Positions 1-64,000 of a stretch of DNA of 64,000 nt are shown one piece after another. The DNA comes from Diprion similis (taxonomy: Eukaryota; Arthropoda; Insecta; Hymenoptera; Diprionidae), in NCBI RefSeq assembly GCF_021155765.1, contig NC_060110.1, positions 5,704,001 to 5,768,000 on the forward strand, in the 5' to 3' direction. Position 1 is the first letter of the stretch, and each line of letters starts with the position of its first letter. Both the position numbers and the translations under genes were made by a program. Below the pieces are notes generated by a model that saw only the letters and a list, made by a program, of their open reading frames with translations, had not been told where the DNA came from and searched no databases.

Positions 1-486
1 GTTGGCATTGATTTCGAATGATTCATCTTAATCTCTACCTTATCGAGTCATTTTTAATGATTTCCAGCGTAACCCTTGACTTCCGGTGGTTTTCGAGCGT
101 TCTGGATGAGGTTCTGTGTCATTTACAATAAATAACTGGAGAACATTGGAAATCAATGGAAATTACCCTAGGAGCCGGGAATCGACGAAAGCCCATGGTA
201 AGATAGAAATCAATAGAATGTTATAGAATAAAAACTATTTGGCATCCATCACAAAACGAGCTGCAAGGCCTACAACGGTTTCTGTGATTCTCAATGCCAT
301 CATGGGATTTCAAATAATTTGCAATGATTTCAATTATATATTGATTGATTCCTCGTTATCGTAAAGAATATTTCAGTCATTGCCAATAAGTTCCTTTCAC
401 CTACAATTGATTTCCAACTGCTAAATTTATGACTTCCTTTAAATTAATGTGCCCTCGTACCAAAGTGACAAGGGTAAGTTACTCAC

Positions 487-3400
487 GATAACGCAGACCT
501 CCCCATCTTCTTCGGGAAGGGTACGAATCCGGGACTCCAGACCCTCCGCGATTGATTCCTCTTCTTCAGATCCTGATAAACAGAAGTTGCAGGTTTTTAT
601 AGATTGATTCGCGTTGCGAAGATGTGTTAGTCGATAATATTCTCAGTTTGTCACGGTTAATTATTTATATTATTTGCACGTTAAACAGTGGTTCAAGTAG
701 AGCTTTCAAGAATAATCCCTTGGTTATTGATCTGATTGCTGTTTTTTTTTTTTTTTTTTTTTTTGTTCTTCTCTTTTTTTCTTTCAACGGGATTTCTAGC
801 CAACCCGAGCACGATAGCTCATGGCAACGTTATCGGGAATTGTACTCCATCTAATGCGTAGTGGAGAAGAATTGACGTCACGATTTTTATCAGCGGGAGG
901 AGATGTACATACATGGGAGGGAGTGGGTGACTAGGAGGGATATATCCAGGTTCATCCTAAAATGTATGTGCCATAAATATTTTATACACGGTGACGTTTC
1001 TCGATATATGATCGCGTCGCTTCTGTGGCCCAGTAATTTACTGCTTCGTTGTACAGGTTTATACATACAACTATAATATATAAACTAACGCGTATAACAC
1101 TGTGTCGAAATGTCAAATTTCCAGAAAAAAAAAGAAGCGGAGAAAATGGGGTCAGACTACAAAAGCTAAATAAATGATAGTAGCGTTTTTATTCTGTGAT
1201 GTTATACCAGAAAATTGTTCGAATTATCATATCACCGACACATTATAGGTACATATTCATTTGGATAATACGATTGAATTATGGGTACTTGAGGACTTAT
1301 GTGAAATTTATCAAGTACATGCACTTCCAATTTCGAAAACAAAAGTAGTGGGGAGAAAAATAAAAACCAGCCCATGTAGAGAGGATTTCATATTTCACTT
1401 GATTTCTGAAAGGTGGCACGAGAAAATGGTGCAAATACCGATAATTATGATTTTTCAGGAGAGAAAAATTAAAGTTGGCACGAATTACGGACTTACAGGG
1501 GAAAAATCGATTTTTGTGAGTCATTCGCTCGAAGAGGAATGGCTATATTACCTCGGGTTTGGGCTGCTTGAAAGAGCTTGAAAAACTCTACAAAGTGCTT
1601 TCAGATTTCTGTTTTAAATTAATCAATCAAATTTTATGACAGTTTATTAATCTTATGAAAAATCATAATTATAGCGCTTACATGCGAACGATTATTTTTT
1701 AATATTTCAACAAATAAAAGCAAACGTTTTTTCGATATTTTGGCACTTACGCCAAATTATAGAATGAAGGGAATCTTTCAATAAAATATGAGAGTATCGA
1801 TTGCTTTTATTCTCAAAAACTCAATCAGCGACACATCAGGCCAAGATTCAAGCTCTCAGCGATAGCAAAAACTGGTAACATGAAACCGCAAGTAGAAAAT
1901 TTGTCCATTTCGTGTCAGTTTTGCGTGAGGGATGCCAGTATTGGAACACGCGAGAATCTGAAACACTGCGAGAGGTATGTAGGTAGGGGAGGATGGGGCA
2001 AAGTGGGCACCTTAAAATTTTCGATACCTCAAAAAATTTGGGGGCAAAGTAGGCCCGATGAATTTTTTTAAATAACAAGTGATAAAATTAACTACCTCAA
2101 CTTTTTATTAAATATTAATTATTCGGAAATTATTTACTCAAGTAATCGCACAGTTCATAACGCGAAACGTTTCAAGTTGTGCTTTACTCTCAAATCGTCG
2201 AAGACAAATAATTTTCTGAACTTTTGAATTTATGATTAATTTTTCTCGATAAAGCTAGATAATAATTTAACATAACTGTTCGTATGAAAACTAAACATTT
2301 TATTCTTATTTTCGGGGTTATTTTCTTAAGGGGCCCACTTTGCCCCACCCTCTCCTACATTAAAATGCACAAAGCATGATCGCGGAATTGCTTAATTCTT
2401 ATTTTTATTTTTATTTTGTTGCGTTTGTGTCTCTCCCACCGCGCATATTCAGCTCCGATCACCTACCGTTATAGTTGAAAAGCAGCTGGCTGATACCCAG
2501 CACGTCGTCCACGTCGTCGTTTGGTATGTAAAACTTGCTCCCAGACGATGTCATGGAGCCGCGACGCGAAGGCACGACCATCTAGGCTTGTAATTATAAT
2601 TAACCCGCGAGATTTCCTCATCCGCGATTTCTGGCGAAAGTCTTTTATTATACTATATAGGCATGAATGTACTATACAATATGTAACATATTTACTTATA
2701 CGCTCTGCATATGTAACTGTCTCTTTAACTTTATTTCCGTCTTTCCTTTTTTGTTTACCACTCTCTCCTCACTTGAAAATTTATTTTCCTTTCACACGCG
2801 AAAACACGTGTGTAAGTTACGTGCCCACTGCATTCGGATCCAAATTAGGATTCTTCTTCCCTTCATTCGGCATTCATTTCACGCGTGCGTGAACCTATTT
2901 ACTCAATAATATATTTATGCGTTCGAAAGCCGTTTCGTTCGGAAACGCGGGCTGCATGTCGCGGGCTACTAATTTAAACGCTGAGTTTATTACACCGTAT
3001 TTTACATATTATTGTTACTGTAGGAAACTGTGTCGTTAAATTCTGACAATAATTACCGCAGAAATAAAAATAACCCGAAAGCAATAAAACATGTGAACGT
3101 TGGTGGTACTTTTTGCTTTGAAGAAGAGCTTTAAATGTATCATGCGATTATTGCATCGAATTTTATGGGCAAAAATGTTATCAAATCTACAGTAGAAATA
3201 CAACTTTTCGTGATAGTTTACGTCGCATCCTGGTAGGAACGAGGTTAAAGTTTCGAAACTTAAGGTAAAGAAATCAAACTTTTACGAAACAACAAAGTTT
3301 CGAATGGTCGGATGCCCAACGGCTCAAAGTTCCGAAAATTCAAGTTACGATAGAGCAAAGTTCCGAAAAGTAAAGTTTCGACAGAATAAAATTTCGAAAA

Positions 3401-6400
3401 TTAAAATATACTTACACAGCGTAGTTCACTTAACGATTGGGTGTAAAAAAATTAGAAAAACCGAAATTCCGAATGACCAGGGTCCCAAACGTATGAAATC
3501 GAGAATCCAAAACAAAGAAAAACCTAAGTTGTGAAATTTTTTGAACTGAAAATCTTCGATCATTCGGAACTTCGATGTTTCGAATTTTTTAATTTCCACA
3601 TTTTATCCCTTCGGAACTTTGAGCGTCAGGTTTCAGAGCATTCGCAACTTTGCTGTTTCGCCAAAGTTTCATTTCTTTAATTTAAGTTTCCCCACCAAAA
3701 TTTCGGAACTTGTCGGTCTGGGAACTTTTCAAGTTCGAAATTTCAACCCCGCCCCTCCTGTTATTCATGTCTGTTCGGATCACCGTGCGAAAAGCGACTG
3801 GTTTTAAAACTCAGCGGCTGGCTAAACTTTCCGCCTGAAGAGTCGATACCAACGATAAGCTCGGGTACATAATAAACGATAGATACAGGTATAGCTTCAC
3901 TGATCGGTGATGAGCACCTATCGCTCTCCGGCCATAAAACCTTCATCGCTTTCACGAATTCCTATCTTGTCATTTCGCCGAATAATTCGAGCTGCAAAAA
4001 CGGGCCTGTCAGATTCAAAAAGAGACTGAAAAAAAGAACCTAGGAAAATTCAAAGTAATTTAAGCATTGATACCCGTTTAGAAATGTGTTGCACTGCACT
4101 GCAACCGAAGTCTGTCGACGCAGCTATGATACGCGGATAAATTTAAACATTTAAAAAACGCGCAAAGCGAGATTTTATCATAATTTATGAAGTTTCGAAT
4201 TAGTTGCATCAGTTTTTCATGATTTACGTATAATGCTTAGTATTTTGTCAGTGATTTTTTGTCAGGTGAACATCGAAATTGGGAGAATAGACAGAGAGAG
4301 AGAGAGAGAGAGATGCCGACTCCTCAGAGATGACGTGTAAAGTAAACGTAAACGTGCACAGCTTGGATCCAAAGCGGATATCAACGTCAACGCGGCGTTA
4401 ATTTATCGACCCAAAAAATACAGTTTTCCTCATTTTTTTTTTTTGTTTCTCTTTTTTTCTTTTTTCCTTCTTTCATCGATATACTCAGGGTCTTCGATCC
4501 TCGGGGCGCTTCGCGTTGTTCACCCTAATCACGTGCCTATAATACAGTGTTTAGACGGTTGTATTCAAGAATTTGTAATAGAGGATATGTTTGCACCAAT
4601 GCGTCGTGAGCAAGGAATTTTTTTTACGTTTTTGATTTTATTTCACCTGCAGAGATCAAAGAAACGCATGATTAACAGCTAGAATGAGAAGACGAGAATT
4701 TTTTATTTGTTTATCGATTATATTTAGTAGATTATTTTTCCTCTCATCGCACCAAATATTTTCCTCCAAGCCGTCAAGCTTACTCGTATTTTTACTGAGA
4801 ACATTTTGTTCCTGTTTGCTGTTCGAAGGGACGCACGACAAATTAGCTTCAGCCCTACTTCTGTCGAAAATAGAAAAATCTTCTTTCTTCCTTTTGTTCA
4901 AATGCTTCGAAATTCTCGTGCAGGTTGAATTTAGACATCGATAATCCTGAAGGTTTGTACGGCAAAAATGCGTTATAACTTGTCGAACGTAAATCTGAAA
5001 CTGTTACAGAGACCTTTTTAAACACTGAAATAATTTATGTAACATTTGTCTATATAAAATAAATTTCAACGAATGAATGTGTGTTGCGAAGAGCTTTGAT
5101 TAAAAATTACCCGTGTTTCGACTAACAGTTAACTCACCATTATTTATTTTCATCGTTAATCTTATCATTTTTCACGCTTTTATACTCCAAGTAGATACTG
5201 CTGTACTGCAACTCTATTCCGAACTCAGAGCTCATTTCACAAAGAGGCTTGACTTGGATAGTTTCGACTTAGATCACTTTTCAAGATTTTTTCTCCGGAC
5301 AGCGTCAAATTTTTCCAGTTTTTCATTCGATTCATCGAGTAACGAAAACCCTATGCTTCTCAAAGAATTCGGTGTACATTCGCAAATATCTCTTCGCTTT
5401 TCTGAAATATTTAGTTTCCTCGAATTCAGCACTTCTGTCGTGCGACCCTTCAATTGTGCACAGGAAGAAAAACAGGAAGAAAATAAAACTGCATCGCAAT
5501 GTTGCCTTCGTACTCCGATTGGCTTGATGTACGTGACGTAATGCGAGGTCATTCGATCGTTAAAACGCTCACGAATCGACATGAATGACTTTATTTTGCT
5601 CTTCATATTTCGCTCGAATTCTGCGAGTAGCCGAAAGCCAAAAAAATTCTGCCTACCTATTTATCAAATAATATAAAATCTACATATGAGTGTGAATCCG
5701 TTCTAACCTGAAGACAAAAATATTTTTTAGAATCAGAAAATTTGCAAGTGTTTGTAACACATGTGATTCGGATCGCTCTAATTAATCAATAAATGAATTG
5801 AGTAATTTCAATGGCTGATCAAATCGAGCAACGCGATTATCACGTATATTCTCATGTGTATATATTATCTCTGCGCTAATCTATATGCGGTATAAATAAA
5901 AATGGGAATAATCATTGAATAGAAATCATCTGCCCACTGCTATTGCACGGGGCCGACGTCCCTCGCTTCTGATCTAAGATGCGTATTACGAAACTTGAGT
6001 CTTACACGCATAAATACGTATGCGTGTACGCATACGTACGTCACACGTGTATAAATGGGTACGTTTCTACCAGTACCGAATTGGGTTACAGCCGCAGCCG
6101 CAGACAAGACCAGTTCCGAATCACTCTCTTTAAGCCCGCAGGCACGTAGTGGAAAATACTACGGCCTCTATTCTACCCTGAAGTGCAGCGCCGAAAATCC
6201 GTTCCCCCTCATCCCCCCTCTTAATCATAACCAAAGAGTAAACTTAAAAAAAATCGCTCTTTACTATGATTCAATTCGTGGATAAGTTTTATTTGAGAAT
6301 TTTGCAGCGACCGATTTTTTGGTTCACAGTTTTGATTTATCCGCGATTCACAAGAACTGCATTCATTCATTCATTCATTCATTTATGCGGATGCACTGTT

Positions 6401-6518
6401 GGTCACTGTAATTCTATGCAATAGCGTGCAAAACGATCGCGAAATTGAAATATTATAATATTCAATAGCACGTGGTTCGATTATATTGTTGAATGAGCAT
6501 TACTATTACTAGTGTGTG

Positions 6519-6554
<36 letters not shown>

Positions 6555-9500
6555 GGTATTTTACAAATGTTTTGTTACGCTTATTATTATTTAAACTTTC
6601 ACTGTTCATTTGAATTTTGGAATTATTTATAGAACCAACACGCGGGTAACGAATGCTTGAGACTTGATTTTCTTTCTCTATTTCAAGCATCTAAAAATGC
6701 CTGGATCGAATTTTTCGAATCGCGGATCGCGACGCGAACTTTTCACGGGCTACGACCGGCACTGACTGACTTGAGTCGCGGATTGACGGGGGATACTTTC
6801 TGACCAGCTGCCTAGCTCGTACTCTCGAACAACGAGTAACTAACATCGATCGTTGCCTGTAATCGTTTGCTGTCAAGACGAACCCGAAAACGGTTTCTGC
6901 TACCGAAGATAGAAAATCCTTAAATCCCCGGCAAGATCGACGATCGACGAACTCTCGATAATGTGCATAATGCGCGAGATGATCCTCATATCCTTAATGA
7001 CATGTATAGGTAATGCCCTCTGGCCATAGTGCATGCGTAAGCATGATGGATTCAAACACTGTATGCAATATATGTATAAATATATACACCATGCATACCT
7101 ACATGTGCGATAATGTGCATTTAATTACATATTAATTCACGAGATAGTGATACAATTACATTGATAATAATGATAATGACGAAAACAAAAATAGTAAGTA
7201 TGGCGAATCGGAAAGCCGGGATCTATTGATTATTCTACACCGACTACACCCTTTGCTGCAGGCGTTAACGGGCGTCAATCAATCAAATTGTAATACAAAA
7301 ACACATATAGGTGTGTAACTTCTAGATCCCGCTTTCGAATTTTAATTTATTTGATCGATTACAACACGTGTCTAACTCTAGGATACACATTGGTGATTGT
7401 GCAGTTGCTTAGCTCTTGAGAATGTGATATTACCGAACTTGCATATTTGCAATGTGCCGATATCAAATTTCAAACAATTTTCGTGCAGCAGTGACGAGTA
7501 CGAGTAGAACGATAAAACGGAGAGAAAATAGGCTCTTTCTCTCCTTTCGTTTTTGGAGAGAATAATCATGAATTCAGGTTCGTCATTGTTAACAAACGTC
7601 AACTTACCGACGCTGCGAAGTGTCTGTCTCGATGGATCGGTTGACTTTTCAGATATTTGCAACGAGAGCCTCGGACAATAGTCTTCAGTGTTTTTGAACC
7701 TTTCCGAGAGATCTGCAAGAATCGTATTACACGAGGCTGAAGTTAGTAACGTTAACGCAACGAAACATTGGTAGGAAAAATTACAATTTTTGCAAGTTTT
7801 CAGTAACTTCGAAGTAGCTAACTTTTCAAAATATCAATACATTTTGCCTGATTATAATTTACCGAATTTCAGGCATTCCTGCAATTTTTAATAACGATTT
7901 TCCGAAACATTAATCATTACAACAACGTTACCAACTTCAGCCTCTTCATATTATAACCTCTGTACAAATTTAAATCGTGTTACAACGCTTAAACTGTTAA
8001 ATTCAATCAAAAAAAAACATGCCAAAAAAACGATGAAAAGAAAAAAGAAAGAAAAAAAAACACCACATCGTGTGTGTGCGTTCAATATAAGTTTTGCGTG
8101 GGAATTAGTTACGTAACTTATGCGTCTACGTATGCAATACACACACGTATTTTTATATACCTATACGTATGTACACTTGCAACGCACACATATACACGTG
8201 TATGTATAAAGTTACTCGTGGAGTGGAGGAGATCGTTTAATGACTTTTACGGGGTAAAGCTCGCAATAAACCAGGGCAAACTCTGCAGATAAATGGCGCA
8301 TGATGTGCAAAAATATTTTTATATCTACAACAAATTTGCCAAATCGAAGACAAATTGCGTGTGTGTGTGTGTGTGTGTGTGCGTATTCTGTTATTTGAAA
8401 AAAAAAAAAAAAAACATCAATACCGTTTTTCCGTAATTATATTATATAAGTGTAAAATATATTCATGTCGCAACGCCGCCGTTTATTATCATTGTTTAAT
8501 TTTCAAAGCCTGTGCTGATAATCGAATTCGAAGGAAACTCAAGTGTTAAATTTGAAATAAAATTGAAGCGTGCATGTCCGTTCATACGCGATGGATAAAA
8601 AAAAAAAGGGACGATTAGAAGACGATTTGTTTACGAGTTATTTTGCAAACAAATCGTGTAATGACTCGATCGGGTGTCCGTAAGTGTGACTATATATTTA
8701 TAGCCACCGAGCCTAATTATCACTTCTGAATTCCTCCGGAGAATTTAAGCGCACGTCGCGGCCTGGCATAAGTCCTACGTATGTAAGATCGTATAGAACG
8801 GCACCGAGGGGACTGGGTCAAGGGGAATCAGACTCACCTATCACGGTCCCCTTTCTATATAAGATGTGAATAACGAGTAAAACGTGCGGGTGAGAAAAAA
8901 ATCTCACGACTTGCCGCCATGCCTTTTCCCTTCTAGCTATATGTTGTGTTATACCTTGTATATATGCACAGACAGAGGAACGATATTTTGTTGAATGTGT
9001 ACGGAGTGATTACCTACTGCACGTCGACCGTCCCTCCCATCCTCGACACTACACAGATCGTTATCTAAAATTTTTCGCCATTTACTCGTCGGCACGTCAT
9101 TATCATAGGAGGTAGGATACTTTTTAAAACGAGCAGTCTTTACTTGGATATTTTATGATCATGCTCTTTCAACTCACAGATTTTATTCTCAATGTATAGA
9201 ATATGAAGTGATTTATATTGAAATAAAAAGAAACTAGTGAAAGTTTCTCGTTCACTAATCGTACCTATGATAAGCCAACATTTAGAAGTTTTACAACATT
9301 AAAAAGTCAAAAGATATTAAGAAGACGATGATTTAGAAACTTTGTCAAAAGATGCGATATTCCGCACGTTCGACATGATAAAACCTGAACTTGAAAATTC
9401 ACGCTTTCCAAACACCGGCCAATCGGCGATCACCTTTGGCAAAGAGTGAGAAAATTTTAAACGTTACAAAAAAATTAACAGCGATTGGTGGAACTTGACG

Positions 9501-10092
9501 ATGACTTCAGATTGAAAACTATAAAGAGCCGTGAATTTCGGTTTCTTTCGACTGTTTGCATCACAACCGAAGTACATCTATAACCCAAAATTAGGGATGA
9601 GTTTCCCGATCGTCGGGTCGCGATGCGCGCCATCATTCACGCCGTAAATCGAGGAACTCACCTGTTTTTACGAGGCTCTTCCTTTGCTCCAGTATTTCAC
9701 TGGCGACGGGGATCCCATCCAGCTTCTCTCTGGCCTGCATACAACGAAGAAAAGAGCTCGGCGAACATCCCATCGCCCTCGCACCTTCCTTGATCACCTA
9801 CCGCCGCAAATATTATACAGACGTTTCATCTGGGGTTCAGAAGGGGTTTGTGGTCCGATTCTTTATCCAACTCTTTTGCAGATTTGTTTGTTTGTTTTTC
9901 TCCTTGATCTTTTCTTCCTACGATTCCACTTGGTCTCTGTCTTCCCTTCTTCTTCTTTTAATTCTTGGTTCGAAAAACTCGATTCAACAGTCACATTTTA
10001 ATTGAATACGATACGAGCATAGAGAACTGATCATCCGCAACGTCGAGCTGCTACCGCAAGCACTCACTACTACGCACCTGTACTTCCGGCAT
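487..10092 (-). CDS. 5' part of an unrecognised gene, three exons, runs off left edge
   Basis: Proposed exons on the minus strand are 10092-10078, 9734-9662 and 572-487. The first is a five-codon start exon (MPEVQ) with donor gtgcgt. The second is open in only one frame (AREKLDGIPVASEILEQRKS, then LVKT), follows a TGCAG acceptor and ends at a gtgagt donor. The third is acidic (SEEEESIAEGLESRIRTLPE, then EDGEVCVI) and ends at gtgagt. Phases 0, 1 and 0 join without a stop, giving 58 residues of a soluble, charged N-terminus. I do not recognise the family. The intron between exons two and three is about 9.1 kb and holds several foldback elements; extra exons inside it cannot be excluded. The start exon is the weakest part. 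The second and third exons are well supported by their splice sites and matching phase. Confidence 0.5.
1986..2355. mobile_element. TA-flanked MITE with GGGG-rich terminal inverted repeats
   Basis: The left end at 1986 (GGGGAGGATGGGGCAAAGTG) is matched in inverse orientation by the right end at 2319-2355, with about 30 near-identical bases per arm. A TA dinucleotide sits at both borders (1984-1985 and 2356-2357), as expected for Tc1/mariner-type non-autonomous elements. No transposase frame lies inside the 370 bp. Confidence 0.75.
3232..3761. mobile_element. Large foldback element built of degenerate AAAGTTTCGA units
   Basis: The left arm (about 3239-3405) and right arm (about 3530-3755) are inverted copies. 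For example, AAAGAAATCAAACTTT in the left arm is matched by AAAGAAATGAAACTTT on the opposite strand of the right arm, and CGGCTCAAAGTTCCGA by ACGCTCAAAGTTCCGA. Both arms are packed with variants of AAAGTTTCGAAA/AAAGTTCCGAA. The central spacer is about 120 bp. No coding frame is supported. Confidence 0.7.
7733..7944. mobile_element. Small MITE-like inverted repeat, GAGGCTGAAGTTRGTAACGTT ends
   Basis: The left end GAGGCTGAAGTTAGTAACGT (7733 onward) is the inverse of the right end AACGTTACCAACTTCAGCCTC (ending 7944), with further imperfect pairing for about 50 bases per arm. It lies in the large intron of the left-edge gene. A related single end is seen near 58082-58105. Confidence 0.65.
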
Positions 10093-11011
10093 GCGGGATG
10101 TGCGAAGAAAAGAGCGGCCAGATCACACTGCGATATTTGATCACGAAGATGTGATAATTGGATCGGCATACCGTGGCGCAAACCTCAGAGGTGAGGAGTT
10201 TGCGAGTAGGTGTAGAGGAATTAACCATATTGCGATTGCAGGGTAGGAGAGGACCCGAAATCTCAGCTAACGAGCGAGTGACAAGTCGGACAAACTCCGC
10301 GGCGTTAATCGTTACATATCGCTCTCGTATCGTGTCTCAATCGGTTCCGAGATCGATGGTAGATGCGGTACGATAAGGATCAGTAAAGTTTTTAATTATA
10401 CAAACGACCGCGGTGAAGAGAATAAAAATATATCACCAGTTAAAAGCTACCGATATAATATAATTAGGTATAACCCACCAGATGGATAAAACAATTCACT
10501 ATACAATACTTGTCCAGAAATTTACCCGTTCAAATATGTGTATTTTGTCAAACAAATAAAGTGGCATGTTATAACTGGCGAAGCTACTATTTGACCAGAG
10601 ATGTTCCTGGCAGCGTTCTCGCGTGACGTAACTTATCTTTGCTCAAGACCTTATCAGATGTTTGTTCTCGCTCACATATTATTACACCTACATAGGTATA
10701 TCGCTACACTTATGTATGCCTACGTAAAACCGACGCACCGACTTATCACTACCGCATCTTTCGTCAGGCTAAAATCTTCGTCATGTGTATCTGTCGACGT
10801 CTACACGATGTAAACCGACAAGGTATAGATCGTCTCGCAATTCATACGCGATGAAGACCATAATCAGAATGAACTCTATCACCCGACTGACCCATCTCAA
10901 TTCCATTATCGACATGTTGCATATATGTATTATAGATTTTCACAGTACAACGCTGCACGATTTTATCCAACAAATAACGTAACGTCGTACAGCATATTTT
11001 ATATTCGCGTT

Positions 11012-12516
11012 TCAGGAGCCTTCTTTCCTCGTGGTAATGGCCAGGTAGCAGAATGAACCCTGATGCGGTACCGGCTGAGCTGCTAGAAACGCGCCACCAT
11101 CCGGGGACATTTTCATCACCATAGGACCGTCGCCTGAGTTTTCCTCCAGTGAGGCAATTATCTCATCCGCATTCTCCGTGTTGTCGATTCTGCCAGGCTA
11201 ACCGAGATTCGTTCGTTAGGAGAAACCAGTGTGTGCAAGCTTTGGGAAAAAGTTCTTCGAAAAAAGTAGCAGAACTGAGTTGATGGGTCAAAATGAGTTT
11301 CGAAATATCTCAACTTTTTTATCGTTTCACGTATGACAATATACATGGTTGTCTTTTTTAATCACCCCGGGCGAATGTCTTTGGAACCGGAAAAGATACG
11401 AGAAAAGTTTGATACAAAACTTGAAGGGTTTCGAGGGGGACAGATAATGCTGATATGCGTTGATTTGTGCTGATTTTTCGAGTTCTCATATTTTGACTAT
11501 GAACGGCTGATAACGGGTTTGAAGATGAATTCAAAACGTAAAGAAATATATTTAATTGTACAAAATTGTTACAAGTGTTTCCCGATTTTCAGCAAGTGAA
11601 GTACTCATCCACTTTCCAACGAAGTGAAACATTGCAATCCCCATGGGTTGAAAAAACTAGAAATCGTGTTTCCACGTGATCAAGCGTTTCCCGTAGACCC
11701 TTAAGCGCAAAAAAGTGATGAATTTTTGAAGATTAATGCCTTGCCTCAGGAAAAATGGCCGAGTATTTTACTTTCTGAAAATTCTTAAAATTCTTGCATG
11801 ATATTGAAAAATTGAATGTTTTTTACGTCTGTGAATTTGTCTTCAAACCCGCTATTAGCTGTTCATAGTCAAAATATGTGTTCTTTGTGTGAAATCACGA
11901 AGTATTCGAAAAATCTGAAAACTGAAGCAATTCACAAATCAACCCATATCATTATTAGTTTAACCGCCCGAAATCCATCAGGTTTTATGTAAAACTTTTT
12001 CCTGCATCTCTTCTACAGCTTTCGAGATATTCGCCTGAGGCGATTAAATAAGACCACCCTTTATATACCGATTGTTTGTTCTTCGCAGGTCCAACGAGAT
12101 GCGGTTTTCATTCATTCGTAACTAAGCAAGATGACTGAACGATCAATTGTATAATATTATTACTGACAACTAGACCGGCGATGTCAACGATGCTATTTGC
12201 GGTTGGCGGTTCCTCGTCGAAGGGGGGTCTGAGCACGCCTTCCTGAAGATGGAGAACCAGATAATACATGAAGTCGTTCCTCAGCTGCATTTCTTGGATC
12301 GACTTATTCGCCGACATAAGGTAACGGAGCCACTTCATGACGCGACGACGATCTTGGATATCAAAGCGGTCAAGAAAAAGCGTTTTACGATATCTCTGTG
12401 AGAAGCTAGGCTTTCTTACCCTGCATATGTCTCATGTCAGCGATTAGTCTTTTAGCTAGGAACAGGTTATAGTTACAGTCGTAGTTCAAGCTGGCTTTTT
12501 CCTCTTCCTGCTCCAT
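11012..12516 (-). CDS. Small DUF4485-like protein, 155 aa, head-to-head with CEP78
   Basis: Exons on the minus strand are 12516-12420, 12352-12168 and 11197-11012. Phases join exactly (97+185+186 = 468 nt, stop TGA at 11012-11014). Residues 10-80 (LNYDCNYNLFLAKRL, then DRRRVMKWLRYLMS and LVLHLQEGVLRPPF) resemble the DUF4485 module at the N-terminus of the centrosomal protein CEP112, which has the same pattern of a DRQR-W-RKL helix, a leucine-rich helix and a closing G-x-L-x-x-PF. The tail ends with a hydrophobic GGAFLAAQPVPHQGSFCYLA stretch. There is no signal peptide or membrane segment. The donor after exon 2 is gtcagt, which is weak, and the last acceptor could be 11190 in another phase. 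The start faces CEP78 across 348 bp, so the promoter is probably shared. The second intron contains a MITE. A centrosomal role is inference. Confidence 0.7.
11345..12062. mobile_element. MITE of about 715 bp with long imperfect inverted repeats
   Basis: The left arm (11347-11545) and the reversed right arm (11825-12060) align over about 200 bases. Examples are GGTTGTCTTTTTTAATC against GGTGGTCTTATTTAATC, and TATTTTGACTATGAACGGCT against TATTTTGACTATGAACAGCT, followed by a shared CGGGTTTGAAGA. A TA lies a few bases outside each end. It sits wholly inside the second intron of the DUF4485-like gene. No open frame for a transposase is present. Confidence 0.75.
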
Positions 12517-12864
12517 TGCGTGTGAAAAATATATGACAACTATACTCGGTACTAAAGGGGGGGGGGAGAACGGTAACAGTGTTAAACATAAAATGAATAA
12601 AAATAAATAAAAAAAATTGTATAGGTACAGTTAAAGAAAGGATGTTAAATGAAACAAATTGGGACGATAAACAGTCATCTGCAACTGACGTCTGAAACGA
12701 TGCGCTGTGTTCAAGCTGTAGATGAGATTACAAACATTTGTCAAGTGTTTCTCCGTATGCTCAGATTATCATTTTATACTCAAGGAAACGTGTGATTTAT
12801 ACAGGATTTTTTTTTTAATCTTAAATTACTTCTATTTATTTTTTAATAAACCAAGAATAGAAAA
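12517..12864. promoter_or_regulatory. Bidirectional promoter interval, DUF4485-like gene / CEP78
   Basis: These 348 bp separate two divergent start codons. The interval holds a G run (about 12558-12566) and an A-rich block near 12600-12620. I see no TATA box with convincing spacing and no clear X-box. Both genes must start transcription within it unless 5'UTR introns exist. Confidence 0.55.
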
Positions 12865-15328
12865 ATGAGTAAGTCAGTTTCCTGCCCGTCTTTCAATCGA
12901 ACGTACCAGGTAAGATGTTTGATATCGTAATTATCTTTATTCAAAATTACTGCCATTCACTTCATCAAGGGGGTTAGCTTAACCCAAGAAATTTCTCCGC
13001 GTTTCATACTCGTGATATTTTTTACGTTCAGCTGATGTGCAGAGAGAGTAACATTCAGCCGCTACCAGCGATAAAATCGCACCTACATAAGGGACGGCTG
13101 CGATTATGTACAGACCGGATAAATCTCGAAGACTGGTCACCAGTATTACGTAGCATCGCGAATGATCGAAGTCTGTCCGAAATAATCGCTTACAGTCGCC
13201 ACAGGCGTAAGAAAATTAGAGAACGAATAAACACCGAGGAAAAGGTGGAAAACTTCCGGTAATCGGGGAGTCTTAATTAATCACAGAACCACACCGTCGT
13301 GGAAGCTTGATCATTTCATTCTATATCCCTAATCTACTAATCATCCCTTAAACAATTTGTACAGACGACGGCTTCGCAGCACAGAACCGGTTCTCTACAC
13401 AAATTTCATCCTCCGTTGTTTTGTCGATGCAATTTCAACCTGCGCTGGGAAATCGCTGGTGATTACCTCGCTGACACTGGACGGCATCCCTTTGCCCATA
13501 AAATATTTGGGCCCTCTCTGCGAAGGCTTGAAATGCGCTAAGAATCTTACAGCCCTTCGACTACCCCGATGCCGCATCGGAGATACTGGTAATAAACCAT
13601 TTCAATAAAAACTTGGGAATATAGGAAAACCATTAAAAAATGTCTAAGAGTGTTTCTTGTGCAAATGATGGCGAACACAAATGAAACGACATCCCGACTA
13701 CGTAATGGAAATTAAAAACGTTGGAAACTAACCGAAAATACCAAAGTTTATTAATCTTAAAAGTTCTAATTATGAAACCTTTTCTCAAATTATTGATATT
13801 TCAGCATTATCTATTACATAATTAGGATATTCTTTCATCCGTGTTTACCATCATTGGCACAATTAATACTGCTAGACATTTTTTGACGGTGCTTTCTTTT
13901 TTTTTCAAATTTTTTATTGAGGCGTTGGAGCCCAATAATCTTCAAGCACGTGAATATTCTTGTCAGTAATCATCTTGTTACTTTTTTACCCCAATGGAAA
14001 GGGTGCGACTTAGTCCTGAACGTACTGGTGGACTGTGTTAGTCTGTGCATCCTAGACTTGTCGTCATGCCGCCTGACCATCCGTAGCTCAATGTCGCTGT
14101 CGACATTTTTAAAGAAGAGGAGAACAATCCTGCTTCACAGCACGTGGAGTGATGCGCAGGCTGTGCAGGTATAACAAAAAATCTGATTTCGAATATTGCC
14201 CCTTGTTCATTAGATCTCTTAAATGATTGGAAAGGGTTTTCACACCCTGGTGCTGAACCACAACCGTAAACTAGGCGACTGTGGCGTTCGACTGCTAGTT
14301 GACGATCTAAAGGAAGATTTTTGGATGAAGACTTTCAACGTACGACATTGCGGACTTACTTCGAGAGGAGGTGAAGCTGTCGTTAGACTCCTAGAGACGA
14401 ACAGTGTACTAACGTCTATCGATCTCAAGGAAAACGATATTCCGGAATCAATTATCCACAATGTGTCAAAGATTTTACGCAGAAGAAAGGAGAACGGTGA
14501 ACGGGCATCGATGAGGAAGAGGCTGATCACTGGGAAAGAGAGGAACTTTCAAGAGGGTAAAAACGATCGAAAGAGACCGACGACGAGGATGACGGATTTT
14601 CTTTTGAACAAGAAATCGCACTTCGTCCGTACCCTGAACAGTAATCCTAAGAAGAAACAACGATCCTGGACCCGGTTATTCGTCAAGGTTATATCTCTCA
14701 TTATGTAACTAAATTTATTAAAAAACAAGTCAACCTTCATGCCTAATAATACTTGTCGATATATAATCAATTTACACTCTCATTTACATACTGAAAGAGC
14801 TCGACGAGGCGGATTCCTAGATGGAAGGCCACGCATCCGAGGTTTCGTAGACCGAAGAATTCGGAGAACGAGAATTTGGATTTGAAGAAGCTATCGGCGC
14901 GACTGTCTAGGACGATTGGCAGCAACGCGGTTCTTCTTCGAGAGCTGATAAACGACCGAGAACTTTTGGCGGAGATGAAAACACGTCGACTAGAAGCGGA
15001 AAAAAAGTTTTCCGACCTTGAGCCGCAGCTTGAAGATCTACGGAACAGTATTTGCGAGCAGGATAAGCTTCGTTACAGAATTTCCCAAGAACGGAAGCTC
15101 TTCGACTATCTGAAGAGGCTCTTTGCACGGTTAGAGGAATTTCCTGAATCAGTAGCGATTGTTTCTAATCCTGAAGATAAATCGACGGTAACTGAAGAGA
15201 TCCTCGGCGACAATACTGCCTGGAAAATCATTTCCGAAGTCGACCTCTCACCCGAAGGAAAAAATCCCCGAGCAAACTATTCCTCGCAACGCAGTCGACC
15301 CCATTGTCCAAGAAAATTTCGAGGGTAA
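12865..15328 (+). CDS. Cep78: Centrosomal protein CEP78, leucine-rich repeats plus coiled coil
   Basis: Exons are 12865-12909, 13032-13258, 13365-13588, 14002-14168, 14235-14687 and 14798-15328, totalling 1647 nt and 548 aa (human CEP78 is about 690-720 aa). The N-terminus matches the family (SFNRTYQ, then a DRINLEDWSPVL block equivalent to the human DRVRLVDWPPIL). Leucine-rich repeats cover roughly residues 80-310: LTLDGIPLPIKYLGPL, LTALRLPRCRIGDTG, LCILDLSSCRL, GFHTLVLNHNRKLGD and LTSIDLKENDIPESI. A basic stretch follows, with an IPRWKATHPRFRRP motif at the place of the vertebrate LPWRTAERAKRHRG. The C-terminal coiled coil spans about residues 400-460. CEP78 is a distal centriole protein acting in ciliogenesis and centriole control. 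Exon 5 may instead end at 14674 with exon 6 starting at 14800; both choices keep the frame. A poly(A) signal AATAAA lies at 15402-15407. Confidence 0.88.
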
Positions 15329-15401
15329 TAAGAATTTAAAAGCGTGTAACTGGTCGTCAGAGTATATTCATGTCTGGTACAATTCTCAATTGACAACAAA
15401 A

Positions 15402-15407
15402 AATAAA
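15402..15407 (+). terminator. Poly(A) signal for CEP78
   Basis: A canonical AATAAA hexamer lies 74 nt past the CEP78 stop codon and before the CCDC112 promoter elements. Confidence 0.5.
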
Positions 15408-15546
15408 ATAAAGAAATTGTCCCTCTTACTCTACACTTTTTCCGTCTCGTTAAAGTGGGGCGCACATCGTGCGCGTAAATATCGATTGAACTTTCCAACA
15501 AACGACGATTGGGCCTAACAATGAATTCTCCCACCTGTTGCCACTC

Positions 15547-15560
15547 GTTGTCATAGAGAT
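15547..15560 (+). promoter_or_regulatory. Near-consensus RFX X-box upstream of CCDC112
   Basis: GTTGTC-AT-AGAGAT fits the X-box pattern RYYNYY-N(1-3)-RRNRAC except for the last base (T for C). It lies 102 bp before the CCDC112 ATG, which is the distance range typical of X-boxes in ciliary genes. A DRE-like TATCGAT is nearby at 15480-15486. Confidence 0.45.
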
Positions 15561-15661
15561 ACGTTTGTTTTCAATTGCATGGCCGGGTTGGCAGTAGCTC
15601 GGCAATAGAAGAATATACATCTGTGTTCCGCGACTGTATCTGAACTCTGAACATTGCAATT

Positions 15662-17486
15662 ATGGATAAGAACTGCATCCTGAGTACAGAAAGGTGTGAC
15701 AAGAAGTCGTCGCAAGTCAGGGGGGAACCGAATATTGGAAACAGAGTTTCTATGTTGACCAAAAAAACTGAGTGCTTAAGGGAATATCGAAGGCTGAAGC
15801 TGCAGGAGGATTTTTTGGAAAAGGATCTTGCGTCTACGATAAAACGTATGAAAATTGACACTGATATGATCCATGAAATAACTGAGAACCGGATAAAAAC
15901 CCTCGATGAAAGGTAAGAGTCCCGGTATCAAATATTTATCTTCTTCAATTTGCTCGCCAAACATTCATTTTCGCACGTTCATCCAGACAGCCAAGCTTGC
16001 AGAGACTGGAGTGCACGACCCTCGGTATTCTGAATGAGTTAAAATCGGTGAAATTGATGCTTCAGCAAACTGATCCTTCGGCGATTCGAAATCTAGGTGA
16101 GTGTTCGAAGTACAATAAACCTATCCAAAACGAATCCACACTATTAAACATACCGTTACACCTGTAATTTTAGATGTAAGCGATTTCCGTTTGAGGCTAA
16201 TGAGACTATCAAATCAGATCGAGGTCTTAAAAGGAGTAGAACAAAGTCTCGCCAAACTCGGCGAAGAAGAATCAATGCTCGATTCCGATCAACGAGCATT
16301 CGACAGAATAATTTTTGCCGGAAACACGAACGGAGCTCCGAAACAAAGCGGAGAACGGAAGTGCCAGACTCGTTCCGGGGTCAACGATCGGTTCATTGAG
16401 CTTGTTGCTCGCACCGGTCACACACAGGGATGGTCCGAAGATGATCATTCCGTGTTCCTCAAGGTAAGGAGGAAATGCGAATCGGTTCCGAACCTTGTAA
16501 CTGAAATGCGTACGCGACGAGTTCACCTCACAAACGAGCAAGTTATAAACCACGAGGCGTGGTACAAGCTGTACACCGAATTGCGATTGAAACGGAAGAA
16601 GGACATCGCCGAGTGGCGATCAAGGCGACAAGACCTCAAACCTAAGGCGAACGGAGAAACTGAGAGAAAAGAATCTTCGTCTTTTCCTTACGGCTGTGCC
16701 CCTATGGACGAAAAAGAATCCATTCCTCGATGCAGGAAACTTGATACGAGAGCGAGTATCGCAGAAAAGAAGCAGAAGATCGAGGCATGGAGGGCAGAGA
16801 GATCGAGGAAGGCTGCGATGGACGATGAGCAGAAGAAACGTTTAGAGATTGAAAAGGCTGAGAAGGAAAGAAGGCGACGACAGGCTCTGCGAAACGAAGC
16901 TAAGACTAAACTTCAAGAGTTCAATGGCCGAGAAATAGCGAGAAAATCGAGATCAGATCCGAACTTGCAGAGAAATGAAAGTCGAACATATGTGAGGTCG
17001 GATTCACTGAAATTGTTAAAGTCCTTCAGGTATATATATATATATATATGTTGCCACTTGTTCATTTCATTTTAGTGAGAAACAGTCGATACAACAGTTA
17101 CCTATATTAGATTTGCCGCTATAATTCACGTAAATTTCTAATTCAGAGAACAGGATGAAAAATTCATACGAAAAAGGCTTAGCTATCTGAAGGCTTCGAA
17201 AAAAAGTACCGCTAATCCTGTAGCTACTGATTCAAGGCCTTTAAAGTCAAGTGTCTCCTCGATGGCGACATTATTTTTACCAACGAAAGTCTGGGAGCAA
17301 AGATGCAAACTGGAACAGAAGACGGATGAATCCTTTGGCAAAATCAATTACATCAAAGATATCCAAAAGTTGTTAGTACGGATCAATACTAGTGAGATTT
17401 GTTCCTTTTCTTTTGTTCCAAATTTAATTTTATCCTTTTTTTCAGAGGTCCTCCACGATGAAAATGCTACCGATGACTTATTGTAA
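15662..17486 (+). CDS. Ccdc112: Coiled-coil domain-containing protein 112
   Basis: Exons are 15662-15912, 15987-16096, 16174-17029, 17147-17391 and 17446-17486, totalling 1503 nt and 500 aa (human isoforms about 446-529 aa). The diagnostic motif HTQGWSEDDHSVFLKVRRKC (exon 3) corresponds to the family's GWSxEDHxxFLKV block. Long alpha-helical coiled coils surround it, followed by a Lys/Arg/Glu-rich helix (KKQKIEAWRAERSRKAAMDD). There is no membrane segment. The near-C-terminal LPTKVWEQRCK resembles the conserved P-x-W tail motifs of the family. CCDC112 is a centriolar satellite component in vertebrates. It follows CEP78 on the same strand after 334 bp with its own promoter signals. The last intron is only 54 nt, a multiple of three and stop-free, so a retained form of 518 aa is possible. 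AATAAA lies at 17791-17796. Confidence 0.87.
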
Positions 17487-20438
17487 TGTGATACGATCTG
17501 AGATAACGTATATATGTATATTACAGTACCCACATATCGAAATTTCATGCCTTTGGTATAAAAGTTCTCGTATTTGTATAATATGTTGACATATGTGTTT
17601 ATTTTCTCTCGTACGAACGGAATATTTTTTCTTTCAGCCGATTTACATAATAAGTTATGAGTAAGGGCGACCGATTCTTGTCCATAACAATTTTAGTTAT
17701 ACTCGGTTTCATAAGATTTAATAACTACCTATATTGTGTCGATATAACGTATACAATAATAATAATAATAATAATAATAGTAAAGTATGCAATAAAAGGA
17801 AAGAAACGCTAATGAAAATCACGCAGCTGGTAAATTGTTGTGGGTAACATATTAACGCCGTTTCGACTTTACTCAAATATATAATATACTTTCTATTTAC
17901 CTTTTGTTTATTTTATTCATCTTTTTTTTTTTCCTTTTAATTATGATTACCAAATACAAAAACATAGGTGCTATGTGATAATGTTATAATACAAGAGTGT
18001 CATCATATTATATTGGACACAATCGCTCTAGTCTGGGCAGCAACATTCTGTACAACGTAATGCGAAAACAGCTCATTCAAATACTTACGAGTTAGATTCT
18101 TATCGGTAAAACTATGTATATACACGTATGCATTTTAGCATATATGTATATATAATAGATTTTTTAGAAGTACCTTCTAGATAACCTTATTAAAACAAAT
18201 TGTATATATGCATATATAGATACAAATTGTGTATGTATATATGTATACATATATATATATATAAAAGCGAACCGTTCTTCCTCAAGTCTTTTCGTCTGCG
18301 CAACTTTTCTCGAGCCAATTTTTTTTTGTCTCTTCCTATCGTGTTTTTTCCTCTTTCTTTTACTGTAGTGCGCAATTCCTTTTATCTATGTACACGCTCG
18401 GAAAATGTTTGGAGAATGCTAGCGGATTGTTTGCGATTTGAAAAAAAATATATAAATAAATAGAACATATAAATCAAGTGAATAAAAAATGAAGAGCTCT
18501 GATATTCGGACTTTCCCTGGGATTTCTATGGTAATAAATCCCTTATTTTCGTGTAACAAAAATGTTTGTCCAAGTCGAAAGAAAAATATTTGAGTTCCCT
18601 CCCGTTTCCCGAGTTTTATAGGCGTATAAAAATCACTGGTAGACAATTTGGCGTTTGAAAGAAAAAAACAAGTAAAAAAAAAATAAAGAGAAAGAAGACA
18701 AAATAATTGGCTTGTGAAGATTTTTTTCATTACAAAAATCGACTTGGTTTAATTTCTCGTTTAATTATTTATTCATTGTTTTCTGGTTTTTTTTTTTGTT
18801 TTTTTTTTCTTTCTTTCTTCGGAGCATCGCAAATCTATCGCATATAATAATATATATATATATATATAACGTTAATCTACACACGTACAAAACTTACTAT
18901 ACTGAGAAAACATTGAAACGGATCAAATAGCATTCGTTTGACAAACTGTGCTGCGGTGATTCTAATAATTATTACAATTGTTAGGGTTCGTCAAATACTT
19001 GACACCGGAATGGATTGTGTAAATCCATCGAGATTTCAAATACTTTTCGCAAAACTGCTACCACCGCCGCATAATTTGTCACGAAAATCAAATAAAAATA
19101 ACCCTATATACGCGAAGTTTTATGTACACATATTACAAATAACTCTTTATTTATTGTATCATATATGTATAGATTAATGCATTTACTACATATTCTCTTT
19201 CTTTAAGAAATGAGATTTGCCTATTATACACGAGAATAGTTTTACCCCATAGTCTCTCATCGCACAGTTAAGTTCACAAGTACGATTTTTAAATAAGAGA
19301 GAGACAGAGACAGAGTGGATTATGTGGTGTGCATGTTTCTTTTTTCGATTCATGAAACAAGCTTTCAGTTTAATATTTATAGTCCCACATTTAGGTTGGT
19401 CCTTTCAAAGAAAACCAATATGAATATTACAATGTCAATGTCCCTTTTTTTCGCTTTTATCATTTTATTTGTTAATTTTCATATTTGTTACTATTATTAT
19501 TGTTGTTGTTTTTTGTTATTACTATTACTATTATTATTATCATTATTATTTTTATTGTTATTGTTATTATTATCATTATTATTTACATAAAAATCTTATT
19601 GAAATGAATCTAGTAACGAGACTATTGTACTTTGGATCTCGGAGAAAAACTTGGCTCGGAATATTCCGTCGTGATGGTTTTGACGAGAAACGAAAAATAA
19701 TCTCAATGTATCGGATAAAAAATATTTCTCCTACCAAAGCCAATCAGTGGATGAGATCGAGAGAATAAATAGCAATGTTGTATATCTAAGGGAAAAAAAA
19801 AACATAAAAAAAGAACGCGCCTATTAAGAATGCTTGCGTGCAAAAGGTTTCCAAAAAGAAAAGTGTACTAAAATAAAATTGCATCCGAGCAAAGCTATTC
19901 CCCCTGCAATTCGTGTGGAATTTTTGTTTCTTCCTTTCTTGCATTACACAGTGTAGGTACAAACGATTCATTAGTATGATAAATTCTTTGCTTCCGTAAC
20001 TTGACCATTAGAAAGAACAGATGATTACGTTGTAATTCATTTTTTTTTTTTTTTTTTTCGAAAATAGTCCCATCATATTATGATAATTTTTTATTTATTT
20101 ATTTTCATCCGCACCCATTTTTCGCTGGGTCAAACCTTTTTCATGTCACATGTTTAGCACGTCGTCGCACACTTGTGTCCTATTGCACACTAAATACGAA
20201 AAAAGCAAGAGATTAAAAAATAAAATAGAAAAAAAAAAAAAATATCCTGGCATGAAAAATGCCTCCGAAAATGAGTGTCAGGGATAATAATAGTAATAAT
20301 AAAAAATAATACAAAGAAAAGAAAAAAAATCCCACAAAACACGCCTCTGGCGTGTCGACGTTTTTCGATAAATGAGAAGAATGATTGTTTAGTATTTAGT
20401 ATGTATATATAGATAATTTAGTTATTTACACTCGTTTT
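17487..20438. other. Intergenic interval between convergent CCDC112 and Nipped-B
   Basis: No coding exon is supported. Both genes end here, so it holds two 3'UTRs. There is an AATAAA for CCDC112 at 17791-17796. On the minus strand, AATAAA hexamers lie about 340-350 nt past the Nipped-B stop (near 20090-20099). The rest is low-complexity: ATA repeats (17756-17780), TA runs (18850-18868) and a TTA/TTG-rich tract (19487-19590). Confidence 0.6.
19487..19590 (+). repeat. TTA-rich imperfect trinucleotide tract
   Basis: About 100 bases of TTA units mixed with TTG, CTA and TCA variants. Open frames across it (Tyr- or Leu-rich runs) are an effect of the repeat. Confidence 0.7.
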
Positions 20439-23400
20439 TCACACTAGAAAATCAGGGTCACTATAGTCCTCAGCACTTTCGCTACTGTCTGAAATTCTTC
20501 TCCTTTTTTTCTTCTTGTGCTTTTTAACCTTTTCCGTTTTATGGGTACGATGCTGTTTCCTGTGCTCCTTGTTTTCGCTGTGGGGGTGTATGGTTAGTTT
20601 AGGTACACGTGGGGTGGTTGCCGCAGCTGGTGGAGCTGCGGGGATTGAAGTAACAGAGTTAACCTGGACCGCAGGATTACTCGTGTTAATCTGATTCACA
20701 TTTAGCTGTCTGTTCATAGAGTGAGTGGGTGTGGCGTGAATGTCCGCAACACCTGGTAATCTACCGGTAGCAGCAGTTGGATCAACTTGATTGGCTTTTT
20801 GTAAAGCGTCAGGGTTTCCCCCCTCCTCATCGGGTTCCTCAGGATCAAACTTGAGCATCAATTGCTTGAAGTCAAGGTATTCTTTTATCAACTTTTTTTT
20901 ACCACTTTCGTCCAGTTCATCGTTATTTGTACCATCTTTCAGTTTCTGTAGCGTTGCTTTAGGCCGGAAGTGGAGGTTATTTTTTCTACTGACAGCTTTT
21001 TCGTAGACCTTTGCAGATTCTGAAGGTGAATACTGTCCAATTTTAGCATCCGTGAAACCATAAAGATCTTTGAGGTGCTGCCTCAGAGTGAGCAGCAATA
21101 AAAAACCTTGACTAGCCGTTATGTACTCCCTGAGTAATGTCGTGTCTTCCGGTAACCTTGCCATTATCGTTTCCTCATCTTCTTCGTCATCCTCTTCATC
21201 CTCAATATTCGGTAAAACTGGAATTGCCAGTGGTTCTCCATCAGGGCCAAATTTCATAAGCGAGGGATGCTCCTGATGTTGCTGCTCCTGTGTTTGCTGG
21301 GGATGAATCTCTTTAGGCAACAGCGCCTCTTTGAAAGACTGCAGGAGATTTGTGCCGGACATTGAAATGATGATGTCGATATTGTGAATGATAAACAATG
21401 GCTCATCTTGAACCTGGTAAGTGAAGTAGGACAAATTGTCTGCCAGATAAAGCATTTGGGACAAGCTCGTTTTAGCACTTTCGTCAAACTGCTTAAGGAA
21501 AGAGAGAACAATCGCCCTCCGTTGCTGCTTGGTATTCCTAAGTATGGTGTACAAAAAACCATTGAGCGCAGATGGAAATTCCCCCTCCTTTATCCTCATC
21601 CCTCTAACGGTCTCGTCGTTTTGCAGTATCTTCTGAAGCCGGTAGCTCAGCCTGATTCCAAACTGTGACTTCATATGTATGAAGCCTGGGTATTTCTTCT
21701 CTATGTCTTGAAGTTGTTTGTCAGCACTGTGACTTACCATCTTCTCGCAATCCGTACTCATGCAAATTAGGTACGGAACTATTTGTACAGGATGTACGAG
21801 ACCCTGGGCCAATATCAGTTGAATTACTTTCAGAGCAGCGTGCCGCACAGATACATTTATATGAAGGAAAGATTCCAGTATCTCTTTTAGGTACAACTGG
21901 ATTACTGTACTCGCCATACCTGACGAAACGTCACCCATTTCCTTGAGGTTCTCTTGCTTGGACAGCTTAGCCCATTCCTGATCCTGTTTTATCATTCGCT
22001 TTTCTTCCTCCTGCAGATATACTTCAATATTGTTGAGGACCTGTGACCGCATGTTGATGGGTGCATTTTCGGAAGTGAGTAGATGGTGGTAAAGTTCCTT
22101 GAGCTCGGGTGTCATCATGAATTCGTAGTGCCTGATGCACAACGAGCCGATGGCCGAAAGTGTGAAAAACCGTATGTCGTCGTTGTCCTGATGCACAAAG
22201 TAGCTCAGCGTCTCAAAAACCTGGTCCTTTATATTCTCTGGTAGTCCCTCTGTTACTTCCTTATCAGTGAAGTTAAAATGCCTGAGCAAAAGTCCGACAG
22301 TGAACAATGCGCGTCTAAAAAATGGCCTGTTCTTCTGTAGAATTGGATTGGCACGATTTTTCTCATACAACGACTTGTAGTCGGTCAAATGTCCATAATA
22401 TTTCTTGAAGCAATCGCGTATCAGCTTGAAGTTCCTGGTTACATTGTTTACTATAGATCCCAGGCAAGAAAGGCAACTTGCAACGACAGACTTATCATGG
22501 AGAAGAATCAGTTTGACAGAATCCTCTTCAAGCTGAGCCAGAAACGTTTCGCTGGGATGTTCCATCAGTGGAACGACAAGCTCCAATGTGTGAGCGACAC
22601 TGCTTATTATCTGATAGTCACCCTGGGTCTGGCATTTTAAACTGAGATAGGGCTGTAATGTTATAGCATGGTTGACGAGAAGCTGTGGTCTTATTTTTGC
22701 AAACAAATATAGGGTAGTTAGACAGGCTACTAGCCTTTGCGATGAGCCCTTCTTCTCAATTTTCTCAGCATCGTCAAGGCCCGTTTCTTCAAGTCTTAAT
22801 ACATTCTCGATAAGACAATCAACGATCTGCTTGCAGGCAGTCAGCAGCGCCTTGGGCGGCTCAGTCATTGTCTTTGTGCTGTCCTCTTTGTCCTCTTTAG
22901 GCTTGAACAGACTCACCAGGAGCTGCTCAAACCACTCGAGTCCCATGTCCTTGCTAGCAGTAACGACGTCTGTGATGTTCATCACCTTTCTCAGCAGTGC
23001 CTCGGAATCTACGATGGGTCGTTCCTTGACAGGAGTGAACCACATGTTCTGAAACACTTCCATGACCAATTTTCTTATTCCCTCTTCGTCGTTAACCCTT
23101 CTGATCATCTTGACGCATATTTCCGGTATTTTGGGAAAATTCGGGCACTCCATACATATATCCTTGAGTATCTTGATGACACGCTTTCGCACGCTGACCC
23201 CAGTGTCAAGAATTCGCGTGGAGAGCATATCATAGTATTTGTCAATCAGCTCTGGCCTACTTAGGACAAATTTACCAACGAGATCGACAGCTGCTTCACG
23301 AACAGACGTCGATAGGTCAAAAAACGAGTGTTTTACACCAAGCTGCATGTCAACTCTGGCCAATACACTCGAGTCAGCCTCGACAATCATTGTAAGGCAT

Positions 23401-26400
23401 TTCATCGCCTTGGTGCGAATGGCGATAGAGGATTCAGTCAGAACGTGAAGTATCTGCTTGAGATAGCGATCAAAACTTTGTGAGAAGGGCCGCTTCGATG
23501 CAAGGTACTGTGATATCAATTCTGCAGACTTATAGTCGATATAAGTCTGTAGTATATCACTTTTAGCGGTGGAATGACTGTATGGTCGTATCTTATTTAT
23601 AATTAATTTCTTTTTCAGTTCAATGAGCCGATATGACTCTGAGTTTTTCTGTTCATTGTTGTCATTCTCATCTGCATCACACTCGTTCTCATCCGATTCA
23701 CTTTCCTCGTCGCTGCTGAGATGCCTATTTTTCTTTCTTGACTTTTTCTTCTGCATCTTTTTTGTTGGCGTATTTTTTATCTGGCCAACACGAGATTTTT
23801 CAACTACCGTATCTCTGTACCATTGAGCTAGGTAAAAGTGCCTTGCATATCCCAGAGCAGCGTCGTTCGTTCCATTCACTGCAAGATAGTCGATCAGCAC
23901 TCTTTGCAGAAATATCGTTCTTTCTTCGTCTTCACTGATCCCAACAATGTCCTTATCCTTGGTCACCTCGTAGTCAGTGTCTTTCTGCTGTTCAGTCTTT
24001 ATGTCTTTTACTATCTGATCAATCGTTGACAGTTTACAGTGCGAGTTTACAGCATCCCTGCGCAGTCTGGCAGCCACAACACCAAGGTATTCGATTGATG
24101 CTATCCTGAGCGACATGTCAGATCCTTTATTGGAAAAATGGCTGACAAGCAAATTTCCCAGAAGACTAAGGAGCAGTTCAGCGGCAGGCCATTCAGGTTT
24201 GTTAACAGTCGCCAGCAGATCCTGTACAAAGTTTTCGAACAACGGTCTGTAGTCAATTTCTTCGCCTTTGCTTCCACATTTGTTGAGGAACACGTTCAAA
24301 AAATTTCCAGCTGTTCTCGTTGCAGTTTCGTACTTATTGAGTATGAGAACGTCAATGTCAACCTGGTGGGATTTCTTTTCTTTTTCTTCACTCTTTTCAT
24401 CGTCATCTCTCGCCTGTTTATCACGTGGCATTAAACTCTCTGGTAGAACTACGACACATTGAATTAGCTGAAGAACCAAAGCAGTAAGCATTTGTATATA
24501 ATCTTCAGAGTTCAGTCGGTAAGTCCTAAGACTTCTTTTACTGCTTGGCAGGCGTGCTATTGAGGCCAAAATATCGTCAAGTAGCAATCGCCTGTGTTTC
24601 TCATACTTCGTGAAAATAACTGTCACAAGTTTCAGGGCACTCAGCTGTAGCTCACTCACAGATTCGACAAAGAATGGAGCAACACCCAGGGTAGAGGCAT
24701 GTAGCACACTTGTGTCGGTCAAAACCTGGATGCTGAGGAGTTCGGCGAGAAGACCGACAAGTACGTGCATTTTATTATAAACTCCAAGGATACTTTTTTC
24801 CCTTACTTCTTTAGTATGGGCTCGTTTTTTTCTACCACTAGCATTAAAGTTTTCTGTTTTGTTTTTAGAGTCTATTCTATAGACAGGGTCAAACGAAGGA
24901 TAAATTGTGTTCTGTAGCTGAAATTTCATAAACAAAACAATTCTGTCTATAACATCCTCAAGGTAAACGTGCTTAGACATATTCTGTGACGTCATGATGT
25001 AGAGAGCGGTAAGTGACGCATCAACTGCGCGCTGTACCCTCTCCATAGCGAGTTCCATCCAGAGGCGACTCTCATCTATGTCATCATCTGGATCAGCAAG
25101 TGGCGAGACTCTAGCGCCGTCGCGGATGTTCTTCTCCAATATGTTGAGAAGTCTGACCAAGCGGTCAGGTGGGATGGACTCCATAGCCCCAAGACCTTTG
25201 AGCTTGGCAGCTTCGCTGCATAAATCGTGAAGTTGATATTTAGATATGAGCATTTCAGGGGCTACGTCGCCGTCATCGTCAAGGTCAGCTGTTGCTGCAG
25301 CATCTTCGGTGTTCTCAAATATCGCGTCGATAGTTCTGTTGAATCTCTGATACGTGTTAGTGTCCATAAGCTCCTCAACGCTGAGTTTATGCAGTACTGG
25401 AACTAATTTTCTTTCTACTTTCCTGATTTTAGGTTTCGTTGGCGAGTTTGGTTCTTCGTCCTCTCTGTAATCGTCATCATCATCTACTATTCTTCTGCGT
25501 CTTCTTTGGGACTTGTCCTCCCCCTTTTTTCGCTCTGCTCTTTCTTTTTCTTTCTGAACCTGTCTCTCCCTGGCTCGTGCCTTGAAGTGCTTGTTGTTCC
25601 TGCCTATTTCCTCTTCGCTTTCCGAATCACTCTTCACTTCGTTGTTGCCTCCCATAATGCCCATTTTTGCTGCAAGGTTCGGAGATTTCTCTGCAAAAGC
25701 GCTGAGGCTCTTCTGCATCAGAGCTTGATCGGCCAGTGACAATCTTTTTAACATAACAATAGGCTCTTTCATTTTTTCCACTGGCGTGGCTGCCAGTGGC
25801 AATGTTGCTTGGCCCACTTCGCTCTTGGTAAGGTTATTATTTTGAATGTTCGAAGGGTTTAGCGTTCTGTGTGGTGAGCTGTAAGTTTCGTTTGCTTCAT
25901 TTATTGTCGGGTTAGGATTGGTGTGAACTGGGAGTTGCTGCAAATTATGAATGACATCCCGGACTGGCATTTGTACAGGATTCCGCCTCTCGTCCAAATC
26001 GTGCGATATGGGTAATTGGACATCCGGAAGGCCAGTGACTGGATCCAGAATAAACTGTTGATTATCCTGAACACTGTTATTGACATTATCAATTTGGTGG
26101 GATTCTAAGGGACGGGTTAGCTGCTGATTTAGTACAGGATCGTAAATATTTTGTTGCACGTTCATACTATGATGATGTGAAGGGATTCCAGTGTGCATTG
26201 GCGAAGTACCATGTATATTGTGCTGAGGCGTAAGACCACCAACGTGATGCTGAGGTGTGATGTTGCCCAGAGACGTAATTGCGCTATTAGGTGAGCTGAG
26301 GTGAGCCGGGGAGTAAATATTTTGCTGCGGGTTCATCTGGGATATTGGATTCACACAGTTGACGTCTTCCTGCATATGTTGTGGCGTCGTCGATGCCCTG

Positions 26401-27074
26401 GTTTGTTCTGTGATGACTGTGGCTCTCGGAGAAGGTGAGGGAACGGCGAATGGTGACATTTGTGAAAGATCGGCGTGGTTCTGCGGCGCAATACTCATCC
26501 GAGGATGCTGTGGCTGGGCCACCGCTCCTGGCGGTGGCAAGACGATGCGTGCAGCAGCCGGATGAGCAGGACTGCCCTGAGGAGTGTGGCGCGACCCTGA
26601 TGGGCTCGAATAAGATGGTGAAAACTGTCCGTAACTGGCTGGTGACTGATTGGGGTGCATCAGCGAAGTATTCTGGGTTGTCCAGTTGCGCGGAGAGTTG
26701 TACTGCGGCCCTTTAAACACGTGGGGATTTATCTGAAGTATCGCTTTCAGCAATTCCGGTGTATTTTGCTGGGGATCTATGAGCTGCTCGGTGTTGGCGT
26801 AGTGGTCCTTGAGCTCAATGTGGTCCGAGGATGTCTGCGAGAGAGAGAGAATTAACTGAGGCACTAGGTTCTCGTCCCTTGCACTAAGAAGTATCTGGGC
26901 CTCCTGCGCCACGCGTGGATGAAACAAAAGCGATTTATTTGTCAGAGTCTGCGGTAGCGGCGTTGGCAAAGGCATTTCTGGTAACAAGTCAGTCAGACTT
27001 GCTATGCCCGCAAGGGTAGTTATCGGTACGCTCGGTATAACCCCATTCATTTTGGCTAGGATTTGTTCTGGCAT
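20439..27074 (-). CDS. Nipped-B: Nipped-B / NIPBL cohesin loader, single 6.6-kb exon
   Basis: One uninterrupted frame of 2211 codons. The N-terminus carries the conserved MAU2(SCC4)-binding segment, PSVPITTLAGIASLTDLLPE, nearly identical to human NIPBL. Human NIPBL begins MNG, so the second ATG at 27050 (MNGVIPS) is the likelier start, giving 2203 aa. Residues about 130-440 are Gln/Pro/His-rich and disordered. A basic RRRRRIVDDDDD patch lies near 523 and LSVEELMDTNTYQRF near 563. The HEAT-repeat hook runs roughly 1170-1850 and begins with SDILQTYIDYKSAELISQYL. An acidic run is at about 1950 and a Lys/Arg-rich tail (KKHKKKKRRR) near 2186. With MAU2 the protein loads cohesin onto chromatin and affects enhancer-promoter contact. 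Vertebrate NIPBL has dozens of exons, so the intronless frame is unusual. The protein is complete with no frame break, which argues against a dead retrocopy. Confidence 0.97.
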   Translation of the reverse strand: MPEQILAKMNGVIPSVPITTLAGIASLTDLLPEMPLPTPLPQTLTNKSLLFHPRVAQEAQILLSARDENLVPQLILSLSQTSSDHIELKDHYANTEQLIDPQQNTPELLKAILQINPHVFKGPQYNSPRNWTTQNTSLMHPNQSPASYGQFSPSYSSPSGSRHTPQGSPAHPAAARIVLPPPGAVAQPQHPRMSIAPQNHADLSQMSPFAVPSPSPRATVITEQTRASTTPQHMQEDVNCVNPISQMNPQQNIYSPAHLSSPNSAITSLGNITPQHHVGGLTPQHNIHGTSPMHTGIPSHHHSMNVQQNIYDPVLNQQLTRPLESHQIDNVNNSVQDNQQFILDPVTGLPDVQLPISHDLDERRNPVQMPVRDVIHNLQQLPVHTNPNPTINEANETYSSPHRTLNPSNIQNNNLTKSEVGQATLPLAATPVEKMKEPIVMLKRLSLADQALMQKSLSAFAEKSPNLAAKMGIMGGNNEVKSDSESEEEIGRNNKHFKARARERQVQKEKERAERKKGEDKSQRRRRRIVDDDDDYREDEEPNSPTKPKIRKVERKLVPVLHKLSVEELMDTNTYQRFNRTIDAIFENTEDAAATADLDDDGDVAPEMLISKYQLHDLCSEAAKLKGLGAMESIPPDRLVRLLNILEKNIRDGARVSPLADPDDDIDESRLWMELAMERVQRAVDASLTALYIMTSQNMSKHVYLEDVIDRIVLFMKFQLQNTIYPSFDPVYRIDSKNKTENFNASGRKKRAHTKEVREKSILGVYNKMHVLVGLLAELLSIQVLTDTSVLHASTLGVAPFFVESVSELQLSALKLVTVIFTKYEKHRRLLLDDILASIARLPSSKRSLRTYRLNSEDYIQMLTALVLQLIQCVVVLPESLMPRDKQARDDDEKSEEKEKKSHQVDIDVLILNKYETATRTAGNFLNVFLNKCGSKGEEIDYRPLFENFVQDLLATVNKPEWPAAELLLSLLGNLLVSHFSNKGSDMSLRIASIEYLGVVAARLRRDAVNSHCKLSTIDQIVKDIKTEQQKDTDYEVTKDKDIVGISEDEERTIFLQRVLIDYLAVNGTNDAALGYARHFYLAQWYRDTVVEKSRVGQIKNTPTKKMQKKKSRKKNRHLSSDEESESDENECDADENDNNEQKNSESYRLIELKKKLIINKIRPYSHSTAKSDILQTYIDYKSAELISQYLASKRPFSQSFDRYLKQILHVLTESSIAIRTKAMKCLTMIVEADSSVLARVDMQLGVKHSFFDLSTSVREAAVDLVGKFVLSRPELIDKYYDMLSTRILDTGVSVRKRVIKILKDICMECPNFPKIPEICVKMIRRVNDEEGIRKLVMEVFQNMWFTPVKERPIVDSEALLRKVMNITDVVTASKDMGLEWFEQLLVSLFKPKEDKEDSTKTMTEPPKALLTACKQIVDCLIENVLRLEETGLDDAEKIEKKGSSQRLVACLTTLYLFAKIRPQLLVNHAITLQPYLSLKCQTQGDYQIISSVAHTLELVVPLMEHPSETFLAQLEEDSVKLILLHDKSVVASCLSCLGSIVNNVTRNFKLIRDCFKKYYGHLTDYKSLYEKNRANPILQKNRPFFRRALFTVGLLLRHFNFTDKEVTEGLPENIKDQVFETLSYFVHQDNDDIRFFTLSAIGSLCIRHYEFMMTPELKELYHHLLTSENAPINMRSQVLNNIEVYLQEEEKRMIKQDQEWAKLSKQENLKEMGDVSSGMASTVIQLYLKEILESFLHINVSVRHAALKVIQLILAQGLVHPVQIVPYLICMSTDCEKMVSHSADKQLQDIEKKYPGFIHMKSQFGIRLSYRLQKILQNDETVRGMRIKEGEFPSALNGFLYTILRNTKQQRRAIVLSFLKQFDESAKTSLSQMLYLADNLSYFTYQVQDEPLFIIHNIDIIISMSGTNLLQSFKEALLPKEIHPQQTQEQQHQEHPSLMKFGPDGEPLAIPVLPNIEDEEDDEEDEETIMARLPEDTTLLREYITASQGFLLLLTLRQHLKDLYGFTDAKIGQYSPSESAKVYEKAVSRKNNLHFRPKATLQKLKDGTNNDELDESGKKKLIKEYLDFKQLMLKFDPEEPDEEGGNPDALQKANQVDPTAATGRLPGVADIHATPTHSMNRQLNVNQINTSNPAVQVNSVTSIPAAPPAAATTPRVPKLTIHPHSENKEHRKQHRTHKTEKVKKHKKKKRRRISDSSESAEDYSDPDFLV

Positions 27075-27973
27075 TACAGCCCTGACGGTAATTTTTTTTC
27101 TCTGTTATTTTTTGTTCGTTTTTGCTTCCACCCCAATATCAATTATTCCAAATCCTCTGAATAGCTCACCTCAGAGATGGATCGCGTTAAAACTAAACGA
27201 TTCTCGGCTCTGCTATATCCGCGTCTCTGCCGTTTCGATACTGTAGATGCAGCACCGGAATACCAACTTTCGACGGAGCACTATATACAAGCGCACTATC
27301 AATCAATATTATCTTTGAGTCTTCAAACTTTCTACCAAGCTTGGGAACCCAACAAAGTCTCTCTAAGTTCCCATTGCTGCTGTCACTAAGAAGTCAGCCA
27401 AATTTAGATGACGCTCTAGGGTCCTGCAACAGTCGATTCATGTTTGAAGTGTGGCCCGTTACTACCTGCAACAATTTAATGTAAATTAAATTTACATTTT
27501 TTGCTGAACAACGTAGATAATTATTAATTAACGTGCGAGTTGATGTTCATTGTAATGTGACAGAGAAATGATTAATTTATCATTTTACCGTTGTCGTAAT
27601 TTTGCAGGGCACCGAAGTTATGATCTTGAAATAATTGGAAAATCTGAAATGTGTAAAAAAAGAACTACATAATTGAAATCGAAAACAAGAAAAGAAACAT
27701 GCAAAATAAATAATACCAAGTAAAAAATAATTTTGGTCAACTAAATGAATGAACTGTGATATAAATAAACAATAACTATAGACGATGGTATCAGCGCATA
27801 CAAATATGTGCATTAAATCAAGAAGAGTCATCAAGTTATCGCAGTAACTGGTTGAGAGCAGTAGGTGATAACATTGCATAACAAACATGGTTAAAAATGA
27901 TCGAAGATGCTGTGGTATTTGCACCAATTTCTGTTGTTATTTGTAATATTGCACAAGAATTAACGTGAAATAA

Positions 27974-28189
27974 TCGCGCCAAAGTTAGTCTGACATATTG
28001 AGGGGGGAGAGCTGAGGGAGTTATTCAATTTTTGAATGAAAACAACACTAGTTTTGAAAGTTATGAAAAGTCAGGTTCGATACGCGAAGCTAGGTTTGAT
28101 TATCAAATGCATGATATTTCTCTTACCAAGCAATACCGATGATTATTTATACGCTGGAATGCGCCGTGGCCAATACCGTTTTGGCGGGA
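27974..28189. promoter_or_regulatory. Two E2F-like sites upstream of Nipped-B
   Basis: TCGCGCCAAA (27974-27983, the reverse complement of TTTGGCGCGA) and TTTTGGCGGGA (28179-28189) both fit the E2F/DP consensus TTTSGCGS. They lie about 0.9-1.1 kb upstream of the Nipped-B start codon. Their use is not shown. Confidence 0.3.
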
Positions 28190-29451
28190 TGCTGGAGTAT
28201 TTTCTTTAATCGAAAATAATACGGCGTGATGATATTACAGGGTGCCGATCCTTCACGTCCATCGGTGTCTCAGTTAGTTGAGCGAAAAGACTTTTTCTCG
28301 CAGCGAAATATCCACTCAATTGTCATCCGCGGCTGTGGCCTACATGATTCACTTAGGCCTCAAGTCATATCGTAACAAAACAGAGCGGAATCAACACCAT
28401 GCACTTGTCACTCTCATTTCGCGAGACACCTTGTACTTATTTAGAATGCGGGGGTGATTATTTATAAGGATTATTTTATTTACGGGGTATGAATACCAAG
28501 AAAATAGACACAAAGGCGTCCATTTTGATCACCAGCGAGTTGGCGGAAGTGGCGTAGTAGGCATAAGGCATCAATGTATAATGGCAGAACACCCAGGTTA
28601 CGTTTTACCGGCTGGCGTATGTCAGTACACAACGTTGCATTCTTCAGCATCATCCCATCCTATGAAATTAATTACGCGTCTAATATTTATACGACATACG
28701 CTAAGTGAACTGTGGTCAAACAATTTTCTCTTTTCTGGATGATAATAAACCCTACCTCACATACTCAATGGTTGTATATGGTTTCATTTCACCATTCGCA
28801 CCTATCTACGAGCTGCATAGTCTATGCTCGTGTACGCGTACGTTGGCGTAACGTCATACATACGACACGTAACTAACGTATTATCAAATAAAAACCATTC
28901 CATCGTAATTTGTTATAAAAATTGTACCTATCGAGCTATCTGTACATCAACTCGTCGAATCGTAATATCACTGGATCTAAATTTTATGTGAAAAATCCAC
29001 TTACTTCATCACTCTGCCTTTATACCCGTATCTATTGAAATGTTGCTTTCCATTTGTATCTATTATAGATGCATATGAAGACGCTACATATGTAATAATA
29101 AAAATATGTCATACAACATATATTCTTGTAAAGCATGCATATTGCACTTGCTTGTCAATGCCAGCAAAACATTGCGCTGTGACGACATTGTCGTGCAGAA
29201 GCTAAAAAATAAGGCCAAAGAATGAGAGCGTCGTGACATCGTTAACGGCTAACTAAATTTAGTTAGTCAGGTCCCCGACATGTCGAAGATGGCACATTCC
29301 TGAAAAGGAGATAGCGGTAAGAAATAATAAGAAGATGGAGAGTTATATAACCTCCGTCAACGAGTCAAGTTTTCAATTCAAATATTCTCTGTTTTGAAAT
29401 CTCGAAACGCCACCTATAGGCAAGAATATGTGTCATCGGTCTCAAAGGCTG

Positions 29452-29589
29452 GAATTTCGTGAGCAGCCAGAAGCAGCAGCAGCATTTCCCACCATCCAAG
29501 CTTTCTGATTGGTTGATTAACCTAACCTAACCTTAGTCGTCCAATTAGAATGCTTGGTTGGTAGAAAATGTTGCTGCTCATGAAATTCT
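29452..29589. repeat. Inverted repeat hairpin with CCTAA-type loop
   Basis: The left arm (AATTTCGTGAGCAGC... to CTTTCTGATTGG) and reversed right arm (AATTTCATGAGCAGC... to CATTCTAATTGG) pair over about 45 bases per side. The loop contains AACCTAACCTAACC. It is probably a small foldback element. Confidence 0.55.
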
Positions 29590-31116
29590 ACCCATAAGGT
29601 CATATTTCGACCATAGACTCCGACCATCTTCTGCTTAATTTCGTGAGCCTAGTCTATGCCGTGTTCGACAGGAAAAAAGAAAATTACAAAATGGCGTAAC
29701 CCCTCGTTGTAAACACCCAGTTTTGACGTCGTACGAGAATAAGCGTCACCGTATCATAACGCACAGTCTGTTATTGTGTCAAAATGGTGTAAAACAAATA
29801 ATACAACCTGAATGTTTACTATTCAGATGTCCGCTATCACCCATTCTATGCCAGGTAATGATAAACAGTCAATAATATTAACACAACGTTAGCACACTGC
29901 ACATACTACATACCTGCACACACGACAGATACAAAGTCAGTTTGTTGATCATTCTCTATAAAACCTACTCATTATTTTCCTCGTTGTTCTGTCAAGTGTT
30001 TTAACCAATATTCAGCCTCTCGCACTACATTAAATCTCCATCACAGTGATGAATAATTCTTAAATTCTAGTGCGGATTAAACGTCATCGAGATTCCGTAG
30101 CTTCGAAAATTCTCTTTAATAATAACCATTCGTCTTTAATCGGTTCATCTCTAACCTCATCGCATTTTTCAGGGACTGACCCAAGCAAGATAATAGAGAA
30201 ACGCAGAGCTGGCAGTATAGGGTAAGTACTAATAACATTCTTAAAAATCTATCTTGATTAATCCTGTTCCCGTGTACAAAACATGGGCAGACTCGCATGC
30301 GATCTGTGGTTAAACAACGATGAAAAACTTCAATATCGGCTGCATAGAATATTTTCTTGACAAAGTCAATCGCAATTAGTAGTCAAATTATAACATCGTC
30401 AGATTTAATTAACTCAAACGAGGCATTGATAACAACATATCGCGGCCGATTAACCTGATCTTCTCTCATTCTAATACACGCAATGTTTCTCGGCTTTCGT
30501 TACCGACCGAGCAAATAGCCCAGAACCTCCGTCACCTTTTTATGCGATCTAATTCGCACAGCGTAGCAAAAAATGAAGAAAAAAAAACACGTGTACAAAA
30601 AATAAATTCATCCGACGTCGAATCAAGATCAGAAGCGGGGCCGCCCATTCTCCGATATAGTTAATCCCGAAGTGTGAACCAGCCGGTAAAAAACGTGGCA
30701 ATGTCTTGTCGAGGCATTATTCACGGTACGTTGTTTTTTCTAAATCCCTCACCTTTTCGCTCCTCTGGATCAAACTTTGGTTCCAAGAACAAGAAAGAAA
30801 GAAAAAGGAAGAAATATCGGCAGAAGTACTGGAGAAGGAAAGTAAAGAGCGCCCTGTAACCGTGGTACATATATACATCACGCAGGCAAGTGAGGAACGT
30901 AGAGAAGATCAGTTACGGTTAGACCGCACGTTGCCCTCCCCCCCCCCCCTTATTGTCTCCGGTGAGTTAACTTTTCGGGAAAGCAGCACGGACAAAAGGA
31001 GTTCGGGTCGTTTTAAGACTCGCCGACAGGCTAGGTAGGCTTCTTAATTCTCAAACGGTACACGGAACTTGAGTCGTACGCGAGAGGCGCGGGAGTCAAA
31101 ATATGGCTGGTGCCTG

Positions 31117-31142
31117 CCCCCCCCCCCCCCCCCCCCCCCCCC
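31117..31142 (+). repeat. Poly-C tract of 26 bases
   Basis: A run of 26 C residues follows a shorter C run near 30936-30948. Both are about 1.5 kb upstream of the tango start codon. Length may be unreliable in sequencing. Confidence 0.85.
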
Positions 31143-32162
31143 ATCACTCACCGACGACGTGCTTCATACTTGAGCCTTAAAGAATTTTTCCTAATCGTCA
31201 GGAAGGTTTGCTTCTTCTGACTAACCCGCAAGGCATTATTTCGAAACCTCGGTATCCATAAAGGTATTTTGTCCTTAATCTGCACAAATGAGGTGAAATT
31301 ACGAGTAAAAGACGTGATTGGATTCCAAGGTGTTGGTGGAAATATATGAATATTGTAAATCATCATTGATATTGCTTGATATCGTCATATGGTGGCAACT
31401 GGTCAGAGAATACCGGGAACTCGTGGAACCTGAAAAATGGTTAGGCAAGTTAGAGAAAAGATGGGAAGTTATTCTATTATGCAGAGAATTTTGTGGCGGG
31501 TAAGGAATTAGAACGAATAAACCTTTCATTTTTTTTAGATGGAATTAGTTTAGATAATGTTTGGGTATTTAGTCGAGGCAAATGACAACTTCATCGAGGA
31601 AAGTCAGGAAAAAGTCACGTCATTGGTGACTATTATGAAAAAATCATCATTGTGCAGTTTCATAATGACTTTCAAAAAGTTGACCTTTCGAAATATATGA
31701 CTATGTTTTTTTTATCGTGGGTTTATGAAATCTCAGAAAACCCTAATTATTCATCGTTACTGTATAACGTTACTGACTTCGTTCGCGTGGTATTATTTCT
31801 TAAGGGGTGAATGACTACTGACTCATCTGTAAGTTAACTTAAGGATAAATATCGAACCGACCTTCAGTCGTTTTTTGATCGTAATATCAGTTTAGTGTTA
31901 TCGATTTAACTCATTGGAAATTTTACGAACATCGAGAATGAGGTCTCTTTTTTACATTGATCGGATCACTCGTCTTATCGAGTCGGTGAAGAGAATCCAA
32001 GACATCGAACAAAAGCCTCGTTTCTCGTTTACATATAAGCATTATCAGATCCGAAAATGCACTCGTTGAAGGGAACGGGGAACAAACCGCGGTCCTCCTC
32101 TCCGTAGACTCGGAGGAGGTAGTCAGTACTCAGTACAGGACGACCCGTACACGGGATACAGA

Positions 32163-32672
32163 ATGAGTGGTACCTGCACGCGGCGGTTTAATGGTGGGAG
32201 AAGTGATAGTCTTTACCGGAGCACCACCGGCGCACATAATGCTCCCGGTATGGTGGAAGAATCAGCACCAGTCAGTTGGTTAGAGTTGTGGGTGGTGTGC
32301 AGTGCGGGTTACCACAACTTCTCCCGGTTAACCGTCGTCGGGACCGATATTCGAATCGCGGATCGGCATTGTCATTATCAACGCGAACCCCGTGGATGCG
32401 GTGTGCAAGGTGCCGTTGTGTGCTGTGTGCTGTGTCACTCGTTTATCAATGAAGCTGGTGCCGCTCAGACCATCATTGGATGATAATAATGTGACAACAC
32501 TTCTCGGGTTCAAGGCCAAAGAGCGATTCAGATCTGCAGGAGGTGCAAAATAAGAATCGAGGGGAAAAGCAACCTTTTCTGAAGATCGTCCGACATCCAT
32601 CCATCCATCCATCCATCCATCCATCCATCCATATCCCCACCAATAAAGATAGATTACCCTGGCAGCGACGGA
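32163..32672 (+). promoter_or_regulatory. Presumed 5'UTR / promoter-proximal region of tango
   Basis: This GC-richer stretch directly precedes the first tango coding exon. It holds a tetranucleotide CATC tract at 32594-32632. Several short frames start here but none shows protein-like conservation. An upstream donor/acceptor pair could not be fixed, so the transcription start is unknown. Confidence 0.4.
32594..32632 (+). repeat. CATC tetranucleotide repeat, about 10 units
   Basis: A perfect (CATC)n run ends 41 bases before the tango start codon, so it would lie in the 5'UTR. Confidence 0.85.
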
Positions 32673-35600
32673 ATGTACGGAAGCAGTGGATCCGCTGGGG
32701 TTGGCGCGGGCTATGCCGTCGGACTTCATCAGGGTCCTGGAAACGCTCCGGTTTCCGGTTCCTACGCCGGAGTTCCGGCGCCGATCGGTTACCAGCTGGG
32801 CCCTAACTCCGGAGCTCCAGTATCCGGTGGACACTCCGGGTCCACCCCCGGCTCTCAATTGCTTTCGTACCCCCAGGGTAACGCCGCCTTGTCGCCGCAC
32901 CATATACACCAGATGACAGGTACAGCGTCCGATGCCTCGCAGACTAAGAGGAGAAGGTAAACTGCACCGAATCATGTCCAATGCACGTTTGTCATTCAGG
33001 GTGCCACGGATCGAGGTGGAGGCGGTGATAGCGATTATCATGATTTAATGGATTTATAGAATGGCGTGTGGAAAGTATGAGAAAAGATGTTTAAAAGAGA
33101 ACCTCGTGAAAGAGAAAGACATCGCACTATACGGTGGTGTTAAAATTTATGAAACGTTACAGGTTTGAACTACTGTAGAAAATTTTCTTTCTTTTTTTAT
33201 CGTGAATTTGGATATTTAACACTAATTAGTGTTGGATTGACACCCAATTGTATAGTCTCAAAAAGTCCACTCTGCGTTTTTCTTAAAGAACGAGAGGTTG
33301 TTACTCTGTCTGAAAACCTGGAATGGTGAAAGATTTTCGATGTACCTGAAAATATTGAAATTTGAAATTCAAATTCTCATATCGTTTTTAATGTTACGGT
33401 TTTAGAGAATACTTAGTAGCATACCTGTGTATATTCCTGATTTAGTTTCCAATGAAAAACGGGTATACAAGTACAGAGCAAAGACTTTAAATAACATTTA
33501 ATTTGTAACGATGGATTACATTTTTTGTTCGTTAATTTAATTAGAATGGGATACATCAGAGACAAAAATCAGAGAAAATGTAAACTGTAGGATCGTTAAA
33601 AGCTTGGAGAATTCATTCGGGGCATTCAATCATATAGAGAAAATCCCGAGACAGCATATAACATATCCTGCGGTTACTTTGAAACTAATACCATTCAGTC
33701 GTAGAAATATCGCGAAACTTTGTGTACGCACCTAGGAATGTCCGCGTAGCAAAAGTCTTGGATAAAGAAGGACTTTTATCTTACCTCTAAATGTTTCTAA
33801 GACAGAACACCACTTTCCGAAAAATCAATTCGTACAATTCAATTCACACAATTTCTAATCAAATATCCGCTGTGAAAAACCAGGGAAAACGAAGAAGTTT
33901 TGGATGCAAAAAATTTAGAATCTCCCATCAAAATAAGGAAAACAAATATAAACAGGTTTTCTTTATTCTACAAAAATCACGCGCATAAAGAAGAAAAAGA
34001 AAGCATAAAAATACGGGCAGTGTTGGTACACACAAGGTTTACACGATTGTGTAATTTAACTTCCTCGCGGTACAATATTCCATTTTAAACATCGTAATCT
34101 TGCACTTTCGTTATATATATCACATCGATTATACGTATAGTAATTATTTTTTTATGCTGCTTTTTCGTTTAGATCAATTTACGTTTATTATTATTTACTT
34201 TATTATTCTCGTTCTTTTTTCCATTCCATAATTCCTCTTTTTCTCTCGTCTTGTCGGTTTCGAGACGGTGAAATCGCTTCGTGCATTATTATACAATGTG
34301 TATATACACAGGCATTTGTATGCGTATATCTAATCGGTATTTAGGCTATTATACCCGCAGTTGCACATGCATACCGTAACGCTTGTTTTACACTAGTATT
34401 ACACGTACGATAGTAACATTAGAAACGGGCATTTTTATAGTCTCAGCGGATATAGTAGAAGTACCGCCGATTCTTCACGTATCATGTGGACATCGTTAGA
34501 GCCAGTTGGAAACCCGGATTTGCCATAAGGAAACGATCTGTATTTTCAAATATATATGCATGATTCTGGCCAGTTGCAGTCAAGCAATTTCATTCATAAT
34601 TCGTAACAATTTCACATTTTAATAAAGCCCAGAATGGTTCTGGAAACTTTGTCAAAATGTATCGAATCGTATATTGGGAATACAAAGAGAAACGCTCGGT
34701 TATAAATCGCGATCTTGTTACGTCGCGTATCAAGTTGTCGGTTTCAGTATATATAACAACTCGCGACTCGTGTTTAATACACCAAATATACATATAATTG
34801 TTGCTGCACGATCAGCTGAAATTTTCAGTAACAACGAGTGTAAACACACTGCCATATATGACCTCTTGCAGTTACACGTTGACCATTTCAGTTAAAATGG
34901 CGACTTACAGTTCTGACGAAATTAACTCGTTATTCGTTTTGTCTTCTAAACTTTGCAGCTTTTGTAAAAAAAATTATTTTTCATTATAAAAGAATCATGC
35001 AAAAAAATCAATGCGGTCAAATTATAGCGCAGTAATTTCAAACATAATTCCTGCACCTAAATTTTAATACATAGTTGATATTACACGGTACGGATGTTAC
35101 AAACCGATCCGATGTACACGCAAACTTGGTTGATCACGTCACGTAATAGAGATTTGTGGTTATTGGATGGTTAATTCCCACGGTGTACATACATTATACC
35201 CATATATGCACTTTTATTTACGGATATAATAAAACATATATGTATAATATTTGTAACACACATTATACCAGCTTATATCCTTATATTTTCTCCGTAACAA
35301 AATATTAGTGATTTACCATGACTTCAACTACTAAAATAAGTTTTTGTGCTCGGGTACAAAGGAGTGGGGGCACGAAGATTAGCACATACGAAAGACCGAT
35401 TATAGGAGTCGTTTGGGGGTTTCATAACATTGCGTCCCATAGCAGGAAAAAAATATTTTGTTGAATTAAGTAAGTATATTGTGTTTACCGCATTTAGTCG
35501 AAGCAAACGAATAAATATCACCTGAATCAAACAATCCTTTCCCTTCGTGAGAACGTTTCAAAACATTGCGTTTCAGACCATTCCGTACCACCCCCCCCAG

Positions 35601-36814
35601 GAGTTTTGCTTCGATATCCAGCGATAATTGTACCAAAAATTCATCTGAAACATGTATACACGCAAAAAATTGAGTTGCTGAATTTCTGTATATTATAAAG
35701 TATTTCCAAAAACTGTAGTAACATGAAAGAACGTGGGTGGCTGTAATGGTTGGAAAACAAAGAAAAAAGAAATCGTCATATCACAGTCGCATATGCACGG
35801 ACATTAAACTTCCCCAGTAGTAATATGTATACCTATTTTATATACGAGTTGTAGCGACGCGTTAAATGTAATATTCGCGACTATAAAGATACCTGCACTG
35901 ACGTATTCAGATGTACTATATATACATACGCGTGCAAGTAATTTATACATATATACATGTCGCGTATGCGATCGGAGGCAATTGAGTACCGATAACGGTA
36001 TTTTTGTATCGTAAAACAGACGAGCGAAAAAAAAAAGAAAGAAAGAAAAAAAGAAACGAATAGCCACAGTCTACCGCATGTATAATTATTACATATATAC
36101 AGTGTGAATTGATAATGATAGAATGGTTCGTCGTCTGCTAGAATTTAATACGCATGCGACACAATCCGAGAGCAGTTTTTTTTCTATGGTGACCAACCGT
36201 CGTAAACGTAACCTCAAAAATTTTCACAGTTTCTCTGGCAGTCGTGTGTTCAACATCGACTGCTGTTAAAATTTTTGAGGTTAGATACATCGCGGCGAAC
36301 TGTCGTTTGACCAGAAAAAAATCCCTAGAATTCTCTAGACTCGTTGACAAGTGACAGTCAACTATAACCTCTCGCCTATTAAGAATCACCGGATCGCGAC
36401 TCTACCCACCATGTTGGTAACATTTGTACGAAGTTGGCTACACTTATAACCTAGACTAGTTGCAATTGTCAAGCAGGTCCTTTCAAGAAGAACCCTCAGT
36501 ATATTGAATTTTTATTCTGTAAAAAATAATCCCTAATTTAATTTCTTGACTCGTTAAAGCAATCCATTTTTTCTGCATACCGTACAGGCAAACACCGTCT
36601 TATAATATACATGGGGTAGTAGAACTGACATGGGTTCACATAGGATGCTCGAGGCGCATCATTGGCCGTTGTACTCCATAAATCGCCATTCGCTTCTTCT
36701 CATATTTCTCTCAGTGGCTTCGGTGTCGGCATTACATATACATACATACCTACCCACCGTTGCACTTTGCAGGGGTAATGCATGTGCACAAAGCCAGTGC
36801 ACTATGTATATACA

Positions 36815-36864
<50 letters not shown>

Positions 36865-39800
36865 CGCCATACCGCACAGCGTTACGCTGCATGTTGTTGG
36901 TGGTGGTGGTTAGAATCGAGGATGATTCTGTATACGTATACCTATATGTAGAAGTGAAGGGTGTGTGCGTGTATGTATCTACTTATACCTAGGGGGGCCC
37001 AAGAGGTTCAATCCGCGTGGTACCCGGATGCGCTGATCTCGATCCTCCTCCTCGCCTCCCCCCGTTTTCTGCCCCTGCCAACCCGTGATTCTTCTTCCCC
37101 TTACCTCCCCCCGCCGCATTAAGGTGATATACTCGGTCCTCTTATAACACGGCGATGCCGCAATCGTACGTCATTTGGATGTGCATCAAGAATTACAGGA
37201 TTATGCGTATTTCGAAGTATCTTTTGCAGCTTTTGAGAATTTAGTCCCCGCGAATTCATATAAGCTTGAAGCTTGGACTGTTTTGAAGATGCGTTATACG
37301 TACGGATAACTCGATAATGTGACGAAACAAAAGTTTTAAAAGGCCAAATGCAGAATTTAATCAAGTTGAATATGATTTTCAAAAAGTCTCTGTGATACAG
37401 AAAAAAATGTTTTTTGAATACTGAATTTCAACTGAAACTTTCTGTTATTAAAAATTTCAGAAAATTCACATGATTTCAGTATTTTATCACCGAAAAATTT
37501 GTATAGTTTGTCCTATTCTAACGTCAATTTATTCGTAAGTGAAATTCTTCTCCAGTCTCTTGGGGACAGTTTTTTCCTCAGTTCGTTAATTTGTAAGATG
37601 AATAAAAAATCGAAACGTATAATCATAAAAATGTATAGGTGATAATCTTATGATTCAACAAGACATACGTTATTGTTAATCACAATTTAACTCGCAGTCA
37701 GTTGTTCTATGGGAAATTTGTAACCGGAAACCTCGGAGGTTTGACAAATTTCTAAAACGAATTTTTAAATCGAAGACAGATCATTTTATTTCCAATCCAC
37801 TTGTTTTCCGCAACAATAAATCTATAGGTATAAAGTACCTCACATTAGTTGCTATGGTATCTAAAAAAAGTTGAAAATTACATGTCATTGCTTTAAATGA
37901 CTGCGAAAAATTATAGTTACTTGTCGCAACTGTACATTACATAATTATTGGATTTTAGCAAGATACTATCTTTGAGTCAAATTGAATCGCTAGTTTTGTC
38001 TTCGACGATGGAAATTGTTGTGCTGATGTGTTTTTTTTTTTGCCTTCTGCTTTAAATGATTCAAAATTTATTTCTACTTAATTCATTTTTTATTCTCATT
38101 TCAGATCCGATGAGGACGACCCGAGCGGGGGAAAATACGGCAGAATGGAGGACGACAGTATGCAAGACAAGGAAAGGTTCGCCAGGTAATAAGGATTCTC
38201 ACTTGAAAATACGATTATGGATTAGAAATTGAAAGAGAAGAAAATATGGACCATCAAAATTTTCACATCTCTTACAAATATATTTAAAATATTATTTATC
38301 AGAATACGAAACGTTTATAGCTTGAAAATAACGAAAATGACAAAAAGGAAGTCAAGGTTTAATCGGAAATCTGTCTGCGCGAATTATTCTGCATTTGTAG
38401 ATAACGTCTGAGCCACAATTCATAATAATTACAGGTCATCGGGGCCTTAAGTGTGGAAAGACGCAAAATAAGTAATGCAACGTGGATCGAGTCGTCTTCA
38501 TTGTTGTCATGATTCTTAGCAGTCGTCGGTTGCATCAGTCAGTTAACAACAAAAATTCCCTAGATTCCCCAATCACTATATCAACTGCTTCAAGTCTTCT
38601 TAAGGCCCCGCTGACCTGGCATGTCATATATATATTTCGTGACGTCAGAAGCGGGGAAATTGGGTGAAAACGCCTATACGAATCCTGCGATAACGACAGT
38701 ATGAATCTTACTCGGAAATATTTTAAATCGTAGCTTGAATAATAGTGTACGTGTGAATCTCAGTCACTGCTCAGGCAAATCGCTGATAATGTTTATAATA
38801 AAGAATGATGAAGTGAATAAAATCACGCGACAACAAACATGGCCGATCGGAGCTACCGCATGTTGAATATTCACTGATTGCACTGTTCCACAATTTCTTT
38901 CACCCTCGCCAGGGAGATTCACACGTACAAAAGCACACACGTTATCCGGGAAAACTTATACTATCAGTTATTTTTTTGTAAACATGGCTCGATTCGTATA
39001 CGCGTTTTTCATGTGACAGCAGCCCGTTTATGGTCCACAAGAAGTATGTTCCGATCTGTAACTGACATCATTGGTTGGATCTAACAGAACAAGCCAATGA
39101 AATCAGCGGCCTTAGTTCACCGTTCAACGTTCATAGGCGCTGCACGTATTTATGACGTCACGATTTGATATTTCAAGTCACTTCAGCGGCACCTTAACCT
39201 AAAAAAATTCTCTTCACCAAGGCTACTACATAACCTCTATAAGCCGAGTTTGTGCAGCTAAATGTTGAGTTGGCAAGCCTGCATGAAAAACCGACGAAGC
39301 TTGCGCATGCGCAGTCGAACACTCAATCTGCTAAGCTTCACAATTTCTTATCGGTGTAATAATAGTCTGCACAAAGTTAATCGTACGTTTAAATTTCTAT
39401 TATAATATATAATACCTGAAATGATTTGCTGATCGTCAAGTACACCAATATTTTGTTCTCATAGCCACGCCTGTGTTAAAAGAGAAGAGAAAAAGAAAAT
39501 TAAAGAAAGAACGGAAAAAAATGTGCATAAAGCAAAACCGCCGCGGTGTCCTCAGCAGACGAAATCGTTGCTTTAGCGACGACGCTATAAAGCGGACCTT
39601 TTGCAATATACTTTTCAGTTATAATAATGCAATTACCGTCACCGCAAAGCTGCGCCCTCCGTGATAGCGAACTGCTACAGGTGGAGATCAAACCTCAGAC
39701 ATGAACCTGCTGCTTACCTGGTAGTCGCAGAGTTCTTACCGTGTTTTCACGCTGATATTTCGCGATTCCACCGTAAACCAAGAAGTCCCGTTTTTTTACT

Positions 39801-42800
39801 CCACTATCATATACCTATGCTTTTTTGATTGCACATATATGTATATCGGTGCATAATAATTATCGTAATACAACATTTTTTAATAGAATCATTTTACAAG
39901 ATTTGATATAATATAAGATCGCATTGTGTAGTAATTAATTATTTTCTACAACAAAACAAATACAGAAAGGAAGCAACATTCGATTCTTAGGCCAGCAAAA
40001 AACCTGAACTTGAAACTCTCCAACCGTTGTCAGAAAAAACGAATAATATAAACTTACTCCGTCGTGATTACTTGAACAAGCAAAAAAAAAAATTATCGGT
40101 TATCCAACCATTTCCTTGCAGTATATTTTTTTATCAGTAAAGTACACACTCAACCCTCAAAGTCCACGAGGATGAAGTTTACAATTTTAATTTAACCATG
40201 TATTTTTAATAGAGTATATTATTTAGCAACTTTGGGATTGTCTGAAATTGAGTAAATCTTTATAAATCAAAATACGTTCATATTTTAGAAATTCAACTTG
40301 TTCAAAATCATTCTAAAAATGGATAACAACAGTTTTGGACGTACGAGTTATAAACCTTTCCTCAAATCATTGACATCAAATTATCGTGTGTTATTCGAGA
40401 TAACCCAGATTCATTTCTATTGTACGTAGTGTACTTATAAGAATTGTCGATTCACTCGAAGGGTCCAGAGGAAAAACCGTCTTGGTCCATTTTTCATTGA
40501 AAACGAGTTAGCGATACCATTGTTGTGACATGAGAGAGTACTTTTCGAAAATACAACTTTTGCATGAAAAAACTAGCATCAGCCCAGGAAAAACCCTGTA
40601 GAAAAATTGCTTTCCAATTTACTCTTACGAGAAGGCAAACAATCATTTGCATTTTTCCTGAAATCAGCCCGAGGATACTCGAACGGTGTTTCCCCAGGAC
40701 TCTTTATCCCATTCCGCTATAATGCATTGGTGCAAATAACACATCTGGCTGTTTACAACTGATTTCCCTTATTTTCCTAACACCATCGATTCAGACAATC
40801 GTATCGAAACGTTGAAACAAAAATGACTATTTTGCACCATTAGAATAACTGAATAAGTTGAATTTACAAAATCTAAGTTTGCTGATACTTTATTAACGGT
40901 TTACTAAATTTGAGGTAATCCTAAGGTGGAAAAATAACGACTTTTTCGAAATGTGCAACATAACAATAACGTTAGGAACTCCAACACGGTGGAGCTGATT
41001 CATCCTAAAATCCAAGGTCGGAAAGTGAGGAGAGAAAAGTGTCGGCAAGAAGTAAATCCTTCCGCAACCCCTTTACTTCGCGATGGGATTTGCGCGCATC
41101 TCGGGGACTCCGCGTGGGAAGCGCGGAGACGTCCGAACCCGACGCTCGTTGATCCCCGCGGTATCAGTACGATCGAACGGTCAGCGTCGAGACGACGTCG
41201 CCGTCGGCGTCGAGAGTTTATACCGTTTATACGTACGAACCGCGGCCATCTTATTTATTTAACCGCGACACGGGTTCCGGTATACCAACCTTCGTTCCAC
41301 CCCCTCGTATCGTACACCCTGCAGCGAGACACTGCACGTGCCCTCCTTGGAATCTAGGTAAAATTATATGACGAAAATAAAGCCAAAGTCAAATAATTGA
41401 GAAGAGAGAAAGGGAGAGAGAGAGAGGAAATTCGAAGATGTTGCAGACAAATGGATACTCGTCATTGATACTAAAATAAAAATACGTTATACATGCAGCA
41501 TTTTGTTTATCCTCGGCATATTGAATTTAGAGGGAATTACTCCTATAATTTGAATCGTTTTTATTGTTATAAAATCTACTTGATTTTCATTTTTATCCAG
41601 GTGATATTGCTGCCAAATTTTTCTCCACCGTACGCCTCACTATGGCATGTTACTTACGTGTCGGTTCGAATGACGTCGATCAGCTAATTTGAAAGTTGTG
41701 AGAGTTACGTGATTTAATTATAGGTACACTGTAACGACACTGACGTTCATTCAGTGATGAGATAATTTATACACGAGTTATAATACTACCGTGACATTGG
41801 TGAATGCAGAGGATGCAATGCGGATTAATTTTACTCCGAAAAACTGCACGTATGACGTATCACAAGGGACTCGGTTGAGACTTGAGATACTAAACATAAC
41901 AGGACCCCCAACGCGGTGCTTTAATAATAATAATGGTTCAAACTCAGGTTAGGTTAAAGGTTGTAGCGCAGGACGTTGAAATACTCATGTTGAAAAATGT
42001 TTTGAATCAAAAGGAGAAACATGAAAAGTATAGATTATGATAACGTAGAAACATAGAATTGAGCTCGATTGCTTTATTGTAGGTGTTTAAAAAATAAAAT
42101 CCGGTTACTTTGTCGATGTATAATATTTGATTGTAGGAACAACAATTACTGCGGGTAAAAATTCAAAATGACGAGATTAAAATAAGCGGCAAGTCTGGAC
42201 TGTTTATTTGGACAAATTACCTTAGAAATGAATAAGGAAATTCTGTTGTTGAAGATTTTACAACTACACGGGTAACTGAAATTCCGCGAAATAAGTCGAT
42301 GGACGTAAATTAACAATTACATATCACGTACTTGTGTATCAGCAATCAGCATTAAACATGCTACTGAAGCGAATATAATTGAATACCTGTTTTATCGAAA
42401 TGAGGACAAGAAAAGAAACTGCGTTAATTCAGAATTCCACATATTATGATGCAGGATATGCATCGTTGTTTGCCAATCATCATTTTCACACATAAAAGCA
42501 AGGCTTCGTTTCTTGATTCCTATATCATTTTCTTCATTCTTTTTCATTTCTGTGGTTTGAAATCTGTATACATACCTACGTATATAAAAGAATGATTATC
42601 CCACATCGTTCCAGATAGAAAAGAAAAAAAATTGTCAATAATCTGCAGATTGTGTGCAAAATTGAAAGACAGAGAGAGAAAAATTTTACAACCACATGGA
42701 AAATAATAACGGAAATGTAGACGATCGTCGAGAAAATCTGTGGAAAAAGAGTCGAAACTCAGCAAATAACAGGCTACACAGTGCGTCCCTTATTTCCCTA

Positions 42801-45800
42801 AAAGTACCCTTAAGTAGTCAATTTTCACCTAAAACCCTCGTACTTTTACCAGTCAGTTACTCTTTTTCACAAACCAAAATAGATTTGAAAAATGAATTGA
42901 TGCTTGAGAACAATGTTTATATTTCCAATTTGACATAGAAAAGAAATAAATAAATAAAAAAAAATTAAACATACACCGAATCTCAATATTCTCTTATGTT
43001 TCACAAAAACCATAATTTTTACAGTTTAATCGAGTATCATTATCTACGGATGACGTGCACTAATCCCAAATTATTTTCTTCCTACTTTTAAACAAAAACA
43101 TAAATATTGTTATCAAGCATCTAATTGATTTTTTTTGGTTTATTTTAGTTGATGAAAAAGAAAATAATAATAATAATTAAAAAACATCGAAAATTTAATC
43201 TATTTAACATGAAAAATGGTAAATTCTAATCCCTTCTCCCTTGTTCCCCTAAAACTAACTGGCTTTAACACCGTGAAGTCTGAAATGACGATGCGGGGGT
43301 TACGAAGAAGCAGAAACATACTTGGTGCATACAATTCTTATTCTATTCTTCTCTTCTCTTCTCTTCCCTTCTCTTTTCTTCTCTTCTCTGGTCGGGGCCG
43401 AGAAGATGCTCGTCGCGGTAGAAGCACAGGCTGCTGTGAGAGGCTGCATGCAGACGCTAGTATGCGTGACCTCTGACCCATGCAGCCCGATCCTCCCGCG
43501 CTCGCTTCATTCTTGCTGATTTTGCTTCGGCCGAAGAAGGATAAACCCTACCGCAAAAGACTTGCAGTACCCTCTTCGTATACACGCCGCGTTTTAAACT
43601 TACCTACCGACGTTCTTCTTCTCGCGTATTAGTGTAGTTCAGCACATACGTATGTACGTGCATACGTGTGTATCTATATCGACTTATTACATACGGGGCA
43701 TTCCGTGCCAATTAAATTTTATCGATCCATTTGAGGAGGTTGGTTGGTTGAGGAGATTGATGCGTTTTTATTAGTTTTACTTTGCGATAATCATAGATTC
43801 AACATGTACAGCAAATTATTAGACTTGTGAGCTGTGAAGATCTATTTAACAATACGAAAGTACGAAATATTGGAATTATAAACAAGAGCTTGGTATCAAT
43901 GCTTTGTTTGAAATTCTTTTTAAATTTTTAAACATCTATAGCATTAAGATTTAGTCGATTTTTCGAAGATTTAATCGTAATTAAATTAATAAGTAGTATT
44001 AATTTTTGGTCAGCCAATCACCTTAACTCAATAACTCTCCATGAATAGAAAGACAGTTTTCGATATATGTAGAATAAAGTGTGCTGTAATTCTTATCGCT
44101 TAAATGATCACATTAAAAATTTTGGAAATCTTTTGTCTAATTTCATAATGCTAAAATTACAGATAAAATTTAGGTTGTGAAAAATCGGAAGTAAATTTTT
44201 TATTTTTGTATTAATTACCAATTTACCGTACGGATTTGTGGTAAAAAATTGATGTCAACTACGCTACGGGTGAAATTTATTTTTATTCGTGCCAACGTCT
44301 TTTCTCTCTACTATACTGAGTGGAATTTCTAGGAATTTGTTTAACGACATTAGATAAACTTAAAACTCTGACGCAAATGCTTAAAATTAATCGGTTTGAT
44401 AAATGAAGTAAAACAACAACTTCGTTCTCGCAACCCATAAATCCATAGTTCAGAATGAGCACCGTCAATAGGGGGAAAATATGGTGTAAAATCTGTATTA
44501 ATATATATAACTAAAAAAAATTTGACCCCAGGTTTTCAGTTATGGGACGATAACGTGTTGTCGATTCGGTGTGGAATGTACCGTATAAGTATATCCCATC
44601 GAACACCTAATGTACCTGCAACCTCGCTTCTTCTTCCTCCTCCTCCTCTTCTTCTTCTTCTTCTTCTTCTTCGTCTTCAAGACTTAAATTGCGAGAGCTG
44701 TTGCAGCTACCTTTCTCTGCTTCTTTAAATTGCAAAGATAGCCGGGCATTACGCAAATCAGATGCGCTTCGGAGGTACACACACGCGCTGCCTCTTTACG
44801 TACGTGCGTCATAGGTGTGCAACCACACATGCGCACGTATGCTCAGGTACACTCTGCGCCCTGCGTCGAAACAGAAGATCGGGTCAAAGGGCGGGCAGAC
44901 TCGGCGCGGGAAACGCGATCACTGTCGTTCCTTTTCCTTTTTTTTTTTTTTTTGTTTTTTTCTTGTTTTGTTTTCAGTTTTTATCAATTTTAACTCTTAT
45001 CACTCTTATATTGTACTGTGATTTTTTTATTTTTTTATTTTTAATATTCGACGAGATACTTCAAAGCTTTTATTATACTACAGATATTTGCGTACTCGAC
45101 TTTGGTATTCAGTTATAGTGCACAGTATAATGCCTAATAATATGCGATATGGCATGGCGGTGATCGACAGTTGAAAATGAACCTTCATCATCATCTTCTT
45201 CTCGAGCTATAATGAGGAAACCTTCATACAAGCGGCTAAATTTTCCATCGAATATGCTAATTAATCATTGGTCCGATTTTTTGAGGTTATACAGGATTAT
45301 TTTTCTTTCGGTCTTTTGAAGGAACAACTTTAGTCAGCTGAGGCTCCGCCTTCTTTCATTCATACTCGTCGCGTCACAAGAATAGTGCGTGGTTATCGGC
45401 TGGGTACCCTAATCACCAAATCTGTTTTCGTCCACACATGTAGCATAAATCTGAAACTCGGTCGGTAATCATACACTGTTATTGTGACGCGAAGGAGTAG
45501 GAATCAAAAGGGGAGGAGTCTCAACCGATTGAGGCTCCTCCTTCGTCGGACCGTGCAGGAAGTTCACCCTGTATATTATATTAACAGAATTCGGTGAATC
45601 AGTAGCTAACACAAAAATTTACGTAACACGGTTATATAGTGATTGTTTCTTGAGAAAAATCAATGCTTCAAAGTTGTTATAGCTTAAGAGTAAAATCGAA
45701 AGAGAATAATTCGTGAGGTAATTCGATTGAATTGATTCACTTTTTGCACCAACTAATAAGTTTTCTTTTACTCTTTGGTACCAAAATTATGTGTATAAAA

Positions 45801-47501
45801 CTTTTTCATATTGAAAAGCAGTTGATCCGATTTTTCAGTTGAGGAAAAAAGATTAAATAACGATATGCGTAGAAAACTTGGAATGGCGGGTCAAGGTGGG
45901 TCAAAATTTCTTACGAAACTGGTGGAATCATAATTGTTGTATTACAGAAATTTTGAAATCAGACAAATCATTGCTTGGTTTTTGATTATATTTTTTACTT
46001 GGGCGAAGAAAAATATTTGTTATGTGTAAAAAAAATTTGCCAACAAAATTGAAGAGATTAAATGGTGTACGTAATTAAGCTTCAATTCGTCTTCTTGCAG
46101 CCGGGAAAATCATTGTGAGATTGAACGTCGTAGGAGAAACAAGATGACCGCGTACATCACCGAGCTTTCGGACATGGTGCCAACGTGTTCGGCTCTTGCT
46201 CGTAAACCGGACAAGCTAACGATCCTCAGGATGGCTGTTGCCCACATGAAGGCATTAAGGGGTGAGTTTGAAAAATCATTTTACAAGATGTTTGTTTATA
46301 CACATGAAAGAATTCGTTATCAGTTAGCTTTGAGGAAATATGAAAATGTGGTTTAAGATGATGTTGTAGTCAGTCTTTACCGACCGAGTAAAATATCGCT
46401 CTTTTTGATTATTACAAAAACCTTTACAGCACCGACGTGAAAATTCCACAGTCAGTGAAATTTTACACGCAGTGCGGAATAAAAAATATTCAAAAACTTT
46501 TTTGTTTTTCACGTGGGAAGCTAAGCCAAATGTATTCCTACAATCAGTGGTAATTCAATAATCAGGAATACATTTCTTGGCATTATTGTTGTGTGAAACA
46601 AAACTGTTTTTTGGTATTTGTATTTGCTACTGTTTGTATGAGATGGACTTTGAGAAAAGTAAATATAAGTGACATTTATCGCCGTCGGTAAAGACTGACT
46701 AAAGCATCCCCTTAATATGCTTAGTCGAGTTATTGCTTTACCCGATATTGATACCTTAGTTTTTCTTTGCGTTATTTCTGCGGCAGCAACACTGCATCGA
46801 CTCGCAATCAGTTGAACGATGCAGCAGCGTATGTAGTCGTTGGTACGGTATCGCATCGTCCTTGAAAAAAAAAAAAAAAAAAAAAACGGAGACCTAATTA
46901 TACATATGCATATAATATTGCATGCGTAAATATTATATCCGAGAGATAAGAAAATCGGCGATACGTCACGTTATCCCTGCGAAATATGACAACTTTTATC
47001 ATGTTTCTTCTTTTTACATTCTTTCAGTCCTCCTTTTTGTTTTGGTTTCTTTTTTCTTCTTTAAATCACCCAGTGACGATCGTATTTGCTCATTTTTACA
47101 AGCACTCCGAACTTCAGATAATCATATATACATGTAAAAAATTTTCTTCAAACTTTATTTTATCCGTTAATTTTAGTTTCGTTTCTCGGGTGCTGTATAC
47201 GTATACGTATATCAAAGTGTTCCTTCCGTTCAGCCATTCTTTTATACGGTTAGAACACTTGTATCGTTCGTTAAAAACGTCAATGAATAAGCAAAGAACA
47301 GAGAAGAAAAAAATTAATACACAAACTTCGATTATATAATTTTTAATAACAACTGCTAAAAAAATAAGCGATTTACAAACGAGGCGAAGCTCTCTGCCAA
47401 TGAAAAAATCTCTATTCCTCGGCCCGCAGTGAAGTGATATGCAGCGGATTACCTCGAAGCACTTCGTATGTCCTGTCTCCTACCTCTCATCCTTCTCTTC
47501 G

Positions 47502-47535
<34 letters not shown>

Positions 47536-50500
47536 TTCCGTACCTATAATACAGCCGTTCGTCAGGGCATTCGTATGCCAGCAACGAATTCCTCCAGGAT
47601 CGCCGTTCCGTCTCTTGACTCAGTCACTCGTTATTTGTCGCTGACTACCTATTTACGTTACATTCACTGACATGTACATACGTGTAAGTTGGCTGGAGGA
47701 ATTTGTGGAAATCCTACCTGAGGCAAAGAAAGAAAGAAAGAAATAAAGATGGAGTAGAAAAACGTATTATGCAGAAAAAGCATGCAGAGTGTAAAACAAA
47801 AAATACGAAACATTACCTTACTTGCTTTTTTAAACGACTTTCTCTCTGTTTTTCACTTCGTTTCTTCGATTTTTGTCAACTTTGAAAGAGAGTGATTCAC
47901 TAATTTCGTGTACAAAAAGTAAAAAACAAAACTGCACCTTTGAAATCTGGTGTACACCCGCAGCGTTGAGCGAAATCTTTTGTAATATCGTGTTAAATAT
48001 TTGAATCTCCACGACGTGTAAATTGTTGAAATATAGTGGAAAAATTTTGAATCTTGTGAATTGATACATAGCGCGTTAGATAGCGCAATTCTCATAGTTG
48101 CAGTATCGACAAACTCTCTCGTTTCGTGCCGAGAATAGCACCAGAGATGGAATTCTTAAAAATAATTGTAGTTATTCAATTACGGGAATACATTTTCCGG
48201 TATTATTGTTCAGAGAAATGAAAATTTCCTTTTTTTTTTCTCTATGTAAAGTTGCGATGGCTGTGACGTTTTCGCGTCAACAATTTGCATTGGCTCTAAC
48301 TATGGCCAAAATAAGTGACGTTTTACACGGTCGGTAAAGACTGACTTATGGTACCGTTCAAATGAAGTAGAAAACTCCGTACACATAACGAAAAACCATT
48401 CATTATTCTTTGCAGTTGCTTACGTCGTCCGGTATATCGTATTCTTCTCCATCTCCTCGTCCTCCTTCGCTTCGCTTGTTCATAGCCTGCACATCATATA
48501 ATCTCAGCAGGAAAGAACGTGTGTCTACACACACATCTAAGCGTATCGTTCGTTCGTGTTTACTTGGAGAAATTTGTATTCAACCGCCGAAGTTAACTCG
48601 TTGGTATTATAAGAGAAAGAGCTCTGGCTATAAACAATACGACACTTCCACCACCACCGACGCGATGACGACGAAGAGGACGACGGCGGTATGTCCATCT
48701 CCCCCGTCTCCTCCTCCTCCTCGAACTGCTGCCGAGGTACCGGAAGCATGTACCGTGCTTTCTGCATTCGATATGATCATACTAGGGAGAGGAGAGAAGA
48801 TAATTTCCTTTTCGTACGCCATTTTTTCCTTATTTTTGGCTTCTTTCATTTCTCCTTCTTGTTTCGAAAAACTTGAGTTTTCGTTCAAACGTCGTACCTA
48901 CGCTAAGAATTTTTCGTAAAACGCACCGCTCAACGCCGGCAGATATGCAACCGCAGCTACATTTTGCCTTCCTACATATTTACAACGTAGGTCTGGTTGC
49001 CTATCTACAGGCGGTTAGACAGTCAGGTTCACAGAATTCTCCCGGTATGTATAATATCGTTAGGGACCCTGACTCTTATTCCCGGTATCCCTCTACGATG
49101 TTCCATCGGCATACACCGCATAAGATCAGATCTCGTGACCGCAACAACGGCAGCCTGCACAGATATTCCCCTCAACTCGAACGAGATCTTCGTATTGATA
49201 GGGGGCGAAAGTCGCGACAGTCTATGTGCCGTCTATATATATATATATATATATATATATCTAGGCTATTTTCCGACGAATACTAATTATTCGACCTTTT
49301 TTCTATGAAGTATCCACGTGTCGAGCACGTGTACAGATACACATCTGAACCGAAAATCTTTCCATCACGGAGGAAAAAAAATGGACCATAAAATTCAAAA
49401 CGCGTAGAGGATGAATCGGTTTATTTAACCGTTTTAGGGGAAGAAATCGGTGAAATATTTTTTGTCTGTATATACATGAGTTTATTTTTTATTTTTTTTG
49501 TTTTATACAATATGAAGTATAATTTTTTTACACCAATGTAGAGCGTAAATATTTGTAAAATGAAATTGAAGAAAATTTACTCACTTATTCATTTGGAAAA
49601 AATTTTCAACATTTCCCCAAGAGGTGAATTATTATGTGAAAATGACGTACACTTGTAACAATTAAAAAGATTACAGAGAGAGAGAGATATTACACAAAGA
49701 TTGTAAGCGGTAAAAGGAATTATATGGGATAACAAAGATTGCAAGTGGTTGCAAAGGTTACCAGGATTTCGAGGATTAAATTATAGAGATAACGTGAAAA
49801 ATTCAAAGAGATTACAAGTCATGAAGAATACAAAAAGCTTACAAAAGGTTACAAAGAATTATAAAGATTACAGCGCATATGTACACAAATTACAACAGGA
49901 ATTTAAACCCTGCCACCAGCTTGTCCTCTCAAGAAAAAAAGAAATCCACTGAACTTTTCCCTAAATTTTGTTCCTTTTCAGGGACCGGTAACACCAGTAC
50001 CGATGGTACTTACAAACCGTCCTTCCTGACGGATCAGGAACTAAAACACCTGATCCTTGAGGCAGCGGACGGTTTCCTCTTTGTCGTGAGCTGTGAAACG
50101 GGACGGATAATATACGTGTCCGATTCCGTTGCGCCTGTGCTGAATTACTCTCAGAGCGAATGGTACGGTACGAGCTTTTACAGCCAAGTACACCCCGACG
50201 ATGCTGAGAAAGTACGGGAGCAGCTGAGCGCCGCGGAACCGCAGCACGCCGGCAGGGTCCTCGACCTCAAGACCGGGACCGTCAAGAAGGAGGGACACCA
50301 GTGTGAGTTTCATTTTTGATCAATAGCTCTTTTTCCGTTTTTGGATCTGTTAGGTTGAAAAAAAAAACGTTTGTCATCTTCTCATTTCTCTGCTTTTCAG
50401 AGAAAAAATTGAGCAAGAAAATTTAGCTGTGTTTTCAATAAATCTCCACATTTTCAGGTCTAGAAAATCGACTCCGACAATTATCATGTGAAAGCTGCGT

Positions 50501-53500
50501 GTCTGTGTTTTCAATTTTGTGTCCAACGACGCATCAAGAATGAATTAACGGATTTTTATAATTTCAGTCCCAATTGGTCGAGACTCTTAGACTCTTAATA
50601 TATATATATATATTAATATCTTAAGAACAAACCTACGGATATTGATGATTTTGGTTTCAACCCCTGCAGTTTATCTGAACTTAGAACTGATCAGCTTTTG
50701 GAAATGGTTAATTTAATCAGTTTTTCGGTCTATTTGAATAATAATATTTTTTTTTAATTCGTATCACATCTCGAGAAGAGATCGATGATTTTGAATTTGA
50801 TTGAGCCCTAGATTTTGAGATATTTAAATATCAAAATTTAAAAGGAAACTTAAGTTTTAGTTATGTTTTTACAGCTCCGAATGTATCCGAATAGAAAGTT
50901 GCTTCAGGGCTTAGAATATTTGAACAATTCAATTCTTAATCATCTGATTTCCATTTTGTTAGGTAGTACTGCGAAATTTTTTTAAAGTAAAAGTCTAAAG
51001 CATAGAACCTGGGTCACACGAATGTTACTATGTATTATCAGTTTAAGCCGAAATCACATGATTGTAGAATGCTCATACCAAATTTCAGCATATCTGCTAC
51101 ATAATGTAGTCTGTTGACCACAATAAAGACTTCTTTGTTTGTCTTCAACAACGTAACGCAGAATCACATTGATGTCCCCTAATAAAATTCACTCAATTTT
51201 AAAGAGGCTGATTATAAAAGACCTAACTTTGGCGTAACAATTATAAATTAAATAGTTAGCTCCTGTTTATAAGCATAGACGATAATTGTTTTATCATCAG
51301 GGTCCGTAGAGTTACTTGGATTATAATTGTCACGTCAAACTTAGGTTTTTTATAATTAATCAGCCTCTCTAAAGTTGAGTGAATTTTGTTAAGGGCCATC
51401 GACATGAATGTTACTTCAAGGGATTCGTTTGTAAAATACTAGTAATCTGCTTTGAGAAAACTGAGTTGATCAAATATTCTACTGCAACACCATAGCCTTC
51501 TGAATACTATTTTTTTCAAGATTCATACGTAATCTTGCCGAAAATTCAACCGTTTTATCATCTCAACTCTCATTTGAATTTCAGCATCCATGAGACTCTG
51601 CATGGGCTCTAGAAGGGGTTTCATTTGTCGTATGAAAGTCGGAAGCCTTCAGACAAGCGGTGACATGGCCGCAGCACATGGTTTGCACCGTCTTAAGCAG
51701 AGAAACTCTTTGGGACCACCCGCAAGAGACGGTCAAAGTTATGCAGTAGTACACTGTACTGGTTATATTAAAAACTGGCCCCCAACCGGTGAGTATGATG
51801 GGCAGTGGAAAGTGAAGTTGGCCCATTCATTTAAACCTACATTTCTTAATTATGTCTGCAGGGTGGTCACAGCAAGGCAATTAATTTCTCGATTTTCGGT
51901 TTTCATGAAGAGAAAAACAAAAAAAAAAAAAAAAACAAGTGATTGCTTTGTTCGCTCAATGAAATTTTGGTGGAAAATGATATCTCAGGATATCAAACTT
52001 TTTGACACTTGCTTTCATTTTCAACAATTATGCTTAAGTGAAACATGTTGTTTCAATACCCAATATTCACTGGTTTCTTTTTATTAAAAAAGATACTGAA
52101 TTTAGATTTGAATGAAGAAACAGTTATTTTTCTTTCCAGTAATATCTGGGACCACTCTCTATATGTACATATAATTAAGATTGTCTGATTTACGATGGTG
52201 GACCTGGGTACCTAACAGGCGCTTTTAAATCGTAGGTGATTTTGTTTCCCCGTGTGTACCAGGTGTGGGTATAGGTGACAGGGGTCAGGGTGGGGGAGTT
52301 CCAGGGGCCCCCGATGGGGTCGTTGTTGACGACAGCAGCTCATCACACTGCTGCTTAGTAGCCATCGGACGTCTTCAGGTCACGAGCACCCCAAATACCA
52401 GTGATTTAACTGGTTCAAACAGTAACAATGGTAAGATTCTACTTTATCTTGTTTAAATAAAATTAACACGCTAAATGAATGCTTTTCTGTTTCTTCAACA
52501 TCACAGAATTAGAAGAAATCCTGGAGTTGCAAAACAGAAATTTATTTTTCAATATTCCATTATTTCAATATTAGTACTTTCAATATCATTCGAAACTTTA
52601 ATCATTAAAACTGACTATTATCCAATCGTGAATTTCTTTGTACCACAGAATTCATCTCCCGTCATTCGGCTGAAGGAAAATTCACTTTTGTCGATCAGAG
52701 GGTTGGTGGAATCCTGGGATACACGCCATCTGAACTCCTCGGACATCCCTGCTACGATTTTTTTCACCCTGAAGACTTGACGCACATGAGGGAAAGCTTT
52801 GAGCAAGGTAAATAAAACTTGTGGAAAAAAAATGCAGCGACTTTTTGCTATCCACTTTTTTTCTCATTCCACAGTACTGAAACTAAAGGGCCAAGTTATG
52901 TCGGTGATGTATCGATTTCGGGCGAAAAATAGGGATTGGGTTTGGCTCAGAACGTCTGCCTTTGCGTTCCTCAATCCTTACACAGATGAGGTTGAGTACA
53001 TAGTCTGCACAAACACAACGGCCAAATCCTTGCATCCTGGCAGTGAGGGACAAACTGAAGGAGAGAACGTCACTGGTTATGGACAACCTAGTCTCGACTA
53101 CAGCGTCCATAGGCATTCGGCCAGGGAAGCCATTTACCCGGCACATCAAATGATGCAACATCCCGCGACAGTTGCTACTGCAGGTATGTTTTCTTATCAC
53201 TTGATTTTCCATCTATAATGAAACTTTTGGCAAGTACCATGAAACTTCAGTGTCGTCAAACGAGTTTAGACCAAGTTATCACTTCATTTCTTCCTTCTAA
53301 TTACAGGTCCTCAACAAGCAAGACCATCCAGCGCTCAAAACGTTTACCAGGGATATGAAACGACCCAGTCACCAATAGCCTATGGATCCCCTGGTCAGCA
53401 GAGCACCTCGTCTTCGGTTTTAAATCGTATACCAAAACCGGCAAACACATCGCCAACTCCTGTTCAGCAAGCCTGGACACTCAGACAAGTAGATGTCAAC

Positions 53501-54657
53501 ACTTCAATTATTGTTCCACATCAGGTTCCGCCAAGAATTGTCTCATTTATTGTCCCCCTCTTCTTTTACAGCAACAACCTGTCACCGAAGGCTACCAGTA
53601 TAACCACCAGTTGAGTCCGTCGAGATCTCCAAGCGGTCCAACTTACACTCAACTTAGTAGTGGAGCTCGAACGCCTGCGGCATCTTACCACGCGGTTACA
53701 ACAGTCCCAAACAATCCGGGTAAGTTAACGTGGACAGGGGTAATGATTAAATTTTATCGATTAACGGAGTTTATACTAGTAGCCGGCTGAAAAAGTAAAT
53801 GAATTCTAGGAATGTATATTTCGACAATCAATCATTTAATTAAATTGCGGTTGGTTTTATTTATGAGTATGCAAGTTGAGCTTCATTTCCATTATTTTTA
53901 TTAGAACCAATTATTAGGAAGTATTGTTATTGACAATACGTCAACCCTTTTGCTCAGTGACATGTTCTATGGTGCCCATGATAGCTTAAAAATGGCTGAG
54001 CCGATTTACTTCAAACTTGGACCCAACATTCTTGGACAGTTTATCCTTTTTGCTACAATCCTACTTTTTTTGATCATCATATTTCTATGTTAATTAAATT
54101 TAAACAGAGTCGTAAATTTTTTGACGAAAAATGGATTTCCAACTACCAACGCTCGTCATTTTGTTGAGAATAAAAAATTTTGGATCCTGGAAAAAAGAAT
54201 AAACTCTGCAAGTATACTGTCTCCAAATGTCAAGTACAAATACTGCCACCGAGCAAAACATTTGTAATGGAGTAAGTCGTGGATGTGAATGAATCTAGAT
54301 CCACATACTTTTAAATTACATGAACTACGATCAAATTGAAAATCGGTTGCGCGGATTTGAATTCCCGAAATTCAGTTTTCATTCGTCTAGTCTTAAGAGT
54401 TCTTTTTTTCTCATTTCATCATATTTTTAGGCATGTGGGGCTGGCAAGGCCAGCAGCATCAAGGGCCGCATCAAGCACAGCAAGACGGTGGACAGGCAGG
54501 TGCGCCGGTGGCTACTCAAGGCCAGGGTCCTCATCCTTCGCAAGGAGGTCCAGGAGCGCAGCCTCAGGAGTTGTCGGACATGTTACAGATGTTACAGGAC
54601 CAAGGAGGAGCCCCTGGTTTTGAGGAGCTCAATATGTTCAATACCAATTTCGAGTAG
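32673..54657 (+). CDS. tgo: Tango / ARNT, bHLH-PAS transcription factor, 11 coding exons
   Basis: Exons are 32673-32956, 38105-38185, 46101-46261, 49982-50302, 51585-51788, 52263-52430, 52649-52807, 52875-53183, 53307-53488, 53572-53719 and 54431-54657. The total is 2244 nt, 747 aa, with all phases matching. Residues 1-94 are Gly/Ser/Pro-rich and end in a TKRRR nuclear-localisation-like run. An acidic linker with KERFA leads to the basic helix-loop-helix (residues about 122-174: [15 protein letters not shown], then [19 protein letters not shown]). PAS-A starts about 185 ([20 protein letters not shown]), with the [20 protein letters not shown] strand block. PAS-B is about 405-510 ([20 protein letters not shown]). 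The C-terminal third is Gln/Pro/Gly-rich and ends LQMLQDQG...NTNFE. Tango is the common partner of Sima, Ss, Trh and Sim. Exon 6 (52263-52430) is Gly/Ser-rich, lies between PAS-A and PAS-B, has whole-codon length and may be skipped in some isoforms. Confidence 0.95.
36209..36283. repeat. 75-bp hairpin with TAACCTCAAAAATTTT arms
   Basis: TAACCTCAAAAATTTTCACAG and its inverse (CTGTTAAAATTTTTGAGGTTA) flank a spacer of about 33 bases, with one mismatch in the arms. It could be the remnant of a foldback element or a structured RNA in the tango pre-mRNA. Confidence 0.6.
36822..36863 (+). repeat. TA dinucleotide microsatellite
   Basis: About 21 consecutive TA units within tango intron 1. Confidence 0.85.
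38433..38617. mobile_element. 185-bp element with 19-bp inverted ends
   Basis: AGGTCATCGGGGCCTTAAG at the left end is matched by CTTAAGGCCCCGCTGACCT at the right end, with one mismatch plus the terminal context. There is no coding content. It looks like a short MITE in tango intron 2. Confidence 0.6.
39302..39313. promoter_or_regulatory. Perfect NRF1-type palindrome
   Basis: TGCGCATGCGCA is the symmetric consensus of NRF1 (Erect wing in flies). It lies in tango intron 2, with no downstream exon visible nearby. Confidence 0.35.
40953..41357 (+). other. CpG-rich patch in tango intron 2 with a 3' splice-donor-like end
   Basis: About 300 bases rich in CG dinucleotides (CGCGGAGACG, CGACGTCGCCGTCGGCGTCG) stand out from the AT-rich intron. 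The patch ends with AATCTAG|gtaaaa. An open frame of 134 codons crosses it but has no recognisable domain. An alternative tango promoter or first exon, or an enhancer, is possible. Confidence 0.35.
44627..44675 (+). repeat. TTC/TCC trinucleotide repeat
   Basis: A pyrimidine-only run of about 16 trinucleotides inside tango intron 2. Confidence 0.8.
45338..45550. mobile_element. Inverted-repeat element with nested hairpin
   Basis: The left arm (GAGGCTCCGCCTTCTTTCAT ... TCGCGTCACAAGAATAGTG) pairs with the reversed right arm (GAGACTCCTCCCCTTTTGAT ... TCGCGTCACAATAACAGTG), about 48 bases per side. Just outside the right arm, GGAGGAGTCTCAACC and GATTGAGGCTCCTCC form a second tight hairpin. Confidence 0.6.
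46369..46699. mobile_element. TA-flanked MITE with perfect 16-bp inverted ends
   Basis: GTCAGTCTTTACCGAC at 46369 is perfectly inverted at 46684-46699, and TA lies immediately outside each end (46367-46368 and 46700-46701). The 331-bp interior has no coding capacity. The TA duplication and end structure fit a Tc1/mariner-type non-autonomous element. Confidence 0.8.
47503..47535 (+). repeat. CGT trinucleotide repeat, 11 units
   Basis: A perfect (CGT)n run in tango intron 3. Confidence 0.85.
48150..48345. mobile_element. Second, truncated copy of the 46369-46699 MITE
   Basis: It shares the same right terminus (GTCGGTAAAGACTGAC, 48330-48345) and internal similarity: GAATACATTTTCCGGTATTATTG here against GAATACATTTCTTGGCATTATTG there, and ATAAGTGACGTTT against ATAAGTGACATTT. 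The left terminus is not visible and the right TA has decayed to TT. Confidence 0.65.
49661..49875 (+). repeat. Degenerate AAAGATTACA short-unit array
   Basis: Roughly a dozen diverged units of an 11-base motif (AAAGATTACA, AAAGATTGCAAG, AAGGTTACCA, AAAGCTTACA) stand head-to-tail. The array ends about 106 bases before the PAS-A exon of tango. Confidence 0.6.
51176..51398. mobile_element. MITE with about 70-bp inverted arms in tango intron 4
   Basis: The left arm (AAAATTCACTCAATTTTAAA ... GAGGCTGATTATAAAAGACC) matches the reversed right arm (AAAATTCACTCAACTTTAGA ... GAGGCTGATTAATTATAAAA). Pairing continues to ACAATTATA on both sides. The central loop is about 80 bases. No coding capacity. Confidence 0.7.
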
Positions 54658-55714
54658 GAAGGTGGGCAGGGTAAATCTTGGTGGTCGAAAAATAACTAAT
54701 GAATATAACTATTATTGATATTGTATTTTTCCACCTTCGATATTACGCCCTTTTATTGATATTTTTACTCAGCCCTTACCATCCTTCCTGATCTTAATAC
54801 TTTCAATTTAGAAAAGAAACAAAGTAAATGAAATTTAACAAAATTAAGCGAATTCAAGTAAGGATAGTTAATAAGCAGAATTTGCAATTTCTACTTGGAA
54901 TGGTATTTTAAATATATTTAATTGTGTACATTTTATGATCAACTTTAAATCATTGATCGATCCACGTTACATAATGATTTCCCAGTGCTGGGGAGAAACT
55001 TATTGCAAAAGAGGAAAACAATTTAAAAAGAAAAGGAAAAAAAAAATGAAAACTGCAAGGAATTAAAAAAAAAATTGAAATATTTTTCAAACTTTTCAGA
55101 ATAGTTACGAATAAGAAATTGAAACTTTTCGACTGCAAGCTTTCAACATAGATATATGATAAGGAGTAGCTTAATGAATTTGTTTTTTCATATACTTGTA
55201 AACCGTGCAATTACTATAATGTTTTTAATGACAGATATTAGACAAACACACGACCGTGACAATGTACAAAATTATGTGACTCACCTGAAGCTGCTTGTTA
55301 TTTACAAAATGATGTCATTTATGGATGACAATTTTTTAAGTAATATTTTTTCTTAGATATTAGTAATAACGTAGCACATAATTAAATAATTGTAATTATA
55401 ATAAGGCGATCACTTGTGAATTGTTGCATTTGTATATGTTTAGCAATATTTTAGATTGAGAGCAAGAGAGAGAGATTGAGAAATAACAAAAAAAAGTTTG
55501 AAAAAACGAAAAAAAACCATAGCATATCATAATCGTGAGAAAATGGAAACACTTTTTCACTAATATATGGGGATTACTATACGGAGAAAACTCAAGAGTC
55601 TTTTAAATTTCATTTATTAATAATAATAATGATAGTGAATACCTCTAATTGTAATTAACGCACTTTAAAAAAATAGCAGAACAGGCAATTGTTTTAATTA
55701 TCGACTATACAAGT
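54658..55714. other. Interval between convergent tango and MPP10
   Basis: This is the tango 3'UTR and the MPP10 3' end. A minus-strand AATAAA at 55613-55618 lies about 97 nt past the MPP10 stop. A clear AATAAA for tango was not found close to its stop. Nothing else is recognised. Confidence 0.5.
55613..55618 (-). terminator. Poly(A) signal for MPP10
   Basis: AATAAA on the minus strand, 97 nt downstream of the MPP10 stop codon. Confidence 0.5.
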
Positions 55715-58270
55715 TCAGAGTTTTAATTTCACCGCCGATATTGCCTTTTTGTCTTTCTTCTTCGGCACATTGCCGTCTTTCAATTTTATATGGGATTTAA
55801 CTTGATCCTGAAGCTGATCAAAGAATGCTGTGGAAGACTTTGCCGTCTTTCCACTCGTTTCATCTATCTTTGAAATATTACGCTCTTTACTCAAATTGTC
55901 GATCATCTTTGCTGCTTTTTCTTTACTGTACTTATTTCCAAGACCAGGTTTCAATTTCCCAACAATCTTTTCTCGCTTTTCTTTAGCCTTCTCTCGGTCT
56001 CGTTGATTCAACTTCTTCTGTCGTCTTTCACGTTTCATGTCCGTCTCAGTTCTCTCAGCTTTGCCGATCAGGTCACCACGCGATTTAGCTGTAGTGAAAT
56101 GAATTTGAGTAATTTGTAATAGCGAACTTTTTCTGTATTTAGATAGATATTGCTTGCTGCATTATATGGTTTACCTTTGATTTCTTCTGGTGCTAATAAA
56201 GTAGCATCGCTTGTGGCTATTGGAGCTACTTCTTCCATCGCTACAGCAGGAAGATTGCTAACGATTTTGATATCAGGCCTGGCCTGAAATAAAATGCGAA
56301 AACCGTTATCGATGTTTATGAATTTGTGAATTATAATCTCTGTCTTATCTCGAATCTAATTAGAATTAACAGATGCTGTGTCAAGAGAAACAGATAGCTT
56401 ACCAATTTCGGAGTGTAATGAAAATTGGAAAGAGCGTCAAGTTTGCTAAACAAAGAATGCATCATATTGCGAATTTCAACGTGTTCTTTAGGCTCCTCAG
56501 TTTCTCGTTCCTGGTTGTCAGGGTTCAACGCTTCCTTTTGTTTCAAGTATTCATTTTCATAAATCTGTGCCAGACTAAGTTTGCTCTTCTCCTGGTCTAA
56601 CACCAGCTTTTTTTTATATTCCATTGGAGTTTCTACAGGTTTGAATTTCTTCTCAACATCGTCCCAAGCCTTGTCTTTTATTCTCTGCTTGATTATATCC
56701 TCCAACTTCAATGTTGTCTCTTCGGTGATCACAGGAGCTGGTCTCGACGTTATGTCAAACTCAACGTGTTCCTGCAGTAGTGAATCCTGTGGCCTAGATA
56801 CAGCGTCAACTTCACCCTTCAATTGCCAGGGTTTTTCTGAAATAGCCGCTTTTTCCAATTCTTCTATTTTTCTCCGCAGTTTTTCTTGACGTGTTTCTAG
56901 GCTGGATTTGTTCTCTATTATGTCATTTTTTTCAGATACATCTTCCTCTGAGCTACTCATAGCTGATTCATCATTGATACTGAATTTAACGTATTTCTTA
57001 TTAGGTTCTGTCGTTTCTTCTTCATCTACCGATAAGCTGTTATCATTCTCAAATTCTTCGTTGAACTGATGGCTCTCAGAATCAGAATTTGATTCATTGT
57101 TGCTCGCTGGTTGGTCAAAGAAATCTTTGAACTTTACTAGTCTTGGGTCAGTTTCGTCATGTTCGCTTCCATTGTCAGAAACATATTCAAATAAATCAAC
57201 AGACTCATCATCGGCATCATCGCTGTCTTCTAGATTGAACTTCCCTTTCTGCATTGCTCTTTTATCTTCTTTCGCGAGATATTCGTCCAGTTCTTGGAGT
57301 TTAAAGAATTTATCATCCACAATCGAGGGCATAGTTTTTCTTTTGGCCACTCTTTTCGATTTCTTTTTCCTCATCTGCTCCCCTAGTCCTTCCATGTCTA
57401 AATTACTTAAATTACCGTCACTCAGATCGGAATCGTTAGTGGGTACCTGTTCGCCATCCAAAGATTGATTTAGGTCTGATTTCCCATTGCTTCGTTTATC
57501 ATCACTCCTTGTTAGCTTGACAGGTAGTTTCAGTCTGTTACCTGCAATCAATGACTTAGAGACTCCTGTCAGAATATGAGGCAATTCTCCTTCATTCTGG
57601 AGTTCTAGCTGTTGCCAAATTTGCTCAGCATCAAAACCCTCCGTAATTAGCTCTGGCAAAGCCTCCGTCATGCGACTAGATTCCTCCTTAGTAAAATCAT
57701 AAAGTGATTTTATTTTGTCACGGAACTCCGACGATACATCTGCCTGTGCGCTACAAAAATTAAAATTATTGGTGATAATTGTGCGGAACAATGAAAGGTC
57801 ATCATTGCCTGCATAAATTATTTATTAAAAATCGCACAATGAAGATTTTCTTTTTATATGAATATATTTTATATCCACTTGAATTTTATGAGATTGAACT
57901 TAGTAATGGTACAGTAACGAAACGTAAAAAGAAAAATCACCATTTCACAACTTTAAAATAACTTTGAAAGGCTTCAGTTTGTGAAATATGAGTGTACCGA
58001 TGTATGGTGTTTCGTGTTTACTGAACATCAAACAGTCATGAGCTTGTGAAATACCGAGTTTTTCCAGAAGTACATCGTCAAAACAACGTTACGAACTTCA
58101 ATCTCGTTCAATTTTCACGTACTACAGTCGAAATAAAAACTGAGAGTCGTAAAACTACGGTTGTTAGAAATGTGTATAGCGATTACAATTAACCTCAAAT
58201 AATTTTCAGTTTTCTTGGTGTTTGCTTCCACGACATTGAGGATATCTTGGAAAACTCTTGAGCTCTTCAT
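55715..58270 (-). CDS. Mpp10: U3 snoRNP protein MPP10
   Basis: Exons on the minus strand are 58270-58194, 57750-56403, 56283-56175 and 56088-55715, totalling 1908 nt and 635 aa (human MPHOSPH10 is 681 aa). The N-terminal conserved block FDAEQIWQQLELQNEGEL (around residue 75) is diagnostic of the family. The middle is highly acidic and Ser-rich (for example EEFENDNSLSVDEEETTEP), typical of this phosphoprotein. The C-terminal conserved segment reads HYTPKLARPDIKIVSNLPAV, then MEEVAPIATSDATLLAPEEI, followed by a basic KRERRQKKLNQRDREKAKEK helix. MPP10 scaffolds IMP3 and IMP4 on the U3 snoRNP within the SSU processome for 18S rRNA maturation in the nucleolus. Exon 1 is a 25-codon start exon (MKSSRVFQDILNVVEANTKK) whose donor is gttaat, the weakest site of the model. 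Confidence 0.93.
58082..58105. repeat. Single end related to the 7733-7944 element
   Basis: AACAACGTTACGAACTTCAA plus TCTC closely follows the right terminus of the 7733-7944 element (AACAACGTTACCAACTTCAG plus CCTC). No clean partner end was found. It lies in the first intron of MPP10. Confidence 0.35.
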
Positions 58271-60659
58271 GTTCGAAGAATAATTCTAGACAATAGATAA
58301 CTTAAACTGCAATAGCTCTTGAATTAAAAGACATCTTCACGACCATGTGACAGTCGAACGACGATTCGAACCTTTAGGATTCGAGCACATGGGCACAATA
58401 AAAATGTATGTACAGTAATGTTGATTAATGCCTTAGACTTCCGGCTAACTTGTTTTCGGTCCGAGAAAAAATGCAGGTTCGATACCACTCTCGCACGGCG
58501 TACAGTCTTTCAAAAAGCTTACACACCCGTTCCGTACGAATACGTAACGAAAGCCTAACGAGTAAACTAATCAGATTAACTTTTTGCTTTGACGGTCGAC
58601 GCATGCGCAGTATCTAGTTTTGAGTTGCCTCTCTCTTCGGAACCCCCACCACCGCTGTGATCGTCTAGTTGGTACACGGACTAAGTCCGTGAGTTGGTAT
58701 AAAGTTCAGTGCTCTCACGTCGGCTCCGTCCGCTCAGTCGGCTGGATCGCCAGTCGTTGTTAGATAAATTGTATAGAATCGAGCTCCCATTTTCTTTCGG
58801 ACCAAAAACAAGTTAGCCGGAAGTCCAAGACATTATGACATCACCACACACATACACATAGGTATGGACCGGGCGAATCATAGAGTACACGGCGGTGTTA
58901 GTCCGGTTTTACCACGGACTTAGGAAGCCCGATTTAAAAATGCATGCAAGTGCCGCATTGTACCGGATATAACGAATTTACACACATTTTTAAATACGGT
59001 ATTATTACGTTGGTCACCGTAAAACCTGATTAGCAGCCGCTGTGTAAATCTACTCACAGACTGTGTATAAAGTACGAATGAATACAGCCAATGAAGCTGT
59101 GAATTAGAGTGTGAATGGTGTCATGTAGTTTGCATACAATAAGGCATATTGTAGTGTTATTCGTATTGCATACAGTCAGGCGAACTTATTTTGATCGATT
59201 CTTTGATCCATAACGATTTCGGTAACTTTCAGTTTTTTCATCAACCAAAAATGAGTAGTATTTACATAAAATTGATCTGTTCGGTGAAAATATAAAACAT
59301 GATACACCCTCATATATCTATATATTTATTTAGGCAGTTAGTATTACAGAGCTTTCGGCTACCCTGCACCTTACACATTTCTCAATAATTCAACTTATCA
59401 ATTTCACTCGTTCTTCATTCAACCATTCGTTATTGTTCAATGTGGATTATTTATTCGGTAGGAATGTAATCGAAGTAGTATGATATTTATAATATCAATA
59501 CAATTGTGTATCAAGAAATGTGAAAATAATACGGCAGTATAAAACGTCCTACCTCGTTGAAAATCGTCATAAACTGTGCGGAATTAGAAATTAAATTAAA
59601 GAAAGAAAACTTACATTAGTTGGTGTATTAAATGTTAACGCTTGTCTCTCACTACTATGCATATATGACACAATCGATGTAACTACTCGTACCAACACTG
59701 CGCGTGATAATATACGGAAGACTTTAATATCAATATATGTATGTTAATTCTTGCGATTAAAATTCTACGCGAAATTATAACTTTTCTTCTAAATGCAAAA
59801 GGAATAATTAATTGCAAGATTGGAATCTAATAAAAATTCTATCCATTTTTAACTGCCTGACAGAGGCAATTTTGGGTAGAATAAGTAGAACAGGCAAGAA
59901 TAAACAACGTATATCAGATCCTCCCGACATTCATGTATGTACAAATTTTCACCCTGGGTATACCGTGTAACTGTTCCGTATTGTGTAATACGGAGTATGC
60001 AGAGCGGGGAAAACCATGATTAATGTTAATCTGAATTTTACCCCCCTCACTGTAATTACAGAAAAATTATAATTATAATATATTAATTTATAGATCCCGT
60101 CCAAGGTATGGTTAACTAGTATATAATAGCATTATAATCACGGGTGCATACATTGGCAGATTTCGTTGAAAACCGAGAAAATTTGTTGTATGAATTTCGA
60201 GATGAATGCAATCGGTTATATAGATCATTTTATTTAAACGCAAACTCTGAAAATAATTTTCGTTATATTTAAAAAAAACAAAAAATTCCCGAGAAAAGAC
60301 GTTATAAATTAAGAGTAGGTACACATTTTGCATTTCAACTATGAAGTTGTGGAACAACGTAAGAAATCAACAATACTGTTGACAATTAACTAACAACAGA
60401 CGACAAGACGCGTGTATTAAAGCCTCCAAATAACATCAGTTTCAACGCTCTGACAAATATCTTTCGCATTCCATTGCCTAAATACTCTAACAACGCTTGA
60501 TTCATCGGTCATACGTGCAAAAACGGGTTATCGAGTTACGTTACGATATATGAAAAAAGTTTCACCAAAAACTTCTTCGTTATTAGTCAGTAGTATTGCG
60601 GTTTCTAGCCGTCCTATAAAGATGGTAATAATCATTTTCTGAAGAGCTATAACATAAAC
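58271..60659. other. Intergenic interval between MPP10 and TMX1
   Basis: It contains the MPP10 promoter region and the TMX1 3'UTR; both genes are on the minus strand. A MITE lies at 58426-58837. A minus-strand AATAAA near 60230 is a possible TMX1 poly(A) signal. No coding exon is supported. Confidence 0.5.
58426..58837. mobile_element. 410-bp inverted-repeat element upstream of MPP10
   Basis: The left end (TTAATGCCTTAGACTTCCGG, then CTAACTTGTTTTCGGTCCG) is matched by the reversed right end (ATAATGTCTTGGACTTCCGG, then CTAACTTGTTTTTGGTCCG), about 45 bases per arm. The interior is GC-richer and holds a CACGGACTAAGTCCGTG palindrome and a GTGATCGTCTAGTTGGT segment that resembles a tRNA A-box. It starts about 156 bp upstream of the MPP10 start codon. 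Confidence 0.65.
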
Positions 60660-62648
60660 TTAGTCAGCCTTGCGTGGCTTTCGTTTGCGTACGTTTGGGC
60701 TGCTGGGTGCACTTTTTGTTTCTTCTTCCTCCCTATCTTCTTCCTGGGCATCAGATCCACTCGAATCTTCGTCAACCAAATCATCCTTAACGTTTTCGAC
60801 CAATTCTTCGTCACCTTCAGTCTTTTCCTGCATGAAACCGCCAGACCCATCCTTTTCTTTTTTCTTGCCAGGGAATGAGACTGGTTTCGGCGGATATATA
60901 AAATCGATCAGGCAAACGATGAACTAGAATATACAGTGAGTTACTCGATACAGTTTAGCCATCAGACTCAAAGTTATCAATGTGATGAACAACATCCGAT
61001 GTATACTTACGAGTCCTAGTATAGCCCCAAGGATTATTGTAGCTATTGAAAAGATCAAATAGCTACCCCAAGTAGGCAGGCCATAGTCTTCCATCAGTTT
61101 GTTATGCATTCCCTGTAAAGGTGAGATTCAAAAGATTACAGAGAATCCAGTGTTTTGGCCAAAGTCGCAAAAAAAATTCGTAAACTTCAAATTTTGTGCA
61201 CTCTTGAAAGACTATTTTGTTAGAATTGGAAAATTTGTCATTGGGCATAGGTCCCAAATATTGACAATATTGATTGGACTCAATGTAGCACTTCTGAATT
61301 GTCAATACGCGATACTAGAATAGTCAAGCTGAATCATACTAATAAATTTTTACTCACCCTCAATATTTGTGATAATTTGAAAAAGTAGCTGATTACAGAC
61401 ATTTGGATAGAGTTTGGGCTTTTCCAACTGGAAATAGGCTCAAGCTGCATCCACTTTTCGTCCTTGACAAATGATATGAGGGATTCCTTGTCTCGTGGAC
61501 TTTTGTATTGCCTAAATATGCCATCTTTTGCACTAAAAATTAAAAAAAAATTCAAAGTATAGGTGACCAGATTTATAATTAATAATCACATATACAATGC
61601 ATATATTCCACAATAGTCGGATCAAATAATGTTATGTCCTATTTTTTCACCAATGCCTTTCAACACTCTACTCAACAAATACATTCATTTTGTATAGCCT
61701 GTATCATGTCAGTATAACTTTTTCTATAAAGCAATATATAGCTGATATATGCCTGTGGAATGCAAATTCTGGTTTTAGATACTGTGAACAACCTACTGGA
61801 ATATTGTGGGTAGGGCAGTGACCATAAATCGTCCACTAAGTCCAGGTGAATCCGTGACGTCTACTTTGCCAACCCGAATGCCAAGATCATTTTTCCAGGA
61901 GGCAAAACTCTCCCAAACTGGCTCCAGCGCTTTACATGCCGGACACCAAGGTGCGTAGCTGAAATTAGGATGAAACTGTTTGAGAAACGTATTTAAAAAA
62001 TATAAGAAACGTTGAATAAATGATTATCGTATCATAGACGCGCATTCAATTTTTGGCAACTTAACCTAACCTCTAAAACAGAAAAAGTTCCGGCATATAG
62101 AAAACCGCTGGTACCTTGAAAATTATTAAATTTATTCGTAAGGTAAGAAAGCATGGTTAGAACGGATTTCACGTGACTCATAAAACATGGTAACTGACAG
62201 GGCATGGCGCCGAGATAGCGGTAAAAACGATATACGCGGAGGTTGAAGAACCGGGCGTTGGTAGACATGCGGTTGCCTCAATTTTTCGACAATTACTTCA
62301 ATTTCAGAGCCTTGACGTGAGGGATAAAATGTCAAAATAATAGCACAAGTCGTAGTAAATATAAGCGAAAATCAGGGGCCGGATGATTTTTGACACGCAA
62401 TCAGAAATGTCGATGATATGCAAGTGTTGTACACGATTGGTAACGTGTTCCTGTCTAGCGGATGAATGTTTGTTCGACACTCACAATTCCACCATCCATT
62501 CTCCAACCAATATTTTATTCCAATTGTCTTCGGTTAGCTGTACCGAGCCTCCGTTACCACCGAGAACGCCGTGGATTGACGATAGCACGAAAAATATAGA
62601 AAAACAGGCAAAATATCGTACAACAATCATTTTTTCCGACCGCAACAT
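60660..62648 (-). CDS. Tmx1: Thioredoxin-related transmembrane protein 1 (TMX1)
   Basis: Exons on the minus strand are 62648-62485, 61958-61797, 61532-61358, 61112-61011 and 60923-60660, totalling 867 nt and 288 aa (human TMX1 is 280 aa). Residues 1-30 form a signal peptide (VVRYFACFSIFFVLSSIHGV). The thioredoxin fold follows, with the active site FYAPWCPACK at about 55-65; CPAC is the same motif as in vertebrate TMX1. The cis-proline region is VTALPTIFHAKDG. One transmembrane helix lies near 185-210 (SYLIFSIATIILGAILGLFI). The cytosolic tail is acidic, with a Lys/Arg-rich end (RKRKPRKAD). Membrane-bound disulfide oxidoreductase of the ER. The start codon faces the FAM234-like gene across about 480 bp. 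A second ATG six codons downstream could also be used. Confidence 0.93.
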
Positions 62649-63121
62649 TTTATCAGTTTAATGCAGGCCCGCCGACGGTTAACAAAGTTGAAAGTATTCA
62701 CTCGATTCTCCGCGGGTTGGGTGTGTTCCGAAATCTATTTTCAGTTTTCCCCACCAGCACAGATAGATACAACGTTGATGTTTCGAATGTTTGGAACACA
62801 TCTGTTGGATCTTTCCAGTGACGTGTGCCCTCCAGGGCCGTGTCACGGGCCTAATTTGAGGTGTCAACAAACTAAATAGTACGTAAAAATACAGAATCCG
62901 ACACCTGTCATTCCTGATAGAACGTCATTCAGCTGTCAAGAACGTCGTTTGTACCTATGCGACGGAAGCTTTTTTCAGCTTGATAGAGGGGATCGTCTTC
63001 TCAGAGGTGATACAATTAAATTCGGTAAGAAAAATTATGAAAGATATTTTACGCATTACATACGAGGGTTAAATTAATTTTTATCATTGCATAACAAAAC
63101 GCAAAATTATTTCCACTTTAG
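62649..63121. promoter_or_regulatory. Bidirectional promoter and 5'UTR intron, TMX1 / FAM234-like
   Basis: The interval separates two divergent genes. For the plus-strand gene a 5'UTR exon probably ends at 63024 (TTCG|gtaaga) and splices to the acceptor CTTTAG at 63121. The shared start region would then fall within roughly 62650-63000. No TATA box is evident. Confidence 0.45.
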
Positions 63122-63129
63122 GGCCAATC

Positions 63130-63640
63130 ATGTCGCCTGTGTATCCAACATTGCCCAGGTTGGCTGTCCGCGACAGTTTTGACGATGAGGATCTGAGTGA
63201 CGTCGATGACGAGGTTTTCATAAGAGATGGGAGAAACGGAGGTCTGAAGATAGATGACGAGGGGGGAGTCAAGAGGCCGTTAATGGCTCCCCGTAGAAAA
63301 TGCAAAATAAGTAGACAAACTGATAGGAGAAGACTGAATTGTAAAGCGCTGTTGGTTCCCTGCTGCTATGGAAGTATAGCGCTGTTCGTTCTCTTAGGAC
63401 TAATCACCCTGGTCATATTTGCCGTCAGTGTCTTTCCCGTCCCATTAACATTTCTACAAAATTGGCTTGCACAAGGCATAGAAACCAAGATTCCGGAACT
63501 CGATATCGCCGCTTGCACATCACTTGCTGCAAGCACTGTCTGGACCAGGTCTTTACCCAAATTGACGTCAGAAGCTCCTCTGCGAAGCCTAGATGCGAAC
63601 GGCGACAATATCAACGACATCATTGTTGCCTTCAGCACAG
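63130..63640 (+). CDS. FAM234-like single-pass membrane protein, first coding exon only
   Basis: 170 codons from the ATG to a donor at 63640 (AGCACAG|gtttaa); the gene continues past the right edge. The N-terminus is cytosolic and acidic (SFDDEDLSDVDDEVFIRDGR), then a basic segment precedes one transmembrane helix (about residues 78-100, GSIALFVLLGLITLVIFAVS). The ectodomain opens with PELDIAACTSLAASTVWTRSLPKLTSEAPLRSL broken as in FAM234A/B, followed by DANGDNINDIIVAFSTG, an FG-GAP/integrin-alpha-like calcium-loop motif typical of FAM234 beta-propellers. Function in insects is not established. A possible next exon at 63723-63767 could not be matched to the family, so it is not included. Confidence 0.8.
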
Positions 63641-64000
63641 GTTTAAAACTGACACACACTTTACAATAATCATGCTTCACTGAATAAAGACACATTTTAA
63701 TTTTGTTGTGTTTATTTTACAGATTGCATTATTTCAGTTCCGTTGTCTGTATCTTTGGTTCGTTTGCTTGTAAGTAAGACCATGCTTAAAGGAGTACAGG
63801 ATCAATCGATATATTCGAAGATCCTACACAATCTTAATTTTTCAAAGTCCAACAATTATGAGTCCATTATTGTTTATTTTTTACATTCTTTTTTTCACAT
63901 TTGTGCTACAGTTTATGATCTGTCATGGAACATGTCTAGAATAACCATCCATATATTTCTCCATACCCATCTTCACAATATGAACATCTACGAATCATTT
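63641..64000 (+). other. Intron of the FAM234-like gene to the window edge
   Basis: AT-rich, with no exon that I can support. A possible acceptor at 63722 and donor near 63767 bracket a short open segment of unclear meaning. Confidence 0.4.

Follow-up and report, generated by a model that had tools for sequence, protein, structure and literature searches.

The stretch of DNA analysed here, which we call the window, covers 64,000 nucleotides of the genome of the hymenopteran Diprion similis. Reading both strands between positions 11012 and 17486 gives three spliced gene models with open frames (Table 1): a small minus-strand gene for a DUF4485 protein, followed by two plus-strand genes whose products are the putative insect counterparts of CEP78 and CCDC112. 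The first-pass annotation had described three genes packed into 6.5 kb, and the spliced frames bear this out. It had also placed the first two head-to-head across 348 bp and the last two in tandem across 334 bp; both orientations and the first distance stand, while the second gap measures 333 bp.

Table 1. Features of the three-gene neighbourhood in window coordinates, with the evidence used for each.
Feature	Position	Strand	Basis
DUF4485 gene, exon 1 and start codon	12420..12516	-	spliced model
DUF4485 gene, intron 1, 67 nt, GT-AG	12353..12419	-	spliced model; Pfam score gain
DUF4485 gene, exon 2, most of the DUF4485 domain	12168..12352	-	Pfam PF14846, spliced protein
DUF4485 gene, predicted intron 2	11198..12167	-	donor GTCAGT, acceptor TTAG
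DUF4485 gene, exon 3, PDG module and stop codon	11012..11197	-	open frame; leave-one-out profile
Divergent (head-to-head) region, 348 bp between start codons	12517..12864	.	candidate shared promoter
Putative CEP78 gene, six exons, 548 aa	12865..15328	+	spliced model; similarity; LRR_6
Putative CEP78 gene, exons	12865-12909, 13032-13258, 13365-13588, 14002-14168, 14235-14687, 14798-15328	+	
Gap from CEP78 stop to CCDC112 start, 333 bp	15329..15661	.	
Putative CCDC112 gene, five exons, 500 aa	15662..17486	+	spliced model; similarity
Putative CCDC112 gene, exons	15662-15912, 15987-16096, 16174-17029, 17147-17391, 17446-17486	+	

All nine introns of the plus-strand models, five in CEP78 and four in CCDC112, have GT-AG boundaries. 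The minus-strand gene has three exons, encodes 155 aa and ends with a TGA stop codon at 11014-11012. A first version of its splicing, with a 24-nt intron 1, was rejected: it leaves extra residues in the protein and scores 52 bits against the Pfam DUF4485 profile. Removing the whole 67 nt lifts the score to 63.1 bits and lets the match reach profile position 1, and for this reason the longer intron is favoured. The weakest point of the model is intron 2, whose donor is weak and was picked by frame among several frame-keeping donors. This choice agrees with a paralogue of matching layout at 25.256 Mb on contig C6, in which the exon beginning with proline-glycine starts at the same point. Among its relatives the window gene is closest to this paralogue, with 53% identity over 92 residues (E = 9e-39); the first exon of the paralogue carries a stretch, YDCNYNLF, that matches window exon 1, its third exon matches as well, and the likeness of the two exon layouts supports the window model.

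Intron 2 contains a dispersed repeat twice, in opposite orientations, at about 11339-11700 and 11752-12066, and a stretch made up of exon 3 and part of intron 2 matches 55 places in the genome, itself counted, almost always through the intron part. These repeats, the weak second donor chosen among several, and the existence of a close paralogue could all be read as signs of a decaying or wrongly joined model that represents no working gene. However, all three exons are open, the DUF4485 domain is nearly complete, and exon 3 carries a module that six other loci also have and that is recovered when the window copy is left out of the profile. We consider it very improbable that the gene is an artefact of this kind.

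The assignment of the 155-aa protein to DUF4485, proposed from the letters alone, was upheld by the profile comparison: PF14846 matches the spliced protein with E = 2.4e-17 over profile positions 1-74 of 83, at a score that exceeds the curated 24-bit cut-off, and is the sole family over its cut-off in this protein. A single-sequence AlphaFold model, with a mean pLDDT of 50.9 that is too poor for a fold search, places helices at residues 2-28, 34-44, 51-67, 84-91 and 101-113. Searching the PDB by sequence with the same protein returned one chance match (E = 1.3).

The 548-aa product of the middle gene aligns with a provisional reference for part of human CEP78 at 27% identity over 318 columns (E = 1e-35), and LRR_6 exceeds its Pfam cut-off; both results agree with the identity first given to it. 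On this provisional reference, the predicted leucine-rich-repeat protein is the probable insect counterpart of CEP78. An N-terminal block and the LRR region are common to the two proteins, whereas eight residues of the provisional human sequence, close to the site of intron 4, are missing from the insect one, which is also shorter than the 722 aa given for human CEP78 (PMC8354638). A sequence search of the PDB gave ten matches up to E = 0.1, mostly to LRR proteins, the best being the axonemal protein DRC5 (3.7e-7). One match row in that search is labelled tubulin.

For the third gene, the 500-aa product aligns with part of a provisional human CCDC112 reference at 32% identity over 81 columns (E = 9e-12), with a local score of 218 compared with at most 99 in 300 shuffles, though low-complexity masking leaves only E = 0.038. 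Besides this conserved block of 81 residues, both proteins have a PTKxWExR motif in the C-terminal part. A genome search at E ≤ 0.001 gave four matches, all of them exons of the window gene, and a sequence search of the PDB gave none. The earlier reading of this gene as CCDC112 is thus supported by similarity to the provisional human reference. CCDC112 has a relative, CCDC148; from the comparison with CCDC112, the 500-aa protein is likely to be its exact orthologue.

Published work places CEP78, CCDC112 and CEP112 among the centriole and sperm proteins of mammals. CEP78 is reported to act at the tip of the centriole together with the EDD1-DYRK2-DDB1-VPRBP ligase, CEP350 and Nek1; the accounts conflict on whether it promotes or blocks the loss of CP110 (PMC8354638, PMC13402741). 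Depletion of CEP78 is described as impairing ciliogenesis in planarians (PMC4799839). Judged by titles and the opening of abstracts, the CEP78 literature contains no insect gene-order study among the matches listed.

The strongest and most useful new result of the analysis is a family to which the small protein belongs. Searched across the genome, DUF4485 has 14 matches at E ≤ 10; nine of these, at nine separate loci, score above the curated cut-off, and the window gene is sixth when scored on exon 2 alone. In one of the nine, on C11, a stop interrupts the matched stretch, and another, on C4, clears the cut-off only narrowly, with 27.1 bits. None of the 14 control genomes gave a member of the family. 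We read 10 kb around each of the eight other loci and further flanks for seven of them. About 9 kb from one locus (L024), with other reading frames between, lies a cytochrome-b5-domain gene, presumably the ciliary gene CYB5D1.

At seven of the nine loci the domain is followed downstream, on the same strand, by another conserved stretch, C-terminal and not covered by the Pfam DUF4485 model, with the consensus spDGcayvAvreiPnkGlycYlAis. We call this stretch the PDG module, and proteins with the domain and a downstream same-strand module the DUF4485-PDG subgroup, both names being coined here; the window gene has the two parts in this arrangement. The profile search found no module at L018 or L020. 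A profile made from four copies recovered three copies outside its seed (L021 at 8e-12, L024 at 4e-8 and L023 at 3e-4). When a six-copy profile was run over 9,511 open reading frames in 284 kb, the seven copies, six of them seeds, took the top seven places, the next match having E = 1.3; L023, never a seed, scored E = 1.2e-4. Leave-one-out profiles recovered the window copy at 2.5e-12, L021 at 2.7e-11, L019 at 2.6e-9 and L024 at 6.8e-8, while L017 and L022 return weakly (0.009 and 0.035). In a literature search DUF4485 was almost absent, with a single mention in each of two papers, and it is not named among the matches listed for CEP112 and insects.

The size of this family bears directly on the link to CEP112, the protein from which the first-pass annotation knew the domain. 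Part of that link holds: the N-terminus of human CEP112, in a provisional reference sequence, does carry DUF4485 (E = 3.7e-26), as the window protein does. In CEP112, however, the domain is followed by a long coiled coil, whereas the window protein, 155 aa long, has the PDG module at its end. A CEP112-like architecture is seen at L018 (8.276 Mb on C3), where DUF4485 precedes exons that look coiled-coil-like by eye. Downstream of it on the same strand lies IFT140, recognised by two beta-propeller families (4e-66 and 1.5e-9) and by TPR families. Since the CEP112-like member is found there, beside IFT140, the window gene is not the CEP112 of this insect. With nine loci over the cut-off genome-wide, we also reject DUF4485 as evidence for CEP112 function. 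The position of the window gene says little by itself about the job of its product, because about nine members of the family occur in the same genome.

The small protein may act at the centriole, though this is doubtful: the evidence comes from its neighbours and one distant relative, and not from anything specific to the protein. Variants of that relative, CEP112, are linked to human sperm defects (PMC13300789). From the same neighbours and from CEP112, our best though tentative guess is an adaptor that would bind a coiled-coil protein in sperm or ciliated cells.

The first-pass annotation had gone further and suggested that the three genes are co-regulated. In its fullest form this would be a selected centriole or sperm cluster, in which a divergent promoter would drive the DUF4485 gene and CEP78 together, the same open domain would take in CCDC112, and CEP78 and the small protein would act jointly at the centriole or flagellum base. 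The head-to-head start codons, the sperm functions linked to mammalian CEP78, CCDC112 and CEP112, and the position of another DUF4485 gene next to IFT140 all speak for such a cluster. How far the arrangement exceeds chance can be gauged from a Drosophila compilation, whose table gives a broad list of 815 cilium and basal-body genes among 14,500 and a strict list of 260 (PMC2375033). If genes are placed independently, with Drosophila gene counts and a calculation made after the fact, each genome is expected to contain 2.57 runs of three adjacent cilium genes with the broad list and 0.08 with the strict list, and 46 and 4.7 adjacent pairs respectively. The small strict-list figure favours a selected cluster, but whether the three genes stand out at all depends on the list.

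The same holds for the family as a whole. At least two of the nine DUF4485 loci, the window and L018, adjoin a recognised cilium or centriole gene, a lower bound given that neighbours are unnamed at two loci and partly named at others. Two or more such loci would arise by chance with P = 0.26 under the broad list and P = 0.039 under the strict one. The probability that a given pair is flanked by one of the nine DUF4485 genes would be 0.0012, had the domain been named beforehand.

Other neighbours point away from a selected cluster. At five of the seven other loci that are not CEP112-like, the nearest nameable genes are not ciliary: BLTP1 at L017, a nearby RGS-domain gene taken to be Axin at L019, at L020 a transporter-like gene that scores under the Pfam cut-offs and lies some 13 kb away, a nearby glutaredoxin at L022 and an RRM gene at L024. 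The remaining two, L021 and L023, had no named neighbour. Within the window, part of the claim that all other genes have unrelated functions was checked: a Pfam scan of seven other open reading frames identified one as MPP10 and one as a PAS protein, and left five with nothing over the cut-off. One further window gene is presumably Nipped-B. Findings in Drosophila also count against such a cluster: co-expression clusters there give no evidence of conserved order and do not persist as blocks of synteny, with more rearrangement among pairs that are divergent or separated by short gaps (PMC3129673). Testis neighbourhoods can reportedly be broken up with no change in expression (PMC2994658).

Regulatory sequence was compared in the two gaps. 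A degenerate X-box (RYYNYY N1-3 RRNRAC) has 83 matches in the window, one of them in the 333-bp gap, where about 0.4 are expected. Neither this form nor any of four stricter forms occurs in the 348-bp divergent gap, and the four stricter forms are also missing from the 333-bp gap. The single loose X-box-like site, at 15547, lies 115 bp before the CCDC112 start. An ad hoc weighted score puts it 27th among the sites of the window and puts the best one in the 348-bp gap 170th. Absent from one gap and near background in the other, the X-box was dropped as proof of co-regulation. The test has low power, since IFT140, which we take to be an expected X-box positive, has only four loose matches upstream with the three forms tried. 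An X-box in one species alone is reported not to predict RFX control (PMC2375033).

Words of 7 to 10 bases common to both gaps show no excess over random non-coding pairs of the window; for 9-mers the gaps have 4 in common, and random pairs average 8.6. One such 9-mer, TATGACAAC, resembles half an X-box and occurs at 12532 and, reversed, at 15547, with three occurrences in the whole window. Thus the two gaps gave no shared regulatory motif above background, and the protein at the centre of the proposed cluster is not CEP112-like and comes from a broad family. A selected centriole or sperm cluster is on these grounds unlikely. Two AATAAA signals, at 15402 and 15407, begin 74 and 79 bp past the stop codon of CEP78, which fits separate CEP78 and CCDC112 transcripts.

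The cluster is real and was correctly read, and it is mostly ordinary. With a probability of roughly 60%, these are three separate genes in a compact and ordinary neighbourhood, their adjacency being more likely due to chance than to selection for a functional cluster. The putative insect counterparts of two centriole or basal-body proteins lie in tandem, each probably with its own promoter and poly-A signal. The short divergent region would serve as a promoter common to CEP78 and the DUF4485 gene, and some common expression of these two may follow from common open chromatin. The small protein is one member of the expanded DUF4485-PDG family, in which a short conserved segment at the C-terminus follows the helical DUF4485 domain.

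A broader proposal is that the DUF4485-PDG proteins are undescribed, lineage-expanded small adaptors of insect cilia or sperm flagella, whose DUF4485 helices would bind different centriole or axoneme partners. Some DUF4485 genes would then stand beside core cilium genes, as with CEP78 and CCDC112 here and IFT140 beside the CEP112-like member, and would share promoters with them. We regard this as improbable. Nine DUF4485 loci in one insect, seven of them with the extra module, make a well-defined family that can be tested. Should its members work at centrioles or in sperm tails, a family of small adaptors would be added next to CEP112; if they do not, the family would be a warning against naming insect DUF4485 proteins after CEP112.

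At one further DUF4485 locus in the Diprion similis genome, L018, whose gene is CEP112-like, the gene lying downstream is IFT140, and no other gene was recognised between the two. This is a second adjacency of a DUF4485 gene and a cilium gene in this genome. Near another DUF4485 locus, L024, at a distance of ~9 kb and with other reading frames intervening, is a cytochrome-b5-domain gene (at L035) that we take, from its resemblance, to be like CYB5D1. At a third locus, L017, BLTP1 was detected by Pfam on the right side of the DUF4485-PDG gene, while its left-hand part was identified by visual inspection; because it is found on both sides, the DUF4485-PDG gene may be nested within an intron of BLTP1.

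Features of the window and of the L loci
Feature	Position	Strand	Remark
CEP112-like DUF4485 gene	L018 4737-8025 (G000:C3:8275736-8279024)	same as IFT140	
Cytochrome-b5-domain gene	L035 4931-5458		
DUF4485-PDG gene, then more open exons	L017 4618-7008	opposite to BLTP1	
Nipped-B/NIPBL candidate	window 20439-27104	minus	open frame, 2221 codons without interruption
Dispersed repeat, two copies	window 11339-11700 and 11752-12066	opposite strands	inside inferred intron 2 of DUF4485 gene
Frame with sub-threshold IFTAP match	window 4656-5003	minus	14.5 bits vs cut-off 29.3, E 0.035
Ten-G run	window 12557-12566	plus	within 348-bp divergent gap

The repeat in the window's DUF4485 gene has 55 matches across the genome, counting itself, nearly all of them to the intron part of a query that also spanned exon 3, and several form opposed pairs. 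The IFTAP match is probably due to chance.

The long minus-strand frame, presumably the cohesin loader Nipped-B/NIPBL, appears complete at both its start and its finish, and is the sole match at E <= 0.001 in a whole-genome search. Because the Nipped-B/NIPBL genes of vertebrates and fly have many introns and this frame is uninterrupted, it looks like the product of either wholesale intron loss or a retrocopy that took the place of the original gene.
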